Translations under genes and position numbers: made by a program | The notes under the pieces: model-generated | Databases searched by the model: none | The model's input: the letters and a program-made list of their open reading frames with translations, nothing else | Told to the model about the DNA's origin: nothing | Assembly (NCBI RefSeq): GCF_023283945.1 | Contig: NZ_JAKIKW010000008.1 | Location: 62,001 to 126,000, forward strand | Length of the DNA stretch: 64,000 nt | Direction of reading: 5' to 3' | DNA from: Shewanella gelidimarina | Lineage (GTDB): Bacteria; Pseudomonadota; Gammaproteobacteria; Enterobacterales; Shewanellaceae | Part shown: positions 1 through 64,000 of the stretch, one piece after another | Position numbering within the stretch: position 1 is the first letter of the stretch | Layout of the letters: every line of letters begins with the position of its first letter

Positions 1-1
1 T

Positions 2-37
2 GCACTATGTAGCTCGGTAGACTTGCTCTCCTTTTAG
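2..37 (+). CDS. Possible 3' end of an upstream gene
   Basis: Only one forward frame is open from the left edge; it ends at a TAG at 35-37, 16 bases before the tatD start, and reads as a short hydrophobic tail. The close spacing suggests an upstream partner of tatD in the same transcript. In related genomes holB and a pilZ-type gene often precede tatD, but eleven codons are too few to identify the gene. Confidence 0.25.
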   Translation, partial: ALCSSVDLLSF

Positions 38-53
38 CTAGTAGGACTCTCCA

Positions 54-842
54 GTGCTTATCGATTCACATTGTCATTTAGACCGCCTCAAAACTGCCCC
101 CGATCAAGATGCATTAACCAACATTATTAATGCAGCCAAAGCACGTGATATCGCTTATTTTTTGTGCGTAAATGTTAGGCAGCAAGGTTTTCTAGAGATG
201 AAGCAAAAAATGGCTTCATTTGATGAGGTTTTTCTGTCTGCTGGAGTGCACCCGCTCGATGTGCAAGACGGATTAAATGTTGAAGAGATAGAACAGTTTG
301 CACGCGATGAAAAAGTGGTGGCGATAGGAGAGACAGGCTTAGATTATTTCTATGCCAATGAAACTAAAGCGTTACAGCAATCATGTTTTGAACAACAGAT
401 AGATCTCGCCGTTAAAGTCAAAAAACCACTGATTATTCATACCCGTGATGCAAGAGAAGATACCATTAATTTTCTCAAGCGCGGCAATGCAGACACCGTC
501 GGTGGCGTATTACACTGCTTTACTGAAAACTGGGAAATGGCGAAAGCAGCAATTGATATGGGCTTTTACATTTCGGTTTCAGGTATTGTCACTTTCAAAA
601 ATGCAGGTGATCTGCGTAGCGTCATTAGAAAAGTCCCCAAAGATAGACTACTTGTAGAGACCGATTCACCTTATTTAGCTCCCGTGCCTCATCGAGGCCA
701 AGAGAATCAACCGGCTTTTGTGCGTGATGTTGCTGAGTTTGTTGCCGAACTCAGGGGCGAAAAATACTCAGATGTTGCTGAGTATACGACGGAGAACTTC
801 TTTAACTTGTTCAAAGATGCGGCGCGTATAGTTGGAAGATAA
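54..842 (+). CDS. TatD family metal-dependent hydrolase (YcfH type)
   Basis: A 262-residue TIM-barrel hydrolase of the TatD family, cytoplasmic, with divalent-metal-dependent DNase activity known for relatives. Visible metal ligands are the N-terminal DSHCHLD motif (residues 4-10), the GETGLDYFY segment (near 93-101, Glu and Asp), a His in LIIHTRDA near 127, a His in LHCF near 153, and Asp in VETDSPYLAP near 205. Full length for the family. The start is GTG at 54, chosen because it gives the conserved MLIDSHCHLD opening; a weak AGGA-like element lies just upstream. It probably ends an operon entering from the left. Sequence resembles YcfH of E. coli more than TatD itself. The precise substrate is unknown. 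Confidence 0.9.
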   Translation: MLIDSHCHLDRLKTAPDQDALTNIINAAKARDIAYFLCVNVRQQGFLEMKQKMASFDEVFLSAGVHPLDVQDGLNVEEIEQFARDEKVVAIGETGLDYFYANETKALQQSCFEQQIDLAVKVKKPLIIHTRDAREDTINFLKRGNADTVGGVLHCFTENWEMAKAAIDMGFYISVSGIVTFKNAGDLRSVIRKVPKDRLLVETDSPYLAPVPHRGQENQPAFVRDVAEFVAELRGEKYSDVAEYTTENFFNLFKDAARIVGR

Positions 843-1086
843 GCGCATTAATGACTGCAGCTGACCAGGTACGACAAATTTTAGGCAAAAAGAGACCCAA
901 AACTATTCCAATTGTTCTGGGTCTAGGGGAATGGCTCTCAAAGAGCCGTGCGCTACTGTTGATAACCTTTACGGTTAAAATCTGCTATTTACTCAAATTC
1001 AGTAAAACTAATGTAATAGAGTGTAGTAGAGCATTTGTATTTAGGCCTACTTTTTTTATTAAACGCTTTATCAATACCGATAAAAA
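843..1086. repeat. Intergenic region with nested inverted repeats, possible mobile-repeat remnant
   Basis: The 244 bases between tatD and the end of rsmF hold two adjacent hairpins: AGACCCA (893-899) pairing with TGGGTCT (918-924), and GGCTCT (933-938) pairing with AGAGCC (942-947) across a three-base loop. Neither is followed by a T-run, so they do not look like an intrinsic terminator for tatD. The region can be read as an 83-codon frame, but it has no homology I recognise and lies across the hairpins, so I do not call it a gene. The compact GC-rich hairpins in an AT-rich gap resemble a dispersed repeat or MITE relic; this is inference. Confidence 0.35.
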
Positions 1087-2511
1087 TTACAATGTTGGGT
1101 AGCGAGCAATTTTGTCTCTGACTAAGTCTCTGGGAAGATTGTTTTTTAGCTTATTGCCAAGGTGTTTAACGACACCTAAAGAACAACCTGCATAACTGAC
1201 AATGGTTTCCCCTTGAGGCCTAATTTTTTCAATCAATGCGATATCACGTCCCATCAGAAACGTTTGCGCCTCTGCATCGGTTAACGCAACACTTGTCGGT
1301 GTCGTTAATGCCGAAATCGCTTCGTGCTTCACTTTAAAGCCTTTCTTTAAGGTATCGGCTAGTTTGATCCCTATACGTTGAAAACGCATTCTTCCAATAA
1401 GAGCCTGAAAGGGCATAGGGAAAAGCCATAATTCGGCATCGCGAACATAGATATCAGCTTCATTGTCCAGAATGATATTGAACGAAGTCTCAAGATAGTC
1501 GGCCAGTGCTTCGATCTGTTTTGCAGAGGCTTTCTCAAATGGGAAGTTTTTTTGCTTTCGGGGTTCAGGTAATAGCCTTTCTACGCTGGATACCTTCTTT
1601 ATTTTAGCGACAAAAAAACCTTCACTATCATATATTTGTGGCCATACATGTAAAAACCCTTCTTCAGTACAAGCTTTATCTGCGCCAGGGAATAGTGATG
1701 ATAAATTAACAAACTCAACCGCATCAGAATAGCGCTCCTTTAAATAAGCGCACACATCTTGATTCTCTTTTCGACTTAGAGCACAGGTTGAGTAAACTAA
1801 TTCCCCCCCTGGTTTTAATGATTGAAATGCTGAGTCTATTAATTCCTTTTGCGTGGTTACTATGCCTTTAACATCATTGTTATCCCAGTTTTTTAAGGCA
1901 TCGGGATCCTTTCTAATCGTGCCTTCACCACTGCATGGCGCATCGAGTAATATGGAATCAAACGTTTCAAACAAGTACTCGCCAAACACGCGGGCGTCAA
2001 AATGAGTTAGCGCGCAATTAGAAACACCCATTCGCGCTATATTGGCATGTAAGACTTTAACTCGACTAGCGGAGTACTCATTAGCAACAAGTAACCCCTT
2101 GTTGTTCATAAGAGCTGCTATTTGTGTGGTTTTTGACCCAGGGGCTGATGCCATGTCGAGCACATATTGTTTGGCACAGTTCTGGCCTTCGGTAATCAGT
2201 GCCGTTGGGGGTAACATCGAACTGGCTTCTTGAATATAAAACAGGCCTTGTAAATGCTCAATGCTATTGCCGAGTTGTATGCCAACGCTCAGTTCAATCC
2301 AATAGCCGTGTTCACACCAAGGTATCGGGGTGAAACTCCAGCCTTTAGGCGTCATCAATGCGATGAATTTTTCTGCTGATATTTTTAGCGTATTAATACG
2401 TATAGAGGGCCGCAGTGGCTTGTTGCTGAAACGGATAAAGTCTTCCATGGTGAGGTGAGATGGAAGATCTTGTTCAATGCTACTGATAAAATTCTGATTT
2501 AAATGAGCCAT
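1087..2511 (-). CDS. rsmF: 16S rRNA m5C1407 methyltransferase RsmF
   Basis: A 474-residue protein of the RsmB/NSUN m5C methyltransferase family, the YebU type. It transfers methyl from S-adenosylmethionine to C1407 of 16S rRNA on the assembled 30S subunit. The SAM-binding motif is DMASAPGSKTTQ (119-130). The two catalytic cysteines are in APCSGEG (Cys193) and STCALS (Cys243). The C-terminal 150 residues fit the PUA-like RNA-binding extension of RsmF. The start is ATG at 2511. It is transcribed away from the SpmAB gene across a 111-base divergent promoter gap. In E. coli rsmF sits next to letAB (yebST), as it does here apart from the inserted spmAB gene. Confidence 0.92.
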   Translation of the reverse strand: MAHLNQNFISSIEQDLPSHLTMEDFIRFSNKPLRPSIRINTLKISAEKFIALMTPKGWSFTPIPWCEHGYWIELSVGIQLGNSIEHLQGLFYIQEASSMLPPTALITEGQNCAKQYVLDMASAPGSKTTQIAALMNNKGLLVANEYSASRVKVLHANIARMGVSNCALTHFDARVFGEYLFETFDSILLDAPCSGEGTIRKDPDALKNWDNNDVKGIVTTQKELIDSAFQSLKPGGELVYSTCALSRKENQDVCAYLKERYSDAVEFVNLSSLFPGADKACTEEGFLHVWPQIYDSEGFFVAKIKKVSSVERLLPEPRKQKNFPFEKASAKQIEALADYLETSFNIILDNEADIYVRDAELWLFPMPFQALIGRMRFQRIGIKLADTLKKGFKVKHEAISALTTPTSVALTDAEAQTFLMGRDIALIEKIRPQGETIVSYAGCSLGVVKHLGNKLKNNLPRDLVRDKIARYPTL

Positions 2512-2622
2512 ATGCCGAAGATAATGCGATAAAGTATTCAGATTATAACCCTAAACAGCGATATAGTGGGAGCACATGTAGAGAACTGTGTCGCGTTGTA
2601 CTAGATAAGGAACGGAACTTCA

Positions 2623-3849
2623 GTGCTAAATAAGATTTGGTTTGGCTTTTTTGCTATAGCGTTAGGCGCAATATTTATCCAACTATTAAACGGTAATGTC
2701 GTTGTACTGAGTCATAGTGTTGAAGCCATTTTTTCGAGTGCAAGGCTTGCAGCTGAAATTGCATTAGGATTGATAGGTGTGCTTTGTCTGTGGATGGGAC
2801 TGATGCGTGTTGGGGAAAAAGCGGGGGTTGTGGCATTTTTCTCGCGCGCTTTCGAGCCGCTGTTATCTCGATTGATGCCAGAGGTGCCACGTGGACACCC
2901 CGCTTATGGCAGTATTACCATGAACCTTACGGCAAACATGCTTGGTCTAGACAATGCAGCAACCCCGTTAGGGTTAAAAGCGATGCAGGACTTACAGACA
3001 TTAAACCCGGTAAAGCATACCGCGACCAATGCGCAAATATTATTCTTGGTGCTCAACACTTCTTCTATCACGCTGGTGCCCGTCACGGTATTTCTATATC
3101 GCGCGCAGCAAGGTGCGGCCGCACCTGCTGATATATTCTTGCCTATTTTGTTAGCCACGAGTGCATCGACATTAGCAGGGGTTCTGGCCGTTGCCATTGT
3201 GCAGCGTTTATCAATTATCAATACCGTTGTTATCGCTTATGCAGCAGGTATTCTAGCGACGTTAACAGCGCTGATGTTCTATTTGTCGACCCTAACAGTA
3301 ACAGCGATAGGGGAGGTGAGCACTGCAATGGGCAATGGTATTTTGCTGTTACTCATTTTCAGCTTTGTACTGATTGCTGGGCTTCGAAAAGTGGCGGTTT
3401 ATGATGAGTTTATTGAAGGGGCAAAAGAGGGGTTTTCTCAGTCAATAAAGCTTATTCCCTACTTGCTTGCTATGTTACTTGCTATTGCTTTGCTGCGGGC
3501 CTCTGGTGCGCTAGATTACGCTTTAGATCTGTTAGCAGGACTCGTCGCATTTGCAGGCGGGGATACTCGTTTTGTTGATGCAATGCCAACGGCAATAATG
3601 AAACCATTTAGTGGTTCTGGGGCGAGGGCCATGATGCTAGAGACAATGCAGCATTATGGGGTTGATTCTTTTGCTGGACGGCTGGCGGCTATTTTGCAGG
3701 GTAGCACTGAAACCACTTTTTATGTGCTGGCTGTGTATTTTGGCGCGGTAGGCATTCGCAATGGAAGGCATGCATTAGCGTGTGGTTTGTTTGCTGATCT
3801 CGCCGGTATTTCGGCTGCAATTATTGTTTGTTATCAGTTTTATGGCTAG
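2623..3849 (+). CDS. Fused spore-maturation SpmA/SpmB-like membrane protein
   Basis: A 408-residue polytopic inner-membrane protein with two nucleoside-recognition (Gate) domains in tandem. The first half matches SpmA-like sequence (TMNLTANMLGLDNAATPLG around 99-117, then the NTSS stretch near 146). The second half matches SpmB-like sequence (the AMPTAIMKPFSGSGARAMML region near 323 and QGSTETTFYVLAVYFGAVG near 359). Bacillus encodes SpmA and SpmB separately and needs them for spore-core dehydration; in non-sporulating proteobacteria the fused form has no settled role, probably transport. Start is GTG at 2623 behind an AGGAACGGA ribosome site. It interrupts the otherwise E. coli-like rsmF-letBA order. 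Confidence 0.85.
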   Translation: MLNKIWFGFFAIALGAIFIQLLNGNVVVLSHSVEAIFSSARLAAEIALGLIGVLCLWMGLMRVGEKAGVVAFFSRAFEPLLSRLMPEVPRGHPAYGSITMNLTANMLGLDNAATPLGLKAMQDLQTLNPVKHTATNAQILFLVLNTSSITLVPVTVFLYRAQQGAAAPADIFLPILLATSASTLAGVLAVAIVQRLSIINTVVIAYAAGILATLTALMFYLSTLTVTAIGEVSTAMGNGILLLLIFSFVLIAGLRKVAVYDEFIEGAKEGFSQSIKLIPYLLAMLLAIALLRASGALDYALDLLAGLVAFAGGDTRFVDAMPTAIMKPFSGSGARAMMLETMQHYGVDSFAGRLAAILQGSTETTFYVLAVYFGAVGIRNGRHALACGLFADLAGISAAIIVCYQFYG

Positions 3850-3896
3850 GGAACTCCACTTGACTTGGGTACATACCGATAGTGAAGACATAAAAA

Positions 3897-3920
3897 ACGC
3901 TGCCGAATAGCAGCGTCTTT
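3897..3920. terminator. Bidirectional terminator between spmAB and letB
   Basis: ACGCTGC (3897-3903) pairs perfectly with GCAGCGT (3910-3916) around a six-base loop. A-rich bases precede it and CTTTTT follows, so it can end both the spmAB transcript and the convergent let operon. Confidence 0.8.
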
Positions 3921-3945
3921 TTAAAGATATTCAATGTATCAGACT

Positions 3946-6570
3946 CTATTGTGCCGCTTGTTTAGGCGCCCACTCAAGCCAAAGCGGATCCACTGTTGAG
4001 CTAAGAGAAAAGCGGTAGTCGTTATTAATCATGTTATCCGAGCTGGTAATATCTTTGGTCGCTAAGCCTATGCCACCGGCAAGAATAGTTTCTAGAGAAC
4101 CCGTTTCAATTTGGGCTCCAGAGAAAAGACCTACATCAACTTTTACCCCGGAAAGATCCCAAAATACACTGGTGTTATTAATAAGGTGTCGATACTGGTT
4201 ATCTACGTGTACCGTCATCTCAACGCCGGTGCCATCCGCTATCAATCTGTATTCATCAACTTGACCGACTTTAATACCACGGAAGAATATGGCGGTGCCT
4301 TTATTGATCGAACCCAAGTTATCATTGCTGATGACGAAGGTGAGTGCGTTATTAATATTATGAAACGGCTTTTCAATTAAGCCGGTAAACTCTGATGATG
4401 TTTGAGCACTCACCCCAGGGAACACTGAAATATAGGGCCCTGTAAGGATGGTTTCTGGCGCTTCAATCCCTGCTAGAGACACTTTGACATCGACAATAGA
4501 GAAACTAGCATCTTGTTGATTAAAGCTCGCGGCATAATCACCATAAAGGTAAGCCTCTACGTTTAATTCAGATAGGTCTTTACTCAGTACCACTGAGTGA
4601 ACCTCACCCACCTTGTGACCTAAATAACGGATGGGGGCTTTTTTCTCCAATTTAACCGTGGCAGGAAAGGTTAATGCGATTGTTGTTGACTGACTCAAGG
4701 CGAGAAACTTTGAATCGTATAGGTGTTTGCCACTGTCTATCATCGCGCTATCGAGTAGCCCCAATGTGATCCCACCCTTAATGGCAGCTTGAAGTGGTGC
4801 GACTTCAACTTCGATACCGTTGAGACTGGCGTTTATTGATAATGCGCTATTACGCCAAAATACCGTTTTGTCAGTGAGTAAACTGGCAAATGATTTTTGG
4901 ATACTGATATCGATGATGAAGTTATTCTCTGTACGTTGCCATTCGATTTGTTCTACTTGACCAATCTGCATTTTCTTATAATAAATCGGCGAACCTTTAA
5001 CAACGTCCGCTCCGTCTTTACTGGTGAGCTGCTTATTGATTCGTTGCTTATTCTTAAAGTAGTTTTTAGCATCGCTGCTGTTAGCAAACACATTTAATGA
5101 TGCTCCATTAACGATCTGCTGATTATTATTACTTCTGACTAAGCTTAATGCTCCAAGGCTAAAAGTACTTAAATCACGCGTTTTAACGGCAACGCCTTCT
5201 AGGTCAGCCTCAATAGATAATGCCGACTCGGCGATAAAGTAACTGCCTTTAGTGACCAGCGAGCTAAAATCGGCGTCGACTTCAATGTCATATTCCACTT
5301 CTGTTAACGCAGCATTGAGTTGGCTAGACAATACAGTGCCAATCTTTATCTGTTTAAATCGCAGTTCAGCACCTGCAGAAATACCCGGATTGGTGTCGGA
5401 ATGTAACGTTAAAGCCAGCTTTTGCGTATTCAAAGGCTGCGGTTGGTCGGTTAACAGTGGGTATTGCTGAAGTGGCTCTCCAGTACCGGGAGTAAAATTA
5501 ATCACGCTGCCGGTCAATAATCTTTCAGGGTGCTTTATACCATCGAGAGAGATATCTGCACCTTCTAGCCAGAATGACGAACTGCCAGCGAGTAGTTCAC
5601 TATATTGGCTGTCAATTTTAGCCAGTAAACTGACCCCGTCATCGGTCAATATTTTATTAGTGACATGGCCAATTTTAATGCCTCTGAACATAATTGCCGT
5701 GTGTTCCGATACGGATTCAGCTCCCGTAGCCGTAAGCATCAACTCGATACCGCCGAATGCTTGCTCTTCACTGTCGTATAAAGAAAATTCATGCTGGTTC
5801 TGAGCTGCGTCAGAATGATCACTAGAGCTAAAACTAATACCACCGGCTAGAATAGAGGCGAGGCTTTCACTGCGAACTTCTATCCCTGAAAGTGATGCAT
5901 TAATACTGATCCCTGATACATTCCAAAATTGTGAGTCAACTTTAACTAAACTGGCATATTGTTGCTGAATAAACGCCGTGACAATGATTTTTTGGCTATT
6001 GTCTAAGCGGTATCCTACGACTTGTCCCACGGGGATTTGACGATAAAAGAGCGGTGAGCCAACGTCTAAAGACCCTAGCTTATCCGAGGTTATGTTGACA
6101 ATAAGGCCTTCATTACCCGGGGTAATAACGGGCGCGGTAATTTCAGCTTCAAAAAATGAACGTGATTCACCTTCACCGGGCAAAATGCTGATGTAGTTAC
6201 CTGAAAATAGCGTGTCTAGTCCTTCGATACCTGTGATTGAAGCTTTCGGCGTCACTAACCAAAATTTAGTCCCTTTATTGATAAAGGGCGAAGAGCGATA
6301 GTCCATTAATACATCGACATTCACACCTTGTAGTTGATCATCAATACTGATGTCGGCCACTTTGCCTACGGTTAAGCCTTGGTATTTAACCAGTGTTTTA
6401 CCGATATCCATCCCCGTAGCGTTGGGGAAATGAATTCTCACTTCTACACCGGATTCTCGGATGCTTTTTACGCCGAGCCAAGCTCCTAACGCAAGTGCGA
6501 TAATGGGCAATAACCAAATAGGAGAGAATAGTTTTTTCTTTACGACTTTAGGTGTTTGTACTTGAGTCAT
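3946..6570 (-). CDS. letB: LetB (YebT): seven-MCE-domain inter-membrane lipid transport protein
   Basis: An 874-residue MCE protein, matching the size of E. coli LetB (about 880). After a short basic N-terminus comes one transmembrane segment (WLLPIIALALGAWLGV), then seven MCE repeats, each recognisable by a G-x-V-x-(F/Y)-x-G-x-x-(I/V)-G pattern such as LVKYQGLTVGKV, LFYRQIPVGQVV, IMFRGIKIGHV, LRFKQIKIGTV, IYYKKMQIGQV, IRYLGHKVGEV and IFFRGIKVGQV. LetB rings stack into a tunnel across the periplasm that carries phospholipid between membranes. The ATG at 6570 was chosen over an earlier one at 6609 because it has a GGAA ribosome site and shortens the overlap with letA to 23 bases. Third gene of the let operon. 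Confidence 0.92.
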   Translation of the reverse strand: MTQVQTPKVVKKKLFSPIWLLPIIALALGAWLGVKSIRESGVEVRIHFPNATGMDIGKTLVKYQGLTVGKVADISIDDQLQGVNVDVLMDYRSSPFINKGTKFWLVTPKASITGIEGLDTLFSGNYISILPGEGESRSFFEAEITAPVITPGNEGLIVNITSDKLGSLDVGSPLFYRQIPVGQVVGYRLDNSQKIIVTAFIQQQYASLVKVDSQFWNVSGISINASLSGIEVRSESLASILAGGISFSSSDHSDAAQNQHEFSLYDSEEQAFGGIELMLTATGAESVSEHTAIMFRGIKIGHVTNKILTDDGVSLLAKIDSQYSELLAGSSSFWLEGADISLDGIKHPERLLTGSVINFTPGTGEPLQQYPLLTDQPQPLNTQKLALTLHSDTNPGISAGAELRFKQIKIGTVLSSQLNAALTEVEYDIEVDADFSSLVTKGSYFIAESALSIEADLEGVAVKTRDLSTFSLGALSLVRSNNNQQIVNGASLNVFANSSDAKNYFKNKQRINKQLTSKDGADVVKGSPIYYKKMQIGQVEQIEWQRTENNFIIDISIQKSFASLLTDKTVFWRNSALSINASLNGIEVEVAPLQAAIKGGITLGLLDSAMIDSGKHLYDSKFLALSQSTTIALTFPATVKLEKKAPIRYLGHKVGEVHSVVLSKDLSELNVEAYLYGDYAASFNQQDASFSIVDVKVSLAGIEAPETILTGPYISVFPGVSAQTSSEFTGLIEKPFHNINNALTFVISNDNLGSINKGTAIFFRGIKVGQVDEYRLIADGTGVEMTVHVDNQYRHLINNTSVFWDLSGVKVDVGLFSGAQIETGSLETILAGGIGLATKDITSSDNMINNDYRFSLSSTVDPLWLEWAPKQAAQ

Positions 6571-7192
6571 TTTTTGTTTCCAGTCGGTCCCAGAGTAAAC
6601 GCGTATCAATTACTTTTGCTGCCAGTTGCGTCAGTAAAATAACCAAGGCAAATGCAGTAGCAGCCGGTGCGGGTTTCGCATCGAGTAATTGCCCCATATT
6701 AACTACGGCAACGGTTAACGAAATAACGAAAAGATCCAGCATAGACCAACGGCCTATCCATTCAATAATATGAAAACCCATCATCAAATTCTTTTTTGAA
6801 ATAGGTAATTTAAAACTGATCGCGGTTAAGTATATGGTAAGGCCAATTATTTTTAATAATGGCACCAAGATACTCGCCGTGAATAATATGATTGCAATAG
6901 GGATCATATCTGTTTTTACAAGATGTGCGATACCCGAAAAAATGGTGTCTTGAGTGACTTGCCCCTGGTTTGTCAGCGTCGTTATCGGGTATAGATTCGC
7001 GGGTATGAGTAAAATCGCGGCGGTGATTAACAAAGCCCAGCTTTTTTGCAAACTCCCATAATCTCTAATGATGAGTTTGGTATCACAGCGACTGCAACAA
7101 GCTGATTCAGCACAGGTAACCTTATTGCACGTTGGGCAACATGTGAGGCCTATTTCCTTACCTAATGTGGAATCGTTTGGGTTACTTTTCAA
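6548..7192 (-). CDS. LetA C-terminal half-like PqiA-domain membrane protein
   Basis: A 214-residue inner-membrane protein with one PqiA domain: an N-terminal four-cysteine zinc-ribbon (CPTCNK near 19-24 and CSRCD near 33-37) followed by about four hydrophobic segments. In E. coli, LetA (YebS) is one protein of about 430 residues with two such domains; here each domain has its own gene. The start is a TTG at 7192 with GGAG five bases upstream, overlapping the end of the preceding PqiA gene by 11 bases, which implies translational coupling. It also overlaps letB by 23 bases. The role is as the inner-membrane partner that feeds lipid to the LetB tunnel. Confidence 0.85.
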   Translation of the reverse strand: MKSNPNDSTLGKEIGLTCCPTCNKVTCAESACCSRCDTKLIIRDYGSLQKSWALLITAAILLIPANLYPITTLTNQGQVTQDTIFSGIAHLVKTDMIPIAIILFTASILVPLLKIIGLTIYLTAISFKLPISKKNLMMGFHIIEWIGRWSMLDLFVISLTVAVVNMGQLLDAKPAPAATAFALVILLTQLAAKVIDTRLLWDRLETKNDSSTNT

Positions 7193-7808
7193 GAAAACTC
7201 CACATATGCTCCAAATCGTACTCTCTTAAAAGGAATAAATGCATAATAAACAGCATTGTAAAGCAGAAAGTGCCGAAACCAAATGAAACAGTAGCAAAGT
7301 CGGCGAGGTTGAAAGCGGCCACTAAAAAACTAATGACATAAATTTCGAGCATTGTGAGTTGTGTCAGCAATCCCTGTAATTTTAATGCCTGCTTTAATAT
7401 TGACCTTAATAGACGATGCTGCAATCCGTGTTTTATGATAACGATTTGTATCAAGATAGACATAAGTAGAATGCCTGGTGCAATGACTGCGGCAGTCATT
7501 ACTGCAATGGCTACAATCCAGTAGCCTTGTTGGTATACCGCTAAAGCGCCTTCTAATACTGTCGTGGTACGCATGCTACCAAGAAATTCTAATTCTAGCA
7601 CTGGGTAGGTATTGGCTGGAAAGAAAAATATTATTGCGGTAATACACAGCGCTAGCATGCCATTTAATGAGCAATATGGTGTGTCATAGAGCTGGGTGTG
7701 GCAGCGTGGACAAAGGGCTCTCACGCCTGTAGGCAATGCACGCTTTCTTATGACGAGGTCACAAGACCGACATAAAGTAACACTATTATCTAGCGCGTCC
7801 GATGCCAT
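7182..7808 (-). CDS. LetA N-terminal half-like PqiA-domain membrane protein
   Basis: A 208-residue first gene of the let operon. It opens with a zinc-ribbon (CRSCD near 13-17, CPRCH near 34-38), then four hydrophobic segments, for example LCITAIIFFFPANTYPVLEL near 54-73, which carries the PANTYPV signature of PqiA proteins. With the next gene it reconstitutes the two-domain LetA of E. coli. Start ATG at 7808. The gene is divergent from yebG across about 195 bases. Expression control of the operon is not visible; the LexA box in the same gap sits on the yebG side, about 165 bases from this start. Confidence 0.85.
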   Translation of the reverse strand: MASDALDNSVTLCRSCDLVIRKRALPTGVRALCPRCHTQLYDTPYCSLNGMLALCITAIIFFFPANTYPVLELEFLGSMRTTTVLEGALAVYQQGYWIVAIAVMTAAVIAPGILLMSILIQIVIIKHGLQHRLLRSILKQALKLQGLLTQLTMLEIYVISFLVAAFNLADFATVSFGFGTFCFTMLFIMHLFLLREYDLEHMWSFLEK

Positions 7809-7973
7809 AAGAATTAAAACCCCTATAAAACGTACAAAGTTAAAGAAAAAGCTTTATGGTGATATTGAACTCAATTTATGCGTAGGCAATTGATTAATAC
7901 AGAGTCCTTATATTGATAAGCCTACCAGATTTTCAAGAAAACTTGCATAAGAACTTCAATGTGTGAGACTCTT

Positions 7974-7993
7974 TACTGTATATAAAAACAGTG
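7974..7993 (+). promoter_or_regulatory. LexA (SOS) box upstream of yebG
   Basis: TACTGTATATAAAAACAGTG contains CTGT (7976-7979), eight AT-rich bases, and ACAG (7988-7991), an exact match to the CTGT-N8-ACAG core of gammaproteobacterial LexA boxes. It ends 11 bases before the yebG start codon, where bound LexA would block transcription. It also shows that the longer reading frame starting at 7963 cannot be the true gene start. Confidence 0.9.
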
Positions 7994-8004
7994 TGAGGTT
8001 AATT

Positions 8005-8286
8005 ATGACCGTTATAACAAAATTTGTCGTAGTTAGAGAAGGGGTTGAAAAGATGACTTTTACATCGAAGAAGGAGGCTGATGCCTACGACAAGATGCTT
8101 GATGTCGCTGACAACTTGATCCCTTTTCTAAGTAAATCTGAACTTGGGCTCGAAGATAATGATATTGAAAAAATTGGTTTTTATTTGGCGCAGCATAAAG
8201 ATGAGCTGCAATCTTTATTAAAAGGTAGTGCACCAGAAAAAAATACACCCGCTAAAAAAGCATCTAAAAAGACTGATTCGAACTAA
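8005..8286 (+). CDS. yebG: DNA damage-inducible protein YebG
   Basis: A 93-residue YebG-family protein: the VREGVEKMTFTSKKEADAYD segment matches E. coli YebG almost residue for residue, and the lysine-rich tail is also typical. It is a small SOS-regulon protein of unknown biochemical function. The ATG at 8005 was chosen over one at 7963 because it follows a GTGAGG ribosome site, lies just after the LexA box, and gives the family's normal N-terminus and length (E. coli 96). It is likely monocistronic, 94 bases before msrC. Confidence 0.93.
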   Translation: MTVITKFVVVREGVEKMTFTSKKEADAYDKMLDVADNLIPFLSKSELGLEDNDIEKIGFYLAQHKDELQSLLKGSAPEKNTPAKKASKKTDSN

Positions 8287-8380
8287 AAAAGTCGAAAATA
8301 GTCTGTTTGAAATTGATTATTTGTTGGTAAAATACAACGAATTTATTTGTTTCAATTGATGAAACTGTTAAGGGATATTT

Positions 8381-8839
8381 ATGACCGCGTCATTTTATGA
8401 CACATTAAACCGCCAGGTTACCGCTCTACTGACGGGTGAAGATGATCAAATTGCCGCTTTAGCCAATTTTTCAGCGTTGTTAAATGACAACTTAGCTGAC
8501 CTTAATTGGGTTGGGTTCTATCTATTAAAGAACGACCTGTTAGTACTTGGACCCTTTCAAGGAAAAGTTGCTTGCTCTCGTATTCCGGTAGGTAAAGGTG
8601 TGTGTGGCACAGCAGTCGAAAAAAACCAAACACAAAGAATTGCCGACGTACATCAATTTTCGGGACACATTGCGTGTGATTCTGCCAGTGTTTCAGAATT
8701 AGTTGTCCCCTTTAGGCGAGATGGTATTGTTATCGGAGTACTCGATATCGATAGCCCTTCGTTAGCAAGATTTGATGAAATTGACCAGCGTGGTGTGGAA
8801 ACGATGGTTAAAAGTCTCGAAAACTGCCTATTTGGTTAA
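8381..8839 (+). CDS. msrC: Free methionine-(R)-sulfoxide reductase (GAF domain)
   Basis: A 152-residue single GAF domain of the fRMsr family, which reduces free methionine-R-sulfoxide in the cytoplasm using thioredoxin. The three redox cysteines are at 65 (KVACSRIPV), 75 (GKGVCGTAV) and 99 (GHIACDSAS), with the same spacing as Cys84, Cys94 and Cys118 of E. coli YebR/MsrC. The ligand-pocket sequence LVVPFRRDG near 107 and the LDIDSP end are conserved. Start ATG at 8381 behind AAGGGA. As in E. coli, it lies between let genes and proQ. Confidence 0.93.
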   Translation: MTASFYDTLNRQVTALLTGEDDQIAALANFSALLNDNLADLNWVGFYLLKNDLLVLGPFQGKVACSRIPVGKGVCGTAVEKNQTQRIADVHQFSGHIACDSASVSELVVPFRRDGIVIGVLDIDSPSLARFDEIDQRGVETMVKSLENCLFG

Positions 8840-9124
8840 TCTCCGACCAATTATTGCTAATTGGTGGTCGCAATCATTTCGTGCGTCTCTATAATGAGCG
8901 GTTTGAGCAATGAAATTTCAAATCGTGATTATTCGCTAAAGCGAATCAATAGCGTTTGTGATAGGTTGTTGCTAAGGTAGGTTTGATTTTGGCACTAAAA
9001 ATATAAATTAATCATTATTAATTTGTTCTTTAGGTCATAATCAGACAAATATAAACGACACGTAAATCAATGAGAGAGATAAACTCTTTTGATAGTGTCC
9101 CTTTTTTAAACTGTGGAAGTAAAG
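8840..9124. other. 285-base gap before proQ with two inverted repeats
   Basis: Just after msrC, CCAATT and AATTGG (about 8846-8863) can form a hairpin with flanking CGACC/GGTCG pairing, a possible weak terminator without a T-run. Further on, ATTCGCT (8931-8937) and AGCGAAT (8940-8946) form a seven-base dyad with a two-base centre, 178 bases upstream of the proQ start; it could be an operator. The rest is AT-rich and probably holds the proQ promoter. No small gene is apparent. Confidence 0.4.
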
Positions 9125-9763
9125 ATGGAATCAACAGAAAAGTTGACCGATACCAACGCTATTCTTGCGTACTTATATGAAACATTTCCTTTATGCTTTA
9201 TTGCTGAAGGTGAAACGAAACCATTAAAAATCGGGTTGTTTCAAGATTTAGCGGAAAGGTTAGCTGATGATTCTAAAGTCAGTAAGACTCAACTAAGAAT
9301 CGCTTTAAGAAGATACACAAGCAGCTGGCGTTACCTTAAGTGTGTGAAAGCCGGTGCACACCGTATCGATTTAGATGGTAATTCTTGTGGTGAGCTAGAA
9401 CAAGAGCACGTTGACCATGCTCAAGCTACACTTAAAGAAAGTCAGGAAAAAGCGAAAGCAAAAAGAATAGCTAAGGCAGGTAAAACTCCAGCGCCTTCAG
9501 CTACTGCTGACAAGCCAGCTAAAAAACCGGTTGCTAGAAGACCGAAAGCGGCTACTAACGCAAAACCTGCAAAAGAGAAAGTCGCGGTAGCAATTTTAAC
9601 GCCTGCGGTATTGGCTGAGTTGAAGAAAAATCAACGTGTAAATGTCAAACTAGGTAAGGCGCCAGTAGCTGGTGTTATTTTGGATATCAAAAAAGAAGAT
9701 GTTCAAGTTCAGCTAGATTCAGGTTTAACGATTAAAGTTAAAGCGGAATACATACTACTGTAA
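9125..9763 (+). CDS. proQ: RNA chaperone ProQ
   Basis: A 212-residue FinO/ProQ-domain RNA-binding protein. Residues 1 to about 110 form the FinO fold (LAYLYETFPLCF near 14-25, ALRRYTSSWRYLKCVKAGA near 62-80). A lysine/alanine/proline-rich linker follows (about 110-160), then a small Tudor-like domain from about 165 to the end. It binds structured small RNAs and 3' UTRs. The ATG at 9125 was preferred to a GTG at 9113: it has GGAAG upstream and gives an N-terminus matching E. coli ProQ (232 residues). The proQ-prc order is the E. coli one, with 33 bases between the genes. Confidence 0.93.
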   Translation: MESTEKLTDTNAILAYLYETFPLCFIAEGETKPLKIGLFQDLAERLADDSKVSKTQLRIALRRYTSSWRYLKCVKAGAHRIDLDGNSCGELEQEHVDHAQATLKESQEKAKAKRIAKAGKTPAPSATADKPAKKPVARRPKAATNAKPAKEKVAVAILTPAVLAELKKNQRVNVKLGKAPVAGVILDIKKEDVQVQLDSGLTIKVKAEYILL

Positions 9764-9796
9764 TGGTTTAAAAGCATGTAAAGGAGTAACTTGTTG

Positions 9797-11839
9797 ATGC
9801 GGAAAATGTCTCTGGCTGTATCTATCGCCAGTATTTTTGTAGGATTCTCGGCGTGGGCTGTTAGCCCTACTATTCAATTCAGCGAGTTACCTGCTTTAAA
9901 GCAGGAACCCCAACATAAGGTGGCGAGTAAACGCGTCACTGGTTTGTTTACCCGATCACATTACCATCGTTTTGAAATGGACGATGCGTTCTCAAAGCAA
10001 GTTTTCGAGCGTTATCTTAAGCAATTAGATTATCGTAAGAATGTGTTGTTGCAATCTGATGTTGATAGCTTTATGGCTTATTCAACTCAATTTGACGAAA
10101 TGTTAAAAAGCGGCAATCTCCAGCAAGCATATTCAATGTTTGAAGTTATTCAAAAGCGTCGCTATGAAAGGTTTACCTATGCGCTTTCTCTGCTAGATAA
10201 AGAGATGAAGTTTGATGTCGTCGGTGATGCTTACGAATTTGATCGTAAAGAGGCTGCTTGGCCTAAAAATGAAGCTGAGTTAAATGAACTCTGGCGTCAG
10301 CGAGTCAAATACGATGCGCTTAATCTTTCACTCACAGGCAAAAAGTGGGATGAAATAGTGACTGTTTTGTCGAAGCGATACAACAATTCAATTAAGCGTC
10401 TGAGTCAAACCCACAGTGAAGATGTTTTCCAAGGGGTGATGAACGCATTTGCAAGAACGGTAGAACCCCACACTAGCTACTTATCTCCTCGAAATGCTGA
10501 ACGTTTCCAAATGGAAATGAATTTGAGCCTAGAGGGTATTGGTGCGGTGCTTCAAGTCGATGACGATTACACGATTATTAAGAGCTTAGTGGCCGGTGGT
10601 CCAGCGGCGACAAGTGAGAAGTTATCACCAGAAGATAAGATCGTTGGTGTTGGTCAAGAAGGTGAAGACGTTGTTGATGTTATTGGTTGGCGTTTAGACG
10701 ATGTAGTCGAATTAATTAAAGGACCAAAAGGCAGTAAGGTTGTTTTGGAGATCTTGCCAAATAAAGGTGGATCGAGTGCCAAGCCTTTTGAACTAACAAT
10801 TGTTAGAGATAAAATACGACTAGAAGACCGTGCCGCAACATCAAAGATTGTTGAACCTACAGAAGGTCCTTACGCAAATCGTAAAGTGGGCGTCATCCAC
10901 ATCCCCGGTTTTTATATGAACCTTTCAAAGGATGTTTCTAAAGAGCTTGCTGAGCTGAAAGAGGCAAAGGTTGAAGGAATTATTATTGACCTGCGCGGGA
11001 ATGGTGGCGGTGCGTTAACAGAAGCAACTTTGCTTACCGGTTTGTTCATTGAACAAGGTCCAGTTGTACAAATACGTGACGCTAATGGTCGAGTTTCGCA
11101 AAATAGAGACAATGACGGAAGGGTGACTTATGACGGTCCTTTAACCGTGATGGTAGACCGTTACAGTGCATCAGCCTCAGAGATTTTTGCTGCGGCGCTG
11201 CAAGATTATGACCGCGCGTTGATTGTAGGTGAATCTACCTTTGGTAAAGGTACTGTGCAACAGCATAAAGGCCTTGGCCGTATATACGATATGTATGAGA
11301 AGCCTATTGGCCATGTACAGTACACTATCGCAAAGTTTTACCGGATTAATGGTGGCAGCACTCAACTTAAAGGGGTAACCCCTGATATTCCGTTCCCAAG
11401 TGCATTAGCGCCTGGAGAGTATGGTGAGGCTGAAGAAGAAAATGCACTGCCGTGGGATAAGGTACCTGTTGCTCAATACGGTACGTTAACTGAAATATAC
11501 CCAGAGTTAATTCAGAATCTTGATGGTAAACATCAGCAGAGAATTAAGACTGACGTTGAATTCAGTTATATCTTCCAAGATATAGCGGAGTTTAAAAAGA
11601 GTCATAACGACAAGACCGTTTCATTGGTCGAAAGTGAACGACTCGCTGAACGTGATGAAAATGATAAGAAGCAACTTGATCGTGTCAATGAACGTAGAGT
11701 TCGAGAAGGTCTAGAGATTGTTAAATCGTTAGACGATATTGAAGATGACACTGAAAAAACAGATGCATTTCTTGATGAAACTGCTTACATTACACTCGAT
11801 TTAGTCGACGTAGAAAAAGTGGCGAAGAATCAAAAATAG
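9797..11839 (+). CDS. prc: Tail-specific periplasmic protease Prc
   Basis: A 680-residue C-terminal processing protease. It has a signal peptide (cleavage likely after FSAWA near 22), a helical N-terminal domain, a PDZ domain near 235-330 (LEGIGAVLQVDDDYTIIKS), and a serine-lysine protease domain with the catalytic serine in YSASASEIF and lysine in GESTFGKGTVQQ. It degrades periplasmic proteins with non-polar C-termini and trims lipoproteins. AAGGAG at 9781-9786 precedes three possible starts (TTG 9791, TTG 9794, ATG 9797); ATG is preferred. Co-directional with proQ and ends at a strong terminator. Confidence 0.94.
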   Translation: MRKMSLAVSIASIFVGFSAWAVSPTIQFSELPALKQEPQHKVASKRVTGLFTRSHYHRFEMDDAFSKQVFERYLKQLDYRKNVLLQSDVDSFMAYSTQFDEMLKSGNLQQAYSMFEVIQKRRYERFTYALSLLDKEMKFDVVGDAYEFDRKEAAWPKNEAELNELWRQRVKYDALNLSLTGKKWDEIVTVLSKRYNNSIKRLSQTHSEDVFQGVMNAFARTVEPHTSYLSPRNAERFQMEMNLSLEGIGAVLQVDDDYTIIKSLVAGGPAATSEKLSPEDKIVGVGQEGEDVVDVIGWRLDDVVELIKGPKGSKVVLEILPNKGGSSAKPFELTIVRDKIRLEDRAATSKIVEPTEGPYANRKVGVIHIPGFYMNLSKDVSKELAELKEAKVEGIIIDLRGNGGGALTEATLLTGLFIEQGPVVQIRDANGRVSQNRDNDGRVTYDGPLTVMVDRYSASASEIFAAALQDYDRALIVGESTFGKGTVQQHKGLGRIYDMYEKPIGHVQYTIAKFYRINGGSTQLKGVTPDIPFPSALAPGEYGEAEEENALPWDKVPVAQYGTLTEIYPELIQNLDGKHQQRIKTDVEFSYIFQDIAEFKKSHNDKTVSLVESERLAERDENDKKQLDRVNERRVREGLEIVKSLDDIEDDTEKTDAFLDETAYITLDLVDVEKVAKNQK

Positions 11840-11857
11840 TGATTCATCCTGAATTAG

Positions 11858-11884
11858 AAAACGCGCTTTTAGCGCGTTTTTTTT
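11858..11884 (+). terminator. Intrinsic terminator after prc
   Basis: AAAACGCGCT (11858-11867) pairs with AGCGCGTTTT (11871-11880) around TTT, continuing into a T-run to 11884. It separates prc from pepN. Confidence 0.9.
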
Positions 11885-11913
11885 AACCTAAAATTAGAAT
11901 ATGTAGGCCTACA

Positions 11914-14475
11914 ATGACACAACCACAAGCTAAGTATCTCAAAGATTACCAAGCACCGCGTTTTCAAATATCTCATCTTGATTTAGATATCTCTTTAGCG
12001 GGAATACAAACAGCAATAGTTGCCACAAGCAAAGTGACCAAAGTCGGTACTCATAGCGAGCCTTTAATCCTTGATGGTGAAGACATTAAACTTAAATCCG
12101 TCAAAATTAATGGTGTTGAAGCTAAATTTAGCGAGCAGGCTAGCCAGCTGACAATAGAGACAGATCTTCAAAGCTTTGATTTAGAAATTACTTCAATACT
12201 GGACCCTGAAGCAAATACTAGTCTTGAAGGGCTTTACATGTCTGACGGCGCATACTGTACTCAGTGCGAAGCAGAAGGCTTCAGACGTATTACTTACTTC
12301 CTAGACAGACCCGATGTGCTGGCCATTTATACTGTTCGAATTCAAGCCAGTAAGGCACTATTTCCATTCTTACTCAGTAACGGTAACCTTGTGGCTAGTG
12401 GTGATCTAGAAGACGGTCTACATTATGTGAAATGGCATGATCCCTTTCCAAAACCAGCCTACTTATTTGCGTTAGTTGCAGGCGATTTCGATCTTTTGGA
12501 AGATGAGTATATCACTCGCAGTGATAGACCCGTCAAGTTACAGGTGTTTGTTGATAAAGGTAATTTACATAAAGCGCATCACGCGATAGCGTCACTTAAA
12601 AAGTCGATGCAGTGGGATGAAACACGCTTTAATTTAGAATATGATCTCGATATTTACATGATTGTAGCCGTTGATTTTTTCAATATGGGCGCCATGGAAA
12701 ATAAAGGGCTCAATGTCTTTAATACTAAGTATGTACTTGCGGATAAAGCCTCGGCGACAGATGATGATTATCATGGTATTGAGTCCGTTGTTGGTCATGA
12801 GTATTTTCATAACTGGACCGGAAATCGAGTTACTTGTCGAGATTGGTTTCAGTTAAGCTTGAAAGAAGGGTTAACCGTTTTTCGAGATCAGGAGTTTAGC
12901 TCTGACATAGGTTCTCGTGCTGTTAATCGTATTCATGCCATCAAGGTAATGAAAAACCAACAGTTTGCTGAAGATTCAGGCCCAATGGCACACCCGATCC
13001 GCCCTGAATCAGTGATCGAAATGAATAACTTTTATACGGTCACTGTTTATAACAAGGGCGCAGAAGTGATTCGTATGATCCACACCTTGTTAGGTGAAGG
13101 CAAATTCCAAGCGGGTATGGCGCTGTATTTTAAAAGACACGATGGGCAGGCCGTTACCTGTGATGATTTTGTCGCTGCAATGGAAGATGCGAGTATGGTC
13201 GATTTGCACCAGTTCCGCCGTTGGTATAGTCAAGCAGGTACACCTCAAGTGACGGTGGCAGAGTCTTTTAATGCGTCAAATAACATTTACACCTTGACGT
13301 TGACACAAACAACACCCGATACGCCTGGGCAATCTAATAAATTACCGCAACATATTCCTTTTGATATTGAGCTTATTGATGCTGAAGGTAATAGTTTAGT
13401 GAATCAAGTCTTAGACTTTACAGAACAATCTCAGCAGTTTGTGTTTGAGGACGTGAAAGCCAAACCGGTTGCCTCGTTACTGCAAGATTTTTCTGCGCCG
13501 GTTAAGCTAAGCGTTGAATACTCTATAGAGCAACTGCTTCATTTGATGCGTTTTGCGAGTAGCGAAGTCGCTAAATGGGAGGCTTCAGTAGCACTGTTTA
13601 GTCAGTCTATTTGGCAATGCGTTGATAATTTGCAGAATGGCAAAGCAATGCACATAGATAGCCGCCTGGTAGATGGTTTTAAAGGTGTTTTATTGTCAGA
13701 AAACCTCAATGAAGCCTTAATGGCTGAAATTCTAACGCTAACAAGTGCAGGTTCGTTGATTGAGCAAACAGATTCAATCGATTTAGACAACTTGGCGCTG
13801 GCGCGTCAGTTTGCCGTACTGCAAATTGCACAAGGGTGTGAAGATGAGTTGCTCGCCAAAGTAAGGCTGTTACAAAGTCTGGACAGTGCAGATGCCCGAG
13901 CATTGAAAAACGTTTGTTTAAGCCTGCTTTTGAACGTTGACGATTCATACCGTGAATTAGCGAAGCAACAGTTCGAGTCTTCAGACAATATGACTGATAC
14001 GTTAGGCGCGTTAACGGCACTGAACGGTGAAACGTCGCTTGACAGAAATCAGCTAATGAACGCATTTGAAACTCGCTGGTTAGAAACCCCATTAGCGATG
14101 GATAAATGGCTTAGTTTGCACGCAACCTTTGCCAGCAAAGACTGTATAGGCCAATTAGAACAGCTGTTACAACATGATGCCTTTAGCATGTCTAACCCAA
14201 ATCGAGTGCGCTCATTGATCGGTGTTTTCGCTGCTGCCAATACATTTGAGTTTCATCGTAAAGATGCAAAGGGTTATGAGTTTCTGACTAAAGCAATCAT
14301 TAAGCTTAATAAAGTTAACCCACAAGTGGCAGCAAGGATCATCACGCCGCTCATTCAATTCAAAAAATTCGACCTAGCAAGGCAAGCGTTGATGCGTAAA
14401 TCTTTACAGGAAATTTTGGCGATTGATGATCTTTCTAAAGATCTTTATGAAAAGGTGACCAAAGCATTGTCATAA
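11914..14475 (+). CDS. pepN: Aminopeptidase N (M1 metallopeptidase)
   Basis: An 853-residue cytosolic zinc aminopeptidase, main broad-specificity exopeptidase of the family. The substrate-anchoring GAMEN is at 259-263 and the zinc motif HEYFH at 295-299; the third ligand is Glu318 in LKEGLTVF. These positions are within three residues of E. coli PepN. The order is N-terminal saddle, thermolysin-like catalytic domain, beta-sandwich, then helical C-terminal domain. Start ATG at 11914. In E. coli pepN is near pyrD-zapC-rlmKL; here the same order is kept but separated by DUF2835, the four-gene export cluster and gdhB. Confidence 0.96.
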   Translation: MTQPQAKYLKDYQAPRFQISHLDLDISLAGIQTAIVATSKVTKVGTHSEPLILDGEDIKLKSVKINGVEAKFSEQASQLTIETDLQSFDLEITSILDPEANTSLEGLYMSDGAYCTQCEAEGFRRITYFLDRPDVLAIYTVRIQASKALFPFLLSNGNLVASGDLEDGLHYVKWHDPFPKPAYLFALVAGDFDLLEDEYITRSDRPVKLQVFVDKGNLHKAHHAIASLKKSMQWDETRFNLEYDLDIYMIVAVDFFNMGAMENKGLNVFNTKYVLADKASATDDDYHGIESVVGHEYFHNWTGNRVTCRDWFQLSLKEGLTVFRDQEFSSDIGSRAVNRIHAIKVMKNQQFAEDSGPMAHPIRPESVIEMNNFYTVTVYNKGAEVIRMIHTLLGEGKFQAGMALYFKRHDGQAVTCDDFVAAMEDASMVDLHQFRRWYSQAGTPQVTVAESFNASNNIYTLTLTQTTPDTPGQSNKLPQHIPFDIELIDAEGNSLVNQVLDFTEQSQQFVFEDVKAKPVASLLQDFSAPVKLSVEYSIEQLLHLMRFASSEVAKWEASVALFSQSIWQCVDNLQNGKAMHIDSRLVDGFKGVLLSENLNEALMAEILTLTSAGSLIEQTDSIDLDNLALARQFAVLQIAQGCEDELLAKVRLLQSLDSADARALKNVCLSLLLNVDDSYRELAKQQFESSDNMTDTLGALTALNGETSLDRNQLMNAFETRWLETPLAMDKWLSLHATFASKDCIGQLEQLLQHDAFSMSNPNRVRSLIGVFAAANTFEFHRKDAKGYEFLTKAIIKLNKVNPQVAARIITPLIQFKKFDLARQALMRKSLQEILAIDDLSKDLYEKVTKALS

Positions 14476-14563
14476 TTGTTATCGACTAAGTAAAATATCA
14501 GCTTATTCAGAGTATTACTCTCTGTTTAAGCTGTGCTGTTAACATCAACCAGAGAAAAGACGA

Positions 14564-14794
14564 GTGCGACAATCAGACCAGATATTTCAATTCCCCCTCA
14601 ATATCAGCTACGAAGATTTCCTACCATACTATCGTGGACAAGTGACTAAAGTAGAAGTCGTTGACACCGCGGGTAGAACCTTATGGATCAGCGCCAGACA
14701 TTTTAGGCCATTTTTTACTCGTTCTGGGATCCGCGCCTACTTCGAAATGGTAGTTGATGGGCAAGGAAATTTGATTAGTCTTAATAAAAAATAG
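14564..14794 (+). CDS. DUF2835 family small protein
   Basis: A 76-residue protein recognisable as DUF2835: the FPLNISYEDFLPYYRG opening, the LWISARHFRPF centre and the GIRAYFEM region are typical. It has no signal peptide or membrane segment, so it is probably cytosolic. Function unknown; found mainly in marine gammaproteobacteria. Start is GTG at 14564, after AGAGAAAAGA. It follows pepN by 88 bases in the same direction and may be cotranscribed. Confidence 0.8.
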   Translation: MRQSDQIFQFPLNISYEDFLPYYRGQVTKVEVVDTAGRTLWISARHFRPFFTRSGIRAYFEMVVDGQGNLISLNKK

Positions 14795-15112
14795 AGTAAT
14801 TACTTAAAACGGTCGATTACTTTAAACGCACTGGTTTAGGTTTGTTTAATTTTAGATAAGGTATTGTTATTAAATAATATATAACCTGTAATTGAACACT
14901 TCTTTATATTATCTAAACCTGATTTAAATACACCCCCTCAAACACCACGCTGAATCCTTGCAAAATAGCTGAATCTATTAAAGATTTTCGATATTTCGTT
15001 CTTGCTCACTTCGTAAAAATGCTGTAACAATGGTGTTACCTGTACGCTAACAGTATGTTGGCTATCAATTCCAATAACAAAAGAATCCAGCAGGTTACGG
15101 AGAGAAGCTAAA
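14795..15112 (+). promoter_or_regulatory. Promoter region of the export cluster
   Basis: This 318-base gap holds no gene I can support. It is AT-rich in its first half and contains a dyad GTAACA (15024-15029), four bases, TGTTAC (15034-15039), located 74 bases before the DUF1302 start, a plausible operator position. A GGAGAGAAG ribosome site immediately precedes the start codon at 15113. Confidence 0.45.
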
Positions 15113-17161
15113 ATGAAAAAGGTTAAAAACGGCTTTAACAAGTCGACGCTCGCTTTGGGGATAGTTGCGGCGCTCGGATTTGGCATATCAACAAGTGCCA
15201 ATGCAGTCTCATTCAATTGGGGCGAAGTAGATGGAACATTTGATTCGACCTGGACTGCTGGTGCGAGTTGGCGAGTAGAAGAGCGAGATTGGAACAATCA
15301 GATTGGTAAGGTTAACCAACCGCAATTCGATTGGGCTGGTTATTCGGCCTTTGGTAATACTAAATACAGCTCTGCTGAGATTTGGGCACAACCAGGTTCC
15401 TATTCAAGTAACGGTGATTTAAGTAATTTACTGTATTCGCAAGGCGACACCACTTCTGAAATATTTAAAGGTTTGCACGAATTATCTTTAAAATATAAGA
15501 ATTTCGGTGTTTTTGCGCGTGGTATGTACTTTTATGATCGTAAGCTCAATGATGGTAACTATGACTTTAATGACCCGCTAACGGGTAAAGAATTTGATCC
15601 TTGTGAAGATAGCAAGGCATCAGAAGTTCAGTGTAAAGACATTCGCTTACTTGATGCGTTCGTTTACGCCGATTTCGATTTTAATGATGGTGCTAACCCA
15701 CTATCCGTCCGTGTCGGTAATCAAGTCGTTTCTTGGGGTGAAAGTACCTTAATTGCTCACGGTATCGGCTCGATTAACGCCGTTGATTTAAACATCTTGA
15801 ATGCACCTGGTGCTGAGCTTAAAGAAGCTTTTAGGCCTCAGGGCATGGTTTGGGCATCTTTTGGCATAACCGATGACTTGTCAGTCGAAGGTTTTTATCA
15901 ATATGATTGGCAGCCAATTTGGGTACCTACACCTGGGTCTAGCTTCTCAAGTAATGACTTTGCCGGTTATGGCGGTTATAACCAAAATGCTCAGTTAGGC
16001 TTTAACTCAAATCCTGACATGAATCTTGATTTCCTTTTGTCTGAGTATAATACCCTCGTGGGTATGGTTGGCTCAGGACAAGTAGACGGCGCGACTCTGG
16101 CTCAGCTTGCATTAGCTTATCCCACTAAAGCCACCTTGGTTGAAGATGATGCTTCAGCCAGTGATGACGGCCAATGGGGTGTTAAAATTGGTTATTATGC
16201 GCCTCAACTGGGTGAAACCGAATTTGGTTTGTATTACATGAACTATCATAGCCGTCGTCCATTGATTAGTGGTACCACGGCTAATTTCACTCAAGAAGCG
16301 ATTGGCAGAGACTTACAACGCCTAGGTGGAAAAGCGCAGTCTGGCGAAATGATGACGCGTGAAGATCTATTGGCATTGGAAACCTTTTCAAAAGCACAAA
16401 TTGTTTATCCTGAAGATATTCAGTTAATGGGCTTTAGCTTCAACACGCTTGTGGGAGACACTTCAGTAGCGGGTGAAATTGCCCATCGCTTAGATGAACC
16501 GCTGCAGATTGATGATGTTGAATTGTTGTTTGCAGCAATGCCACAGCAACTCGCAAATGCGGGTTTACGACCTGATTTGGACGGTATTTCACAGGTTGAA
16601 AATTATGGTCCGGGTCAATATGCCGAAGGCTTCATCCGTTTAGATACCACTCAAGCTCAAACAACATTTACCCATCTATTTGGCCCTACACTGGGCACCG
16701 ATAACCTGACGATGCTGGCTGAAATCGGTGGCGTTTGGATCCATGATATGCCGAGCTTTGATGAGCTTCGCTTAAATGGACCTGGCACCGCACGTTCAGG
16801 TGGTAACCCTGATATGCCTGGTATTATTGAGGCAGTGCATAACGGTCCTGAAACAAATCCATTCCCAACCGACTTTGCTTGGGGTTATCGTTTAGTGGCT
16901 AAGGTCGACTATAACAACGTGTGGGGTGGGATAAACATCGCACCAAGAGTGATTTTCTCTCACGATGTTGATGGTATTACACCTGATCCAATGTTCCTAT
17001 TTACTGAAGGTAAGAAGTCGGTCGCTTTAGGCGTCAACTTCGATTACCAAAGTCGCTGGAGCGCTGATGTCTCTTACAACGCTTTCTTTGGCGGCGTAGG
17101 AACGACTAATACTATGGCTGATCGAGACTATGTGTCGTTCAACATTAAGTACTCAATCTAA
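15113..17161 (+). CDS. DUF1302 outer-membrane protein, first gene of export cluster
   Basis: A 682-residue DUF1302 protein. It has a clear signal peptide (basic MKKVKNGFNK, then LALGIVAALGFG, likely cleavage after STSANA near 32). The mature part is rich in aromatic and Gly/Asn residues with alternating hydrophobic strands, and the last residues are NIKYSI, a terminal strand of the type seen in outer-membrane beta-barrels. Family members are predicted outer-membrane proteins that co-occur with DUF1329. The cluster is tight: 18 bases to the DUF1329 gene. Function unknown; I infer the outer-membrane exit or surface component of the system. An internal insert around 250-350 is rich in Gly, Asn and Ser. 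Confidence 0.85.
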   Translation: MKKVKNGFNKSTLALGIVAALGFGISTSANAVSFNWGEVDGTFDSTWTAGASWRVEERDWNNQIGKVNQPQFDWAGYSAFGNTKYSSAEIWAQPGSYSSNGDLSNLLYSQGDTTSEIFKGLHELSLKYKNFGVFARGMYFYDRKLNDGNYDFNDPLTGKEFDPCEDSKASEVQCKDIRLLDAFVYADFDFNDGANPLSVRVGNQVVSWGESTLIAHGIGSINAVDLNILNAPGAELKEAFRPQGMVWASFGITDDLSVEGFYQYDWQPIWVPTPGSSFSSNDFAGYGGYNQNAQLGFNSNPDMNLDFLLSEYNTLVGMVGSGQVDGATLAQLALAYPTKATLVEDDASASDDGQWGVKIGYYAPQLGETEFGLYYMNYHSRRPLISGTTANFTQEAIGRDLQRLGGKAQSGEMMTREDLLALETFSKAQIVYPEDIQLMGFSFNTLVGDTSVAGEIAHRLDEPLQIDDVELLFAAMPQQLANAGLRPDLDGISQVENYGPGQYAEGFIRLDTTQAQTTFTHLFGPTLGTDNLTMLAEIGGVWIHDMPSFDELRLNGPGTARSGGNPDMPGIIEAVHNGPETNPFPTDFAWGYRLVAKVDYNNVWGGINIAPRVIFSHDVDGITPDPMFLFTEGKKSVALGVNFDYQSRWSADVSYNAFFGGVGTTNTMADRDYVSFNIKYSI

Positions 17162-17179
17162 ATCACAAGGACAATAAAA

Positions 17180-18544
17180 ATGAAAAATCTTGCGATATTG
17201 TCTGCAGCAGTCATTCTGGCTTTAGGCGCAACCAGCGCTTTAGCTAAAGTCTCTGATGTAGAAGCAGCCAAATTAGGGTCTGAGTTTACGCCACTCGGCG
17301 CTGAGAGAGCAGGTAATAAAGATGGAAGTATCCCAGCTTGGGATGGTGGGATCACTGAACCTGTCGCCGGTTACAGTAAGGGCATGCATCACCCAGACCC
17401 ATTTCCAACTGACAAAATCGAATTTACCATTACTAATGCTAACAAAGACAAATTCAAAGCATTTTTAAGTGACGGGCAAATTAAATTATTTGAGCTTTAT
17501 CCTGAAACATTCAAAATGAATGTTTATCAAACTCGTCGTTCAGCATCAGTACCGCAGTTTGTATATGATGCAACTATGGCTAACGCAACACGCGCCGAGT
17601 TAATTGATGGCGGTAACGGTATTACGGGAGCCTCTATCGGTATCCCTTTCCCAATGCCTGCCAATGGTCTAGAAGTGATTTGGAACCATGTACTGCGTTT
17701 TCGTGGTGTCGATATCAAAACCTCTCGTAGTCAAGCAGCACCAACAGCAGGTGGTAGTTACACACTGGTTGAGACTGGTGAAGAGATCCGTTTTCAATAT
17801 TCTCGTCCAGAGATGACATTGGACAAACTCGCAAAAGAAAATACGCTGTTTTTCTTTAAACAAGTGGTGATTCAGCCAGCTCGTTTAGCGGGTACGGCAC
17901 TGCTTGTAAAAGAAACAATGGATCAAGAGAAGTTGCCACGGCAAGCATGGACTTACAACACGGGCCAACGTCGTGTACGTAAAGCGCCAAATGTGGCATT
18001 TGACACGCCAGGTACGGTTTCTGATGGTCTAAGAACGACTGATGATTTTGATATGTTTAACGGTTCTCCAGTGCGTTACAACTGGGAGTTGGTCGGCAAG
18101 CAAGAGTTATATATTCCTTATAACGATTATAAGCTGCACTCGGACAAGATTACCTATGATCAAATTGTCACTCCTGGGCATATCAATCCTGAGTTTGTTC
18201 GTTACGAAAAACATCGTGTATGGGTTGTTAAAGCAACGCTAAAAGAAGGTATGCGTCATATCTATAAAGCGCGTACTTTTTACATTGATGAAGATTCGTG
18301 GCAGGTATCGGTGGCTGATATCTATGACAACCGAGATGAGCTGTACCGTGTGGCAATTGCTCATGGATTGAACTACTACGAAGTACCTACTCAGTGGAGT
18401 ACTTTAGAAGTATTCCATGACTTACAGTCTCGTCGCTATATCGCAATGGGTCTAGATAATGAAGGCCGTATGTACGACTTTGATGCAAAACTGAGCGAAA
18501 GTAATTTCACTCCCGCTGCACTAAGACGCGCTGGTATTCGTTAA
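17180..18544 (+). CDS. DUF1329 periplasmic protein, export cluster
   Basis: A 454-residue DUF1329 protein with a signal peptide (MKNLAILSAAVILALGATSALA, cleavage near residue 22). Typical family sequences are LGAERAGNKDGSIPAWDGG near 38-56, WNHVLRFRG near 169-177, and LHSDKITYDQIVTPGHINPE near 317-336. I recall DUF1329 being placed with LolA/LolB-like folds, which would suit a periplasmic carrier of a hydrophobic molecule; I could not check this. It lies 18 bases after the DUF1302 gene with its own AAGGA ribosome site. A hairpin follows before the next gene. Confidence 0.85.
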   Translation: MKNLAILSAAVILALGATSALAKVSDVEAAKLGSEFTPLGAERAGNKDGSIPAWDGGITEPVAGYSKGMHHPDPFPTDKIEFTITNANKDKFKAFLSDGQIKLFELYPETFKMNVYQTRRSASVPQFVYDATMANATRAELIDGGNGITGASIGIPFPMPANGLEVIWNHVLRFRGVDIKTSRSQAAPTAGGSYTLVETGEEIRFQYSRPEMTLDKLAKENTLFFFKQVVIQPARLAGTALLVKETMDQEKLPRQAWTYNTGQRRVRKAPNVAFDTPGTVSDGLRTTDDFDMFNGSPVRYNWELVGKQELYIPYNDYKLHSDKITYDQIVTPGHINPEFVRYEKHRVWVVKATLKEGMRHIYKARTFYIDEDSWQVSVADIYDNRDELYRVAIAHGLNYYEVPTQWSTLEVFHDLQSRRYIAMGLDNEGRMYDFDAKLSESNFTPAALRRAGIR

Positions 18545-18552
18545 CCCACTTA

Positions 18553-18575
18553 AAGAGGGGCACTTTGCCCCTCTT
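18553..18575 (+). terminator. Hairpin between DUF1329 and YCF48 genes
   Basis: AAGAGGGGC (18553-18561) pairs perfectly with GCCCCTCTT (18567-18575) around ACTTT. Only ATATTTAAA follows, not a real T-run, so it is more likely a partial attenuator or mRNA 3'-end stabiliser inside the operon than a full terminator. It lies 20 bases before the next start codon. Confidence 0.55.
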
Positions 18576-18594
18576 ATATTTAAAGGAAGTCTGT

Positions 18595-19611
18595 ATGTCG
18601 TTTAGCATGCTTCGATTTATCTCTCTTTTGAGTGTCGCCAGTATTTTTAATTCTTCTGCTTTATTAGCGCAAGAACAAACACTAGAACAACAAATTCAAC
18701 CCCTTGCTATCCATTCGTTAGTCCTCGATATTGTTCAATATGGTCATACTTTGGTTGCGGTTGGCGATCGTGGCCACGCATTTGTTTACGATAAAAAATG
18801 GCAGCAAGTCAACACTCCTACATTTGCGCTATTAACCAAAGTATTTTTTGTATCTGAAGATGAAGGTTGGGCCGTTGGCCATGACGCTACGATTATTCAT
18901 ACCGAAGATGGCGGCTTGACTTGGCAGTTACAGATGCAGGCCCCTGAAATTGAAAAACCTTTTTTAGATCTACACTTTTTTGATAAAGATAAGGGTATTG
19001 CAATCGGAGCGTATGGTCTTTTTTATCGCACAAATGACGGCGGTGAAAACTGGATTAGTGAGTACCATCAAGAGCTCCTATTTGAAGAGGATGTCGCTTA
19101 TCTTGAAGAATTAAAAGCAGAAGACGAAGCACTGTATTTGTCAGAGCGTAACAGCTTACTACCGCATTTTAATCGTGTGGTGTCCGTTTCGAATGATCTA
19201 CTCATTATGGTTGGCGAGCTGGGCCTTGTCGCTATATCGAGCGATCAAGGTGTCCATTGGCAGAAAAACGATTTTCCCTACGAAGGCTCACTCTTTAATG
19301 TAAGTGTCGTCGATAATAGTGTTTATGTTATGGGGCTTAGAGGGCATCTTTTTAAGTCAAATAAAGACTTCGCAACATGGCAGGAAATTATGTTACCTAT
19401 CGACTCGACAATTAATGCAGGGATCCTTTTGGAGGATTCTGTATTGCGTCTAGTGGGTAATGCTGGCGTTATTATTGATGTTACGGAAAACGGGGACGCG
19501 CAACTGGTTGAACAACGACAGGGCGAAAATCTAGTCGCAATTGCTAAAGACTCCACGGGTATGTTGTGGGTTGCAGGCAATAAAGGTCTCATCAAGTTAG
19601 AACAAAAATAA
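18595..19611 (+). CDS. YCF48/HCF136-like beta-propeller protein, export cluster
   Basis: A 338-residue secreted protein with a signal peptide ending near FNSSALLA (about 23). It carries BNR/YCF48-type repeats: IHTEDGGLTWQLQ near 105, YRTNDGGENWISE near 147, SSDQGVHWQKND near 213, and weaker ones after. YCF48 (HCF136) assists photosystem II assembly in phototrophs; in heterotrophs this domain recurs beside MMPL permeases and probably acts as a periplasmic assembly or binding factor. The ATG at 18595, behind AAGGAAG, is preferred to one at 18565 that lies inside the preceding hairpin and spoils the signal peptide. The next gene starts 13 bases later. Confidence 0.82.
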   Translation: MSFSMLRFISLLSVASIFNSSALLAQEQTLEQQIQPLAIHSLVLDIVQYGHTLVAVGDRGHAFVYDKKWQQVNTPTFALLTKVFFVSEDEGWAVGHDATIIHTEDGGLTWQLQMQAPEIEKPFLDLHFFDKDKGIAIGAYGLFYRTNDGGENWISEYHQELLFEEDVAYLEELKAEDEALYLSERNSLLPHFNRVVSVSNDLLIMVGELGLVAISSDQGVHWQKNDFPYEGSLFNVSVVDNSVYVMGLRGHLFKSNKDFATWQEIMLPIDSTINAGILLEDSVLRLVGNAGVIIDVTENGDAQLVEQRQGENLVAIAKDSTGMLWVAGNKGLIKLEQK

Positions 19612-19624
19612 TAGGACCTGACTT

Positions 19625-21928
19625 ATGTTAGATAAACTCGTAAATGGCATTGAAACCTATCTCTTCAGGCATCGCGCTTTCGTTATTTTCTTATTTATTA
19701 TCACCACCTTGTTTTTAGGTTTGCAAGCAAGCAATCTGAAAATGGATGCGGCTTTTGTTAAAAACATTCCACTAAACCACAGTTACATGAAAACCTATTT
19801 GAAACACCAAAAGCAGTTTGGTGGAGCTAATAGCGTTATGGTTGCGGTCGAAGACACTAGCGGAAATATCTTTAACGCTAACTTTTTTGATGCGCTCAAA
19901 AATGTTCACGATCAACTATTTTTTATTCCGGGCGTAGATAGGGCACAGGTAAAATCGCTCTTTTCCCCATCGACTCGTTTTACTGAAGTGGTCGAAGATG
20001 GTTTTGCCGGTGGGCCCGTTATTCCGGCAGACTTTAGGACGACTGACGAAGGCTTAGCTATCGTTCGGGGCAATATTGAGAAAGCAGGAGTTGTCGGTCG
20101 ACTTATTGCTGAGGATTATTCAGCTGCAATGGTGAGTGCCCAGTTAATGGATTTCGATCCTCAAACTGGTAAGCCTCTTGACACGTTAGCGATTGCAGAG
20201 CAGTTAGAGCAAGAATTAAGAGCTCAATACGAAACTGACGATATAAAAATTCATATTATCGGCTTCTCCAAAATGGCTGGCGACGTTGCTGAAGGTGCAA
20301 AAGGCGTATTACTATTTTTCTTAATCGCAATTGTCGTCACCGCGATCATGGTTTACTTTTTCTCTAAATCAATCGTACTGACTATATTACCGCTTGTTTG
20401 CAGTCTTACCGCAGTTGTCTGGCAACTTGGTTTGTTAACCGTTGTTGGCTTTGGTTTAGACCCCATGTCCATCTTGATACCGTTTTTGGTGTTTGCGATA
20501 GGCGTTAGTCATAGTGTACAGATGATTAATGCGGTCAAGCGCAGAGTCAACGATGGGCAAAGTACTAAAGCTGCGGCGGCGCTTGCGTTTAGAAGTTTAT
20601 TGATCCCCGGCGGCGTGGCTCTCCTATCAGATACGATAGGATTTATGACGCTACTGACGATTGATATTGGTATTATTCGCGAACTCGCTATTTCAGCCTC
20701 TCTTGGTGTCGCGGTGATTATTCTGACCAACCTCATTCTGTTGCCACTTGTCATTTCTTATACGCAGGTTCAGGCGCAAAAGAACACTGCACCTGTTAAA
20801 GCTAATAATATTTGGGTCAAACTGTCAAAGTTTGCAACGCCTAAATATGCAATATGGGTTTTGCTCATTACAGCAGGTTTATATGCTGTTGGTTTACAGC
20901 AAGCGAACAAAATGAAAATAGGTGATCTTCAAGGCGGTGCTCCTGCACTGCACTTAGATTCTCGATATAATCAGGATACTTTTTTCATTACCGATAAGTT
21001 TACAATTACCACCGATGTAATGACTATTATCGTAGAAGCATTCCCTGAAGCTTGTACCTACCACTCAGTATTAACGCAAATTGATGAATTTGAGTGGCAA
21101 GTGAGTAACACTGTGGGTGTTGAATCAACGGCAAGTCTGGCCTCTGTCGCTAAAAGAGTAAACGCTGGCTTTAATGAAGGTAATCCTAAGTGGAAAGTCT
21201 TGCCTAGAAACACTGCCAGTCTTGTGCAAGCAGTAGGACGAGTGCCAACAACTTCAGGTTTATTAAACAGCGATTGTTCTGTTATGCCAGTGTATCTTTT
21301 CTTAAAAGATCACAAAGCAGAAACCATTGAAGTTGTTATCAACAAGGTTAATCAACTGCAACAGCAGATGAATAATGAGCAGCTTACCTTTAGGTTGGCA
21401 TCGGGTCCTGTTGGCGTGATGGCTGCCACTAACGAAGCGGTTGCTGAAGCGCAGCTGCCAATGATGCTTTATGTCTATGGTGCCGTATTTGTGTTGTGCT
21501 TGATTAGCTTCCGCTCTTTACGGGCAACCATTGCCGTTATTTTACCTTTGTATGTGGTATCAACCTTAGCGCAAGCATTGATGACTCAGCTTGATATTGG
21601 TCTTGCGGTAAGTACATTACCGGTTATTGCCTTAGGCGTCGGCATTGGTGTTGATTACGGGATCTATATTCTGTCGACTATGGCAGTAAGATTAAGAGAT
21701 GGTATGCCAGTTCAACAAGCCTACTACGAGGCGTTAGTGGAGCGAGGCAGTGCGGTTATCTTTACCGGTTTAACACTTGCGATAGGGGTGAGTACTTGGT
21801 TCTTCTCTGCCCTTAAATTCCAAATGGACATGGGTATTTTGCTCACCTTCATGTTTTTGGTGAATATGCTAGGTGCTATCATTATCCTTCCGGCGATAGC
21901 CGCGGTATTTTGGCGGCAACCCAAGTAA
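19625..21928 (+). CDS. MMPL/RND-superfamily permease, export cluster
   Basis: A 767-residue inner-membrane RND-type exporter. It has an N-terminal transmembrane helix (FVIFLFIITTLFLGLQA near 20-36), a periplasmic loop, five or so helices from about 230 to 380, a second helix-plus-loop unit, and a final helix group from about 615 to 760. The repeated MMPL signature is seen in LVFAIGVSHSVQMINAVKRR (near 289-308) and GVGIGVDYGIYILS (near 673-686), and the acidic Asp in GVDYG fits the proton-relay position. It is about the size of hydrophobe exporters rather than tripartite drug pumps. Last gene of the cluster, 13 bases after YCF48, closed by a strong terminator. Confidence 0.88.
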   Translation: MLDKLVNGIETYLFRHRAFVIFLFIITTLFLGLQASNLKMDAAFVKNIPLNHSYMKTYLKHQKQFGGANSVMVAVEDTSGNIFNANFFDALKNVHDQLFFIPGVDRAQVKSLFSPSTRFTEVVEDGFAGGPVIPADFRTTDEGLAIVRGNIEKAGVVGRLIAEDYSAAMVSAQLMDFDPQTGKPLDTLAIAEQLEQELRAQYETDDIKIHIIGFSKMAGDVAEGAKGVLLFFLIAIVVTAIMVYFFSKSIVLTILPLVCSLTAVVWQLGLLTVVGFGLDPMSILIPFLVFAIGVSHSVQMINAVKRRVNDGQSTKAAAALAFRSLLIPGGVALLSDTIGFMTLLTIDIGIIRELAISASLGVAVIILTNLILLPLVISYTQVQAQKNTAPVKANNIWVKLSKFATPKYAIWVLLITAGLYAVGLQQANKMKIGDLQGGAPALHLDSRYNQDTFFITDKFTITTDVMTIIVEAFPEACTYHSVLTQIDEFEWQVSNTVGVESTASLASVAKRVNAGFNEGNPKWKVLPRNTASLVQAVGRVPTTSGLLNSDCSVMPVYLFLKDHKAETIEVVINKVNQLQQQMNNEQLTFRLASGPVGVMAATNEAVAEAQLPMMLYVYGAVFVLCLISFRSLRATIAVILPLYVVSTLAQALMTQLDIGLAVSTLPVIALGVGIGVDYGIYILSTMAVRLRDGMPVQQAYYEALVERGSAVIFTGLTLAIGVSTWFFSALKFQMDMGILLTFMFLVNMLGAIIILPAIAAVFWRQPK

Positions 21929-21938
21929 ATGAAACAAG

Positions 21939-21967
21939 AAGAGAAGCTAAAGCTTCTCTTTTTTTTT
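21939..21967 (+). terminator. Intrinsic terminator closing the export cluster
   Basis: AAGAGAAGCT (21939-21948) pairs with AGCTTCTCTT (21951-21960), followed by seven T residues. It lies 11 bases after the MMPL stop codon. Confidence 0.9.
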
Positions 21968-22099
21968 GCATAAAAAAACGCTATCAGCGATTGTTATTTC
22001 ACCAGACAGCCAGAAAAGCTGCTAAGCAATGTTTTAAGGAGGCTCTACCACTAAAATAGTTCTCGAATTATGGCAGGTTTAGTAATAGACTTCGCGCTA

Positions 22100-22111
22100 T
22101 GACCTAGGTCA
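22100..22111. promoter_or_regulatory. Perfect palindrome TGACCTAGGTCA upstream of gdhB
   Basis: A 12-base perfect palindrome 80 bases before the gdhB start, in a 262-base gap otherwise without genes. A partial copy (CAGGTCA) lies about 14 bases downstream. Position and symmetry suit a transcription-factor operator; I do not recognise the regulator. Confidence 0.45.
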
Positions 22112-22190
22112 CAGAAAAAGGCTCAGGTCAGATTTGAAGCATCCATAAAAATATAAAAGAGCTGCCATAGCCCCCTAAGGAATCACCAAC

Positions 22191-25100
22191 ATGGCCTTGA
22201 AAGATGCAATGCCTTCAGTACTACTAGAAAATGTCGTTAACCTTATTAATTCAAAAGTGCCTCATTCACACGCAAAACAAGTAGAACAGTTTGCGACTTG
22301 CCTATACGCGCATATGTCGAAAGACGATCTCAATGCCCGTAATGACAGTGACCTTTATGGTGCTGTTTTGAGTCAGTGGAATGCCCTTAATAAAACCTCC
22401 GTTGGGGAAGGGCACATTCGTGTGTTTAACCCGAGCCAATCGAAGCATGGTTGGGAATCGACCCATTCGATCATTGAGATCATTCAACCCGATATGCCTT
22501 TCCTAGTCGATTCTGTCGGCATGGCAATTAATCGACTCGGTATTACGGCGCACATGATGCTCCATACCCCAATGGCTATTGAGCGCAAAGATGGCTCAGT
22601 CATTCAAGTCAGTTATAGCGCTGACGAACAAGCTGATGTTGATAAAGTTGCCGTCTTTTTGATTGAAATTGATAGACAGAGTAGCGAAGCGGATATTAAA
22701 GCCCTCACCAAAGAGATTGAGTCGATAATTGCGGACGTCGCAATATCGGTCAAAGATTGGAATGCAATGTCAGCCAAGTTGGGCGAGACGATTACTGAAC
22801 TGGCTAACCGACCTTATCCTGGTACTAAAGCAGAGTTAAGTGAAGCGACCAAATTTCTCGATTACCTCAATAACCACCACTTTACCTTATTAGGTTACAG
22901 ACGTTACGATTTACGTAAAGTGGAAGGTGATTTAGAGCTAGTTGCAGATAAGACAACAAGCTTGGGCTTGATGACTAAATCGGCAAAAACCAATACTGAA
23001 ACCGGTCTATTACTGTCTAACTTCTCTGAAAGTGCCCGCAAAGAAGCGCTTGATACAAGTTTGTTGGTATTGACTAAAAGTAGTGAAAAGAGCCGAGTTC
23101 ATCGTCCAGCCTATGTCGATTATATTGGTGTTAAGCGTTTTGACGATAACGGTAACGTTATTGGCGAAGATCGTTTTATCGGTTTGTACGCCTCTAACTT
23201 ATATAACCGTAGCCCGCGTGAGATCCCATTACTTGCTGAGAAAGTACAGCGCGTTCTTGACCGTTCAGGACTAACACCTCGTTCTCACGATTATAAAGCA
23301 TTAATGCATATTCTTGAGACGTTACCACGTGATGAGTTAATCCAGGCAAATGTAGAAGAACTCGCCCGTATTGCACACGGTGTACTTGAGATGCAAGACC
23401 GGGACAAACTAAAATTGTTTGTCAGAAAAGATGGCTTTGGTCGATTCTTATCTTGCTTAGTATATGTGTCTAAAGACCGTTACAACACTAAGCTACGTGA
23501 AGATACTCAACGGATTTTAGCTCAGCATTTTAATAGTAGTGAAGATGTTGAGTTTACAACATATTTCTCAGAGTCTTCTTTGGCTCGTACTCATTACATT
23601 ATCAAAGTTGATAACAATAATATGGATGTTGATGTGGCAGCGATAGAGAATAATTTGACTGAAGCAGCTCGTTCTTGGGAAGACAAATTGGGCAGTGCTT
23701 TAATTAGTGCTCAAGGTGAAGAAATTGGAACAAGCTTGGTTAAGCGTTACGTAAATGCGTTTCCTCGTAGCTATAAAGAAGATGTACTACCCAGTTCTTC
23801 TGTCGTTGATATTCAACAGCTTGAAGCATTAGATGACAATCATAAACTGGGCATGCTGTTTTATCAGCCACAGGAAACAGCGCTTAAAAATAGCAAAGTA
23901 CGTCTAAAGTTATTCCATAAAGATGAACCGATCCACCTTTCTGACGTGTTACCTATGTTGGAGAACTTTGGCTTACGTGTCATTAACGAACGTCCTTATG
24001 AAGTCATCAATGCTGACGGTGCGACTTATTGGATCCTAGATTTCCTCATGACAACACAAGCTGTTGCCACTGATAATTTAGCCGATAGCCAAGAGCGATT
24101 CCAAACTGCGCTGTCGCAAGTGTGGAAAAAAGAGCTTGAAGATGATGGTTTTAACCGCTTGGTATTATCAACCGGTCTGACGGGTCGTGAAGTGTCTGTA
24201 CTGCGAGCCTACGCTAAATATATGCGTCAAATTGACTCTACCTTTAGCCAAGCCTACATCGAAGAAACGTTTTCTAGCTATCCGCAAATAGCTGATTTAC
24301 TAGTTAAAATGTACATTCGAAAATTCAATCCAAAGTTGAAGACACGTACATTAAACAAGTTTATTGAGCAGATTGATCTTCGTCTCGATGACGTTTCAAG
24401 CTTAGATGACGACAGAATTATTCGCCGCTACCTTGATTTAATCAATGCAACCAATCGTACTAACTTCTATCAAGTTAGTGCTTCAGGCAGCGCAAAATCA
24501 TATATCTCATTCAAGTTCGCACCAGAACTTATCCCTGAGATGCCAAAGCCATTACCTAAGTTTGAAATCTTCGTTTATTCACCTCGGGTTGAAGGTGTAC
24601 ATCTGCGTGGCGGTAAAGTGGCTCGTGGTGGATTGCGTTGGTCTGACAGAAGAGAAGATTTCCGAACTGAAGTGCTTGGCCTTGTAAAAGCACAGCAAGT
24701 TAAGAACACGGTCATTGTTCCTGTTGGCGCTAAAGGCGGTTTTGTTTGTAAGCAACTGCCAACTGACGGCGGCCGTGAAGCCTTTTTTGCCGAAGGACAA
24801 GAGTGCTATCGTCTATTTATTCGTGGCTTACTCGACATTAGCGATAACATTATTAATGGCGAGCTTGTAGCCCCTGTAAATGTGGTTCGACACGATGAAG
24901 ATGACCCATATTTAGTCGTTGCAGCCGATAAAGGTACCGCGACGTTCTCAGATATTGCCAACGAAATCGCTGACGAATACAACTTCTGGCTAGGCGATGC
25001 GTTCGCTTCTGGTGGTAGTAACGGTTATGACCATAAGAAGATGGGAATTACTGCACGTGGTGCTTGGGAATCTGTTAAACGTCATTTTCGTGAAATGGGT

Positions 25101-27035
25101 GTTAATTGCCAAACAACAGACTTTACCTGTTTAGCTGTCGGCGACATGGCAGGTGATGTATTTGGTAATGGCATGTTGTTGTCTAAGCACATTCGCTTAG
25201 TTGCTGCTTTCAACCACATGCATATCTTTATTGACCCCAATCCTGATGCTGTTAGCAGCTATGTCGAACGTGAGCGTTTATTCGCATTGCCTCGTTCAAG
25301 CTGGGAAGATTACAACGCCGAGTTAATCTCAAAAGGTGGCGGAATATTCCTGCGTTCTGCGAAGTCTATTCCACTCTCTGCAGAAATGAAGAAGATGTTA
25401 GGCACTCAGAAAGCCTCTATGCCACCACTTGAGTTACTCAAAGAGTTACTCAAAATGCAGGTTGATTTGCTCTGGAATGGCGGTATTGGAACTTATGTTA
25501 AGGCCACAAGAGAAACACATGCAGAAGTGGGCGATCGCGCCAATGATTCTATCCGTGTCAACGGTAACGAAGTTCGAGCCAAAGTTGTTGGTGAAGGCGG
25601 CAACTTAGGCTGTACTCAATTAGGTCGTATTGAATATTGCGCTAATGGCGGCCGTATGAATACCGACTTTGTTGATAACGTGGGTGGTGTTGATTGCTCT
25701 GATAACGAAGTCAACATTAAGATTTTACTTAATGCGCTAGTTGCTGATGGCGAAATGACCGTTAAGCAACGTAACCGCTTGTTAGTAGAGATGACGGATG
25801 AAGTTAGCCGTATCGTTCTGCAAGACTGTAAAGATCAGACGCGTACTATTTCTGTTACTCAGGTGCGTGGTGCAGAGCAATTAAAAGATCAAATTCGTTT
25901 TATCCATTACCTTGAAAAAGAGGGTAAGTTGGACAGAGCGCTTGAGTTCTTACCTAATGAAGATGAGCTTGCTGATCGTTTAGTTAATGGCAAATCACTG
26001 ACTCGTCCTGAGCTTTCTGTGCTCGTTGCTTACGCGAAGATGGTGCTTAAAGAGCAATTATTGACTACAGAGATCACTGAAGATAGTTTCTTAAGTCAGT
26101 TATTGGTTGCCTATTTCCCGCAGCAGCTTCAAGAGAAGTACACGGTCAATATGGCGGCTCATCCACTGCGCGGTGAAATTATTGCTACCTCACTAGCGAA
26201 TGAACTCGTTAATGACATGGGTCTTAATTTTGTTCAACGTATGCAAGATGAGACAGGTGCCTCAGTAGCTGAAGCTGCCATTTGTTACACTATGGCTCGC
26301 GAAGTGTTTGGTTTGGCTGATTTAACTAAATCAATTACTGATCTAAATGGCATTATCCCAGCTGTTGTACAGTGCGAAATGTTACATCAGTTACGACGCA
26401 ATATTCGTCGTGCTAGCCGTTGGTTCTTACGTCATCGTAACCGTAATCTAAATATTGAACAGACTATTGAATTCTTTAGACCTGTCTTTGATGAGCTTAA
26501 AGCAAATGTACATCAATATATGGTTAACGATGAAGTCGAAGGCATACGCGCAGAGTCTGATGCACTGATTAAAGAGGGTGTACCAGAAGATGTAGCAATG
26601 GTTGTCGCTAACGTGAGCACGTTATTCTCCGCGTTAGATATTGCACAAATTTGTGATCTCGAGGCCAAGCCAGTTCCTTTGGTTGCGGAAACTTACTTTA
26701 AGTTAGGCGCTAGTGTAGATCTACATTGGTTCCTCGAACAAATTAGTGCACAACCGGTAACGAATCATTGGCAAGCACTGGCAAGAGCCGCATTTAGAGA
26801 AGAGCTTGATTGGCAGCAGCGTTCACTGAGTTCAGTTGTCTTGAGAACTTGTACTGAAAGCTGTGATGCTAGTAAGATCATTTCAGAATGGATTGAATCA
26901 AATCAAGGCTTGTTGGAACGATGGTTCCATATGCTGGCTGATTTCAAGACTTCGCAAAGCCATGAGTTTGCTAAGTTCTCTGTAGCCCTACGTGAACTTA
27001 ATCTTTTGATCCTTCATTGTGAAGGTCAAAAGTAA
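22191..27035 (+). CDS. gdhB: NAD-specific glutamate dehydrogenase, 180-kDa class
   Basis: A 1614-residue large NAD-dependent glutamate dehydrogenase (GDH-180 class), normal length. It oxidises L-glutamate to 2-oxoglutarate and ammonia, mainly in amino-acid catabolism. The N-terminal half holds ACT-like regulatory domains. The catalytic core carries RGGLRWSDRREDFRTEV near 819-835, VPVGAKGGFVCKQ near 844-856 (substrate-binding lysine), and the Rossmann part with VGEGGNLGCTQLGR near 1131-1144. A long helical C-terminus follows. Start ATG at 22191 behind AAGGAA. It stands alone, with a terminator on each side. The gene is absent from the corresponding E. coli region. Confidence 0.95.
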   Translation: MALKDAMPSVLLENVVNLINSKVPHSHAKQVEQFATCLYAHMSKDDLNARNDSDLYGAVLSQWNALNKTSVGEGHIRVFNPSQSKHGWESTHSIIEIIQPDMPFLVDSVGMAINRLGITAHMMLHTPMAIERKDGSVIQVSYSADEQADVDKVAVFLIEIDRQSSEADIKALTKEIESIIADVAISVKDWNAMSAKLGETITELANRPYPGTKAELSEATKFLDYLNNHHFTLLGYRRYDLRKVEGDLELVADKTTSLGLMTKSAKTNTETGLLLSNFSESARKEALDTSLLVLTKSSEKSRVHRPAYVDYIGVKRFDDNGNVIGEDRFIGLYASNLYNRSPREIPLLAEKVQRVLDRSGLTPRSHDYKALMHILETLPRDELIQANVEELARIAHGVLEMQDRDKLKLFVRKDGFGRFLSCLVYVSKDRYNTKLREDTQRILAQHFNSSEDVEFTTYFSESSLARTHYIIKVDNNNMDVDVAAIENNLTEAARSWEDKLGSALISAQGEEIGTSLVKRYVNAFPRSYKEDVLPSSSVVDIQQLEALDDNHKLGMLFYQPQETALKNSKVRLKLFHKDEPIHLSDVLPMLENFGLRVINERPYEVINADGATYWILDFLMTTQAVATDNLADSQERFQTALSQVWKKELEDDGFNRLVLSTGLTGREVSVLRAYAKYMRQIDSTFSQAYIEETFSSYPQIADLLVKMYIRKFNPKLKTRTLNKFIEQIDLRLDDVSSLDDDRIIRRYLDLINATNRTNFYQVSASGSAKSYISFKFAPELIPEMPKPLPKFEIFVYSPRVEGVHLRGGKVARGGLRWSDRREDFRTEVLGLVKAQQVKNTVIVPVGAKGGFVCKQLPTDGGREAFFAEGQECYRLFIRGLLDISDNIINGELVAPVNVVRHDEDDPYLVVAADKGTATFSDIANEIADEYNFWLGDAFASGGSNGYDHKKMGITARGAWESVKRHFREMGVNCQTTDFTCLAVGDMAGDVFGNGMLLSKHIRLVAAFNHMHIFIDPNPDAVSSYVERERLFALPRSSWEDYNAELISKGGGIFLRSAKSIPLSAEMKKMLGTQKASMPPLELLKELLKMQVDLLWNGGIGTYVKATRETHAEVGDRANDSIRVNGNEVRAKVVGEGGNLGCTQLGRIEYCANGGRMNTDFVDNVGGVDCSDNEVNIKILLNALVADGEMTVKQRNRLLVEMTDEVSRIVLQDCKDQTRTISVTQVRGAEQLKDQIRFIHYLEKEGKLDRALEFLPNEDELADRLVNGKSLTRPELSVLVAYAKMVLKEQLLTTEITEDSFLSQLLVAYFPQQLQEKYTVNMAAHPLRGEIIATSLANELVNDMGLNFVQRMQDETGASVAEAAICYTMAREVFGLADLTKSITDLNGIIPAVVQCEMLHQLRRNIRRASRWFLRHRNRNLNIEQTIEFFRPVFDELKANVHQYMVNDEVEGIRAESDALIKEGVPEDVAMVVANVSTLFSALDIAQICDLEAKPVPLVAETYFKLGASVDLHWFLEQISAQPVTNHWQALARAAFREELDWQQRSLSSVVLRTCTESCDASKIISEWIESNQGLLERWFHMLADFKTSQSHEFAKFSVALRELNLLILHCEGQK

Positions 27036-27050
27036 TCTGATATAAATCAG

Positions 27051-27078
27051 AAGCCCTGGCAAATGCCGGGGCTTTTTT
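27051..27078 (+). terminator. Intrinsic terminator after gdhB
   Basis: AAGCCCTGGC (27051-27060) pairs with GCCGGGGCTT (27065-27074), with one G-T pair, around AAAT, followed by a T-run. It lies in the short gap before pyrD. Confidence 0.85.
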
Positions 27079-27094
27079 CGGTCTAGGAGAAAAC

Positions 27095-28114
27095 ATGTTT
27101 TATAAAATCGCACAAAAGTTCATGTTTCAGATGGATCCTGAATTGGCGCATAATGTCGCTATCGGCAGTTTAAAATCCACGGGTAATTCACCACTAAACT
27201 GCTTCTATGCGCAAAAGATAAAACCTGCACCAGTCACTATGATGGGCCTGACATTTCCAAATCCAGTCGGCTTAGCGGCGGGAATGGATAAAGATGGTGA
27301 ATGTATTGATGCATTTTATGCGATGGGATTTGGTCACATTGAAGTCGGTACGGTTACGCCACGTCCTCAAGCAGGTAATGAGCAACCTAGGTTGTTTAGG
27401 CTTAAACCTGCTAAAGCGATTATTAATCGTATGGGTTTTAACAACAAAGGCGTAGATAGTCTGGTTGAGAATCTGAAAGCGGTTAAATCACCAGCAATGG
27501 TCGGTGTGAATATAGGTAAGAACAAAGACACCCCCGTTGAGCAAGGCAAAGATGATTATTTGATCTGTATGGATAAAGTTTATCCATATGCAGCGTATAT
27601 TGCGGTTAATATTTCTTCACCCAATACGCCCGGTTTACGATCGCTACAATACGGTGATCTGCTAGATGATCTTTTAGGATCACTTAAGCAAAAGCAAAAG
27701 GATCTTGCAGAAAAGCATGGGAAATATGTACCAATAGCATTAAAAATCGCACCAGACCTTTCAATCGAAGAGATTGAAAATATTGCAGATTCACTTATTC
27801 GTAATGAATTTGATGCGGTAATTGCTACCAACACCACCTTAACTCGTGATGGAGTTAGTGGCTTGCTTAATGCAAACGAAGCCGGTGGTTTAAGTGGTAA
27901 ACCACTGAATTCATTGTCGACAGTGGTGATAAAGAAATTGTCAGATTGTCTTAAAGGACTAGTCCCTATCATTGGGGTTGGTGGTATTAATAGTGCAGCC
28001 GATGCATTGGATAAATTAGATGCGGGTGCTCAAATGGTGCAGATTTATTCTGGATTTATTTATCAAGGCCCGCAATTAATAAAAGAGATTGTTGAAGCAT
28101 ACCGTATAAAATAA
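27095..28114 (+). CDS. pyrD: Dihydroorotate dehydrogenase, class 2
   Basis: A 339-residue class 2 (quinone-linked, membrane-associated) dihydroorotate dehydrogenase, fourth step of UMP synthesis. The amphipathic N-terminal helices [20 protein letters not shown] mark class 2. The FMN-binding barrel includes [14 protein letters not shown] near 55-68 and the catalytic serine in [14 protein letters not shown] near 172-185; IGVGGINS near 293 and [10 protein letters not shown] near 317 bind the FMN phosphate. Start ATG at 27095 after AGGAGAAA. As in E. coli it is followed by zapC. Confidence 0.96.
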
Positions 28115-28150
28115 CAGCAATAGCATGGTTGATTTATTAATCGATCATAA

Positions 28151-28194
28151 AACGATCATTCAGATCTCGCAATAGATCCAGGTGATCGTTTTTT
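28151..28194 (+). terminator. Terminator after pyrD
   Basis: AACGATCA (28151-28158) pairs with TGATCGTT (28183-28190), with an inner AGATC/GATCT-type stem, and runs into TTTTTTG. It is a longer two-part hairpin, ending pyrD. Confidence 0.75.
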
Positions 28195-28288
28195 GTTTTA
28201 TATGATCGTAATGTTTACTTTAAATTTATTTTGATATTGATGAAATTTTCATCTATTATTCAATTGTATCTAAATAAAGGTAAACGTT

Positions 28289-28822
28289 ATGTTATTAATG
28301 CCAAAAAGGGATTGGCAATGGGGATATAACGAAACATATGGTGTATTAACTGTTTCGTTAGGTCGTGATATGGAGTTTCTATCACCTTATAAACTAAAGT
28401 CCCTAATACCTGATGCCAAAATTACGACTGAGTTTAGCGTTGAACATGCTAAGTTCTATATTACTTTGGTTGACTGTTTATCGAGAACACTTTCTCTAAA
28501 CGATGCGCTTATCGTCCAAATAGCATTAAATGCTACAGCTGCACATTTTTTATTAAAACCACAAATGCCTAAGTCTTGGTTTTTCGAAGCTTCACACGAA
28601 TGTGTATATAGCGATATAGGTAAGGTTTTCCAACTTAGAACCTGTGAGCATAGTGTCTCTGCAATGGTTATTGAGTCAGGATTACAAGCATCACTTATGA
28701 TGATTTTATCCCCAGAGTGTCGCCTAACGGATTCAAAAAAATTGGCTCAATTCGAAACCATTAAGGTTATGCATAATCGTTTAGCGCCTTTAACTGTTGA
28801 GAGACAAATAAACGTCGCATAA
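28289..28822 (+). CDS. zapC: Cell division protein ZapC
   Basis: A 177-residue cytoplasmic protein that binds FtsZ and promotes its bundling. It aligns with E. coli ZapC along its length: the WQWGYNETYGVL opening, LNATAAHFLLKPQMPKSWFF near 81-100, VIESGLQASLMMILSPECRL near 130-149, and IKVMHNRLAPL near 161. Start ATG at 28289 after AAAGG. It keeps the E. coli place immediately downstream of pyrD, but is separated by a terminator and its own AT-rich promoter gap. Confidence 0.9.
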   Translation: MLLMPKRDWQWGYNETYGVLTVSLGRDMEFLSPYKLKSLIPDAKITTEFSVEHAKFYITLVDCLSRTLSLNDALIVQIALNATAAHFLLKPQMPKSWFFEASHECVYSDIGKVFQLRTCEHSVSAMVIESGLQASLMMILSPECRLTDSKKLAQFETIKVMHNRLAPLTVERQINVA

Positions 28823-28881
28823 TCAATATGTGTATCAGCTTTAAAATTGTAATACGTGATTTTTCGCTCTATTAAATGCAT

Positions 28882-28921
28882 AAAAAACCGGCAACTGGTG
28901 TTATTCAGTTGCCGGTTTTTT
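28882..28921. terminator. Bidirectional terminator between zapC and cyclophilin gene
   Basis: A 16-base perfect stem (28882-28897 with 28906-28921), starting with six A and ending with six T, around an eight-base loop. It serves the two convergent genes. Confidence 0.92.
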
Positions 28922-28962
28922 CATGCTGTAAACTAGTGCTCGAATATGGTAATAAAAGTGGA

Positions 28963-29568
28963 TTAACTTGTAGGGCAACTGATTTCAACAACGCTATTAA
29001 TTAGAATTTCGTCTACTGGAATATCATTTCCTTGAGTGGTAACAATGCTGATTTGGTCAGCGACTTCCATGCCACTAATCACTTGGCCAAATACCGCATA
29101 ACCTGCACTCGAAGCTGATGCATTTAAATGTGGGTTATCTAATACATTGATAAAAAATTGCGATGTAGCTGAGTTGGGATTATCGGTTCGTGCCATTGCA
29201 ACAGTACTGCGGTCATTACTTATGCCAACACTGGCTTCGTTAATAATCGGGTCATTGGTAGGCTTAAAAACAAGCCCAGTGGTGAAACCTCCACCTTGGA
29301 TCATAAAGTTGTTAATAGTTCGATGAAAAAGAGTGCCATTGTAAAAGCTTGAATCGACATACTCCTTAAAGTTCTTTCCTGTAACAGGCATATTGGTTAG
29401 ATCAATTGCCAGAGTCATATCGCCTTTAGTCGTTGACATCAAATAACACACATCTGCTTTTAGCTCTGGTACTACTTTTGGTGGCTCTGGGATATCTGGG
29501 CTATCTGAACTCTCAGAGCCACAAGCGACAATGGTTAGACAGGCTAGTAGTGGGAACAGCTTTTTCAT
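28963..29568 (-). CDS. Cyclophilin-type peptidyl-prolyl isomerase, lipoprotein
   Basis: A 201-residue cyclophilin with an N-terminal lipoprotein signal (MKKLFPLLACLTIVACGSES; lipobox IVAC, Cys16). The cyclophilin domain follows from about residue 40: FYNGTLFHRTINNFMIQGGG near 76-95 carries the catalytic arginine-region motif, with MARTDNPNSATSQFFIN near 125-141 and FGQVISGMEVADQI near 160-173. It would be membrane-anchored and assist folding in the periplasm; a Ser after the lipidated Cys region is compatible with either membrane. Short Ser/Asp/Pro linker between. No E. coli counterpart at this locus, where ycbX follows zapC. Confidence 0.88.
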   Translation of the reverse strand: MKKLFPLLACLTIVACGSESSDSPDIPEPPKVVPELKADVCYLMSTTKGDMTLAIDLTNMPVTGKNFKEYVDSSFYNGTLFHRTINNFMIQGGGFTTGLVFKPTNDPIINEASVGISNDRSTVAMARTDNPNSATSQFFINVLDNPHLNASASSAGYAVFGQVISGMEVADQISIVTTQGNDIPVDEILINSVVEISCPTS

Positions 29569-29991
29569 ATTTAGACCTTATTATTATGGTTTGTAATTCA
29601 GAGCAAGGGTGAGGATCCATTCTGATTACTTATGTGTCGTATTTGTTGTGTTGGTGTTTTTTATGCAGTTTACATGCTACGGAGTTGTGAGCAATAGAGG
29701 ATGGCGGCTAGTTACAAAGTGTTGCAGTTTTAGGCAGTTAGACAAATTAAGTCTCAATGGTTGATCTGTGCTTTTATTGAACAATTTGGCGCGTTGTATT
29801 CCGTTACTGCCACTAATGCCTTTTAGGTTTCCATCGATTAATGCTCCGCACCTCATCGCAAAGCGCTGAAAAATACAAGCGTTTCATTGAAACTCCCACA
29901 ATATATCGATTTTAAGACAATATCTTTTTATCATTTAGTGACGCTTACAGGTATAATCACCAACTAATTTTTATTCAGTGTCTATCTATCG
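29569..29991. other. 423-base divergent gap between cyclophilin gene and rlmKL
   Basis: No gene could be supported here; short frames are interrupted within ten codons. A -10-like TATAAT at 29952-29957 lies 35 bases before the rlmKL start, with no convincing -35 element, and is the best promoter candidate. The cyclophilin promoter should lie near 29580-29680 on the other strand. The middle 200 bases show no strong dyad or repeat. Confidence 0.5.
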
Positions 29992-32127
29992 ATGTTAAAA
30001 TTTTTTGCTGCAGCTCCTCGGGGCTACGAATACGCGTTATCGCTTGAATTAGCGGAGCTTGGCGCTTCAGATATCAAAGAAAGTGTCGCGGGGGTTTATT
30101 TTTCTGCTTCTCTAGAACTTGGTTATCGGATCACCTTGTGGTCGCGACTAGCCAGCAGAATCATTTTAGTGATCTATAAAGGTCCGTGTGAGTCTCCAGA
30201 ACAGCTCTACAATGCCGCTTATGGTATTGATTGGCAGATGCAGTTCTCTAATCGTAGTACTTTCAGTGTTGATTTTCATGGCATGGGTGGTTTTATTAAT
30301 AATACCCAATTTGGTGCTTTGAAGATTAAAGATGCGATTGTTGACCGTTTTCGTGATGATGATTTTGCGCGTCCCAATGTTGAAAAAATAGATGCAGACT
30401 ACAAAATTGATGCACATTATCGCCGCGGTGAAATTACCCTCGGCATAAACTTTTCTGGGCCTGCATTGCACAAACGTGGTTACCGTTCAACAACGGGTGA
30501 AGCGCCGCTAAAAGAAAACCTCGCGGCAAACATGCTAGTACGCAGCGGCTGGAAAACGTCACCGGTTACTTTGCTCGATCCTTTTTGTGGTAGCGGTACC
30601 ATCTTGATAGAAGCGGCTATGTTGGCATGTGATATTGCGCCAGGGATCCATCGAGAACGTTTTGGTTTTGAGAAGTGGTTACCTCATAACGATAAAGTAT
30701 GGCAAGAACTACTCGATGAAGCGCGTGCACGCGCATCGATTGGTAAAACGCGTTGTAAGGTCAAGTTTTATGGCTCAGATATAGACTCAAGATTGATCTC
30801 ATTGGCTAAGCATAATGCTGAAAACGCCGGTGTATCAGAGTTGATTAATTTTGATGTCTGTGACGCGTTGAATGTTGCTCCTCCTGAGTCGAGTGGTTAT
30901 TTAATCACCAACCCTCCCTACGGTGAAAGACTGGGTAATGTGACCTCTTTACTGCAGCTTTACTACCAACTAGGCGATAAGTTTAAAGCTGAGTTTGGTG
31001 GCTGGAGCTTGGCAATACTCAATAGCGATGTCGAACTGTTATCAGCGTTAAAGCTTAAAGCTGATAAACAGATGAAGATGAATAACGGCGCACTTGAATG
31101 TGCTTTCAATCTTTATACCGTCCACGCTGAGAACACTCGTCGAGTTGACCCGGCGAATATTCAAAGAGACGGTGATGTCAGTGACATTGCGGTGCCTTTT
31201 GCTAATCGTCTTAAAAAGAACTTTAAACAGTTACAAAAGTGGGCTAAAAAAGAGGGTATCGACAGTTATCGTTTGTATGATGCCGACATTCCTGAATACA
31301 ATGTTGCTATCGATAAGTACCTCGATCACGTGGTTATTTATGAATATGCCGCGCCTTCTGAAATTCCTGAGTCAGTCTCAAAGCGTCGTCTAACCGATGT
31401 GCTTATTTCTCTGCCACATGCGATAGGTATTGATCCAAATAATATTGTTTTGAAAACCCGTGAGCGTAAAAAGGGCACCACTCAATATGAAAAAGTAAGT
31501 GTAAACAAGCTTGAATTGATTACTACCGAGTACGGTGCAAAGTTTAAACTTAATCTTAAAGAGTACCTTGATACCGGATTATTTTTGGACCATCGTTTAA
31601 CGCGGAAGTTGGTTGGCGAGAAATCTAAAGGCCGCAGTGTGTGTAATCTATTTGCTTACACCGGAACCGCTTCGGTTCATGCTGCAATGGGCGGCGCAAC
31701 GTCGGTCACTACTGTTGATATGTCTAATACCTATATCAATTGGGCGAAAGAGAACTTTGCACTTAATGGTTTGAATGATGATAAGTATCAGTTTGTTCAA
31801 GCTAACTGTTTACAGTGGATTAAACGTACTCACGACCGCTTTGACCTAATCTTTGTCGATCCACCAACCTTTTCAAATTCAAAGCGCATGGAAGACTCTT
31901 TCGATGTGTTGCGCGATCATGTTCCATTGCTCAGTAATTTAATCAAGCTACTTAATCCAGGCGGCGAGATTATTTTCTCGAACAATAAGCGTAAGTTTAA
32001 GATGGAAATTGCGGATCTAGAAGCGGCTGGTATGAGTGTGAAAAACATCGACAACCTGACGTTACCACTTGATTATAAACGTAATCCGCAGATTCATAAT
32101 ACCTGGCTTATCACGCATGCCGAGTAA
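29992..32127 (+). CDS. rlmL: 23S rRNA m2G2445 / m7G2069 methyltransferase RlmKL
   Basis: A 711-residue fusion of two methyltransferases, as in E. coli YcbY. The N-terminus has a THUMP RNA-binding domain (about 45-160), then the RlmL domain with [15 protein letters not shown] near 197-211 and [11 protein letters not shown] near 304-314 (m2G2445). The C-terminal RlmK domain has [16 protein letters not shown] near 554-569 and [11 protein letters not shown] near 623-633 (m7G2069). Both act on 23S rRNA helix 74 during 50S assembly. Start ATG at 29992. The stop overlaps the start of the following glutaredoxin-like gene. Confidence 0.95.
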
Positions 32128-32356
32128 GGCCTGTTCCATTATTTTATATCACACAGATGCCTGCCATCTGTGTGAACTTGCAGCAGGGTTACTTCAACAA
32201 ACACAAGTAACCTTTGTTGCCCAAGATATTTGCGATAACGACAAATTAGCTGAAGTTTACGGCACTCGCATTCCTGTCATTAAAAAGACAGGGTGTAATA
32301 GTGAACTAAACTGGCCATTTGACCTCGAAGCATTAGAAGAATTTTTAGGAGCGTAA
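32117..32356 (+). CDS. Glutaredoxin-like protein (DUF836 family)
   Basis: A 79-residue thioredoxin-fold protein of the DUF836 glutaredoxin-like family. The redox motif is CHLC (residues 16-19, in [12 protein letters not shown]), and TRIPVIKK near 51-58 supplies the cis-proline strand. The substrate is unknown. The ATG at 32117 overlaps the last codons of rlmKL by 11 bases; an upstream in-frame ATG at 32069 would extend far into rlmKL and past the normal thioredoxin start, so it was rejected. The uup TTG follows one base after the stop, suggesting rlmKL, this gene and uup are one transcript. Confidence 0.82.
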
Positions 32357-32357
32357 G

Positions 32358-34268
32358 TTGAGTTTAGTACGTATAAATAACGGCTCTTTAGCCTACGGTT
32401 ATACCCCGTTATTAAAAAAAGCTGATTTCACAATTGAACCTGGTGAACGTGTTTGTATTGTAGGCCGAAATGGTACTGGTAAGTCCAGTCTTATGAAGGT
32501 ACTAAGTGGCGATGTACTGCTTGACGAAGGTGAATTTAATATTGCAACCGACGTCAAAGTCAGTCGCTTACAGCAAGATCCACCCAAAGCGGAGCAGGGA
32601 ACTGTTTATGCTTATATTGCAGCGGGTTTAAAAGAGGTTGGTGAAAAACTAGAACGTTATCATCAGCTCTCTCATGATGTTGCTACAGCGTCTCCCGTTG
32701 AAATGGATCGAATGCTGAAGCAGATGGAAAGGCTTCAAGGCGATATTGATCACTTAAATGGTTGGCAGTTAGACAGTCGTATTAACCAAAATTGCGAACT
32801 ATTAGGCTTAGATGCCGATGCATCATTATCCGAGTTATCGGGCGGTTGGCAGCGTAAAGTTGCTTTAGCACGTTCATTGGTTAGCGATCCAGATCTGTTA
32901 TTATTAGACGAGCCCACTAACCATCTTGATATTGATACTATTGAATGGTTGGAACAGTTCCTACTCAGCTACCGCGGCGCTATCGTCTTTATCAGTCACG
33001 ATAGAGGCTTTATTGATCGAATGGCTACGCGTATCGTTGATCTTGACCGCGGTATTGCGACGTCTTGGCCTGGCAGTTACCAAGCTTACATCACAGGTAA
33101 AGCAGAATGGTTACGAGTAGAAGCTGAACAGAATGCTCATTTTGATAAAAAGCTTGCAGAAGAAGAGACGTGGATCCGTCAAGGCGTAAAAGCCCGTCGT
33201 ACTCGAAATGAAGGACGCGTGCGCGCCCTTAAAGATCTTCGTGAAGAACGTATGGCACGTCTTAACCGTCAAGGTGGCGCTAAGATGGCAGTGGCGGACA
33301 CTGACCGTTCTGGCAAACTTGTATTTGATATTGAAAATCTAGAATACAACCTTCCTCATAAGAACCTGGTTAAGAACTTTAATTCTACCGTGATGCGTGG
33401 CGACAGAATTGCACTTATCGGTCCGAACGGTTGTGGTAAGTCAACGTTAGTTAAACTGCTTATTGGCCAGTTAGAAGCGCAGTCTGGTAGTGTAAAAGTG
33501 GGTACTAAGCTAGAAATAGCTTATTTTGACCAATATCGTGAAGCACTTGACCCTGAAAAAACAGTAGAAGAGAACGTTGGTGAAGGAAAGAAAACGGTCA
33601 CGATTAATGGTCAAGACCGTCATATTCTAAGTTACTTACAAGATTTTCTATTTTCACCTATGCGAGCACGCACGCCCGTTAAAGCGTTGTCTGGTGGTGA
33701 AAAAAATCGCCTGTTACTCGCTCGGTTGTTGCTTCGTCCTGCAAATCTTATTATTCTCGATGAGCCGACAAACGATCTCGATATCGAAACGTTGGAACTA
33801 CTTGAGTCTTTACTTGCTGACTATAAAGGAACCTTGTTACTCGTCAGTCACGATAGAGCATTTATAGACAACACTGTAACGAGCAGTTGGTGGTTTACAG
33901 GTAATGGCGGTTGGAGTGAGTATGTTGGTGGTTACCAAGATGCAGTATCTCAGGGCGCTAAATTTTATTCTGAGGAACCTCAGGAGATAAAGAATGTCCA
34001 AACTCCAGTTGCTGAGAAAAAGCCAGTAGCAGTCGTGAAACCGGTAAAAAAATTATCGTTTAAATTACAAAAAGAATTAGAATCATTACCTGCAATGATG
34101 GAAAAGTTAGAGCAGGAACTAGAAGCATTGCAAAGTATTATTAGTGGTGCTGATTTTTATGCTCAGGAACAAAAAACAGTAAATGAGAAGTTAAAGACTT
34201 TGTCCGATAAGGAAAGTCTACTTGAGAATTACTTTGAGCGATGGGAAGAGCTCGAGTCATTGAAGTAA
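32358..34268 (+). CDS. uup: ABC-F ATPase Uup
   Basis: A 636-residue soluble ABC-F protein with two ATPase domains: Walker A GRNGTGKSS near 36-44 and GPNGCGKST near 355-363; signatures LSGGWQRKV and LSGGEKNRL; Walker B followed by DEPTNHLD and DEPTNDLD. A linker rich in Arg/Lys joins them, and a C-terminal coiled coil (about 560-636) is the Uup DNA/ribosome-binding tail. Uup affects ribosome rescue and transposon excision. Start is TTG at 32358, the only one compatible with the family N-terminus; AGGAG lies at 32347-32351. E. coli also has rlmKL-uup order. Confidence 0.94.
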   Translation: MSLVRINNGSLAYGYTPLLKKADFTIEPGERVCIVGRNGTGKSSLMKVLSGDVLLDEGEFNIATDVKVSRLQQDPPKAEQGTVYAYIAAGLKEVGEKLERYHQLSHDVATASPVEMDRMLKQMERLQGDIDHLNGWQLDSRINQNCELLGLDADASLSELSGGWQRKVALARSLVSDPDLLLLDEPTNHLDIDTIEWLEQFLLSYRGAIVFISHDRGFIDRMATRIVDLDRGIATSWPGSYQAYITGKAEWLRVEAEQNAHFDKKLAEEETWIRQGVKARRTRNEGRVRALKDLREERMARLNRQGGAKMAVADTDRSGKLVFDIENLEYNLPHKNLVKNFNSTVMRGDRIALIGPNGCGKSTLVKLLIGQLEAQSGSVKVGTKLEIAYFDQYREALDPEKTVEENVGEGKKTVTINGQDRHILSYLQDFLFSPMRARTPVKALSGGEKNRLLLARLLLRPANLIILDEPTNDLDIETLELLESLLADYKGTLLLVSHDRAFIDNTVTSSWWFTGNGGWSEYVGGYQDAVSQGAKFYSEEPQEIKNVQTPVAEKKPVAVVKPVKKLSFKLQKELESLPAMMEKLEQELEALQSIISGADFYAQEQKTVNEKLKTLSDKESLLENYFERWEELESLK

Positions 34269-34298
34269 GCTAAAAATAAAAAAATGGGAAGTGAGTTC

Positions 34299-36179
34299 AT
34301 GAAGTTTAAGTTGGAAAAAACCCTATCCTTAGTGGCTGTAGGCGTATTAAGCGTGCTTCAAGGTGCACAAGCTGCACCTGTATATGAAATCAAAAATATC
34401 GACGCGGATACGTTTAACCTAAATGGTACGATCGAAAATACCCGTAACGGTTATGGCATGTCGGTTAATAACAATAATGAAGCAGTTGGCGCAGCTAAGG
34501 GTAAAAAGAAACTCAATGTCGATGAAGACGATGATGGTGTAATCGACATTGAAGACGGTGTTTCCGATGCTGAAACCATTACTTACTCCGTTAACTTGCC
34601 TATTCTTGCCAATAATTTCACGTTTACCTCTATTGAAAATGATGCAACAACGCCTTGGTTGCCCACATTTGAAAGCGTAAATGGTACTACTGCACCGACT
34701 TTTCCAGAAGTTGATCCTGTTAACTCAGTTGATACTTTTTACTACGGCATTAATGATGCCAAAGTAAAAGTAGGCGAAATGACGGCAGCCGAGCAAAAAG
34801 TAGATTACTCGGGCTCAAGCACAACCCAAGAGTATTGGTATTACCGAGATTATGAACAGCGTGGTTTTGTTAAAGATGATACTAATACTGAAATCCCATT
34901 AGTCCCTCCCTATATTGAGTATGTTTCTAAGCAAGACAGTGGCGATGTTACGGTTAATGTGGGTGGTTTTTCGAGTGCGACGGCAGTCAATAGTGCCAAT
35001 ATGGTGACTGGCTATGCCAGTACTGATATTAGTAAAAACAGTGCCAGCATTATAGATTCATGTGTGTCGAATAAAAGCGACACTGCACCGATTGATATTT
35101 GTGTTCAGAATAGACAATATCCAAACACTAATGGCTTTAGAGATATTCAATATCAAACTCGCGGCTATGTATGGCGTTATGAAGCGGGAACCATTGCTGA
35201 AGCATTGCTGCTCCCCCTTGGGCTTGAAACCACCAACGATAACGTTTATACCGGCCAAGGTTTGGGGATAAACACAGATGGCGTTGTTGCTGGCCGTTCA
35301 CACGTTTATCGAAAAGGTGATACTGATAGGCTGGCCTTTGATGCTGCCTATTGGACTAAAGGTGCAGATGGCAGTTACCAATACAACTGGGTAGATGTTG
35401 ATACTGTGAAAGATGTGCGTTCATCTATCGCTTATGACATTAATGACAATGGTATATTGGTTGGCAGTTATAATAAGTATATTGAAGGTTATCCAAGAGA
35501 TAAGTTCTTCTATATGGATACCAGTGATGCTAATGCTGAGCTAATAACCCCGTTTGATTTATATAACAACGTGTCTGATCTGTCGAGTCGTGGTCGCGAT
35601 ATCAACAATAACGGTCAAGTGGTGGGTTATATTGAAACGACTCATGATAAAGAAAAGCCGCGACCAAAAGCGGGTTTCCTTTATGATATAGCCAAAGATG
35701 AGTTTACTAATCTGAATGAGTTGTTGACCTGTGAGTCTAAAGGCTTTGAAAAAGACCCCGATACAGATAAATGGATTCGTCATGAAGTAAAACTTACAGA
35801 TGGTACTGGTGTTGAAGTTACTTACGACAGTGAGATTATAATAGTAGAGGCAAATAGCATTAACGACAGTGGCACGATTGTCGGCACCGCCTTTATTCGT
35901 AAACCATCATATAAATTTGATACGGACGGTAACTTAGTCCTCGGTGACAATGGCAAACCAATCTTCGAGCTTCGAGCTGATGGAGACGCTGTCACTGCTT
36001 TCCTCCCTCGTATGATGGTTCTCCAGACCTCTGGTGCTGAAGTGACAGATGAATGGAAAGCCGCTAACAACTGCATTGATGAAAGTGGCGAAAGTGGCGA
36101 CTATGAGAGAAAAGGTGCAGCAAGCCTTGGATGGTTGTTAATGTTACCGCTAGTTTGGCTGAGACGCAGACGGAAATAG
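34299..36179 (+). CDS. DUF3466 secreted protein with sorting-type C-terminus
   Basis: A 626-residue DUF3466 protein. Signal peptide MKFKLEKTLSLVAVGVLSVL through GAQAA, cleavage near 23. The body repeats a short theme, (D)IN(N)NG-x-(V/I)-V-G, such as GLGINTDGVVAGRS, AYDINDNGILVGSY, GRDINNNGQVVGYI and ANSINDSGTIVGTA, typical of HAF-type beta repeats. The end reads GAASLGWLLMLPLVWLRRRRK: a small-residue motif, hydrophobic helix and Arg cluster, like the GlyGly-CTERM signals cleaved by rhombosortase in Shewanella and Vibrio. ATG 34299, with GGAAGTGAG upstream, is preferred to 34284. Probably surface-exposed; function unknown. Confidence 0.82.
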   Translation: MKFKLEKTLSLVAVGVLSVLQGAQAAPVYEIKNIDADTFNLNGTIENTRNGYGMSVNNNNEAVGAAKGKKKLNVDEDDDGVIDIEDGVSDAETITYSVNLPILANNFTFTSIENDATTPWLPTFESVNGTTAPTFPEVDPVNSVDTFYYGINDAKVKVGEMTAAEQKVDYSGSSTTQEYWYYRDYEQRGFVKDDTNTEIPLVPPYIEYVSKQDSGDVTVNVGGFSSATAVNSANMVTGYASTDISKNSASIIDSCVSNKSDTAPIDICVQNRQYPNTNGFRDIQYQTRGYVWRYEAGTIAEALLLPLGLETTNDNVYTGQGLGINTDGVVAGRSHVYRKGDTDRLAFDAAYWTKGADGSYQYNWVDVDTVKDVRSSIAYDINDNGILVGSYNKYIEGYPRDKFFYMDTSDANAELITPFDLYNNVSDLSSRGRDINNNGQVVGYIETTHDKEKPRPKAGFLYDIAKDEFTNLNELLTCESKGFEKDPDTDKWIRHEVKLTDGTGVEVTYDSEIIIVEANSINDSGTIVGTAFIRKPSYKFDTDGNLVLGDNGKPIFELRADGDAVTAFLPRMMVLQTSGAEVTDEWKAANNCIDESGESGDYERKGAASLGWLLMLPLVWLRRRRK

Positions 36180-36190
36180 ATGAGTAGACT

Positions 36191-36221
36191 AAATCGAGGC
36201 AAATAGCCTCGATTTTTTTTA
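36191..36221 (+). terminator. Intrinsic terminator after DUF3466 gene
   Basis: AAATCGAGGC (36191-36200) pairs perfectly with GCCTCGATTT (36206-36215) around AAATA, continuing into T-run. Confidence 0.9.
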
Positions 36222-36365
36222 TTTTTATTTTTACCCCACAACTCAATAGCTTAATATTTAACCTTCAGAATGGTCGCATTTTTTGATTGATCTCTACTGC
36301 AAAAAGTTTTATTCATAGTGTTGAAGCATTAGAGCTTCAATCATTATGGAAGAGAGGACGCTTGC

Positions 36366-36542
36366 ATGAAGAGACAAAAAAGAGATCGATTAGACAGAGC
36401 TTTTTCGAAAGGTTTTCAGGCTGGAGTTGGGGGCCGTTCTAAAGAGATTTGTCCATATTCGACACTCGACTCAAAATCACAATGGCTTGGTGGTTGGCGA
36501 GAAGGTATTGATGATAGGTTAAGCGGTTTGTTTAATAAGTAA
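36366..36542 (+). CDS. rmf: Ribosome modulation factor
   Basis: A 58-codon gene for ribosome modulation factor. The protein opens MKRQKRDRLDRAFSKGFQAG and contains GRSKEICPY and SQWLGGWREG, matching E. coli RMF (55 residues) almost throughout. RMF binds the 30S near the anti-Shine-Dalgarno region and dimerises ribosomes to 100S particles in stationary phase. Start ATG at 36366 after AGAGAGGA. The leader contains a seven-base hairpin, TTGAAGC/GCTTCAA (36321-36340), just upstream. As in E. coli, rmf is divergently paired with nothing and convergent with fabA in this genome, followed by a shared terminator. Confidence 0.95.
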   Translation: MKRQKRDRLDRAFSKGFQAGVGGRSKEICPYSTLDSKSQWLGGWREGIDDRLSGLFNK

Positions 36543-36564
36543 CGTTTATTTAATATTAAACATG

Positions 36565-36594
36565 AAAAAAGCCCTCATAGTTGAGGGCGTTGTT
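36565..36594. terminator. Bidirectional terminator between rmf and fabA
   Basis: GCCCTC (36571-36576) pairs with GAGGGC (36583-36588). A six-A run on the left gives a strong T-run for the fabA transcript on the minus strand; GTTGTTT on the right gives a weaker one for rmf. Confidence 0.85.
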
Positions 36595-36619
36595 TATCTC
36601 TAATGCTGTAACTTAACGC

Positions 36620-37135
36620 TTAGAAGCTTGAGGTGTCAGTAAAAATACCGACTTTTAAATCTTTTGCGCTGTAAATTTCACGACCATCCACTTCCATGGT
36701 GGCATCTGCAATGCCCATTACTAACTTGCGGTACACTTTACGCTTAATCGTTAGTTTATAGGTCACTTTTTTAGCATCTGGTAGCACTTGACCAGTGAAC
36801 TTCACTTCACCTACGCCCAATGCACGGCCTTTACCTTCTGCTCCTTCCCAACCAAGGAAAAAGCCAACAAGCTGCCACATAGCATCTAAGCCTAGGCAAC
36901 CCGGCATAACCGGATCTGATGCAAAATGACAGTCGAAAAACCAAAGGTCAGGATTAATATCTAGCTCAGCTACAATTTCACCTTTACCGAATTCACCGCC
37001 ATCTGCATTAATTTTAAGCACGCGGTCGATCATCAACATATTGTCTTTCGGTAATTTAGGAGAGTTAGGTCCTAAAAGGGTACCAAGTCCACAGGCGACT
37101 AGGTCTTCTTTCGTAAAACTGTTTGCGTTACTCAT
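36620..37135 (-). CDS. fabA: 3-hydroxydecanoyl-ACP dehydratase/isomerase FabA
   Basis: A 171-residue hot-dog-fold enzyme that dehydrates 3-hydroxydecanoyl-ACP and isomerises trans-2 to cis-3-decenoyl-ACP, starting unsaturated fatty-acid synthesis. The active pair is His70 ([13 protein letters not shown]) and Asp84 (GLDAMWQ), identical in numbering to E. coli. The start ATG at 37135 gives [12 protein letters not shown], which lines up with E. coli FabA; an upstream ATG at 37168 would add 11 non-conserved residues. In E. coli FadR activates fabA; fadR is in this window at 53.9 kb. The Lon-like protease gene lies 67 bases upstream, same strand. Confidence 0.96.
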
Positions 37136-37202
37136 TATATTTAATTCTCCAGCTATTTGAGCCTCCAAGGTTAGCGAACACGTGTACGCTAAACAACTCC
37201 GA

Positions 37203-38921
37203 TCAGCTAGAAAATGATAATTTTTCGCGGAGCCTCACAAAAAAAGACTTATCTTCGTCTTGATAACCCGCCAAACTCTCTAATCTAGCCTGTACTAAGC
37301 CGTAAAGTGAGTCATCAGGAAACTGGTTATCTTTGTCTGCGGTACCGGCCGGGGTCTGCATTAAAATTTCAGCGGCTTCATCAATGTGTTTAACCTGATA
37401 CAGTGTAAAGAGCCCTTGATGAACGGCATCAATAACAGATTGCTTGAGGTTCAATTGCTGCATATTAGAGCAAGGAATAATGACACCTTGATGACCCGTT
37501 AAGCCACGGCGTTGACACAGCTTAAAAAAACCTTCAATTTTTTCGTTAACGCCGCCAATAGCTTGTACATTACCAAATTGATCAATCGCACCGGTTGCAG
37601 CCAGACTTTGTTTTATCGGCTTTTCTGAAATTGCGGAGATTAAGCTGCAATATTCTGCAAGAGAGGCACTGTCGCCATCGATCTCTTGATAAGATTGTTC
37701 GAACACAATATTGGCATTGAGATGTAAAGGTGCATCTTTACCAAAAATACGATACAAGCAGGAAGACAAAATCATCATTCCTTTAGCATGAATGTTACCG
37801 CCGAGTTCTGATTTCCTTTCAATATCGGCGACTTCTCCATCACCATAATGCACTGATGCGGTAATTCTTGCGGGTTCTCCATAACTGTACTCAGCATTTT
37901 CTATGACGGTTAAGCCATTTATTTGGCCAATCATTTCATCTTGGGTGGGGAGACTGATAAATAGATCGTCAAAGTTCTGCTCTGAAAGCTTCTCTGAGGC
38001 GTTGTGGCGTTGATTAAACATATCGATACTATGTTGGAATGCCTTGATATCGATATGTCGTGTATGCGCGTATGCACTAGCTTGGACTAATAACTGCTCA
38101 ATGTTGATAGACATCAAACTTAATCGTTGTTGATGATCGGCAAGTCTGGCGCTGTATTCAAACAATGCCAATCTGGCTTGTCGATCTAAAGTCAGATTAA
38201 GATCGTTTAAAATGCAGTTTAACCATTGGTCGTATTCAACCAGGCTGACTTCATTTAAGTCTACTTCGTTGATGAGCTCCCCCAAAAGAGGGAAATGATT
38301 TGAAAAACTAGGTTCACCTAACCAGCAGTGACCATATTGGTTACTAGAACCAATGAGGATGATTTTGCAGTTTAAAGCAAGGGCGGGAAGGCTCGAATGC
38401 ACTTGGTACTCTTTCTTATCGAGGATTTCAAGCAGCAACTCCCATAGCGATTCACGTTTCCAGATAGAATCAGCACACACAAATAGGTAATGGCAGTTGG
38501 CAAGAGCCCCCGCCTTATACTGCTTGGTGTTTTCATCATAACGGCCAATAAGATCATGCTTCTTGACCGTACCAGAAAGGTACTGATACTGAGCTTGTTT
38601 GGTCGCAATAACGGTGTCATTAGAAGGGACTTCGGCCTCAAGCCAAATGGTAGTGCTGTCTTGCAATATAAGGTGTTTATTTGGGAATACGCCTTCTGTA
38701 TGAACAAGTGCATTGATGATGTATTTACGATTACAGCCTGAAAAATCGGCTAAATACATATGCTGGTCGTGAGTGCGGCCTAAAAGTTTGAATGCATCAC
38801 GCACACGCGATTGACCGATTAGCCGCATCTCTGGTGAACTTTCATTAACTAAATCCGCTGGTAATGTAAATTGCGGTTTAAGTGCAGCTGTGGGAATAAT
38901 GTTTGAGTTCATATATATCAT
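37203..38921 (-). CDS. ycbZ: Lon-like (YcbZ/LonH) ATP-independent-looking protease
   Basis: A 572-residue protein of the YcbZ type: an N-terminal region with degenerate AAA-like character and a C-terminal Lon protease domain. The catalytic dyad is Ser418 (in IDGDSAS) and Lys461 (in GGVNEKIEG), separated by 43 residues exactly as in Lon (Ser679, Lys722). I do not see an intact Walker A motif, so ATP-driven unfolding is doubtful. Substrate unknown. Start ATG at 38921; ATG at 38912 is an alternative and neither has a strong ribosome site. The rmf-fabA-ycbZ set is the E. coli one; matP, next in E. coli, is not present here. Confidence 0.85.
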
Positions 38922-39099
38922 GTAAGTTTTTCTACTAAATCGATATTACCATAGTATTGCTGCTAGCTATCAAGTAAGTCTGTATTAGTCGTCCCCATAA
39001 CATTCAGAGCGCGGGTGCTGGTGATAGGATGAACAACCACCAATTTGTCTGTAAGATAGGCAGTTGTGCCGTTACACGAAAATTATCAAGTATTTGGTA

Positions 39100-39128
39100 T
39101 TTACAATTAATGCTGAAACGCCTAATAT
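39100..39128 (+). promoter_or_regulatory. Promoter of tRNA-Ser
   Basis: A -35-like TTTACA (39100-39105) and -10-like TAATAT (39123-39128) are spaced 17 bases apart; transcription would begin about five bases before the tRNA. Confidence 0.6.
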
Positions 39129-39139
39129 CTACGGCGTTC

Positions 39140-39230
39140 GGAGAGATGGCAGAGTGGTCGAATGCACCGGTCTTGAAAACCGGCATGGGTTTGTAGCCCA
39201 TCTAGGGTTCAAATCCCTATCTCTCCGCCA
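39140..39230 (+). tRNA. tRNA-Ser (UGA)
   Basis: 91 bases. Acceptor GGAGAGA pairs with TCTCTCC, discriminator G, then encoded CCA. The anticodon loop CTTGAAA has anticodon TGA, flanked by the CCGGT/ACCGG stem. A long variable arm (ATGGGTTTGTAGCCCAT) marks a class II serine tRNA, and the T-arm GGGTTCAAATCCC is canonical. It decodes UCA and related serine codons. Confidence 0.97.
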
Positions 39231-39238
39231 CATTAAAG

Positions 39239-39264
39239 AAGGCAGCCTAATAGGCTGCCTTTTT
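39239..39264 (+). terminator. Intrinsic terminator after tRNA-Ser
   Basis: AAGGCAGCC (39239-39247) pairs perfectly with GGCTGCCTT (39253-39261) around TAATA, followed by T-run. Confidence 0.93.
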
Positions 39265-39430
39265 GCTTTCTGGCTAACTCATTGTTATTGAAAGCGATAT
39301 ACATTATTGTTATGTTGGTACTTGTGTAAAATTAGCTTTCTAATTTGAAGTATATGGGCTAAATTAGACTGAATAAGTTAGCTTGATTCTAGTTTGATTC
39401 AAGCCAGATTCATTTTAAGGTAGAGCAGCT

Positions 39431-40075
39431 TTGATATCAGTATATTTGGTCGATGACCATGAGCTCGTACGCACCGGTATTCGACGGATTTTAGAAGACG
39501 AACGTGGAATTAAAGTCGTAGGTGAAGCCGGTGATGGAGAGACCGCGGTTCAATGGTGTCGTAAAAACGAAGCTGATGTCATTTTAATGGACATGAATAT
39601 GCCGGGTATTGGGGGCTTAGAAGCCACTCGTAAAATACTCAGATTTCAAGCGCATGCTAAAATTATCGTACTGACGATACATACTGAAGATCCCTTTCCC
39701 ACTAAAGTGATGCAAGCAGGAGCGTCTGGTTATCTAACTAAAGGGGCTACCTCGCCAGAAGTGATGCAAGCTATTCGACAAGTGGCACATGGACAGCGTT
39801 ACTTATCGCCAGAAATTGCTCAGCAAATGGCGCTTAGTCAATTTAATCAGTCGGAAGACAATCCATTTAAAACCCTCTCTGAAAGAGAGCTGCAGATCAT
39901 GTTGATGATCACCAATGGTGAAAAGGTCAGTGATATTTCAGAGCAACTTAACTTGAGTCCCAAAACGGTTAACAGCTATCGCTATCGTTTGTTCGCAAAA
40001 TTAGGTATTGGTGGTGATGTTGAACTCACTCGATTAGCCATACGCTATAAAATGCTCGATACTGGTCAGTTCTAA
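39431..40075 (+). CDS. uvrY: Response regulator UvrY/GacA
   Basis: A 214-residue NarL/FixJ-type regulator, partner of the BarA/GacS sensor; it activates csr small RNAs in relatives. The receiver domain has Asp8/Asp9 (LVDD), phosphorylated Asp54 (ILMDMNMPG) and a lysine in GYLTKGA near 102. A LuxR-type HTH domain follows (LSERELQIMLMITNGEKVSD near 149-168, LNLSPKTVNSYRYRLFAKLG near 174-193), near-identical to E. coli UvrY. Start is TTG at 39431, required for the conserved MISVYLVDDH start; AAGGTAGAG lies upstream. The next gene uvrC follows by 28 bases, an operon shared with E. coli. Confidence 0.96.
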   Translation: MISVYLVDDHELVRTGIRRILEDERGIKVVGEAGDGETAVQWCRKNEADVILMDMNMPGIGGLEATRKILRFQAHAKIIVLTIHTEDPFPTKVMQAGASGYLTKGATSPEVMQAIRQVAHGQRYLSPEIAQQMALSQFNQSEDNPFKTLSERELQIMLMITNGEKVSDISEQLNLSPKTVNSYRYRLFAKLGIGGDVELTRLAIRYKMLDTGQF

Positions 40076-40103
40076 TTAGTGTCTATAGATATATAAAGAG
40101 CGT

Positions 40104-41933
40104 ATGACAGCAGCGTTTAATTCAAATGAGTTTTTGAAAACGGTGACATCCTCGCCTGGTGTTTACCGGATGTATGATGTTGCAGATACCGTTATCTATG
40201 TTGGTAAAGCAAAAGATCTCAAAAAGCGGTTATCTTCCTATTTTCGTAAAAATCTAGCCAATGTAAAAACTCAAGCATTGGTATCAAGAATCTTCAATAT
40301 CGATGTCACAGTCACGCACAGTGAGACCGATGCACTCATTCTAGAAAATGATTATATAAAGCAGTACATGCCTAAATACAATGTACTGCTTAGAGACGAT
40401 AAGTCCTATCCCTATATTTTATTAAGTAACCATAAGCACCCAAGGCTCTCGTATCACAGGGGGCCGAAGAGAGATAAAGGCCAATACTTTGGGCCTTATC
40501 CAAATGGCGGCGCTGTGCGTGAAAGCTTGCATCTATTGCAAAAAATATTTCCTATTCGGCAATGTGATGACCTGTATTACAAAGCAAGATCTCGTCCTTG
40601 CTTGCAATATCAAATTGGCCGTTGCAGTGCGCCGTGTGTAGACCTAGTATCGCTTAAAGACTATCAAGAACAAGTCACATTAGCTGGCCTGTTTTTAAAA
40701 GGTAAAGATCAACAGGTTACCAAAGCACTCGTCGAAAAGATGGAGCTAGCGGCCGGTGAACTCCATTATGAAGACGCCGCTCGTTACCGAGACCAGATCA
40801 CAGCGCTAAGGCGAGTTGCGGAGCAACAAGAGGTTTCTCACTCTTCAGGTGATATGGACGTGATAGGCGTTCACTTCGCATCTGGAGTGGCTTGTTTTCA
40901 TCTGTTGTTTATTCGTGAAGGAAAAATTTTTGGTAGCCGAAGCTACTATCCAAAAGTGCCGGTCGATACGGAATTGTCTGAAGTGTTACGCGCCTTTATG
41001 TTTCAATTTTATCTTAATTCGGACAGCCAGCGAATCACACCTAAAGAGATCCTTGTCAGTGATACTTTTGAAGAGCAAGAGCAGCTTGCTGATGCCATTA
41101 AAGCCGCTCAAGAAAAAAAAGTAGAGATAAAGAGTCAGGTGCGAGGCGAACGTGCCCGTTTCTTGCGGTTAGCGTTAACCAATGCGACCAATGCGGTGAA
41201 TACCAGGCTGTCACATAAGAATACGGTTGAGCAACGCTTCTTGTTACTAGAGGAGGCAATTGAAGTCAGTCATAAAATACAGCGAATGGAATGTTTTGAT
41301 ATCAGCCACACTATGGGGGAAAGTACGGTTGCTTCTTGCGTTGTATTTAATAGAGAAGGTCCGCACAAAGCCGATTACCGTCGTTATAATATTAATGGCA
41401 TTACTCCTGGGGATGACTACGCTGCAATGAAACAAGCTATTAGTCGCCGTTTTGATAAGGTTGTTAGTGGTGGCAAGATACCTGATATTTTGTTTATTGA
41501 TGGCGGAATAGGGCAGTTACGCATCGCTCAAAAGATAGTGGATGAGAAATTTGTTTCGTTAGATCAAGCGCCGACATTAATAGGCGTTGCCAAAGGGGAA
41601 GGCAGGAAGCCCGGTCTCGAAACATTGATCTATGGCGAAAATGAAGTGTCTTTTTCTCTGCCCGCAGATTCCGGTGCCCTACACTTGATCCAACAAATAC
41701 GTGACGAGTCACACCGCTTTGCCATTACAGGGCATCGTAATAAGCGGCAGAAAACCCGCAATACCTCTTCACTAGAATCTATTGAAGGCGTGGGACCTAA
41801 ACGACGTAAGGCATTATTGCAACATTTAGGCGGTTTACAGGAAGTTAAGGGGGCGAGCGTGGCAGAATTGGGAAAAGTACCTGGTATCAGCTTAGAAATG
41901 GCACAAACAATACATGATGCATTGCGAGGGTAG
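40104..41933 (+). CDS. uvrC: Excinuclease ABC subunit C
   Basis: A 609-residue UvrC, normal length. The N-terminal GIY-YIG nuclease ([20 protein letters not shown] near 14-33) makes the 3' incision. A Cys-rich region ([21 protein letters not shown] near 162-182) and a UvrBC/UVR motif near 203-238 bind UvrB. The C-terminal RNase H-like domain ([11 protein letters not shown] near 396-406, [12 protein letters not shown] near 460-471) makes the 5' incision, followed by tandem HhH motifs ([25 protein letters not shown]). Start ATG at 40104 after AAAGAG. Second gene of uvrY-uvrC-pgsA. Confidence 0.96.
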
Positions 41934-41980
41934 TAAAATTAAGGCAAGATTAGCGCAGATTTTGAATTCTAGGTCTTATA

Positions 41981-42529
41981 ATGCCGTTTAACATTCCTAT
42001 TGCGTTAACACTTTTCAGGTTATTACTGTTACCTGTGTTTATCGTTCTTTTTTACATGCCTGACAGTTGGGCCCTTTTCGCCGCAGCTTTTGTTTTCTGG
42101 TTAGCCGCGGTTACCGATGCGCTCGATGGATACGCTGCACGAAAACTAAAACAATCGACTCGATTTGGTGCTTTCCTTGACCCCGTTGCTGACAAAATCA
42201 TGGTGACCACTGCATTAGTACTGCTAGTGGCTCAATACGATAGTGTGTGGTTGACTTTACCAGCATTATTTATGATTGGCAGGGAGATTGTTATTTCTGC
42301 TTTAAGAGAGTGGATGGCTGAAATAGGTAAACGAGGCACTGTAGCCGTTTCTTGGATCGGTAAATATAAAACAGCGGCACAGATGACTGCGATTACAGGA
42401 TTAATATGGCAGCCAAACGATTTTATTACTTATAGTGCATTTGGTTTGTTTTACGTTGCTGCAGTTCTCACTTTTTGGTCAATGATGAGCTATATACGTG
42501 CCGCTTGGGGCGATTTAACCGCCGAGTAG
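41981..42529 (+). CDS. pgsA: CDP-diacylglycerol-glycerol-3-phosphate phosphatidyltransferase
   Basis: A 182-residue integral-membrane CDP-alcohol phosphotransferase that makes phosphatidylglycerophosphate, committing lipid to phosphatidylglycerol and cardiolipin. The signature D-G-x2-A-R-x8-G-x3-D-x3-D is intact in [20 protein letters not shown] followed by LDPVADK (near 46-72). Four or five further hydrophobic segments fit the family. Start ATG at 41981. It follows uvrC by 47 bases and precedes the three-tRNA operon, exactly as in E. coli. Confidence 0.95.
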
Positions 42530-42591
42530 CTCGTTTTAAAATCAATGAGATTAATTAGTGCGCAAGCAGTTGTTTATCTCTAAATATAGCG

Positions 42592-42619
42592 TTGACTCTT
42601 CGATATAAATCGGTAGAAT
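42592..42619 (+). promoter_or_regulatory. Promoter of the Gly-Cys-Leu tRNA operon
   Basis: TTGACT (42592-42597) and TAGAAT (42614-42619), 16 bases apart, form a near-consensus sigma-70 promoter. A start near 42626 would leave a leader of about 56 bases before tRNA-Gly. Confidence 0.75.
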
Positions 42620-42681
42620 GCCATTCCGTAGTCAAGGGGAAGCGAACTAAGCAAGAACTTGATTACAGATTAAATTGAAAC

Positions 42682-42757
42682 GCGACATTAGCTCAGTTGG
42701 TAGAGCGATACCTTGCCAAGGTATAGGTCATCAGTTCGAACCTGATATGTCGCTCCA
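42682..42757 (+). tRNA. glyW: tRNA-Gly (GCC)
   Basis: 76 bases. Acceptor GCGACAT pairs with ATGTCGC; encoded CCA after discriminator T. Anticodon loop TTGCCAA gives anticodon GCC. D-arm AGCTCAGTTGGTAGAGC and T-arm with GTTCGAA are canonical. First of three tRNAs in the order known from E. coli glyW-cysT-leuZ. Confidence 0.97.
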
Positions 42758-42767
42758 ATTTAACGCC

Positions 42768-42841
42768 GGCGCGATGGCAGAATGGCTATGCTGCGGATTG
42801 CAAATCCGCCTATCTCGGTTCGACTCCGGGTCGCGCCTCCA
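42768..42841 (+). tRNA. cysT: tRNA-Cys (GCA)
   Basis: 74 bases. Acceptor GGCGCGA pairs with TCGCGCC; discriminator T followed by encoded CCA. The anticodon loop contains ATTGCAAAT with anticodon GCA. It starts ten bases after tRNA-Gly, so both are processed from one transcript. Confidence 0.97.
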
Positions 42842-42923
42842 AAGATTAAGAGTTTGATGAGTGGTTAAGTGATTAACTACAGTGTTTCTACCGATAACAC
42901 GCATCATCAAAATCAACGAGTTT

Positions 42924-43009
42924 GCCCGAGTGGTGGAATCGGTAGACACAAGGGATTTAAAATCCCTCGCTTAATAGGCGTGCCGGTTCAAGTCCGGCCT
43001 CGGGTACCA
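42924..43009 (+). tRNA. leuZ: tRNA-Leu (UAA)
   Basis: 86 bases. Acceptor GCCCGAG pairs with CTCGGGT (terminal G-U, as in E. coli leuZ), then A and encoded CCA. The anticodon loop carries TAA between GGGAT and ATCCC stem halves. A class II variable arm follows. It closes the tRNA operon. Confidence 0.97.
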
Positions 43010-43015
43010 TCATTT

Positions 43016-43043
43016 AAGCCCTGACTAACGTCAGGGCTTTTTT
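43016..43043 (+). terminator. Intrinsic terminator of the tRNA operon
   Basis: AAGCCCTGA (43016-43024) pairs perfectly with TCAGGGCTT (43031-43039) around CTAACG, then T-run. Confidence 0.93.
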
Positions 43044-43086
43044 GTGTCTTAATATTAATAAACTTTAGCTTTATCACAGTTGTTGG

Positions 43087-43479
43087 TTGGCGTCAGGTAA
43101 AAGCGGTTATCAAGTCGATGTAAGCTGTTATGGTGATGGGACATTGGATTCTGGGGTGACGGGATTCCCACTCGGTATAGATACCACTTCAAGCGAAAGT
43201 GGCACAAGGTTGCAGGGACAATTTTGCAAAGAAATATGGCAAGGTCTGCTTGAAAATGACGAATATACTTTAGAGAGCCACGGTAACAATACGTTCGATA
43301 ACGGCGATGACGTTATTTACTGGTATTCAGGTGGTTTGTTAAGTGAAGCCACTACTTATTGCTATTACAACTATATCGCTGAGGATCGTACAATAGACGC
43401 CAAAAACTGGCAGCTAAAATACTACCCGGCTACAGGTAAGACCGAGGTAGGTAAAGGTGTCCTTAGCCATACACCGTAG
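43087..43479 (+). CDS. Orphan reading frame after the tRNA operon, possibly 5'-truncated
   Basis: A 130-codon frame with no ATG or GTG near its start; the only initiator is TTG at 43087, without a ribosome site, and the frame is open back to a TAG at 43066. The protein is acidic and rich in Gly, Ser, Thr and Tyr, with three or four cysteines (VSCYGDG, GQFCKE, TTYCYY), as in exported proteins, yet no signal peptide is present. I recognise no family. Its composition differs from the neighbours, and its place right after tRNA genes is a common integration point, so a truncated remnant of an acquired gene is likely. The regions 43044-43086 and 43480-43638 hold no other gene. Confidence 0.4.
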   Translation: MASGKSGYQVDVSCYGDGTLDSGVTGFPLGIDTTSSESGTRLQGQFCKEIWQGLLENDEYTLESHGNNTFDNGDDVIYWYSGGLLSEATTYCYYNYIAEDRTIDAKNWQLKYYPATGKTEVGKGVLSHTP

Positions 43480-43638
43480 CTAACTTGTGCTTTTTTAACC
43501 AATAATCTAGCTCCTTTATCGTAAGTGCTTTTTATTGGCTTGAGATATCTATATTTACAGCGGTAATTCTTTATTACGTCATATACAAAACATAATTGTT
43601 TGCCATACTTAACATTGGGATGTTAATAGGGTGGTTAA

Positions 43639-45033
43639 ATGCGATTTTGTGGTTTCATATGCTGTATAAGTATGCTTTTCATGAGCTTTAATGGGTATGC
43701 TGATGAACGGCTTACTCGTGCTGAAAAGATGTTATACCAACAGGTGTCCTTGCTTGCATTAGTCGATACCGACGGCAAATTTATTCAATATAAAGAAGCA
43801 CTCTCTATTAACAAACTTTCCTCTAAAGAGTTAAATCAGCTTGAAAGTGATATCGAACTATTTTGGAGTGAACATCATATACCCATTAGAAACAAAGCAT
43901 TAAGTGAAATTAGTGATCCTTTCGTTAGAGCGATGGGTTTAGAGCCACAATTAAATGGTTATCTGCAGGTTCAAAATCGTATCCGCCATTTACAATGGTT
44001 AGCTGAACAAGATTGGTGGCAGCCGATAATCATTGATGGTTTGATCCGCCCAGGGAAAAGTCATCCGGTTATCCCTGTTATTGTTAAGCGATTATGGTTG
44101 CTTGGTGATGCTAAAAGTGCCGTTACAGAGTCGACAGTGCTAAATCAAGACATTGTTGATGCATTAAAACGTTTTCAACTAAGACATGGCTTGAAAGCCG
44201 ATGGGATCATTGGTCCTGAAACGGTAAAGTGGCTAAATGTATCCCCAGAGCAGCGCGCATCCATTCTGGCTAAAAATTATATCCAACGAGCTGAGTTTAT
44301 GGCTCAACGTGACGAACGTTTTCTGGTGATCAACATCCCTGCATTCGAAATGGAACTGTTTAACAAAGGAAAAGTTGAGCTTTTTTCAAGGGTAATAGTC
44401 GGAAAACCCTACAGAGCAACGCCGTTACTCAGTAGTTCAATTTCTAATGTCGTGATCAATCCGAGTTGGCGAGTGCCAAAAACAATCCTCCATAAAGACT
44501 TACTGCCACAAGTCAGAAAAGACGGTAATTATATCGCAGCGCGTAATTTTGATGTATTTGATCGTAATAATAATTTGGTAGTGAGAACACCGCAGCAGTG
44601 GAGTGATCTAGCAAGAGGACCCTTTCCTTTTAGATTTGTTCAACGCCCAGGTAGTACTAATACTTTAGGTCGATATAAGTTTTATTTTCCAAATGATTTT
44701 AGTATTTACCTTCACGACACAGCTGACCCAAACTTGTTTCAGCGCAGTAATCGGGCACTTTCATCAGGGTGTATAAGGGTTGAGAATGTTGAAGGGTTAG
44801 CAAATTGGATGGCGGCAAATTTAATTAAAGATCAACAGACTTGGGTCGATAGACATGCCGACCGAAATCGGACCCAATGGTTTGCGTTAAATGCCACTCT
44901 CAATGTGCATTTAGTGTATTGGACTGCTTGGATAGACGCGTCTAATCAAGCACAATTTAGAAATGACATCTACCAAATACAGGCTGGCAGTAGCTTTGCA
45001 GATACCGCCAGTGCTCAAATCAACGACTTATAA
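43639..45033 (+). CDS. L,D-transpeptidase of the YcbB/LdtD type
   Basis: A 464-residue periplasmic L,D-transpeptidase with a signal peptide ending at FNGYA (near 22). Domains: a helical N-terminal part, a peptidoglycan-binding motif (DALKRFQLRHGLKADGIIGP near 173-192), and a YkuD catalytic domain from about 230, with the nucleophile Cys378 in SSGCIRVEN and a histidine in YLHDTADPN near 358. It forms 3-3 cross-links between meso-diaminopimelate residues of peptidoglycan. E. coli LdtD is longer (615), mainly in the N-terminal part. Start ATG at 43639. As in E. coli (ycbB-ycbK), the YcbK-like gene follows. Confidence 0.9.
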   Translation: MRFCGFICCISMLFMSFNGYADERLTRAEKMLYQQVSLLALVDTDGKFIQYKEALSINKLSSKELNQLESDIELFWSEHHIPIRNKALSEISDPFVRAMGLEPQLNGYLQVQNRIRHLQWLAEQDWWQPIIIDGLIRPGKSHPVIPVIVKRLWLLGDAKSAVTESTVLNQDIVDALKRFQLRHGLKADGIIGPETVKWLNVSPEQRASILAKNYIQRAEFMAQRDERFLVINIPAFEMELFNKGKVELFSRVIVGKPYRATPLLSSSISNVVINPSWRVPKTILHKDLLPQVRKDGNYIAARNFDVFDRNNNLVVRTPQQWSDLARGPFPFRFVQRPGSTNTLGRYKFYFPNDFSIYLHDTADPNLFQRSNRALSSGCIRVENVEGLANWMAANLIKDQQTWVDRHADRNRTQWFALNATLNVHLVYWTAWIDASNQAQFRNDIYQIQAGSSFADTASAQINDL

Positions 45034-45129
45034 CGCACTCACCGATATTTTATATGGATAACTTGCAATCCTAAAACTAACAGGGTAATTTGCCTGTCAA
45101 TTGTAGGAAAAGTAGTCAGTGGTGAAAGT

Positions 45130-45678
45130 GTGACCGTAGTATGTTCTGCTCGTAGACAGTTATTATTAGGCCTTGGTGGTGTTGCAATGTTTTCTATGCT
45201 TCCAACAAAGGCACAGGCAAGTCGTTCAACCAAAGGGGTGCGTAGTTTAGGGTTTTACAACCGTCATACTGGTGAGCGTGAGCAAGGAAGCTATTGGATC
45301 GATGGTGATTATCAAGCGGATATTTTGACCGGCTTTAATCAAGTATTAAGAGATCATCGCCAGAATGAATCAGCCCCTATGGATAAACGTTTATTTGATT
45401 TTGCGTATCAATTGAAAATGTCCCTCAGTTTTGATGATGAGTTTCATATTATATCGGGCTACCGTTCTCCAAAAACCAATGAGATGTTAGCTAAAAGAAG
45501 TCATGGTGTCGCAAAGAAAAGTTATCATATGAAAGGGATGGCCTTAGATATCGCTATCCCTGGCGTTAAACTTGCTGATGTAAGAAGTGCCGCCATGGCC
45601 CTTAAATTAGGCGGTGTTGGTTATTACCCAAATTCTGGGTTTGTACATATCGATACCGGGCCTATCCGAAGCTGGTAA
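45130..45678 (+). CDS. ycbK: YcbK-like DUF882 (peptidase M15-type) protein with Tat signal
   Basis: A 182-residue DUF882 protein closely resembling E. coli YcbK. The N-terminus holds a twin-arginine signal (SARRQLLLGLGGVAMFSM, Arg8-Arg9) with cleavage near KAQA. The domain has the zinc-peptidase pattern of M15-like hydrolases: HIISGYRSPKTNE near 107-119, KSYHMKGMALDI near 136-147 and GFVHIDTGP near 171-179. Probably a periplasmic murein endopeptidase-like protein; exact activity unproven. Start GTG at 45130. It follows the L,D-transpeptidase by 96 bases; E. coli keeps the same pair. Confidence 0.88.
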   Translation: MTVVCSARRQLLLGLGGVAMFSMLPTKAQASRSTKGVRSLGFYNRHTGEREQGSYWIDGDYQADILTGFNQVLRDHRQNESAPMDKRLFDFAYQLKMSLSFDDEFHIISGYRSPKTNEMLAKRSHGVAKKSYHMKGMALDIAIPGVKLADVRSAAMALKLGGVGYYPNSGFVHIDTGPIRSW

Positions 45679-45718
45679 GCTTAGCGTTAATACGTCATAA
45701 GTGAACTCGAAGAATATT

Positions 45719-45747
45719 TTGTTTAGTTCTTCTTTTTATGTTAATAT
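45719..45747 (+). promoter_or_regulatory. Candidate promoter of rplY
   Basis: TTGTTT (45719-45724) and TAATAT (45742-45747) with 17-base spacing precede a structured leader of about 75 bases. Confidence 0.5.
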
Positions 45748-45762
45748 CCGCCCGCTTTTAGC

Positions 45763-45800
45763 CAGTAAGGGTTGGTCGAAAACCGTTACTGTAATTTTTT
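45763..45800 (+). promoter_or_regulatory. Structured leader of rplY, candidate L25 autoregulatory element
   Basis: CAGTAA (45763-45768) pairs with TTACTG (45786-45791); inside it, after a G-G mismatch, GGTT (45770-45773) pairs with AACC (45781-45784) around a GGTCGAA loop. TAATTTTTT follows at once, so it can behave as an attenuator. L25 binds the loop E region of 5S rRNA, and a stem interrupted by a purine mismatch could imitate that target. I recall a proposed L25 leader in Gammaproteobacteria but could not check whether this matches. Confidence 0.55.
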
Positions 45801-45830
45801 ACATCTTATTTATATTAAGTGAGTTTTATT

Positions 45831-46118
45831 ATGTCTTATACTATTCCTGCACAAATCCGCACTGAAATAGGGAAAGGTTCGAGCCGCCGCCTACGTCATG
45901 CTAACAAAGTTCCTGCTGTTATCTATGGTCCAGGTAAAGAAGCTATCTCTATTGTTTTTGATCATAAAGATATCATCAACATCCAAGGGAACGACGATTT
46001 TTACAGTACTGACCTAACTATCGCTTTAGATGGTAAAGATGTATTAGTACGTGTTCAAGACATGCAACGTCATGCGTACAAGATTTTAGTTGAACATATT
46101 GACTTTAAATTTGCTTAA
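45831..46118 (+). CDS. rplY: 50S ribosomal protein L25
   Basis: A 95-residue short-form L25 (no CTC extension), which binds 5S rRNA loop E in the central protuberance. Recognisable parts: [20 protein letters not shown] near 14-33, [10 protein letters not shown] near 54-63, [12 protein letters not shown] near 74-85, and HIDFKFA at the end. The ATG at 45831 is preferred to a GTG at 45819, which overlaps the AAGTGAG ribosome site and lengthens the conserved N-terminus. Alone in its transcript and convergent with spoVR. Confidence 0.95.
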
Positions 46119-46133
46119 TTTTTAAGTAAATTG

Positions 46134-46161
46134 AAAAAGCGCCTAAATAGGCGCTTTTTTT
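46134..46161. terminator. Bidirectional terminator between rplY and spoVR
   Basis: AAAAAGCGCC (46134-46143) pairs with GGCGCTTTTT (46150-46159) around TAAATA; A-run and T-run on the two sides. Confidence 0.93.
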
Positions 46162-46179
46162 GTGTTTTAAAAATGTGTT

Positions 46180-47709
46180 TTAGATATTGGCGGCGTTATC
46201 AAGCTTGCGTTCAGGGCAGGCGGCTATCACTTTGTTCTCTCCATTTTCACCTTGCTCAATCCGCACATCAAATCCCCATAAACGATGGATATGTTTGACA
46301 ACCTCATGCCGGCTGTCAGCTAATGGGATCCTCGCGTTTGGAACATAACGTAGTGTTAGAGACCTATCACCCGATACCTCCACATTATGGACTTGAATAT
46401 TAGGCTCAATATTAGACAAGTTATACTGCTGCGATAATTTTTCTCTTATCTCTTTGTACCCTCGTTCATCATGAATAGCTGACACTGCGAGGTGATTCTT
46501 ATTGTCGTCATCTAGGATCGAAAACAGCTTAAACTGTCGAATGATGTTAGGTGAAAGATATTGGCTAATAAAGCTTTCATCCTTGAAGTTTTCCATGGCA
46601 AAGTGCAGTGTTGTTAGCCAATCGCTGCCTGCAATATCTGGAAACCATTGTTTATCTTCTTCGGTTGGTTTTTCACATATTCGACGAATATCAATAAACA
46701 TGTTGAAGCCAAGGGCATAAGGGTTAATACCGCTATAATGCGGGCTATTGTAGCTGGGTTGAACGACAACATTGGTATGGCTTTGTAAAAACTCCAACAT
46801 GAATCTATCGGTCACCAGCCCTTCATCATAAAGATGATTGAGAATGGTGTAATGCCAAAAGGTAGCCCAGCCTTCGTTCATCACTTGGGTCTGTTTTTGT
46901 GGGTAGAAGTATTGCCCCATTTTTCTCACTATGCGAACAATCTCCCTTTGCCAAGGTTCTAGAAGCGGTGCGTTCTTCTCAATGAAATACAATATATTCT
47001 CTTGTGGTTCAGCGGGGAAATGTTGCTTTTTGGCCTTTAACTGCTCTTGAGGCGTTTCTGGCACGGTACGCCAGAGATCATTAACTTGGCTCTGTAAATA
47101 GGCTTCTCTATCTTTTTGACGCATTTTCTCCTCTTTAAAGGAGATCTCACTTGGGCGTTTATATCTATCTACACCGAAACTCATTAGTGCATGGCATGAA
47201 TCAATGATGCTTTCCACTCTTTCAACACCATGTAACTCCTCACATTCACTGATGTAATTTCGGGCAAACACTAAGTAATCAATAATGGAGCTAGCATCAG
47301 TCCATGTCTTAAACAGATAATTACCTTTAAAAAAGCTATTATGACCAAAACTTGCATGAGCCATGACTAAGGCTTGCATGGTGATGGTATTTTCCTCCAT
47401 TAGATAGGCGATGCAGGGATCTGAATTGATGACAATCTCATAAGCTAAGCCCATTTGCCCACGCTTATAACCTTGTTCCGTTTCAATAAAACGTTTGCCG
47501 AAGGACCAATGGGTATAGCCAATAGGCATTCCTATACCTGCGTAAGCGTCCATCATTTGCTCGGCGGTAATCACTTCTATTTGATTTGGATAGGCATCTA
47601 ATCGGTAATGGTGAGCGACGCGCTCTATTTCTGTTAAATAGGTTTGAAGAAGATCGAAGTTCCAATCGGGTCCATCATCTAATGGTTTTCTTTTTTCTAT
47701 TTTGTCCAT
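46180..47709 (-). CDS. ycgB: SpoVR family protein (YcgB)
   Basis: A 509-residue SpoVR protein, full length. Typical segments: PIGYTHWSFGKRFIETE near 57-73, AYEIVINSDPCIAYLMEENT near 89-108, HASFGHNSFFKGN near 117-129, MNEGWATFWHYTILN near 278-292 and NPYALGFNMFIDIRRI near 325-340. Despite the name from Bacillus spore cortex formation, in Gram-negatives it works with PrkA and YeaH in stationary-phase and stress adaptation; its biochemical function is not settled. Last gene of the prkA-yeaH-spoVR operon, nine bases after yeaH. In E. coli ycgB is separate from yeaGH but next to fadR, which is close by here. Confidence 0.94.
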   Translation of the reverse strand: MDKIEKRKPLDDGPDWNFDLLQTYLTEIERVAHHYRLDAYPNQIEVITAEQMMDAYAGIGMPIGYTHWSFGKRFIETEQGYKRGQMGLAYEIVINSDPCIAYLMEENTITMQALVMAHASFGHNSFFKGNYLFKTWTDASSIIDYLVFARNYISECEELHGVERVESIIDSCHALMSFGVDRYKRPSEISFKEEKMRQKDREAYLQSQVNDLWRTVPETPQEQLKAKKQHFPAEPQENILYFIEKNAPLLEPWQREIVRIVRKMGQYFYPQKQTQVMNEGWATFWHYTILNHLYDEGLVTDRFMLEFLQSHTNVVVQPSYNSPHYSGINPYALGFNMFIDIRRICEKPTEEDKQWFPDIAGSDWLTTLHFAMENFKDESFISQYLSPNIIRQFKLFSILDDDNKNHLAVSAIHDERGYKEIREKLSQQYNLSNIEPNIQVHNVEVSGDRSLTLRYVPNARIPLADSRHEVVKHIHRLWGFDVRIEQGENGENKVIAACPERKLDNAANI

Positions 47710-47718
47710 AACGCCCCC

Positions 47719-48993
47719 TTAGACAGCCTGTTTCTTAAACAACTCTCTAAACACTGGATAGATATCTTCGGCTTGTTTTATGTGTTGAACCGCAATATTA
47801 GCGTGTGTCTTCTGTAATGTTTCGTACTCTCGCCACAGTGTTTGATGCGCTCTATTTGTGATCTCGATATAGCTAAAATATCTCACGACAGGCAATAGCT
47901 GCTTTTCGAGTATGTGATGACAAGATGGTGAGTCATCCGCCCAGTTGTCGCCATCAGAGGCTTGTGCCGCATATATATTCCACTCATTTGCTGGATAACG
48001 CTTTTGTTGGATCTCATGCATTAATTTAAGTGCACTTGAAACAATGGTGCCACCCGTTTCTTGTGAGTAAAAGAATTCGTGTTCGTCAACCTCCTTTGCT
48101 TGGGTGTGGTGGCGGATATATACAACATCCAAGTTCTTATAGGTGCGAGTAAGAAACAGGTATAGCAAGATATAAAAACGCTTTGCCATGTCTTTGGTTG
48201 CTTGATCCATTGAACCTGAAACATCCATAAGGCAGAACATGACTGCTTGGCTTGAAGGGACTTCACGCTTAGCATAATTGTTATAACGTAAATCAAAAGT
48301 GTCGATAAAGGGGACTTTTTTAATTCTTCGTTGTAGATCGTCTATCTGTGCTTTAAGGGATAGAATGCGTTCAGCGTTAGAACCTGCTGTGCCTTCAAGT
48401 TCCATCAGTTCTTGTTGCAGTTCTTTTAGCATGCGCTTTTTTGATGAGGTCATCGTCATGCGGCGTGCAATCGAAGATCGTAATGAGCGGACAATATTGA
48501 TATTGGCGGGCACGCCATTATTGGTGAAACCTGCTCTATAGACTTGATATTCAACTAGTTTATTAAGTCGATTGTTCTGCAGGTTAGGCAGCTCTAAATC
48601 TTCAAACAGTAACTCCAAATATTCATCTTTTGAGATTTCAAATACAAATTCGTCATTTCCCTCGCCAGAATCAGAAGCTTCACCTTGTCCAGCACCTTGA
48701 CCATTGCCTGATGGGGGCCTTTCAATTTGATCACCCCGGCTAAACTTATCATTTCCTGGATGAACCCGTTCTCGTACTCCGCCTTGACCTTGGTGAAACG
48801 TGGGCTCGCTTATGTCACGGGTGGGTATGCTTATTTTCTCGCCCTTATCGACGTCTGTCACACTACGGCGTGTCACAGCATCACTGACCGCTTTTTTTAT
48901 CTGCTTTTTGTAGCGATGAATAAATCGCTGTCGATTGACGGTACTCTTGCCTTTTGCATTGAGCCTTCTATCTATGAAATTTGCCATGCGCAC
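47719..48993 (-). CDS. yeaH: DUF444 / YeaH-YhbH family protein with VWA-like domain
   Basis: A 424-residue cytosolic DUF444 protein. The N-terminus is basic and disordered ([20 protein letters not shown]; Gly/Gln/Ser-rich about 80-105). The C-terminal half contains a von Willebrand A-type domain with MIDAS-like [15 protein letters not shown] near 250-264 and, later, [13 protein letters not shown] near 321. VWA proteins of this kind pair with ATPases, here PrkA. Middle gene of the operon, 46 bases after prkA. Start ATG at 48993 after GGAGGTG. Confidence 0.93.
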
Positions 48994-49039
48994 CTCCGAG
49001 CCTAAATAGTAGGGGAGTCATCTCCCCCATTTGGCTTTC

Positions 49040-50974
49040 TTAAGAAGACTTTCTGACTCTCAGATACCATTCTGACAGCAATCTAACTTGCTTTTGTGTA
49101 TAGCCTTTTTCCATCATACGGTTAACAAAATCATCATGCTTACGTTGATCATCAGTCGATGTCTTGCCATTAAATGAGATTACCGGAAGCAGATCTTCAG
49201 TGTTAGAAAACATCTTTTTCTCAATCACCGTTCTGAGTTTTTCATAGCTAGTCCACAATGGGTTAGTGCCTTCGTTATTGGCTCTAGCTCGAAGTACAAA
49301 GTTAACAATTTCGTTCCTGAAGTCTTTTGGATTGCTGATCCCCGCAGGCTTTTCAATTTTTTCAAGTTCAGCATTTAACGCTGCTCTATCGAATAATTGA
49401 CCGGTTTCTGGATCTCTGTATTCCTGATCTTGAATCCAAAAATCAGCATAGATAACATAACGGTCAAAAATGTTTTGTCCGTATTCAGAATAGGATTCAA
49501 GATAAGCTGTTTGGATTTCTTTTCCAATAAATTCAACGTACTTAGGAATAAGGTAGCCCTTTAGAAATTCTAAATACCGTTCAGCAGTTTCTGATGGGAA
49601 TTGCTCTTGCTCGATTTGACGCTCCAGTACATAAAAGAGATGCACAGGATTTGCGGCAATTTCTGTATTGTCAAAATTGAATACCTTGGACAGAATTTTA
49701 AATGAGAAACGCGTTGATAGTCCTAACATGCCTTCATCCACACCAGCATAATCACGATACTCTTGATATGATTTCGCTTTAGGGTCGGTATCTTTGAGGC
49801 TTTCGCCGTTATACACCCGCATTTTGGAGTAAATAGAGGAGTTTTCTGGCGCAACCACACGTGAAAGTACACTGAATTGAGCCAAGGTTTCCAGAGTACC
49901 TGGGGCACAAGGCGTATTTGCTAACTCTGAGTTTGTCAGTAGCTTTTCGTAAATGCGTACCTCTTCTGATAAGCGCAAGCAATAAGGCACTTTAACGATA
50001 TAGACTCGGTCTAAGAATGCTTCATTGGTTTTATTATTCCTAAAGGTTGTCCACTCTGATTCATTAGAGTGAGCCAGAATGATGCCACCAAAGGGCAGGG
50101 CGGAAAGCCCCTCTGTACCGTTATAATTACCTTCTTGAGTTGCAGTAAGTAGAGGGTGAAGCACTTTAATCGGTGCTTTAAACATCTCTACAAATTCCAT
50201 TAGACCCTGGTTTGCACGGCATAATGCGCCTGAATAGGAATAGGCGTCTGCATCATTTTGTGCAAAATGTTCCAACTGTCGAATATCGACTTTACCGACC
50301 AAAGATGAAATGTCTTGATTGTTTTCATCACCAGGCTCAGTTTTTGCGATAGCTAGCTGATCTAAAATTGAAGGGTAGACTTTGACTACTTTGAATTTTG
50401 AAATATCACCACCAAACTCGTGCAGACGTTTAACTGCCCAAGGCGACATGATACTTTTTAAGTAACGTTTTGGTATGTTGTACTCTTGCTTAAGAATTTG
50501 GCCGTCTTCTTCAAGATTAAATAGACAAAATGGGTGGTCATTCACAGGGCTGCGAACACCGTCTGCGGTCAGTACGTAAATAGGTACATTTTGCATTAAT
50601 GCTTTAAGCTTTTCTGCCAATGAGGATTTCCCCCCTCCCACAGGCCCTAAGAGATAGAGGATCTGTTTCGATTCTTCCAGCCCTTGGGCCGAATGTTTCA
50701 AATAGGCCACAATCTGTTCAATGGCCTCTTCCATACCATAAAAGTCTTTAAAAGCAGGATATCTGGAAACCAGACGGTTGGAAAATAGCCGACTTAGAAT
50801 AGGCTCTTTTGACGTATCAATTAACTCTGGCTTACCAATGGCAATTATTAGTCGTTCAGCTGCTGATGCAAATGCGCTATGGTCCTCTTTACATATGCTT
50901 AAAAAATCTTCTAATGAATACTCTTCATCAAGTTTTTTTTCATAACGTTGTTGGTAATGCTCGAAAATACCCAT
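49040..50974 (-). CDS. prkA: PrkA-type AAA+ protein / serine kinase (YeaG)
   Basis: A 644-residue PrkA, full length. It has an AAA+ core with Walker A GPVGGGKS (110-117), an arginine-finger region, and a C-terminal kinase-like domain after about 400. YeaG of E. coli is a stress and starvation protein under sigma-S and nitrogen control; kinase activity and later protease activity were described for homologues. The ATG at 50974, after a GGGGGTGG ribosome site, replaces a longer in-frame start at 50992 because it gives the conserved MGIFEHYQQRYE. First of the operon, with a 453-base gap upstream. Confidence 0.94.
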   Translation of the reverse strand: MGIFEHYQQRYEKKLDEEYSLEDFLSICKEDHSAFASAAERLIIAIGKPELIDTSKEPILSRLFSNRLVSRYPAFKDFYGMEEAIEQIVAYLKHSAQGLEESKQILYLLGPVGGGKSSLAEKLKALMQNVPIYVLTADGVRSPVNDHPFCLFNLEEDGQILKQEYNIPKRYLKSIMSPWAVKRLHEFGGDISKFKVVKVYPSILDQLAIAKTEPGDENNQDISSLVGKVDIRQLEHFAQNDADAYSYSGALCRANQGLMEFVEMFKAPIKVLHPLLTATQEGNYNGTEGLSALPFGGIILAHSNESEWTTFRNNKTNEAFLDRVYIVKVPYCLRLSEEVRIYEKLLTNSELANTPCAPGTLETLAQFSVLSRVVAPENSSIYSKMRVYNGESLKDTDPKAKSYQEYRDYAGVDEGMLGLSTRFSFKILSKVFNFDNTEIAANPVHLFYVLERQIEQEQFPSETAERYLEFLKGYLIPKYVEFIGKEIQTAYLESYSEYGQNIFDRYVIYADFWIQDQEYRDPETGQLFDRAALNAELEKIEKPAGISNPKDFRNEIVNFVLRARANNEGTNPLWTSYEKLRTVIEKKMFSNTEDLLPVISFNGKTSTDDQRKHDDFVNRMMEKGYTQKQVRLLSEWYLRVRKSS

Positions 50975-51427
50975 AACCCACCCCCTAAACAATCTAAATA
51001 GAATGAGAGGCTGATAACAGTGGCCTCCTACTATTAAGGTTAGACCTAATTTGGTAGGGCTGAGATAAAAAAGTAAATAAAAACAATAAGAAATAGTTGC
51101 AATTGCAATAGTTGCAGATGAGAATAATAGTGTAATAACGTGTTTTTATTTAAAATAATGACCCTTAATCAATCATTGTTTTACACTTTTAGATCCTAAC
51201 AATGCGAGAGGAATAGATCGAACCGTTAACGCGATGCTTTATCATTGTGTGTCTAGAGTGCTGAGGGGGCTTAACTAAAGTGCATTGATTTTTACGTCAT
51301 CGAAAATGAAGTCAGAATAGATAAAATCCGAGCTCATAGAAAGCTCGGATGAGTTAGTCGCTGTATATCAAGGGCAATATGTTGGTTGGCTAGTTGTTAA
51401 TGCCACATATTTGTAACCGAGGAATAA
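50975..51427. other. 453-base gap upstream of prkA
   Basis: The prkA promoter must lie here, reading leftward. A perfect 12-base palindrome TTGCAATTGCAA (51097-51108) overlaps a direct repeat of ATAGTTGCA (51093-51101 and 51108-51116). I checked the minus strand for a sigma-54 element (GG and GC 12 apart) around it and found none. The right third contains the dsbB terminator. No gene is supportable. Confidence 0.45.
51323..51350 (-). terminator. Intrinsic terminator after dsbB
   Basis: ATCCGAGCT (51326-51334) pairs perfectly with AGCTCGGAT (51342-51350); read leftward it runs into TTTTAT. Confidence 0.88.
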
Positions 51428-51952
51428 CTACTTCTTTGACCGTAAAGCAGGTACAAAAAAGATTAACCAGGCAACGAGGTATATTGAAAATGCAACAATC
51501 ATCCATTGTCCCATTGTCACACCCATCATCTCCCAGGGAATATCTGAACACATTCCCGTTGGCATAAACACGGATGGCAGCCATTCATGCAGTGGCATCC
51601 AGGTTGGAAACTCAGGTAGAAATGAACAGGTTGCAAATGGCGAAGGGTTAGTTTGCATATCCACTAATTCGAGTGCCAGTTTCAGCCCCCAAGCAGCACT
51701 TACGCCCCAAATACCCATTGCAGCTAATCTGGTGATGCGAGATTGATAACCTGTTAAACCTAAAACCGCAGCAAACAAAATGCCGAATATCGCTAATCTT
51801 TGATAGACGCACATCACACAGGGATCGAGCTTCATGACATGTTGAAAAAATAGTGCTGTTAACTCTAATGAAAGAGCAGTCGCTGCAAGCGTAAGCCAAG
51901 CGGCTCTTGATTGGGCAAAACGGATTAATACATTCAACGATAAGGTCTCCAT
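51428..51952 (-). CDS. dsbB: Disulfide bond formation protein DsbB
   Basis: A 174-residue inner-membrane oxidase that re-oxidises DsbA and passes electrons to quinone. Four transmembrane helices; the first periplasmic loop has the Cys45-Val-Met-Cys48 pair ([11 protein letters not shown]), and the second loop has Cys109 and Cys135 (FATCSF, PTGMCSD). Arg52 after the CXXC matches the quinone-interacting position. Start ATG at 51952. It follows nhaB by 74 bases with a terminator between, as in E. coli where nhaB and dsbB are adjacent. Confidence 0.95.
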
Positions 51953-51959
51953 TACAAAT

Positions 51960-51986
51960 AAAAAACGCCCTGATTAGGGCGTTTTA
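51960..51986 (-). terminator. Intrinsic terminator between nhaB and dsbB
   Basis: AAAACGCCCT (51962-51971) pairs with AGGGCGTTTT (51976-51985) around GATT. Read leftward it continues into TTTTTTATTTG, so it probably uncouples dsbB from nhaB. Confidence 0.88.
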
Positions 51987-52026
51987 TATGACTAACTATT
52001 ATTAAAATAGTTCAGTTACTGCATTA

Positions 52027-53613
52027 TCAATGTGCTGATACAGCACTATTGCCTACTTCTTGAACTGTGTGATGGATCAGTATTCCAGTATCGTAAAAAT
52101 ATTGGGTCATCTGTTCTAATCCACCAAACTGTATCGCAAGTATACCAACGATAGATAACACAATCGTATAAGGTAGTGCCATCCACACCATACGTCCGTA
52201 TGACAGACGAATGAGAGGAGCGATAGCTGAAGTGAGGAGGAACAGGAATGCTGCCTGACCATTGGGCGTTGCTACTGACGGAAGGTTAGTTCCGGTGTTA
52301 ATCGCAACCGCCAAAAGATCAAACTGATCTCTTGTGATTTGACCATCAAGCAATGCTGCTTTCACTTCATTGATATATACAGTGCCGACAAACACGTTAT
52401 CGCTCACCATTGAAAGCAGACCGTTGGCTATATAGAAAATAACTAACTGGGTGTTGCCTTCGTAACTTAGCGCCCATTGAATTACTGGGGCGAAAAGATG
52501 TTGATCGATAATTACACCGACAATAGCAAAGAAAACGGCTAATAACGCGGTAAACGGCAAGGCTTCTTCAAATGCTTTTCCGAGAGCGTGCTCATTTGTC
52601 ACACCATTAAAGGCGGTGGTCAAAATGATAACCGATAGACCAATTAAACCAACCGATGCCAAGTGCAGCGCTAGTCCCAAAATTAGCCAAATACCGACAA
52701 GCGCTTGAACGACCAATTTCATCTTATCGTGATTAGTACGATGAGTGTCTTCGTGAGCCGCATAGTCAGATAAAATCTTATGCACGGCATCGGGTAACTG
52801 CTTACCATAATCAAAAACTTTAAATTTTTCGACAAGGTAACAAGTCAGAATACCCGCAAAGAAAACAGGCACTGTCACAGGGGACATACGTAATGCGAAT
52901 TCAGCGAACTGCCAATTTGCTTGAGCAGCGATAATGAGGTTCTGTGGTTCGCCCACCATCGTACAAACGCCGCCTAATGCAGTACCAATTCCCGCGTGCA
53001 TAAGTAAGTTACGTAGAAAGCCTCTAAATGCTTCTAGCTCCTCTTCACATAACTGGTTTTTGCCATCGTTAGTATGGTCATGGTTATCATTAAAGTTTTT
53101 GCCCGATGCCACTTTGTGGTAAATCGAATAGAAACCTACCGCGACAGCAATAATGACTGCGATCACCGTTAATGCGTCTAGAAATGCTGATAAAAAAGCA
53201 GATGCGACACAAAACATGATAGACACGGCGACTTTAGATCGCACCTTAGTAATCATTTTGGTAAAGGCAAACAGCAGTAGCTGCTTCATGAAGTAAATGC
53301 CAGCAACCATAAATATTAACAGTAGCAATACTTCTAGATTTGCTTCTATTTCATGCAGTACTTGACTCGGGGATGTCATGCCGATAATCACGGCTTCGAT
53401 AGCAAGCAACCCACCGGGTTGCAAAGGGTAGCATTTAAGTGCCATAGCAAGGGTAAAGATAAATTCTAAGACCAGCAGCCAACCCGCAACAAACGGGTTA
53501 ATATAAAACACAACTGGGTTGATCACTAGAAACGATAATATAGCGAATTTGAACCACTTCGGCGAATTGCCTAGGAAGTTATCAAGAAACGCGTGACTCA
53601 TTGTCACAGGCAT
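52027..53613 (-). CDS. nhaB: Na+/H+ antiporter NhaB
   Basis: A 528-residue NhaB, full length, with about twelve hydrophobic segments. It expels sodium in exchange for protons. Typical sequences: [20 protein letters not shown] near 5-24, [21 protein letters not shown] near 139-159, [19 protein letters not shown] near 219-237, and [21 protein letters not shown] near 434-454. Start ATG at 53613. Suits a marine, sodium-dependent organism. A 13-base perfect inverted repeat lies 33 bases upstream. Divergent from fadR, as in E. coli. Confidence 0.95.
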
Positions 53614-53917
53614 GGAATCCTCACTCTTGTATTTTTATAGTTTGATAGTAACAACAAAATAACTAAGATTTGTTGTTACTAATAAATCAGCCAATGCTAA
53701 AGGTAAAACCTTTTGGCTAACTTAAAAAGCATTGATTACTCAAACGGCTACCTAAATCAAAAAAAATCATTTTAAATTAGCTGTTCGCGTGTTTTTTGAA
53801 CACTTTTTTGAGTTGTCGTTTCAGCGTTTGGCTAATACTCCTATTTGGGTTCCCATTTTAGATAGCTCTGGTATGATGAGTAATAGAACAATACTTACAA
53901 TTGGATAAAGTAGGCTG
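53614..53917. promoter_or_regulatory. Divergent nhaB-fadR promoter region
   Basis: 304 bases without a supportable gene. Next to nhaB is a long inverted repeat, 13-base arms at 53646-53658 and 53669-53681 with a 10-base centre. The rest is AT-rich; GTATGATGAGTAATAG near 53872 is close to the fadR start. No site matching the E. coli FadR operator was seen. Confidence 0.5.
53646..53681. repeat. Perfect 13-base inverted repeat upstream of nhaB
   Basis: Arms TAGTAACAACAAA (53646-53658) and TTTGTTGTTACTA (53669-53681), loop ATAACTAAGA. No T-run follows. It sits 33 to 68 bases upstream of the nhaB start codon, so it is either an operator or a hairpin in the nhaB leader. Confidence 0.6.
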
Positions 53918-54637
53918 ATGATAATCAATGCCAAAGGCCCTGCAAGTTTTGCAGAGAAATATATTGTGCGATCCATTTGGGACAATAAATTTCCCCCCGG
54001 CTCTATCTTGCCAGCTGAACGTGAGTTGTCAGAGTTAATCGGTGTAACCCGCACAACATTAAGAGAAGTACTGCAACGTTTAGCACGTGATGGGTGGTTA
54101 ACCATTCAACACGGAAAACCTACCCGAGTGAATAATTACTGGGAAACGTCTGGACTCAATATTCTTGAGACTATTGCCGAACTTGATCCCGATGGATTTC
54201 CTGAATTAGTCGATCAACTGTTGTCTGCACGTAGCAGTGTTAGTGGAATTTACTTCCGCGGAGCCATTCGCAACAACCCCGAACAAGCGGCTGAAGCATT
54301 ATCAAAGCTAGGCGAGCTTGAAGATACTGCACAGGCTTATGCCGATTTCGATTATGAATTACAGCATACACTGGCTTTTTCATCGGGTAATCCGCTGTAT
54401 GTATTAATCCTTAATGGATTTAAAGGTCTATATAGCAGAGTCGGTCGCTATTACTTTTCTAGTGCAGAAGCCCGCACATTAGCAATGGACTTTTATAAGC
54501 AGTTGCAACAGTTAGCAATCGATAAAAATCATGCTGATGTAGCGCTATTAATGCGAACCTACGGTATTAATAGTGGCATTATGTGGCAGAGTTTACGCGA
54601 CAATATGCCGGTAGAACTTGGTCACTCTAATACATAA
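53918..54637 (+). CDS. fadR: Fatty acid metabolism regulator FadR
   Basis: A 239-residue GntR-type regulator, same size as E. coli FadR. The N-terminal winged helix (LPAERELSELIGVTRTTLRE near 30-49, REVLQRLARDGWLTIQHGKP near 48-67) is nearly identical to E. coli and binds DNA; the C-terminal seven-helix domain binds long-chain acyl-CoA, releasing DNA. It represses fatty-acid degradation genes and activates fabA in relatives. The C-terminal domain is not longer than in E. coli, unlike the extended Vibrio form. Start ATG at 53918, giving MIINAKGPASFAEKYI. Confidence 0.96.
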   Translation: MIINAKGPASFAEKYIVRSIWDNKFPPGSILPAERELSELIGVTRTTLREVLQRLARDGWLTIQHGKPTRVNNYWETSGLNILETIAELDPDGFPELVDQLLSARSSVSGIYFRGAIRNNPEQAAEALSKLGELEDTAQAYADFDYELQHTLAFSSGNPLYVLILNGFKGLYSRVGRYYFSSAEARTLAMDFYKQLQQLAIDKNHADVALLMRTYGINSGIMWQSLRDNMPVELGHSNT

Positions 54638-54676
54638 TCAACATACCTTTTTTATGTAAGGTGATTATTGAAATCA

Positions 54677-54706
54677 AAAAAAGCCATCAAATATGATGGC
54701 TTTTTT
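54677..54706. terminator. Bidirectional terminator between fadR and tamB
   Basis: A 13-base perfect stem (54677-54689 with 54694-54706), six A at one end and six T at the other, loop AATA. Used by the convergent fadR and tamB. Confidence 0.94.
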
Positions 54707-54720
54707 GTGGGCGAGATAAC

Positions 54721-57700
54721 TTACAAGTCAAAGCTGTAGTAGATATCTAAAGATTGCTCAATCGTACCGGATACGGTTTCAAGATAGAGTTGTGACAATA
54801 AGTAATACCGCACTGTCATTTCATAACCCGGATTGAATACACCAATCCCATATTTAACCATTAGGTTCTCACCAATAAAGCCACTAATCGCAAATCGGCC
54901 GTCATCATTAGCGTCAAGCTGAACATTTGAAAAGCCAATTTTCTCGATGATCCCGGTGGCGGTATTACCAATATTGCCGATAGCACCCCCGCCAATTTGA
55001 TTACTGAGGCTGAGCGCTGCACCCATCATCAGGCCACTATTTTGATCTCCGTCGCTACTGTTAAGGCCTGTGCCTCTGATAATGTAATTTAAAATTTCTG
55101 CCTGCTCTTTGGCTGGATTTGAAAAAAGGTTAACAATGGGTTTCATTGGTGTGCCTGTGATGCGAACCCCTGCCACTACATCTTCCTCTTTTATCTCGCG
55201 AGCAGCTTCAATATTTAAATTTGGCAGATCCATAGGACCTATGAACTGCATTTCGCCAGCCCTAATTTGTAATGTTTGTCCCATGAATTTATAAGTACCA
55301 TCGATGACTTTAATTTCACCGAACAGCAGAGGGGGTCTAAAAGGACTCTGCTTTAACTCTAATTTGCCTAACAGCTTGCCATCGAGTCCCATACCATCAA
55401 CTTTAAGATTATCGCCGATGTTTAAATTGACCTCTGCCGAGACCGCTAACGGTGTGGCTTTTTTCATTTCAGTGGTGAGGCTGTCTTTAAATACCACATC
55501 TTTTGAAACGGCCACGGCACCTTCGGGTAATTGGACAATAGTGATGTGTCCAGATGGCACATTAATGTCACCTTTTACATCTACTGAGTGATCAGTGAAG
55601 CTGATATTAAGATCAGTGCCAACACTCAAAATCGCGAGGGGAGGTTGAATGACCGCGAGGTCATTACCTTTGATGTTGAAACTGCCTTTTATTTTCTTAT
55701 CTAGCCAATTAAGTTGGCCATCAATATAAGCAAGCCCATCACCCATTTTTAGCTTTCCGTCTATTTGTGCTTTTTTACCCGCAAAAGTCAGATTCAAATC
55801 AACATCTTCAACAAGGGTTGGGTTTGCCGTGGCCAATATGGAACCTTTTGTCAGGGAGATATCACCTGATGCCTGTGGGTCGTAAAGTGTGCCCCCGATG
55901 CTTAAGTTACTCGAAATGATCCCTTCTAATACTTCCAATTGAGGTAGTAGCTGTGCTAATGCTTGCAAGTTTATCTGTTGTAGCGATAGGGCACCGTCGA
56001 TGGCTCTATCTGGGGTTACGTTTATCGATAAATCAGCATTTAGGCTCGCTATCTCATCCGATTCAAATGAAACAGAGGTTTTAAGGTGTTGCTCGTTCAA
56101 GAGGCTATTAACAAGAAGAGACTTATAGTTGATAGTGACTTCGTTTTTGTTGGTGGCTTTTGCATTGAAGTCGAGGGTTCCTGGGGTAAGCTCAAGCTGC
56201 AATAAACCTGTAGGTTTACCTTGGTCAAACCATTTAAACTCCGTTGCTAATGAGGCAGGACCATGCCAGTTGACGCTGTTAGGTAACCAAGGTTCAACTA
56301 ACACCCCAACGTCTCCGATATATTCAATTTTGGCTTCACCGCTTAGCCCAAGTTTAATGGGGGCTTGTGAACATAATTGTCCACTGATATGCGATAGACA
56401 AAACGAGCTGATCTCACCCTTTGCGAGGGTTAAATCATAAAGGGCATTAAGCGGTTTATCGAGGTTAATGACACCAAGGATTGATGATAGTGATAATTGG
56501 TTAATACGCGTTGTAATGGCATTTTTTTCGTCATCGTATTGGCTATTAAGGTCAGTTTTTAGGGCTATGTCCCCTTGGGTTTCTAACTGCAATGACTGCT
56601 GATTGAGATCGCCACGAGTATTAATATTAATACTCTCTAGATTAATATCATTATAGCTAAATTTTTCAGAGGTCAGTTTAGCTGAAAATGCTTGATTATC
56701 CGCCGGTTGGTATTGGCCATTTAACGTGAGAGTGTCCAGTGCCAGTTGCTTCAGTTTTAGATTGTTAGCGAGAAGGGAGACATTAATATTTGGATGTTCA
56801 GATTCGCCCGACACATCAATATGACTATTAACTTTTCCGTTAGCATCTTGAAGCCATAAACTCAAATCTGGCACTTTTAACTCGCCAGTCAGTGCCCAAC
56901 GTCTATCCACTTCGCCTTTAATATAGAGTGAGCTTTGCAGTGCGTGAATGTTAAGTCCAGGCGAGCTTAAATACCAATGGTTATTTAGGGTTAGATCGCC
57001 ATCTAACGTAAGAGGATAACCCGCGACATCGCCGTTGAGGTTAGCGTCGGTTATTCCTAAAGACCATTGAGCATCTTTTAGCGCTAATTGCCCCGTTGTT
57101 GTCATGGCACCATTGATATCACTCTTAGGCAAGGATTGCTTTAAGCCAAAGCTGAGTTGACTTAAATCTAATTTTTCGCTCATGAAATGGGAGTTCCATG
57201 AGAGTGTTTTACCATAATTTAAGGTGCCATTTAACGCCACATTTCCCATTGAGCTTTCTATTTCAAGCTGGCTAAAATCCAATGTTTGTTCTTTGTGCTC
57301 AAACTGACTAACAACCTTTAACAATGGATGGTAATGAGAGTTAAAGTGGGTTTTGAGATCAATCTGCTGCACCTTGAGGTCCCCCTTGGTGTTTAAGTCA
57401 ATATCAGTGGCTATAAACTCAGGTTCAGCTAATGGCCATTGTAGCTTGTTCGATGTTAATGATATTGAGTAAGGTATCGTAGGTTTAGCGAGAGAAATGC
57501 TTGACGATAGTTCAAATTCAAACTGTCCTTGGCCCTGGATTTCGCTTTTAAGTTGGTTAAACCCCTGGCTTACGATGGCATGCAGTTGCTGGTTATGTAA
57601 TCCGGGTATTTCAGTGACATGATCAAGTGTGAGATCTAACTCGAAATCCATTGGATAATCTTTAGAAAGGGACATTTCTCCCTCTAAATCGACCGTGCCA

Positions 57701-58746
57701 TAAGAATGATTTGCCGAAAATGCTGCTATATTAATCAGGAATGTTTGATAGCTGCCACTGAGGTAAACACGTTTGAAGTGATCTTTTCTTGGGCCTAGGA
57801 TTAAGTCGCCATTATTGATCTCTAGCGATTCAACATAAACGGGTATGGGCATAAAAACTTCGGGCAGATTCGCCATTGCCCAGTCGATGTCATCCTTTGT
57901 ATCAATGCTCTTTTTTTCAGTCGCTGCAGCGGTCTCAGTGGCAGACAGCTGCGCAATATTGGTGGTGACTGTTTGATGGTCTTTTATTGTGTTATTAAAT
58001 GGGATCGATACCAGTAACCCCTCAGCGTAAATAGTCCTTGCTCTAATTCCGGTACTTTGCCATTCAGCACTGAGATTAAGTTGGGCGGCATTAAAGTCCA
58101 TATCGTTGACACGAACGGTCACCTGGCTCAGTGAGCCTACATCCAATTTGATGCCGAAAGGCAGAATTATCTCTTGGTTTTTTGCAATCTCATTGAGTAT
58201 CTTTTCGACAGATTGACTAGCATCCTCAGTAACGGATGTATCGCGAGTGGCTAAATCAACCGTTGCGATATCAGTATTGGCAGTATCTATGTTGGTCATA
58301 TTACTGGAAGCGGGTGCGCCAATAAGAGCTGTATCAATCTCAACATTGACTTTGCTTGCGCTGAGTTCATTAACGCAGAGCTGCTTTTGGACTAAACACA
58401 TTGGGTTCCAATCTAATAGCAGATCGGTTGTTTCAACTTTTACGCCGGGCATTTTCCAATTGCCGACGTCCAGTATTAAGCGGCGGTTTATCTTTCCTGA
58501 TTGATAAGTAACATTAAGATCGGGCACCAGCATATTAGCTATTTTTACAGCAATATGAGTCCCAAAATTGGTGCCTATAATGATGGCGAACAAGATAAGC
58601 AGGGCTAATGGAAGGTAAACAATTACCCGGCTAACGCGTTTAAACCAACGCCATACCAGTGTTGATACCGTTTGAGTTGGTTGTGTCGGTGAGTTGGCTT
58701 TTTTGGGCTCACGCGAGCCAGAGATACTGCTATTGAGTTCACTCAT
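54721..58746 (-). CDS. tamB: TamB, AsmA-like inter-membrane translocation/phospholipid transport protein
   Basis: A 1341-residue TamB. A single N-terminal signal-anchor (VIVYLPLALLILFAIIIGTN near 43-62) is followed by a very long beta-rich repeat region that forms a hydrophobic-groove tube, ending in the DUF490/TamB domain (the last 350 residues: GDNLKVDGMGLDGKLLGKLE, GEIKVIDGTYKFMGQTLQIR, LNYIIRGTGLNSSD, ending in IYYSFDL). It spans the periplasm with TamA, aiding outer-membrane protein insertion and phospholipid delivery. The ATG at 58746 overlaps the tamA TGA stop as ATGA and has GGGAG upstream; an earlier start at 58779 was rejected. Confidence 0.93.
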   Translation of the reverse strand: MSELNSSISGSREPKKANSPTQPTQTVSTLVWRWFKRVSRVIVYLPLALLILFAIIIGTNFGTHIAVKIANMLVPDLNVTYQSGKINRRLILDVGNWKMPGVKVETTDLLLDWNPMCLVQKQLCVNELSASKVNVEIDTALIGAPASSNMTNIDTANTDIATVDLATRDTSVTEDASQSVEKILNEIAKNQEIILPFGIKLDVGSLSQVTVRVNDMDFNAAQLNLSAEWQSTGIRARTIYAEGLLVSIPFNNTIKDHQTVTTNIAQLSATETAAATEKKSIDTKDDIDWAMANLPEVFMPIPVYVESLEINNGDLILGPRKDHFKRVYLSGSYQTFLINIAAFSANHSYGTVDLEGEMSLSKDYPMDFELDLTLDHVTEIPGLHNQQLHAIVSQGFNQLKSEIQGQGQFEFELSSSISLAKPTIPYSISLTSNKLQWPLAEPEFIATDIDLNTKGDLKVQQIDLKTHFNSHYHPLLKVVSQFEHKEQTLDFSQLEIESSMGNVALNGTLNYGKTLSWNSHFMSEKLDLSQLSFGLKQSLPKSDINGAMTTTGQLALKDAQWSLGITDANLNGDVAGYPLTLDGDLTLNNHWYLSSPGLNIHALQSSLYIKGEVDRRWALTGELKVPDLSLWLQDANGKVNSHIDVSGESEHPNINVSLLANNLKLKQLALDTLTLNGQYQPADNQAFSAKLTSEKFSYNDINLESININTRGDLNQQSLQLETQGDIALKTDLNSQYDDEKNAITTRINQLSLSSILGVINLDKPLNALYDLTLAKGEISSFCLSHISGQLCSQAPIKLGLSGEAKIEYIGDVGVLVEPWLPNSVNWHGPASLATEFKWFDQGKPTGLLQLELTPGTLDFNAKATNKNEVTINYKSLLVNSLLNEQHLKTSVSFESDEIASLNADLSINVTPDRAIDGALSLQQINLQALAQLLPQLEVLEGIISSNLSIGGTLYDPQASGDISLTKGSILATANPTLVEDVDLNLTFAGKKAQIDGKLKMGDGLAYIDGQLNWLDKKIKGSFNIKGNDLAVIQPPLAILSVGTDLNISFTDHSVDVKGDINVPSGHITIVQLPEGAVAVSKDVVFKDSLTTEMKKATPLAVSAEVNLNIGDNLKVDGMGLDGKLLGKLELKQSPFRPPLLFGEIKVIDGTYKFMGQTLQIRAGEMQFIGPMDLPNLNIEAAREIKEEDVVAGVRITGTPMKPIVNLFSNPAKEQAEILNYIIRGTGLNSSDGDQNSGLMMGAALSLSNQIGGGAIGNIGNTATGIIEKIGFSNVQLDANDDGRFAISGFIGENLMVKYGIGVFNPGYEMTVRYYLLSQLYLETVSGTIEQSLDIYYSFDL

Positions 58747-60587
58747 AGCTCTGCTCCCATGGTGATATGGATCCGCCAAGGCCTGCTAATCGTATCGGTT
58801 TCTTTTAAGCCAACACCCACGTCAAATTTAACGGGACCAATAGGTGATATCCAATGTACGCCAGCACCAACAGACGTTATAGCCTCTATTTGATTGACGT
58901 CAAAGGCATTACCCGCATCGACAAAAGTGGCTACTCGCCAACTTGGCGTAACGTAATATTGATACTCAATGCTGCCAACCATTAAATAGCGCCCACCAAC
59001 GACTTCTCTTATCACTTCCCCATCATCATTAACGGAGTCGATAGACGGGCCCAATTCGTTATAGCTGTAACCTCGAATACTTTGGTCACCACCTGCAAAA
59101 TAGCGTAAAGAGGGAGGGATTTCGGCTAGGTTAGCTTCATTTGTGAGGTTCGCTGCAAGATCTAAACGAGAGACGATACGATGTTTATCAAAGAATGTTT
59201 GGATCCATTTAAACTTTGCCTGTAGACGCGCCAAGCGTACTTCGGAGCCTATATTGGGATCTGCATACTCAACGCTGTAATATTGCAAAAATCCAGATTT
59301 TGGGTCGAGTGAATTGTCTCCACGAGAAGTTTTAGACACGTTAGCGCCCAAAAGGACAAAGCGGGGGTCATAATCAACGCCAGACTGGGTATAACTCTCT
59401 TTCATCACTTCAGCAGAATAGTTTACAATCCACTGATATCCCAAACGTTGTTGACGGATCACTGCAAAAGTCATTTTAGATGACTCGAGCTGTCCAGTAT
59501 TCTCAAATTTGCGGTCATCAGTGTTATAAACTTGAGTCACACCATATTTATCGCGCAGCATACCAACACGTAATTTAAGTTGGTCATCGAGTGGGTGAGT
59601 CAGCGGAATCGTGTAGGTGGTTAAAAATTTGGGTCTGTCGGGGGCCCATTCGGCGGTTGTTTCTTGGGAGTGACCATAACTGTTTATCTGCGGTGTACGC
59701 CAAGTGACTCGGACTCTTGGCTCGATAGTGTTATCAATCGTATTACCAATATCAACACCCAAACCCAGCTCAATAGAGTGATCTGGTTTTGGACTCAAGT
59801 CGACTCTAATAGGCACCAGTAATCCCTCTACCTGTTCAACTAACGGTAATACCTTAATGTTTGAAAAGTAGCCAGTATCGAGTAGTTGCCGATTAAGTTG
59901 TCCGAGGTTACCAGTACTGTAGGGAGCATCAACGTCAAAGGGGATAAGCTCTTGCAGTATTTCTGGTTGCAGTGTGTGCCCAGTAAAGGTTACCTGGCCT
60001 ATATGATATCGTTTACCGGAGTCGTAATGCAGCGCGATTTTGGCACTGTTATAATCCCGATCAACTTCAATTTCTGCTTTTACGAATTTACCATCAAAAT
60101 AACCCCGTGCTAAAGACAAAGTCAGTAATTGACCTTTTAACTCTTCATATACGCCATGATTAAGCCTATCTCCGGGACGAATTGATAGTTGCGCTAGCCA
60201 TTGTTCAAATAGAATGTCGTCGCGCAATTCTCCGTCAACTTGTATATCAACCCAACGCACCGTTGTTGGCGCGCCTGGCGTGATGACATAGTTGAGTACC
60301 CAAGGGCCCTTTTCGTGGGTTATAAACTCTTGTTTGACGCTACTGTTGTAATAACCCATCGAATGCATAGCAGCATTGATATTGTCTTCTGCGTTAAAAA
60401 TAAAAGCGCGTCTTTTCACATTCGAATCTGGCAAGGCGCCAAGGTGAGCTTTTACGTTCCGCTCCAAACTGCCTTTTACGCCCTTGATATTGAGCGTTAA
60501 CCAGTCATTTGCGAGAGCGGCAAAAGATGTCAGTAATACACTGATCAAAAATAACGATTTGGTCGTTGCTCGAATCAAACTTATCAA
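58743..60587 (-). CDS. tamA: TamA, Omp85-family outer-membrane translocase
   Basis: A 614-residue Omp85 protein. Signal peptide ending at FAALAN (near 27), three POTRA domains (about 28-285), then a 16-strand barrel ending in HITMGAEL. The barrel carries Omp85 features: FAGGDQSIRGYSYNELGP near 494-511 (the VRGY-like loop) and PIGPVKFDVGVGL near 588-600. Works with TamB for outer-membrane assembly. Start is TTG at 60587; there is no ATG in frame before the signal peptide. First gene of tamA-tamB, divergent from the isoaspartyl peptidase gene. Confidence 0.94.
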   Translation of the reverse strand: MISLIRATTKSLFLISVLLTSFAALANDWLTLNIKGVKGSLERNVKAHLGALPDSNVKRRAFIFNAEDNINAAMHSMGYYNSSVKQEFITHEKGPWVLNYVITPGAPTTVRWVDIQVDGELRDDILFEQWLAQLSIRPGDRLNHGVYEELKGQLLTLSLARGYFDGKFVKAEIEVDRDYNSAKIALHYDSGKRYHIGQVTFTGHTLQPEILQELIPFDVDAPYSTGNLGQLNRQLLDTGYFSNIKVLPLVEQVEGLLVPIRVDLSPKPDHSIELGLGVDIGNTIDNTIEPRVRVTWRTPQINSYGHSQETTAEWAPDRPKFLTTYTIPLTHPLDDQLKLRVGMLRDKYGVTQVYNTDDRKFENTGQLESSKMTFAVIRQQRLGYQWIVNYSAEVMKESYTQSGVDYDPRFVLLGANVSKTSRGDNSLDPKSGFLQYYSVEYADPNIGSEVRLARLQAKFKWIQTFFDKHRIVSRLDLAANLTNEANLAEIPPSLRYFAGGDQSIRGYSYNELGPSIDSVNDDGEVIREVVGGRYLMVGSIEYQYYVTPSWRVATFVDAGNAFDVNQIEAITSVGAGVHWISPIGPVKFDVGVGLKETDTISRPWRIHITMGAEL

Positions 60588-60726
60588 AAGATATCAGGCT
60601 CTTATTATTAGCTTTAGTTTTATGTCCCTATTGTCACTAGAATAGTGAACTCAAGCAAGTTGCTGATTGTAATTATGGTCGAAAATGGTTACAAAGAGAG
60701 CAAATAAATATAATTGGATAGCGTTT

Positions 60727-61785
60727 ATGAATTATTCCCCAATCTTAGCCGCCGGTTTACTGGTATTCGTCGCTGTTAGCTCAACTTCATTTGCGGCTGA
60801 GAAGCCATTTTCTATTGCAATACATGGCGGCGCCGGCACAATTTCTAAAGCCAGTTTGACAGAATCACAACAAAAGGCTTATCGCGCTAAGTTACAAGAA
60901 GCCATCGATGCTGGGTATAAAGTATTGGCAAACGGCGGCGATAGTCTTGATGCGGTGCAAGTATCAATTAACGTACTCGAAAACAGCCCTCTATTCAATG
61001 CCGGTTTAGGAGCGGTTTATACTTATGATGGTGCCCATGAAATGGACTCGTCGATTATGGACGGTAAGACCATGAACGCAGGCGCCGTTGCGGGGGTTAG
61101 GCATATTAAGAATCCGATTGACTTGGCAAAAGCAGTTATGGAAAAATCACCCCACGTGATGCTCTCGGGTCAAGGTGCTGAAGAGTTTGCACTTACGCAA
61201 GGTTACCAATTGGTGCCTGCAAATCACTTTGATACTGAAAGCCGCTATCAACAATTGCAAAATGCTAAAGAGAAAATCAACAAAGCTGAATCCAATCCAG
61301 AGTATCAAGCGAGCACGGGTCACAATTATAAACAAAGTGCACTCGATTATATGGAACTCGATTATAAGTTCGGTACCGTTGGTGCAGTCGCTTTAGATCA
61401 ACAGGGCAATCTTGCCGCGGGAACCTCTACTGGTGGGATGACAGCTAAACGTTTTGGCCGTATTGGTGACTCTCCAGTGATTGGTGCCGGCACTTACGCC
61501 GAAAATGGCGTGTGTGCAGTGTCAGCAACTGGCCATGGTGAGTTCTTTATTCGTTACCACGTAGCAGGCGATATATGCGCAAAAGTGAAATATCAAAAGA
61601 AATCCATAATACAAGCGGCAGACGAGGTGATTAATCAACGTCTCATTACCGCTGGTGGCAGCGGTGGTGTCATCGCAATTGATCATCGCGGCAATATTGC
61701 GACCCCGTTTAATACCGAAGGCATGTATCGCGCGACGCGCAAAAGTGGTGAAGAAGCGCAAGTGATGATTTGGCGAGATAAGTAG
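60727..61785 (+). CDS. iaaA: Isoaspartyl peptidase / L-asparaginase, Ntn-hydrolase type
   Basis: A 352-residue plant-type asparaginase (IaaA family). It removes N-terminal isoaspartate from peptides and hydrolyses asparagine. Exported: MNYSPILAAGLLVFVAVSST, cleavage near SFAA (24). Motifs: IAIHGGAGTIS near 30-40, NSPLFNAGLGAVY near 87-99, the nucleophile Thr217 in KFGTVGAVA (exposed by self-cleavage before it), TSTGGMTAKRFGRIGDSP near 237-254, and TAGGSGGVIAIDHRG near 308-322. ATG 60727, after GGATAG, is preferred to one at 60685, giving a cleaner signal. The last 153 bases recur at 63093-63245. A 16-base perfect hairpin follows the stop. Confidence 0.93.
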   Translation: MNYSPILAAGLLVFVAVSSTSFAAEKPFSIAIHGGAGTISKASLTESQQKAYRAKLQEAIDAGYKVLANGGDSLDAVQVSINVLENSPLFNAGLGAVYTYDGAHEMDSSIMDGKTMNAGAVAGVRHIKNPIDLAKAVMEKSPHVMLSGQGAEEFALTQGYQLVPANHFDTESRYQQLQNAKEKINKAESNPEYQASTGHNYKQSALDYMELDYKFGTVGAVALDQQGNLAAGTSTGGMTAKRFGRIGDSPVIGAGTYAENGVCAVSATGHGEFFIRYHVAGDICAKVKYQKKSIIQAADEVINQRLITAGGSGGVIAIDHRGNIATPFNTEGMYRATRKSGEEAQVMIWRDK

Positions 61786-61790
61786 CACTG

Positions 61791-61832
61791 ATATTCTTAG
61801 GTGGGGCTTTGTTTAACCCCACCTAAGAATAT
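61791..61832. repeat. 16-base perfect inverted repeat after iaaA
   Basis: Arms at 61791-61806 and 61817-61832, perfectly complementary, loop CTTTGTTTAA. No T-run on either side, unlike the other terminators of this window. It lies between the convergent iaaA and lipoprotein genes and could be a factor-assisted bidirectional terminator or an mRNA end stabiliser. Confidence 0.7.
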
Positions 61833-61843
61833 TGCAGAAAAGG

Positions 61844-62449
61844 TCAAATTTTTGTTGTGGTTTCGGTGAGTGCTATAACTGACTTTAGACCGTTCATTGT
61901 TGCAAGTGGGTGTGGCTTATCATCCACATACCCCGCATTTCCTCCACCAAAGCGGATGGTTACTGAGTCTGAGTCCGCGTGGGCTATTTTCTTTGCTAAT
62001 TCAATAGAGATGGGAACTGTATAATGTTCATGAGTGTAAACAGTATTGCCAGCAGAACCTCCATTAACGATACTTGTTGAAGTTCTTCTGTTATTACTCG
62101 CTTGGTTTATTATTTTCTCACCGTTGACGTATACACTGATCCACTTAGAATGTGCCCATTCTTTGGTCATAGATCGAAATTCAGCTCTAATTTTTTTGAC
62201 ATTACTTACAGAGTCAGGATGGTAAGTGAAAGTTATTCTTTTATAAGCGGTGCCCAAAAGGAAGTCCCAATATTCAGTATCTGAGTAATAAAATCTCTTC
62301 TCAAGATCATCAACTATTATCGAACCTGAATGCTCCTTGAGAATTTCCTTGGGTATGTTATAGCCGTATTCTGCTATTTTCTTGTTAGATACACTTGCAC
62401 AACCAGTCATTAATAATGCAATTATTGAAGTAGTAATAATATTTTTCAT
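61844..62449 (-). CDS. Putative lipoprotein of unknown family
   Basis: A 201-residue predicted lipoprotein: MKNIITTSIIALLMTGCASV, lipobox MTGC with Cys17 and Ala at +2, compatible with outer-membrane sorting. The mature part is a mixed alpha/beta protein with many Tyr and Ser; motifs include WISVYVNGEKIINQASNN near 110-127 and VTIRFGGGNAGYVDDK near 168-183. I recognise no family. The ATG at 62449 was chosen because it places the signal at the N-terminus; upstream ATGs up to 62536 would bury it. Divergent from a TetR-like gene with 170 bases between, and enclosed by the two iaaA 3' copies. Confidence 0.6.
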   Translation of the reverse strand: MKNIITTSIIALLMTGCASVSNKKIAEYGYNIPKEILKEHSGSIIVDDLEKRFYYSDTEYWDFLLGTAYKRITFTYHPDSVSNVKKIRAEFRSMTKEWAHSKWISVYVNGEKIINQASNNRRTSTSIVNGGSAGNTVYTHEHYTVPISIELAKKIAHADSDSVTIRFGGGNAGYVDDKPHPLATMNGLKSVIALTETTTKI

Positions 62450-62472
62450 AAATCTTAAATTTTCCACGAACA

Positions 62473-62484
62473 CGTATAGATACG
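62473..62484. promoter_or_regulatory. Dyad CGTAT-AG-ATACG between lipoprotein and TetR-like genes
   Basis: A perfect five-base dyad with two-base centre, flanked by ACA/TGT bases that extend the symmetry imperfectly. It lies 24 bases upstream of the lipoprotein start, where a TetR-type regulator encoded next door could bind. Confidence 0.35.
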
Positions 62485-62619
62485 GTGTACGCATTGTGGC
62501 TGTGTTAGAAACATTAAACAATAATAAACATCTCATTGAGCTTAAGTTAGTCGCTTTAGAACAAGTGGTGATATTTATTTTTCGGTGGTATTCTCTTCTT
62601 TACGTACACTGATTATTCG

Positions 62620-63072
62620 ATGCTAATGGCTAAAATATCAAAAGAAGCAAAAGCTGAAATGAAACGAAAACTTGATGAAATCATCCTCAATATTTTCTTA
62701 GAGGAAGGTTGGCATCATGTGACTTATGGGAATGTTGCAGCAGCAGCTGATATTCGTCGTTCTACAGTTCAAGGCTATTACACTGAATTGGGAGAAGCCC
62801 TAAGGGGAAAGATATTTCCTATTTTTTTGTCTCATCTAGATCTATCTAGTCATAAATCATTACGAACCTCTTGGGCGAAAGCACTCGATGACAAGCAATT
62901 TCGATATATTTTGCAAATGTTAATAGCAAACGCTGCGAGTGAAGCTCCCAATGAAATGAGTAAGCAGGGAATGGAAAAATTGTTTGAAATGGTCGGAGTG
63001 AAGATTGACGGAGCAGAAGCAGTTTTACATCAATTGCTTGGTGAAACAGTAATTCGTTTATTAGAGCGCTAA
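62620..63072 (+). CDS. TetR-like transcriptional regulator
   Basis: A 150-residue protein, short for TetR regulators (usually 190-220). The first 60 residues form the TetR HTH: KRKLDEIILNIFLEEGWHHV then TYGNVAAAADIRRSTVQGYY (near 34-53), followed by a smaller C-terminal helical domain ending in LLGETVIRLLER. It probably represses its own gene and the divergent lipoprotein gene. Start ATG at 62620 or 62626, with no clear ribosome site. It ends about 20 bases before the duplicated iaaA 3' fragment. Confidence 0.7.
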   Translation: MLMAKISKEAKAEMKRKLDEIILNIFLEEGWHHVTYGNVAAAADIRRSTVQGYYTELGEALRGKIFPIFLSHLDLSSHKSLRTSWAKALDDKQFRYILQMLIANAASEAPNEMSKQGMEKLFEMVGVKIDGAEAVLHQLLGETVIRLLER

Positions 63073-63092
63073 TATTCCACTTAGGATTAATG

Positions 63093-63245
63093 AATCAACG
63101 TCTCATTACCGCTGCTGACAGCGGTGGTGTCATCGCGATTGATCATCGCGGCAATATTGCAACGCCGTTTAATACTGAAGGAATGTACCGCGCTACCCGC
63201 AAAGGTGGCGACCCCGCTCAAGTGATGATTTGGTCTGATCTGTAG
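63093..63245 (+). pseudogene. Partial duplicate of the 3' end of iaaA
   Basis: These 153 bases align without gaps to the last 153 bases of iaaA (61633-61785): 131 of 153 identical. In protein terms 43 of 50 residues match, and 10 of the 22 base changes are synonymous, mainly third-position, which means both copies evolved as coding sequence for some time. The conserved TAGGSGG is TAADSGG here. An ATG at 63090 would give a 51-codon frame, but all catalytic parts are missing. Homology ends sharply at the 5' side and at the stop codon. Confidence 0.85.
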
Positions 63246-63254
63246 TGGCTCCTA

Positions 63255-63292
63255 ATGTGTACTAAAGCAAATTAGTGGGCTTTAGTACACAT
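63255..63292. repeat. 14-base perfect inverted repeat after the iaaA fragment
   Basis: Arms ATGTGTACTAAAGC (63255-63268) and GCTTTAGTACACAT (63279-63292), loop AAATTAGTGG, no T-run. Same architecture as the hairpin after intact iaaA (10-base loop, a few bases after the stop) but unrelated sequence. Confidence 0.7.
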
Positions 63293-63346
63293 ATTGATCT
63301 ACGTATATTGCTATATACTAATAAATAATTATTACTGCTAAATTCG

Positions 63347-63655
63347 ATGTGTTCTATGTCGCCCAAACCCGATCGTATTACTGCAATGCAGAACATTATC
63401 GAGCAAGTCAAACTTGAGTTACCCTTAAAAGATCCTGCAACGTTTGTTTGTGGCCCTGATGGCAGTTGTATTGGTTGTCCTAAAAAACTACTGGAGTTGG
63501 TTGATAGTGAACTGTGCTACTGGGAAAGTGCTATGGCTAACGGTGACATTCCACAATTGGGAGATATTAGTCGTTTTGCCAAATTGTGTAAGAATGTGAG
63601 AAGAGGGCTAGTACGTAATGATGCGCTAGCAAAGTATCAGAATATAAAGCAATAA
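63347..63655 (+). CDS. Conserved-looking small protein with C-x6-C-x2-C motif
   Basis: A 102-residue cytosolic protein without signal or membrane segment. It has VCGPDGSCIGCPKKLLELVD near 34-53, giving three close cysteines that could bind metal, then an amphipathic helix region with ISRFAKLCKNVRRGLV near 74-89. I recognise no named family, though its composition is that of a real gene and codon use matches neighbours. Start ATG 63347 or 63356. It lies about 55 bases after the hairpin. Confidence 0.6.
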   Translation: MCSMSPKPDRITAMQNIIEQVKLELPLKDPATFVCGPDGSCIGCPKKLLELVDSELCYWESAMANGDIPQLGDISRFAKLCKNVRRGLVRNDALAKYQNIKQ

Positions 63656-63813
63656 CAATACTGATAAACTTCTGTAATTGGTAAGTTGCTTGGCACCCCC
63701 ATGGGTAAATAAAGATAGGGATGCTATGAGTCATGCAGGATGGTATAAAGCCGATATTTAACACTGCTATACTCCCTTTACCATTCCAATATTAATACTG
63801 TCATCGTCCTAAT

Positions 63814-64000
63814 ATGCGCTTATTAAATGCCGTTTTCTGTCTGGCTATACTTTATAGCGCTTGCGCTTACAGCGCCAAGCCATCGATAGACTCTTTAGAT
63901 GATATGGTCAGTTGAGTGGCTCGAGAAAACATAGCCACCTCGATAGTGTTAACAGATGCTAGCTTGATCACGTTAGGTGTGGTTAATTTTGATCCGAGTT
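63814..64000 (+). pseudogene. Secreted-protein reading frame interrupted by TGA, running off the window
   Basis: ATG at 63814 opens a convincing signal peptide (MRLLNAVFCLAILYSACAYS, cleavage near SA-KP), then SIDSLDDMVS and a TGA at 63913-63915. The same frame stays open afterwards to the window end, reading VARENIATSIVLTDASLITL and on. TGA replacing a TGG tryptophan would restore a single gene. Either a nonsense-mutated gene, a short secreted peptide of 33 residues, or a sequence error; the rest lies outside the window. Confidence 0.5.

Follow-up and report, generated by a model that had tools for sequence, protein, structure and literature searches.

Gene content and predicted proteins

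The window, a stretch of 64,000 nucleotides from Shewanella gelidimarina, encodes four consecutive genes on its forward strand (15113-21928), designated here A to D: a DUF1302 gene (A, 15113-17161, 682 aa), a DUF1329 gene (B, 17180-18544, 454 aa), a YCF48-like (PSII_BNR) gene (C, 18595-19611, 338 aa from its ATG start; the longest reading begins with a TTG at 18565) and an RND/MMPL gene (D, 19625-21928, 767 aa). These ORFs are the counterparts of AmeA, AmeB, AmeC and AmeD, respectively, and the gene content, DUF1302-DUF1329-YCF48-RND in that order and on a single strand, is of the AmeABCD type. All four Pfam matches (DUF1302, 526 bits; DUF1329, 507 bits; PSII_BNR/YCF48, 60 bits; MMPL, 90 bits) exceed the gathering scores. 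The spacings of 18, 50 and 13 nt given in the original prediction are borne out by the ORF coordinates, and the signal peptides and membrane helices claimed there were recovered as signal-peptide-like N-termini in A, B and C and as hydrophobic peaks in D. The terminator announced after D is also present, as an intrinsic terminator (21936-21963, + strand) in which a T run follows a stem of 12 bp. Since the order A-B-C-D was kept in 30/30 of the Shewanella loci first examined, and in about 100 loci altogether, the grouping goes beyond chance. Its placement between pepN and pyrD was right as to pepN, which lies upstream, but D is directly adjoined by gdhB, encoding an NAD-glutamate dehydrogenase (22191-27035), and pyrD comes only after it.

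The product of gene A is predicted to be an outer-membrane Occ/OprD-like beta-barrel. Its AlphaFold model (pLDDT 88) shows the barrel that had been proposed for DUF1302 and that is expected of an AmeA-type protein, and a fold search matched it to Occ porins (Z about 21.9), among them the uptake porins OpdK and BenF. The product of gene B is predicted to be a periplasmic carrier with the LolA fold. A PDB sequence search with gene B returned a chance match only; the fold was revealed by a fold search with the model (pLDDT 91), which placed it in the LolA superfamily, as for AmeB, with Z 23.4 for LolA3 and Z 20.5 for 4z48, a DUF1329 crystal structure, and a LolA_like Pfam match of 36 bits was also obtained. 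These structural matches span residues 159-453 only. It is over this part that gene B shares the fold of the LolA/LolB carriers, from which it differs in having some 150 additional residues at its N-terminus, outside these matches, and an RND partner instead of an ABC one. With a fold known from lipid carriers, the shuttle role that had been suggested for DUF1329 is plausible.

Gene C, on the basis of its profile score and signal-peptide-like N-terminus, probably encodes a periplasmic YCF48-like protein of the beta-propeller family, as does ameC. Gene D has the layout of an AmeD-type protein (12 membrane helices and two large periplasmic loops): hydropathy gave 13 hydrophobic peaks, with loops at about residues 37-227 and 428-610. 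An alignment of 27 sequences revealed the invariant residues S295-H296 in TM4 and D677-Y678 in TM10. D is a putative HAE3-kind transporter (RND/MMPL) of the inner membrane, with a score for the HAE3 profile TIGR00921 (155 bits) below the curated cut-off of 351.9; the HpnN profile TIGR03480 (66.3 bits, cut-off 751.85) and the BstA sterol transporter profile NF045600 (21.5 bits, cut-off 1400) also remained under their curated cut-offs. HpnN, an HAE3 hopanoid transporter, belongs like D to the RND superfamily and moves an inner-membrane lipid, but has no dedicated periplasmic or outer-membrane partners. HAE1 pumps of the AcrAB-TolC type resemble the present system in combining an inner-membrane RND protein with periplasmic and outer-membrane parts. 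They differ in their partner proteins: Pfam found no HlyD-type membrane-fusion protein among the four genes, and there is no TolC-type channel in the operon, which instead pairs a carrier of the LolA fold with the Occ-like barrel of gene A.

Hairpin, promoter region and FadR-like sites

A strong hairpin (18553-18575, + strand; -17.5 kcal/mol, z -2.55), overlooked in the original prediction, lies in the gap between B and C. It is conserved: of the 101 distinct B-C gaps compared, the window's own included, 99 have a hairpin that scored better than 20/20 shuffles. A partial terminator, an attenuator and an mRNA stabiliser are candidate roles.

The hairpin marks the boundary between two pairs of genes, and the operon consists of two modules, AB and CD, a division that is new to this analysis. 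Additional AB copies occur without CD, and AB and CD are sometimes encoded apart. This is the case in Pseudomonas putida, which has the same four kinds of protein (PP_0765/PP_0766 and PP_2018/PP_2019) as the window operon, with AB and CD at two loci, so that the split falls where the operon has its hairpin. The extra AB copies adjoin genes for a lipoxygenase, an alkylsulfatase, an AMP-ligase (acyl ligase), or a GMC alcohol or aldehyde dehydrogenase, and these neighbours, likewise reported here for the first time, appear to be fatty-compound genes. The AB/CD split suggests a way for one pump to serve several outer-membrane modules.

Upstream of A, a promoter/leader block (15002-15112, + strand), which runs from TTGCTC at 15002-15007 through TGTAAC to the start codon, is conserved across Shewanella (26 upstream regions aligned). 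It contains a palindrome, GTAACAATGGTGTTAC (15024-15039, no strand assigned), that overlaps the -10 element, is conserved in Shewanella and is a candidate operator. As a genome-wide operator it was rejected: the genome has a single match to the pattern versus three for the control, so that no regulon is defined by it. Searches of the leader, the hairpin and the operon against Rfam returned no family, the sole weak match (STnc400, at the terminator) being far under the gathering score. In some Shewanella, a PsrA-like palindrome, TTTCAAtC-N4-GTTTGAAA, is found upstream of A; its right half is absent from the window.

The window also encodes the fatty-acid regulator FadR (53918-54637, + strand; TIGR02812, 382 bits, over the cut-off), outside the operon. 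A genome-wide search for the FadR consensus with up to 3 mismatches gave no enrichment versus a reversed control, and upstream regions were instead scored with a weight matrix against matched controls, a site being a score of at least 11. Of 76 relatives, 30 have a FadR-like site ahead of A. The comparison regions gave 1/73 ahead of pepN, 0-2 of 78-80 ahead of B, C or D, and 7/78 downstream of D. In the same relatives, an acyl-CoA synthetase gene and a lipase-like gene (both identified by eye) likewise have such sites in front of them. In the window, the best score in the promoter of gene A is 5.8, within the shuffled range. Many relatives thus have FadR-like operators upstream of A, S. gelidimarina not convincingly so, which is a new observation. 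Together with the neighbours of the paralogous AB copies, these operators support the link to lipids or fatty-acid-derived compounds made in the original prediction.

Distribution and inheritance of the locus

Among 299 proteobacterial genomes, genes A, B and D share one identical set of 45, and C was found in 44, which agrees with the idea that the four proteins form one system. The locus was found in 95 of 97 Shewanella genomes, which makes a basic role, beyond solvent tolerance alone, probable. Across Alteromonadales the genes keep the order pepN-A-B-C-D-gdhB; other, more distant gammaproteobacteria have a looser arrangement, pepN-AB-CD with gdhB 7-11 kb further on.

Insertion at this locus had been suggested, and two observations would fit the recent arrival of an accessory island of transport genes between pepN and pyrD: the whole cassette is also found on plasmids, within catabolic gene sets, and DUF1302 is absent from 14/14 control genomes, E. 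coli included. The pepN-ABCD-gdhB neighbourhood is ancient and conserved, which argues against it, the GC content of the operon is that of its surroundings, and in a tree with copies from other genomes and from plasmids, gene D groups with its own lineage, apart from the plasmid copies. Insertion is thus extremely unlikely and was rejected. The locus is, from these comparisons of sequence, ancient, nearly universal in its group, vertically inherited and chromosomal.

Proposed function and alternatives

This kind of cassette is not new: it occurs in bacteria that feed on oily compounds and was published in 2018 as AmeABCD (PMC6394551). The Castellaniella defragrans system is composed of DUF1302, DUF1329, COG4447/YCF48 and HAE3 RND genes, and its deletion lowered monoterpene tolerance, increased Nile Red accumulation and led to greater sensitivity to high limonene with acetate also present; the Nile Red effect was small and real-time efflux was equal between strains (PMC6394551). 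AmeABCD and the window operon have identical gene order and identical predicted locations of their products, but AmeABCD sits in an inducible monoterpene island, whereas the window operon is vertically inherited beside pepN. P. putida depends on all of PP_0765, PP_0766, PP_2018 and PP_2019, of which the first two were earlier suspected of hydrolase activity, when it grows on Tween 20; co-folding predicted contacts between B and D and between A and B, and strong ones between C and D (PMC10866462). A 'nanopod' cluster of the benzene degrader ORM2a, proposed to move hydrocarbons (PMC13101534), shares porin-like, DUF1329, YCF48-related and MMPL proteins with the operon; it differs by extra universal-stress and hypothetical genes and belongs to another phylum, Desulfobacterota. 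A literature search with the presumed S. oneidensis locus tags of the operon found no papers.

The operon probably encodes a chromosomal, vertically inherited version of the AmeABCD-type RND system: driven by protons, it would carry fatty-acyl compounds, or hydrophobic amphiphiles like them, across the envelope. In the complex that we infer, D, in the inner membrane, would couple proton flow, via the invariant Asp-Tyr of TM10 and Ser-His of TM4, to a hydrophobic molecule entering or leaving the membrane; C would dock onto the periplasmic side of D; LolA-like B would shield the molecule while it crosses the periplasm; and A, the Occ-like barrel, would conduct it through the outer membrane. AB would be the substrate-facing, duplicable module and CD the common engine. 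This reading is consistent with the AmeABCD gene order and phenotypes, the P. putida requirement and co-folding contacts, the shared distribution, the predicted folds of A and B, the FadR-like sites of relatives, the enzymes near AB copies and the plasmid cassettes. Against it stand the unconvincing FadR score in the window, the modest C. defragrans dye data and the score of D under the HAE3 cut-off. Outward transport, assumed in the original prediction, is slightly favoured over inward transport, from the Ame dye data and from the habits of MMPL proteins, the characterised RND/MMPL proteins moving their substrates outward; Occ-like barrels are usually uptake channels, and the monoterpene and Tween phenotypes suit import equally.

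Import for catabolism is possible, and nearly as likely as export: A would admit fatty acids, esters of lipids or further hydrophobic carbon sources, B would ferry them across the periplasm, and C-D would load or extract them at the inner membrane. The growth requirement on Tween 20, the aromatic catabolic genes around the plasmid cassettes, the likeness of A to OpdK and BenF and the FadR-like sites before A, the acyl-CoA synthetase and the lipase-like gene all fit this direction, as does a Delftia DUF1329 deletion that, as cited in PMC13101534, reportedly impaired growth on phenanthrene. Nile Red accumulation rose rather than fell in the ameABCD deletion, and limonene sensitivity appeared despite acetate, which, with the outward habit of RND/MMPL proteins, speaks against import. 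A general solvent or xenobiotic efflux pump with a role in defence, apart from lipid physiology, is unlikely: the monoterpene tolerance conferred by AmeABCD suggests it, but near-universality in Shewanella and a fixed position across Alteromonadales fit a housekeeping substrate better, and the FadR-like sites and the missing membrane-fusion protein and TolC-type channel also weigh against it. Delivery of lipids or lipoproteins to the outer membrane, where B would act like LolA or LolB and A would display or insert a lipidated product such as an esterase, so that loss of an esterase from the surface would explain the Tween 20 phenotype, is quite unlikely; the fold of B is nearest to LolA/LolB proteins and the two P. 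putida proteins were once suspected hydrolases, but the RND partner and the catabolic plasmid settings indicate small hydrophobic molecules, and the synteny comparison showed no co-conserved lipoprotein gene at the locus.

Distribution, synteny and fold connect DUF1302 and DUF1329, both abundant families without an assigned function, with a single system of envelope transport, and the FadR-like sites of relatives, together with the genes beside the paralogous copies, reduce the possible substrates to a range that can be tested. Tentatively, the pepN-linked locus of Alteromonadales might belong to the housekeeping fatty-acid economy, as a FadR-linked envelope route for fatty acids or their esters in which one C-D engine serves several interchangeable A-B modules, each adapted to its own acyl or alkyl compound, and the hairpin sets the ratio of the modules.

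The pepN-ABCD-gdhB locus

The window encodes, on the forward strand, a four-gene operon composed of the following genes, each matching its Pfam family over the gathering score: a DUF1302 gene (A) (15113-17161), a DUF1329 gene (B) (17180-18544), a YCF48-like gene (C) (18595-19611) and an MMPL/RND gene (D) (19625-21928). The intergenic gaps A-B, B-C and C-D measure 18, 50 and 13 nt, a terminator (12-bp stem, then a T run; 21936-21963) lies 3' of D, and the first gene past the operon codes for an NAD-glutamate dehydrogenase (gdhB) (22191-27035), followed by pyrD. Position, gaps, families and terminator all agree with the original prediction. Each gene is single-copy in this genome. A short ORF ending at 14794 is found between pepN and A, and its stop and adjoining bases (TAGAGTAATTACTTcAAACG) are kept across Shewanella.

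Insertion of the operon at this site, one of the two origins originally proposed, was rejected. Indeed, (i) the order pepN-A-B-C-D-gdhB is kept in Shewanella, Ferrimonas, Paraferrimonas, Rheinheimera, Arsukibacterium and Alkalimonas, as well as in Pseudoalteromonas, Colwellia, Glaciecola, Alteromonas and others, and pepN-A-B-C-D is present in more distant gammaproteobacteria (loci L099, L101, L102, L109 and L235), gdhB following after 7-11 kb in two of the regions read, (ii) a tree of D places the window's copy in a separate lineage formed by the Alteromonadales, and plasmid-borne copies stand apart from it, clustered with pseudomonad-like copies, and (iii) the operon does not differ from its surroundings in GC content. 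DUF1329 is present in 95 of 97 Shewanella genomes; the two genomes devoid of a match are G056 and G072. In Shewanella surugensis (L069; L135), gdhB is kept downstream and pepN is absent from the upstream DNA examined. A distant version of the system may exist in f36 genomes (G129, G148 and others; L117; L118), where weak matches to DUF1329 and DUF1302 are separated by no more than a few kb and the stretch also contains a remote D-like match (20-21% identity). An MMPL gene of the family of D, closely flanked on both sides by transposase genes, is encoded on plasmid pBHB of Comamonas sp. 7D-2 (L242), with no annotated DUF1302 or DUF1329 gene adjoining it.

Co-distribution, predicted folds and published counterparts

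In a sample of 299 genomes of the phylum, 45 encode a full-length DUF1329 protein (at least 100 bits), and exactly these 45 also encode D (E up to 1e-60), against about 7 shared genomes expected under independence; these 45 genomes are related (26 genera) and hence do not represent 45 independent events. DUF1302 is present in all of them (44 at 100 bits or more, one at 88) and additionally in two fragmented assemblies, and C in 44 of the 45 and in one other genome. The families are not distributed independently, and this co-distribution is strong evidence for the single system originally predicted.

The predicted model of B (mean pLDDT 91) has its best fold match in LolA3 from Porphyromonas gingivalis (Z 23.4, 237 residues, 2.2 A), followed by the crystal structure of a DUF1329 protein, 4z48 (Z 20.5), and next by LolB and LolA proteins. 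The model of A (pLDDT 88) resembles Occ/OprD porins (Z about 21-22, about 300 residues, 3.5 A), with AlgE a weaker match. On these matches, A is predicted to be a barrel and B to have a lipid-carrier fold, in line with the barrel and shuttle first proposed. In D, Ser295-His296 of TM4 and Asp677-Tyr678 of TM10, putative proton-relay residues, are invariant in 27 sequences. In MmpL and other RND proteins, protons are usually relayed by an Asp-Tyr pair; TM4 of D would carry Ser-His in its place.

Cassettes of this kind have already been published, and what is new here is some of the evolutionary and regulatory evidence. AmeABCD of Castellaniella defragrans comprises, in the gene order of the window operon, an outer-membrane protein (DUF1302), a LolA-superfamily protein (DUF1329), a COG4447/YCF48 protein and an HAE3-type RND protein; its deletion lowered tolerance of unfunctionalised monoterpenes, modestly increased Nile Red accumulation and made no difference in a real-time efflux assay (PMC6394551). 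Growth of P. putida on Tween 20 requires PP_0765 (DUF1302), PP_0766 (DUF1329), PP_2018 and PP_2019, and in co-folding the contact of C with D was strong, those of A with B and of B with D weak (PMC10866462). In a benzene degrader, a 'Nanopod' cluster encodes porin-like, DUF1329, YCF48-related and MMPL proteins, with a suggested role in moving hydrocarbons (PMC13101534).

AB and CD as proposed modules

In P. putida, AB and CD are encoded apart, whereas in the window they adjoin, the split falling at the hairpin-bearing B-C gap. This gap exceeds the A-B gap in nearly all loci. Its hairpin (18553-18575, -17.5 kcal/mol in the window) surpasses all 20 shuffles in 99 of 101 distinct gaps, with a T-rich tail in 44; many non-Shewanella relatives (40 of the 101 gaps) have CGGYTG as the left arm, and such hairpins show compensating changes (CGGCTGAC/GTCAGCCG; CGGTTGGC/GCCAACCG; B-C gaps of L062-L201). 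Each of four CGGYTG-type non-Shewanella genomes contains the pattern ACGGYTGRC-N2-8-GYYARCCGT at one place only, which in the two directly mappable ones (G313; G358) is the B-C gap; the window's genome has one match, outside the B-C gap. Furthermore, AB is encoded without adjoining CD at L082-L084, L100, L103 and L104, CD without AB at pepN at L233 and L234, and several genomes have 2-6 DUF1329 copies for one D (at least 6:1 in G150, 4:1 in G309). AB could be the module that faces the substrate, and CD an engine shared between such modules.

Neighbouring genes give clues to substrates. Some Shewanella carry a second AB pair (L082; L083; L084), and that of L082 has a lipoxygenase gene downstream and a divergent AraC-type regulator, which suggests oxidised fatty acids as its substrate. 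Other AB copies that lack an immediately adjacent CD adjoin an alkylsulfatase gene (L094; in L239 a second C-D pair lies a few kb off) or an AMP-binding ligase gene (L103), and a further AB-CD region (L240) includes GMC alcohol dehydrogenase and aldehyde dehydrogenase genes. Four-gene cassettes on plasmids have neighbours from aromatic catabolism. In Massilia sp. WG5 these are VOC-family genes, possibly for ring cleavage, and aldehyde dehydrogenase genes; on pBB2 of Cupriavidus necator N-1 the neighbour is a homogentisate dioxygenase gene, and on a P. putida plasmid pobA is nearby.

Proposed transport and FadR-like sites upstream of A

The reading we moderately favour is that proton-driven D, with C docked on it, would pass a fatty-acyl or similar hydrophobic molecule to B or receive it from B, and B would ferry it between D and barrel A. 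The genes, the predicted folds of A and B, the co-distribution and the conservation of the putative relay residues are established here; we infer the complex of the four proteins, the substrate class and the direction. Outward transport, as originally predicted, and inward transport are of similar probability: the dye accumulation in the Ame deletion strain and the known direction of RND proteins point to export, and the Tween phenotype of P. putida, the Occ-like barrel of A, the catabolic gene settings and the FadR evidence point to import.

The window has a fadR gene (53918-54637), as does every relative tested. The FadR weight matrix combined E. coli sites with sites that precede acyl-CoA synthetase, lipase-like and other genes of these genomes, the genes being identified by eye. 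Of 76 loci, 30 reach a score of 11 upstream of A and 8 reach 18, loci from one genus not being independent; in the controls, the numbers at these two thresholds were 1 and 0 of 73 upstream of pepN and 7 and 0 of 78 3' of D, and, at the threshold of 11, 0-2 of 78-80 upstream of B, C or D. The predicted site AACTGGTACGATTTGTT, or a near copy, is kept in Alteromonas, Glaciecola, Bowmanella and Lacimicrobium. The matrix scan found no FadR-like site in the window's promoter of A (best score 5.8); this promoter contains the palindrome GTAACAATGGTGTTAC within a block conserved throughout the genus. Within Shewanella, about 110 nt of promoter/leader upstream of A (15002-15112) are conserved far above the rest of the intergenic region.
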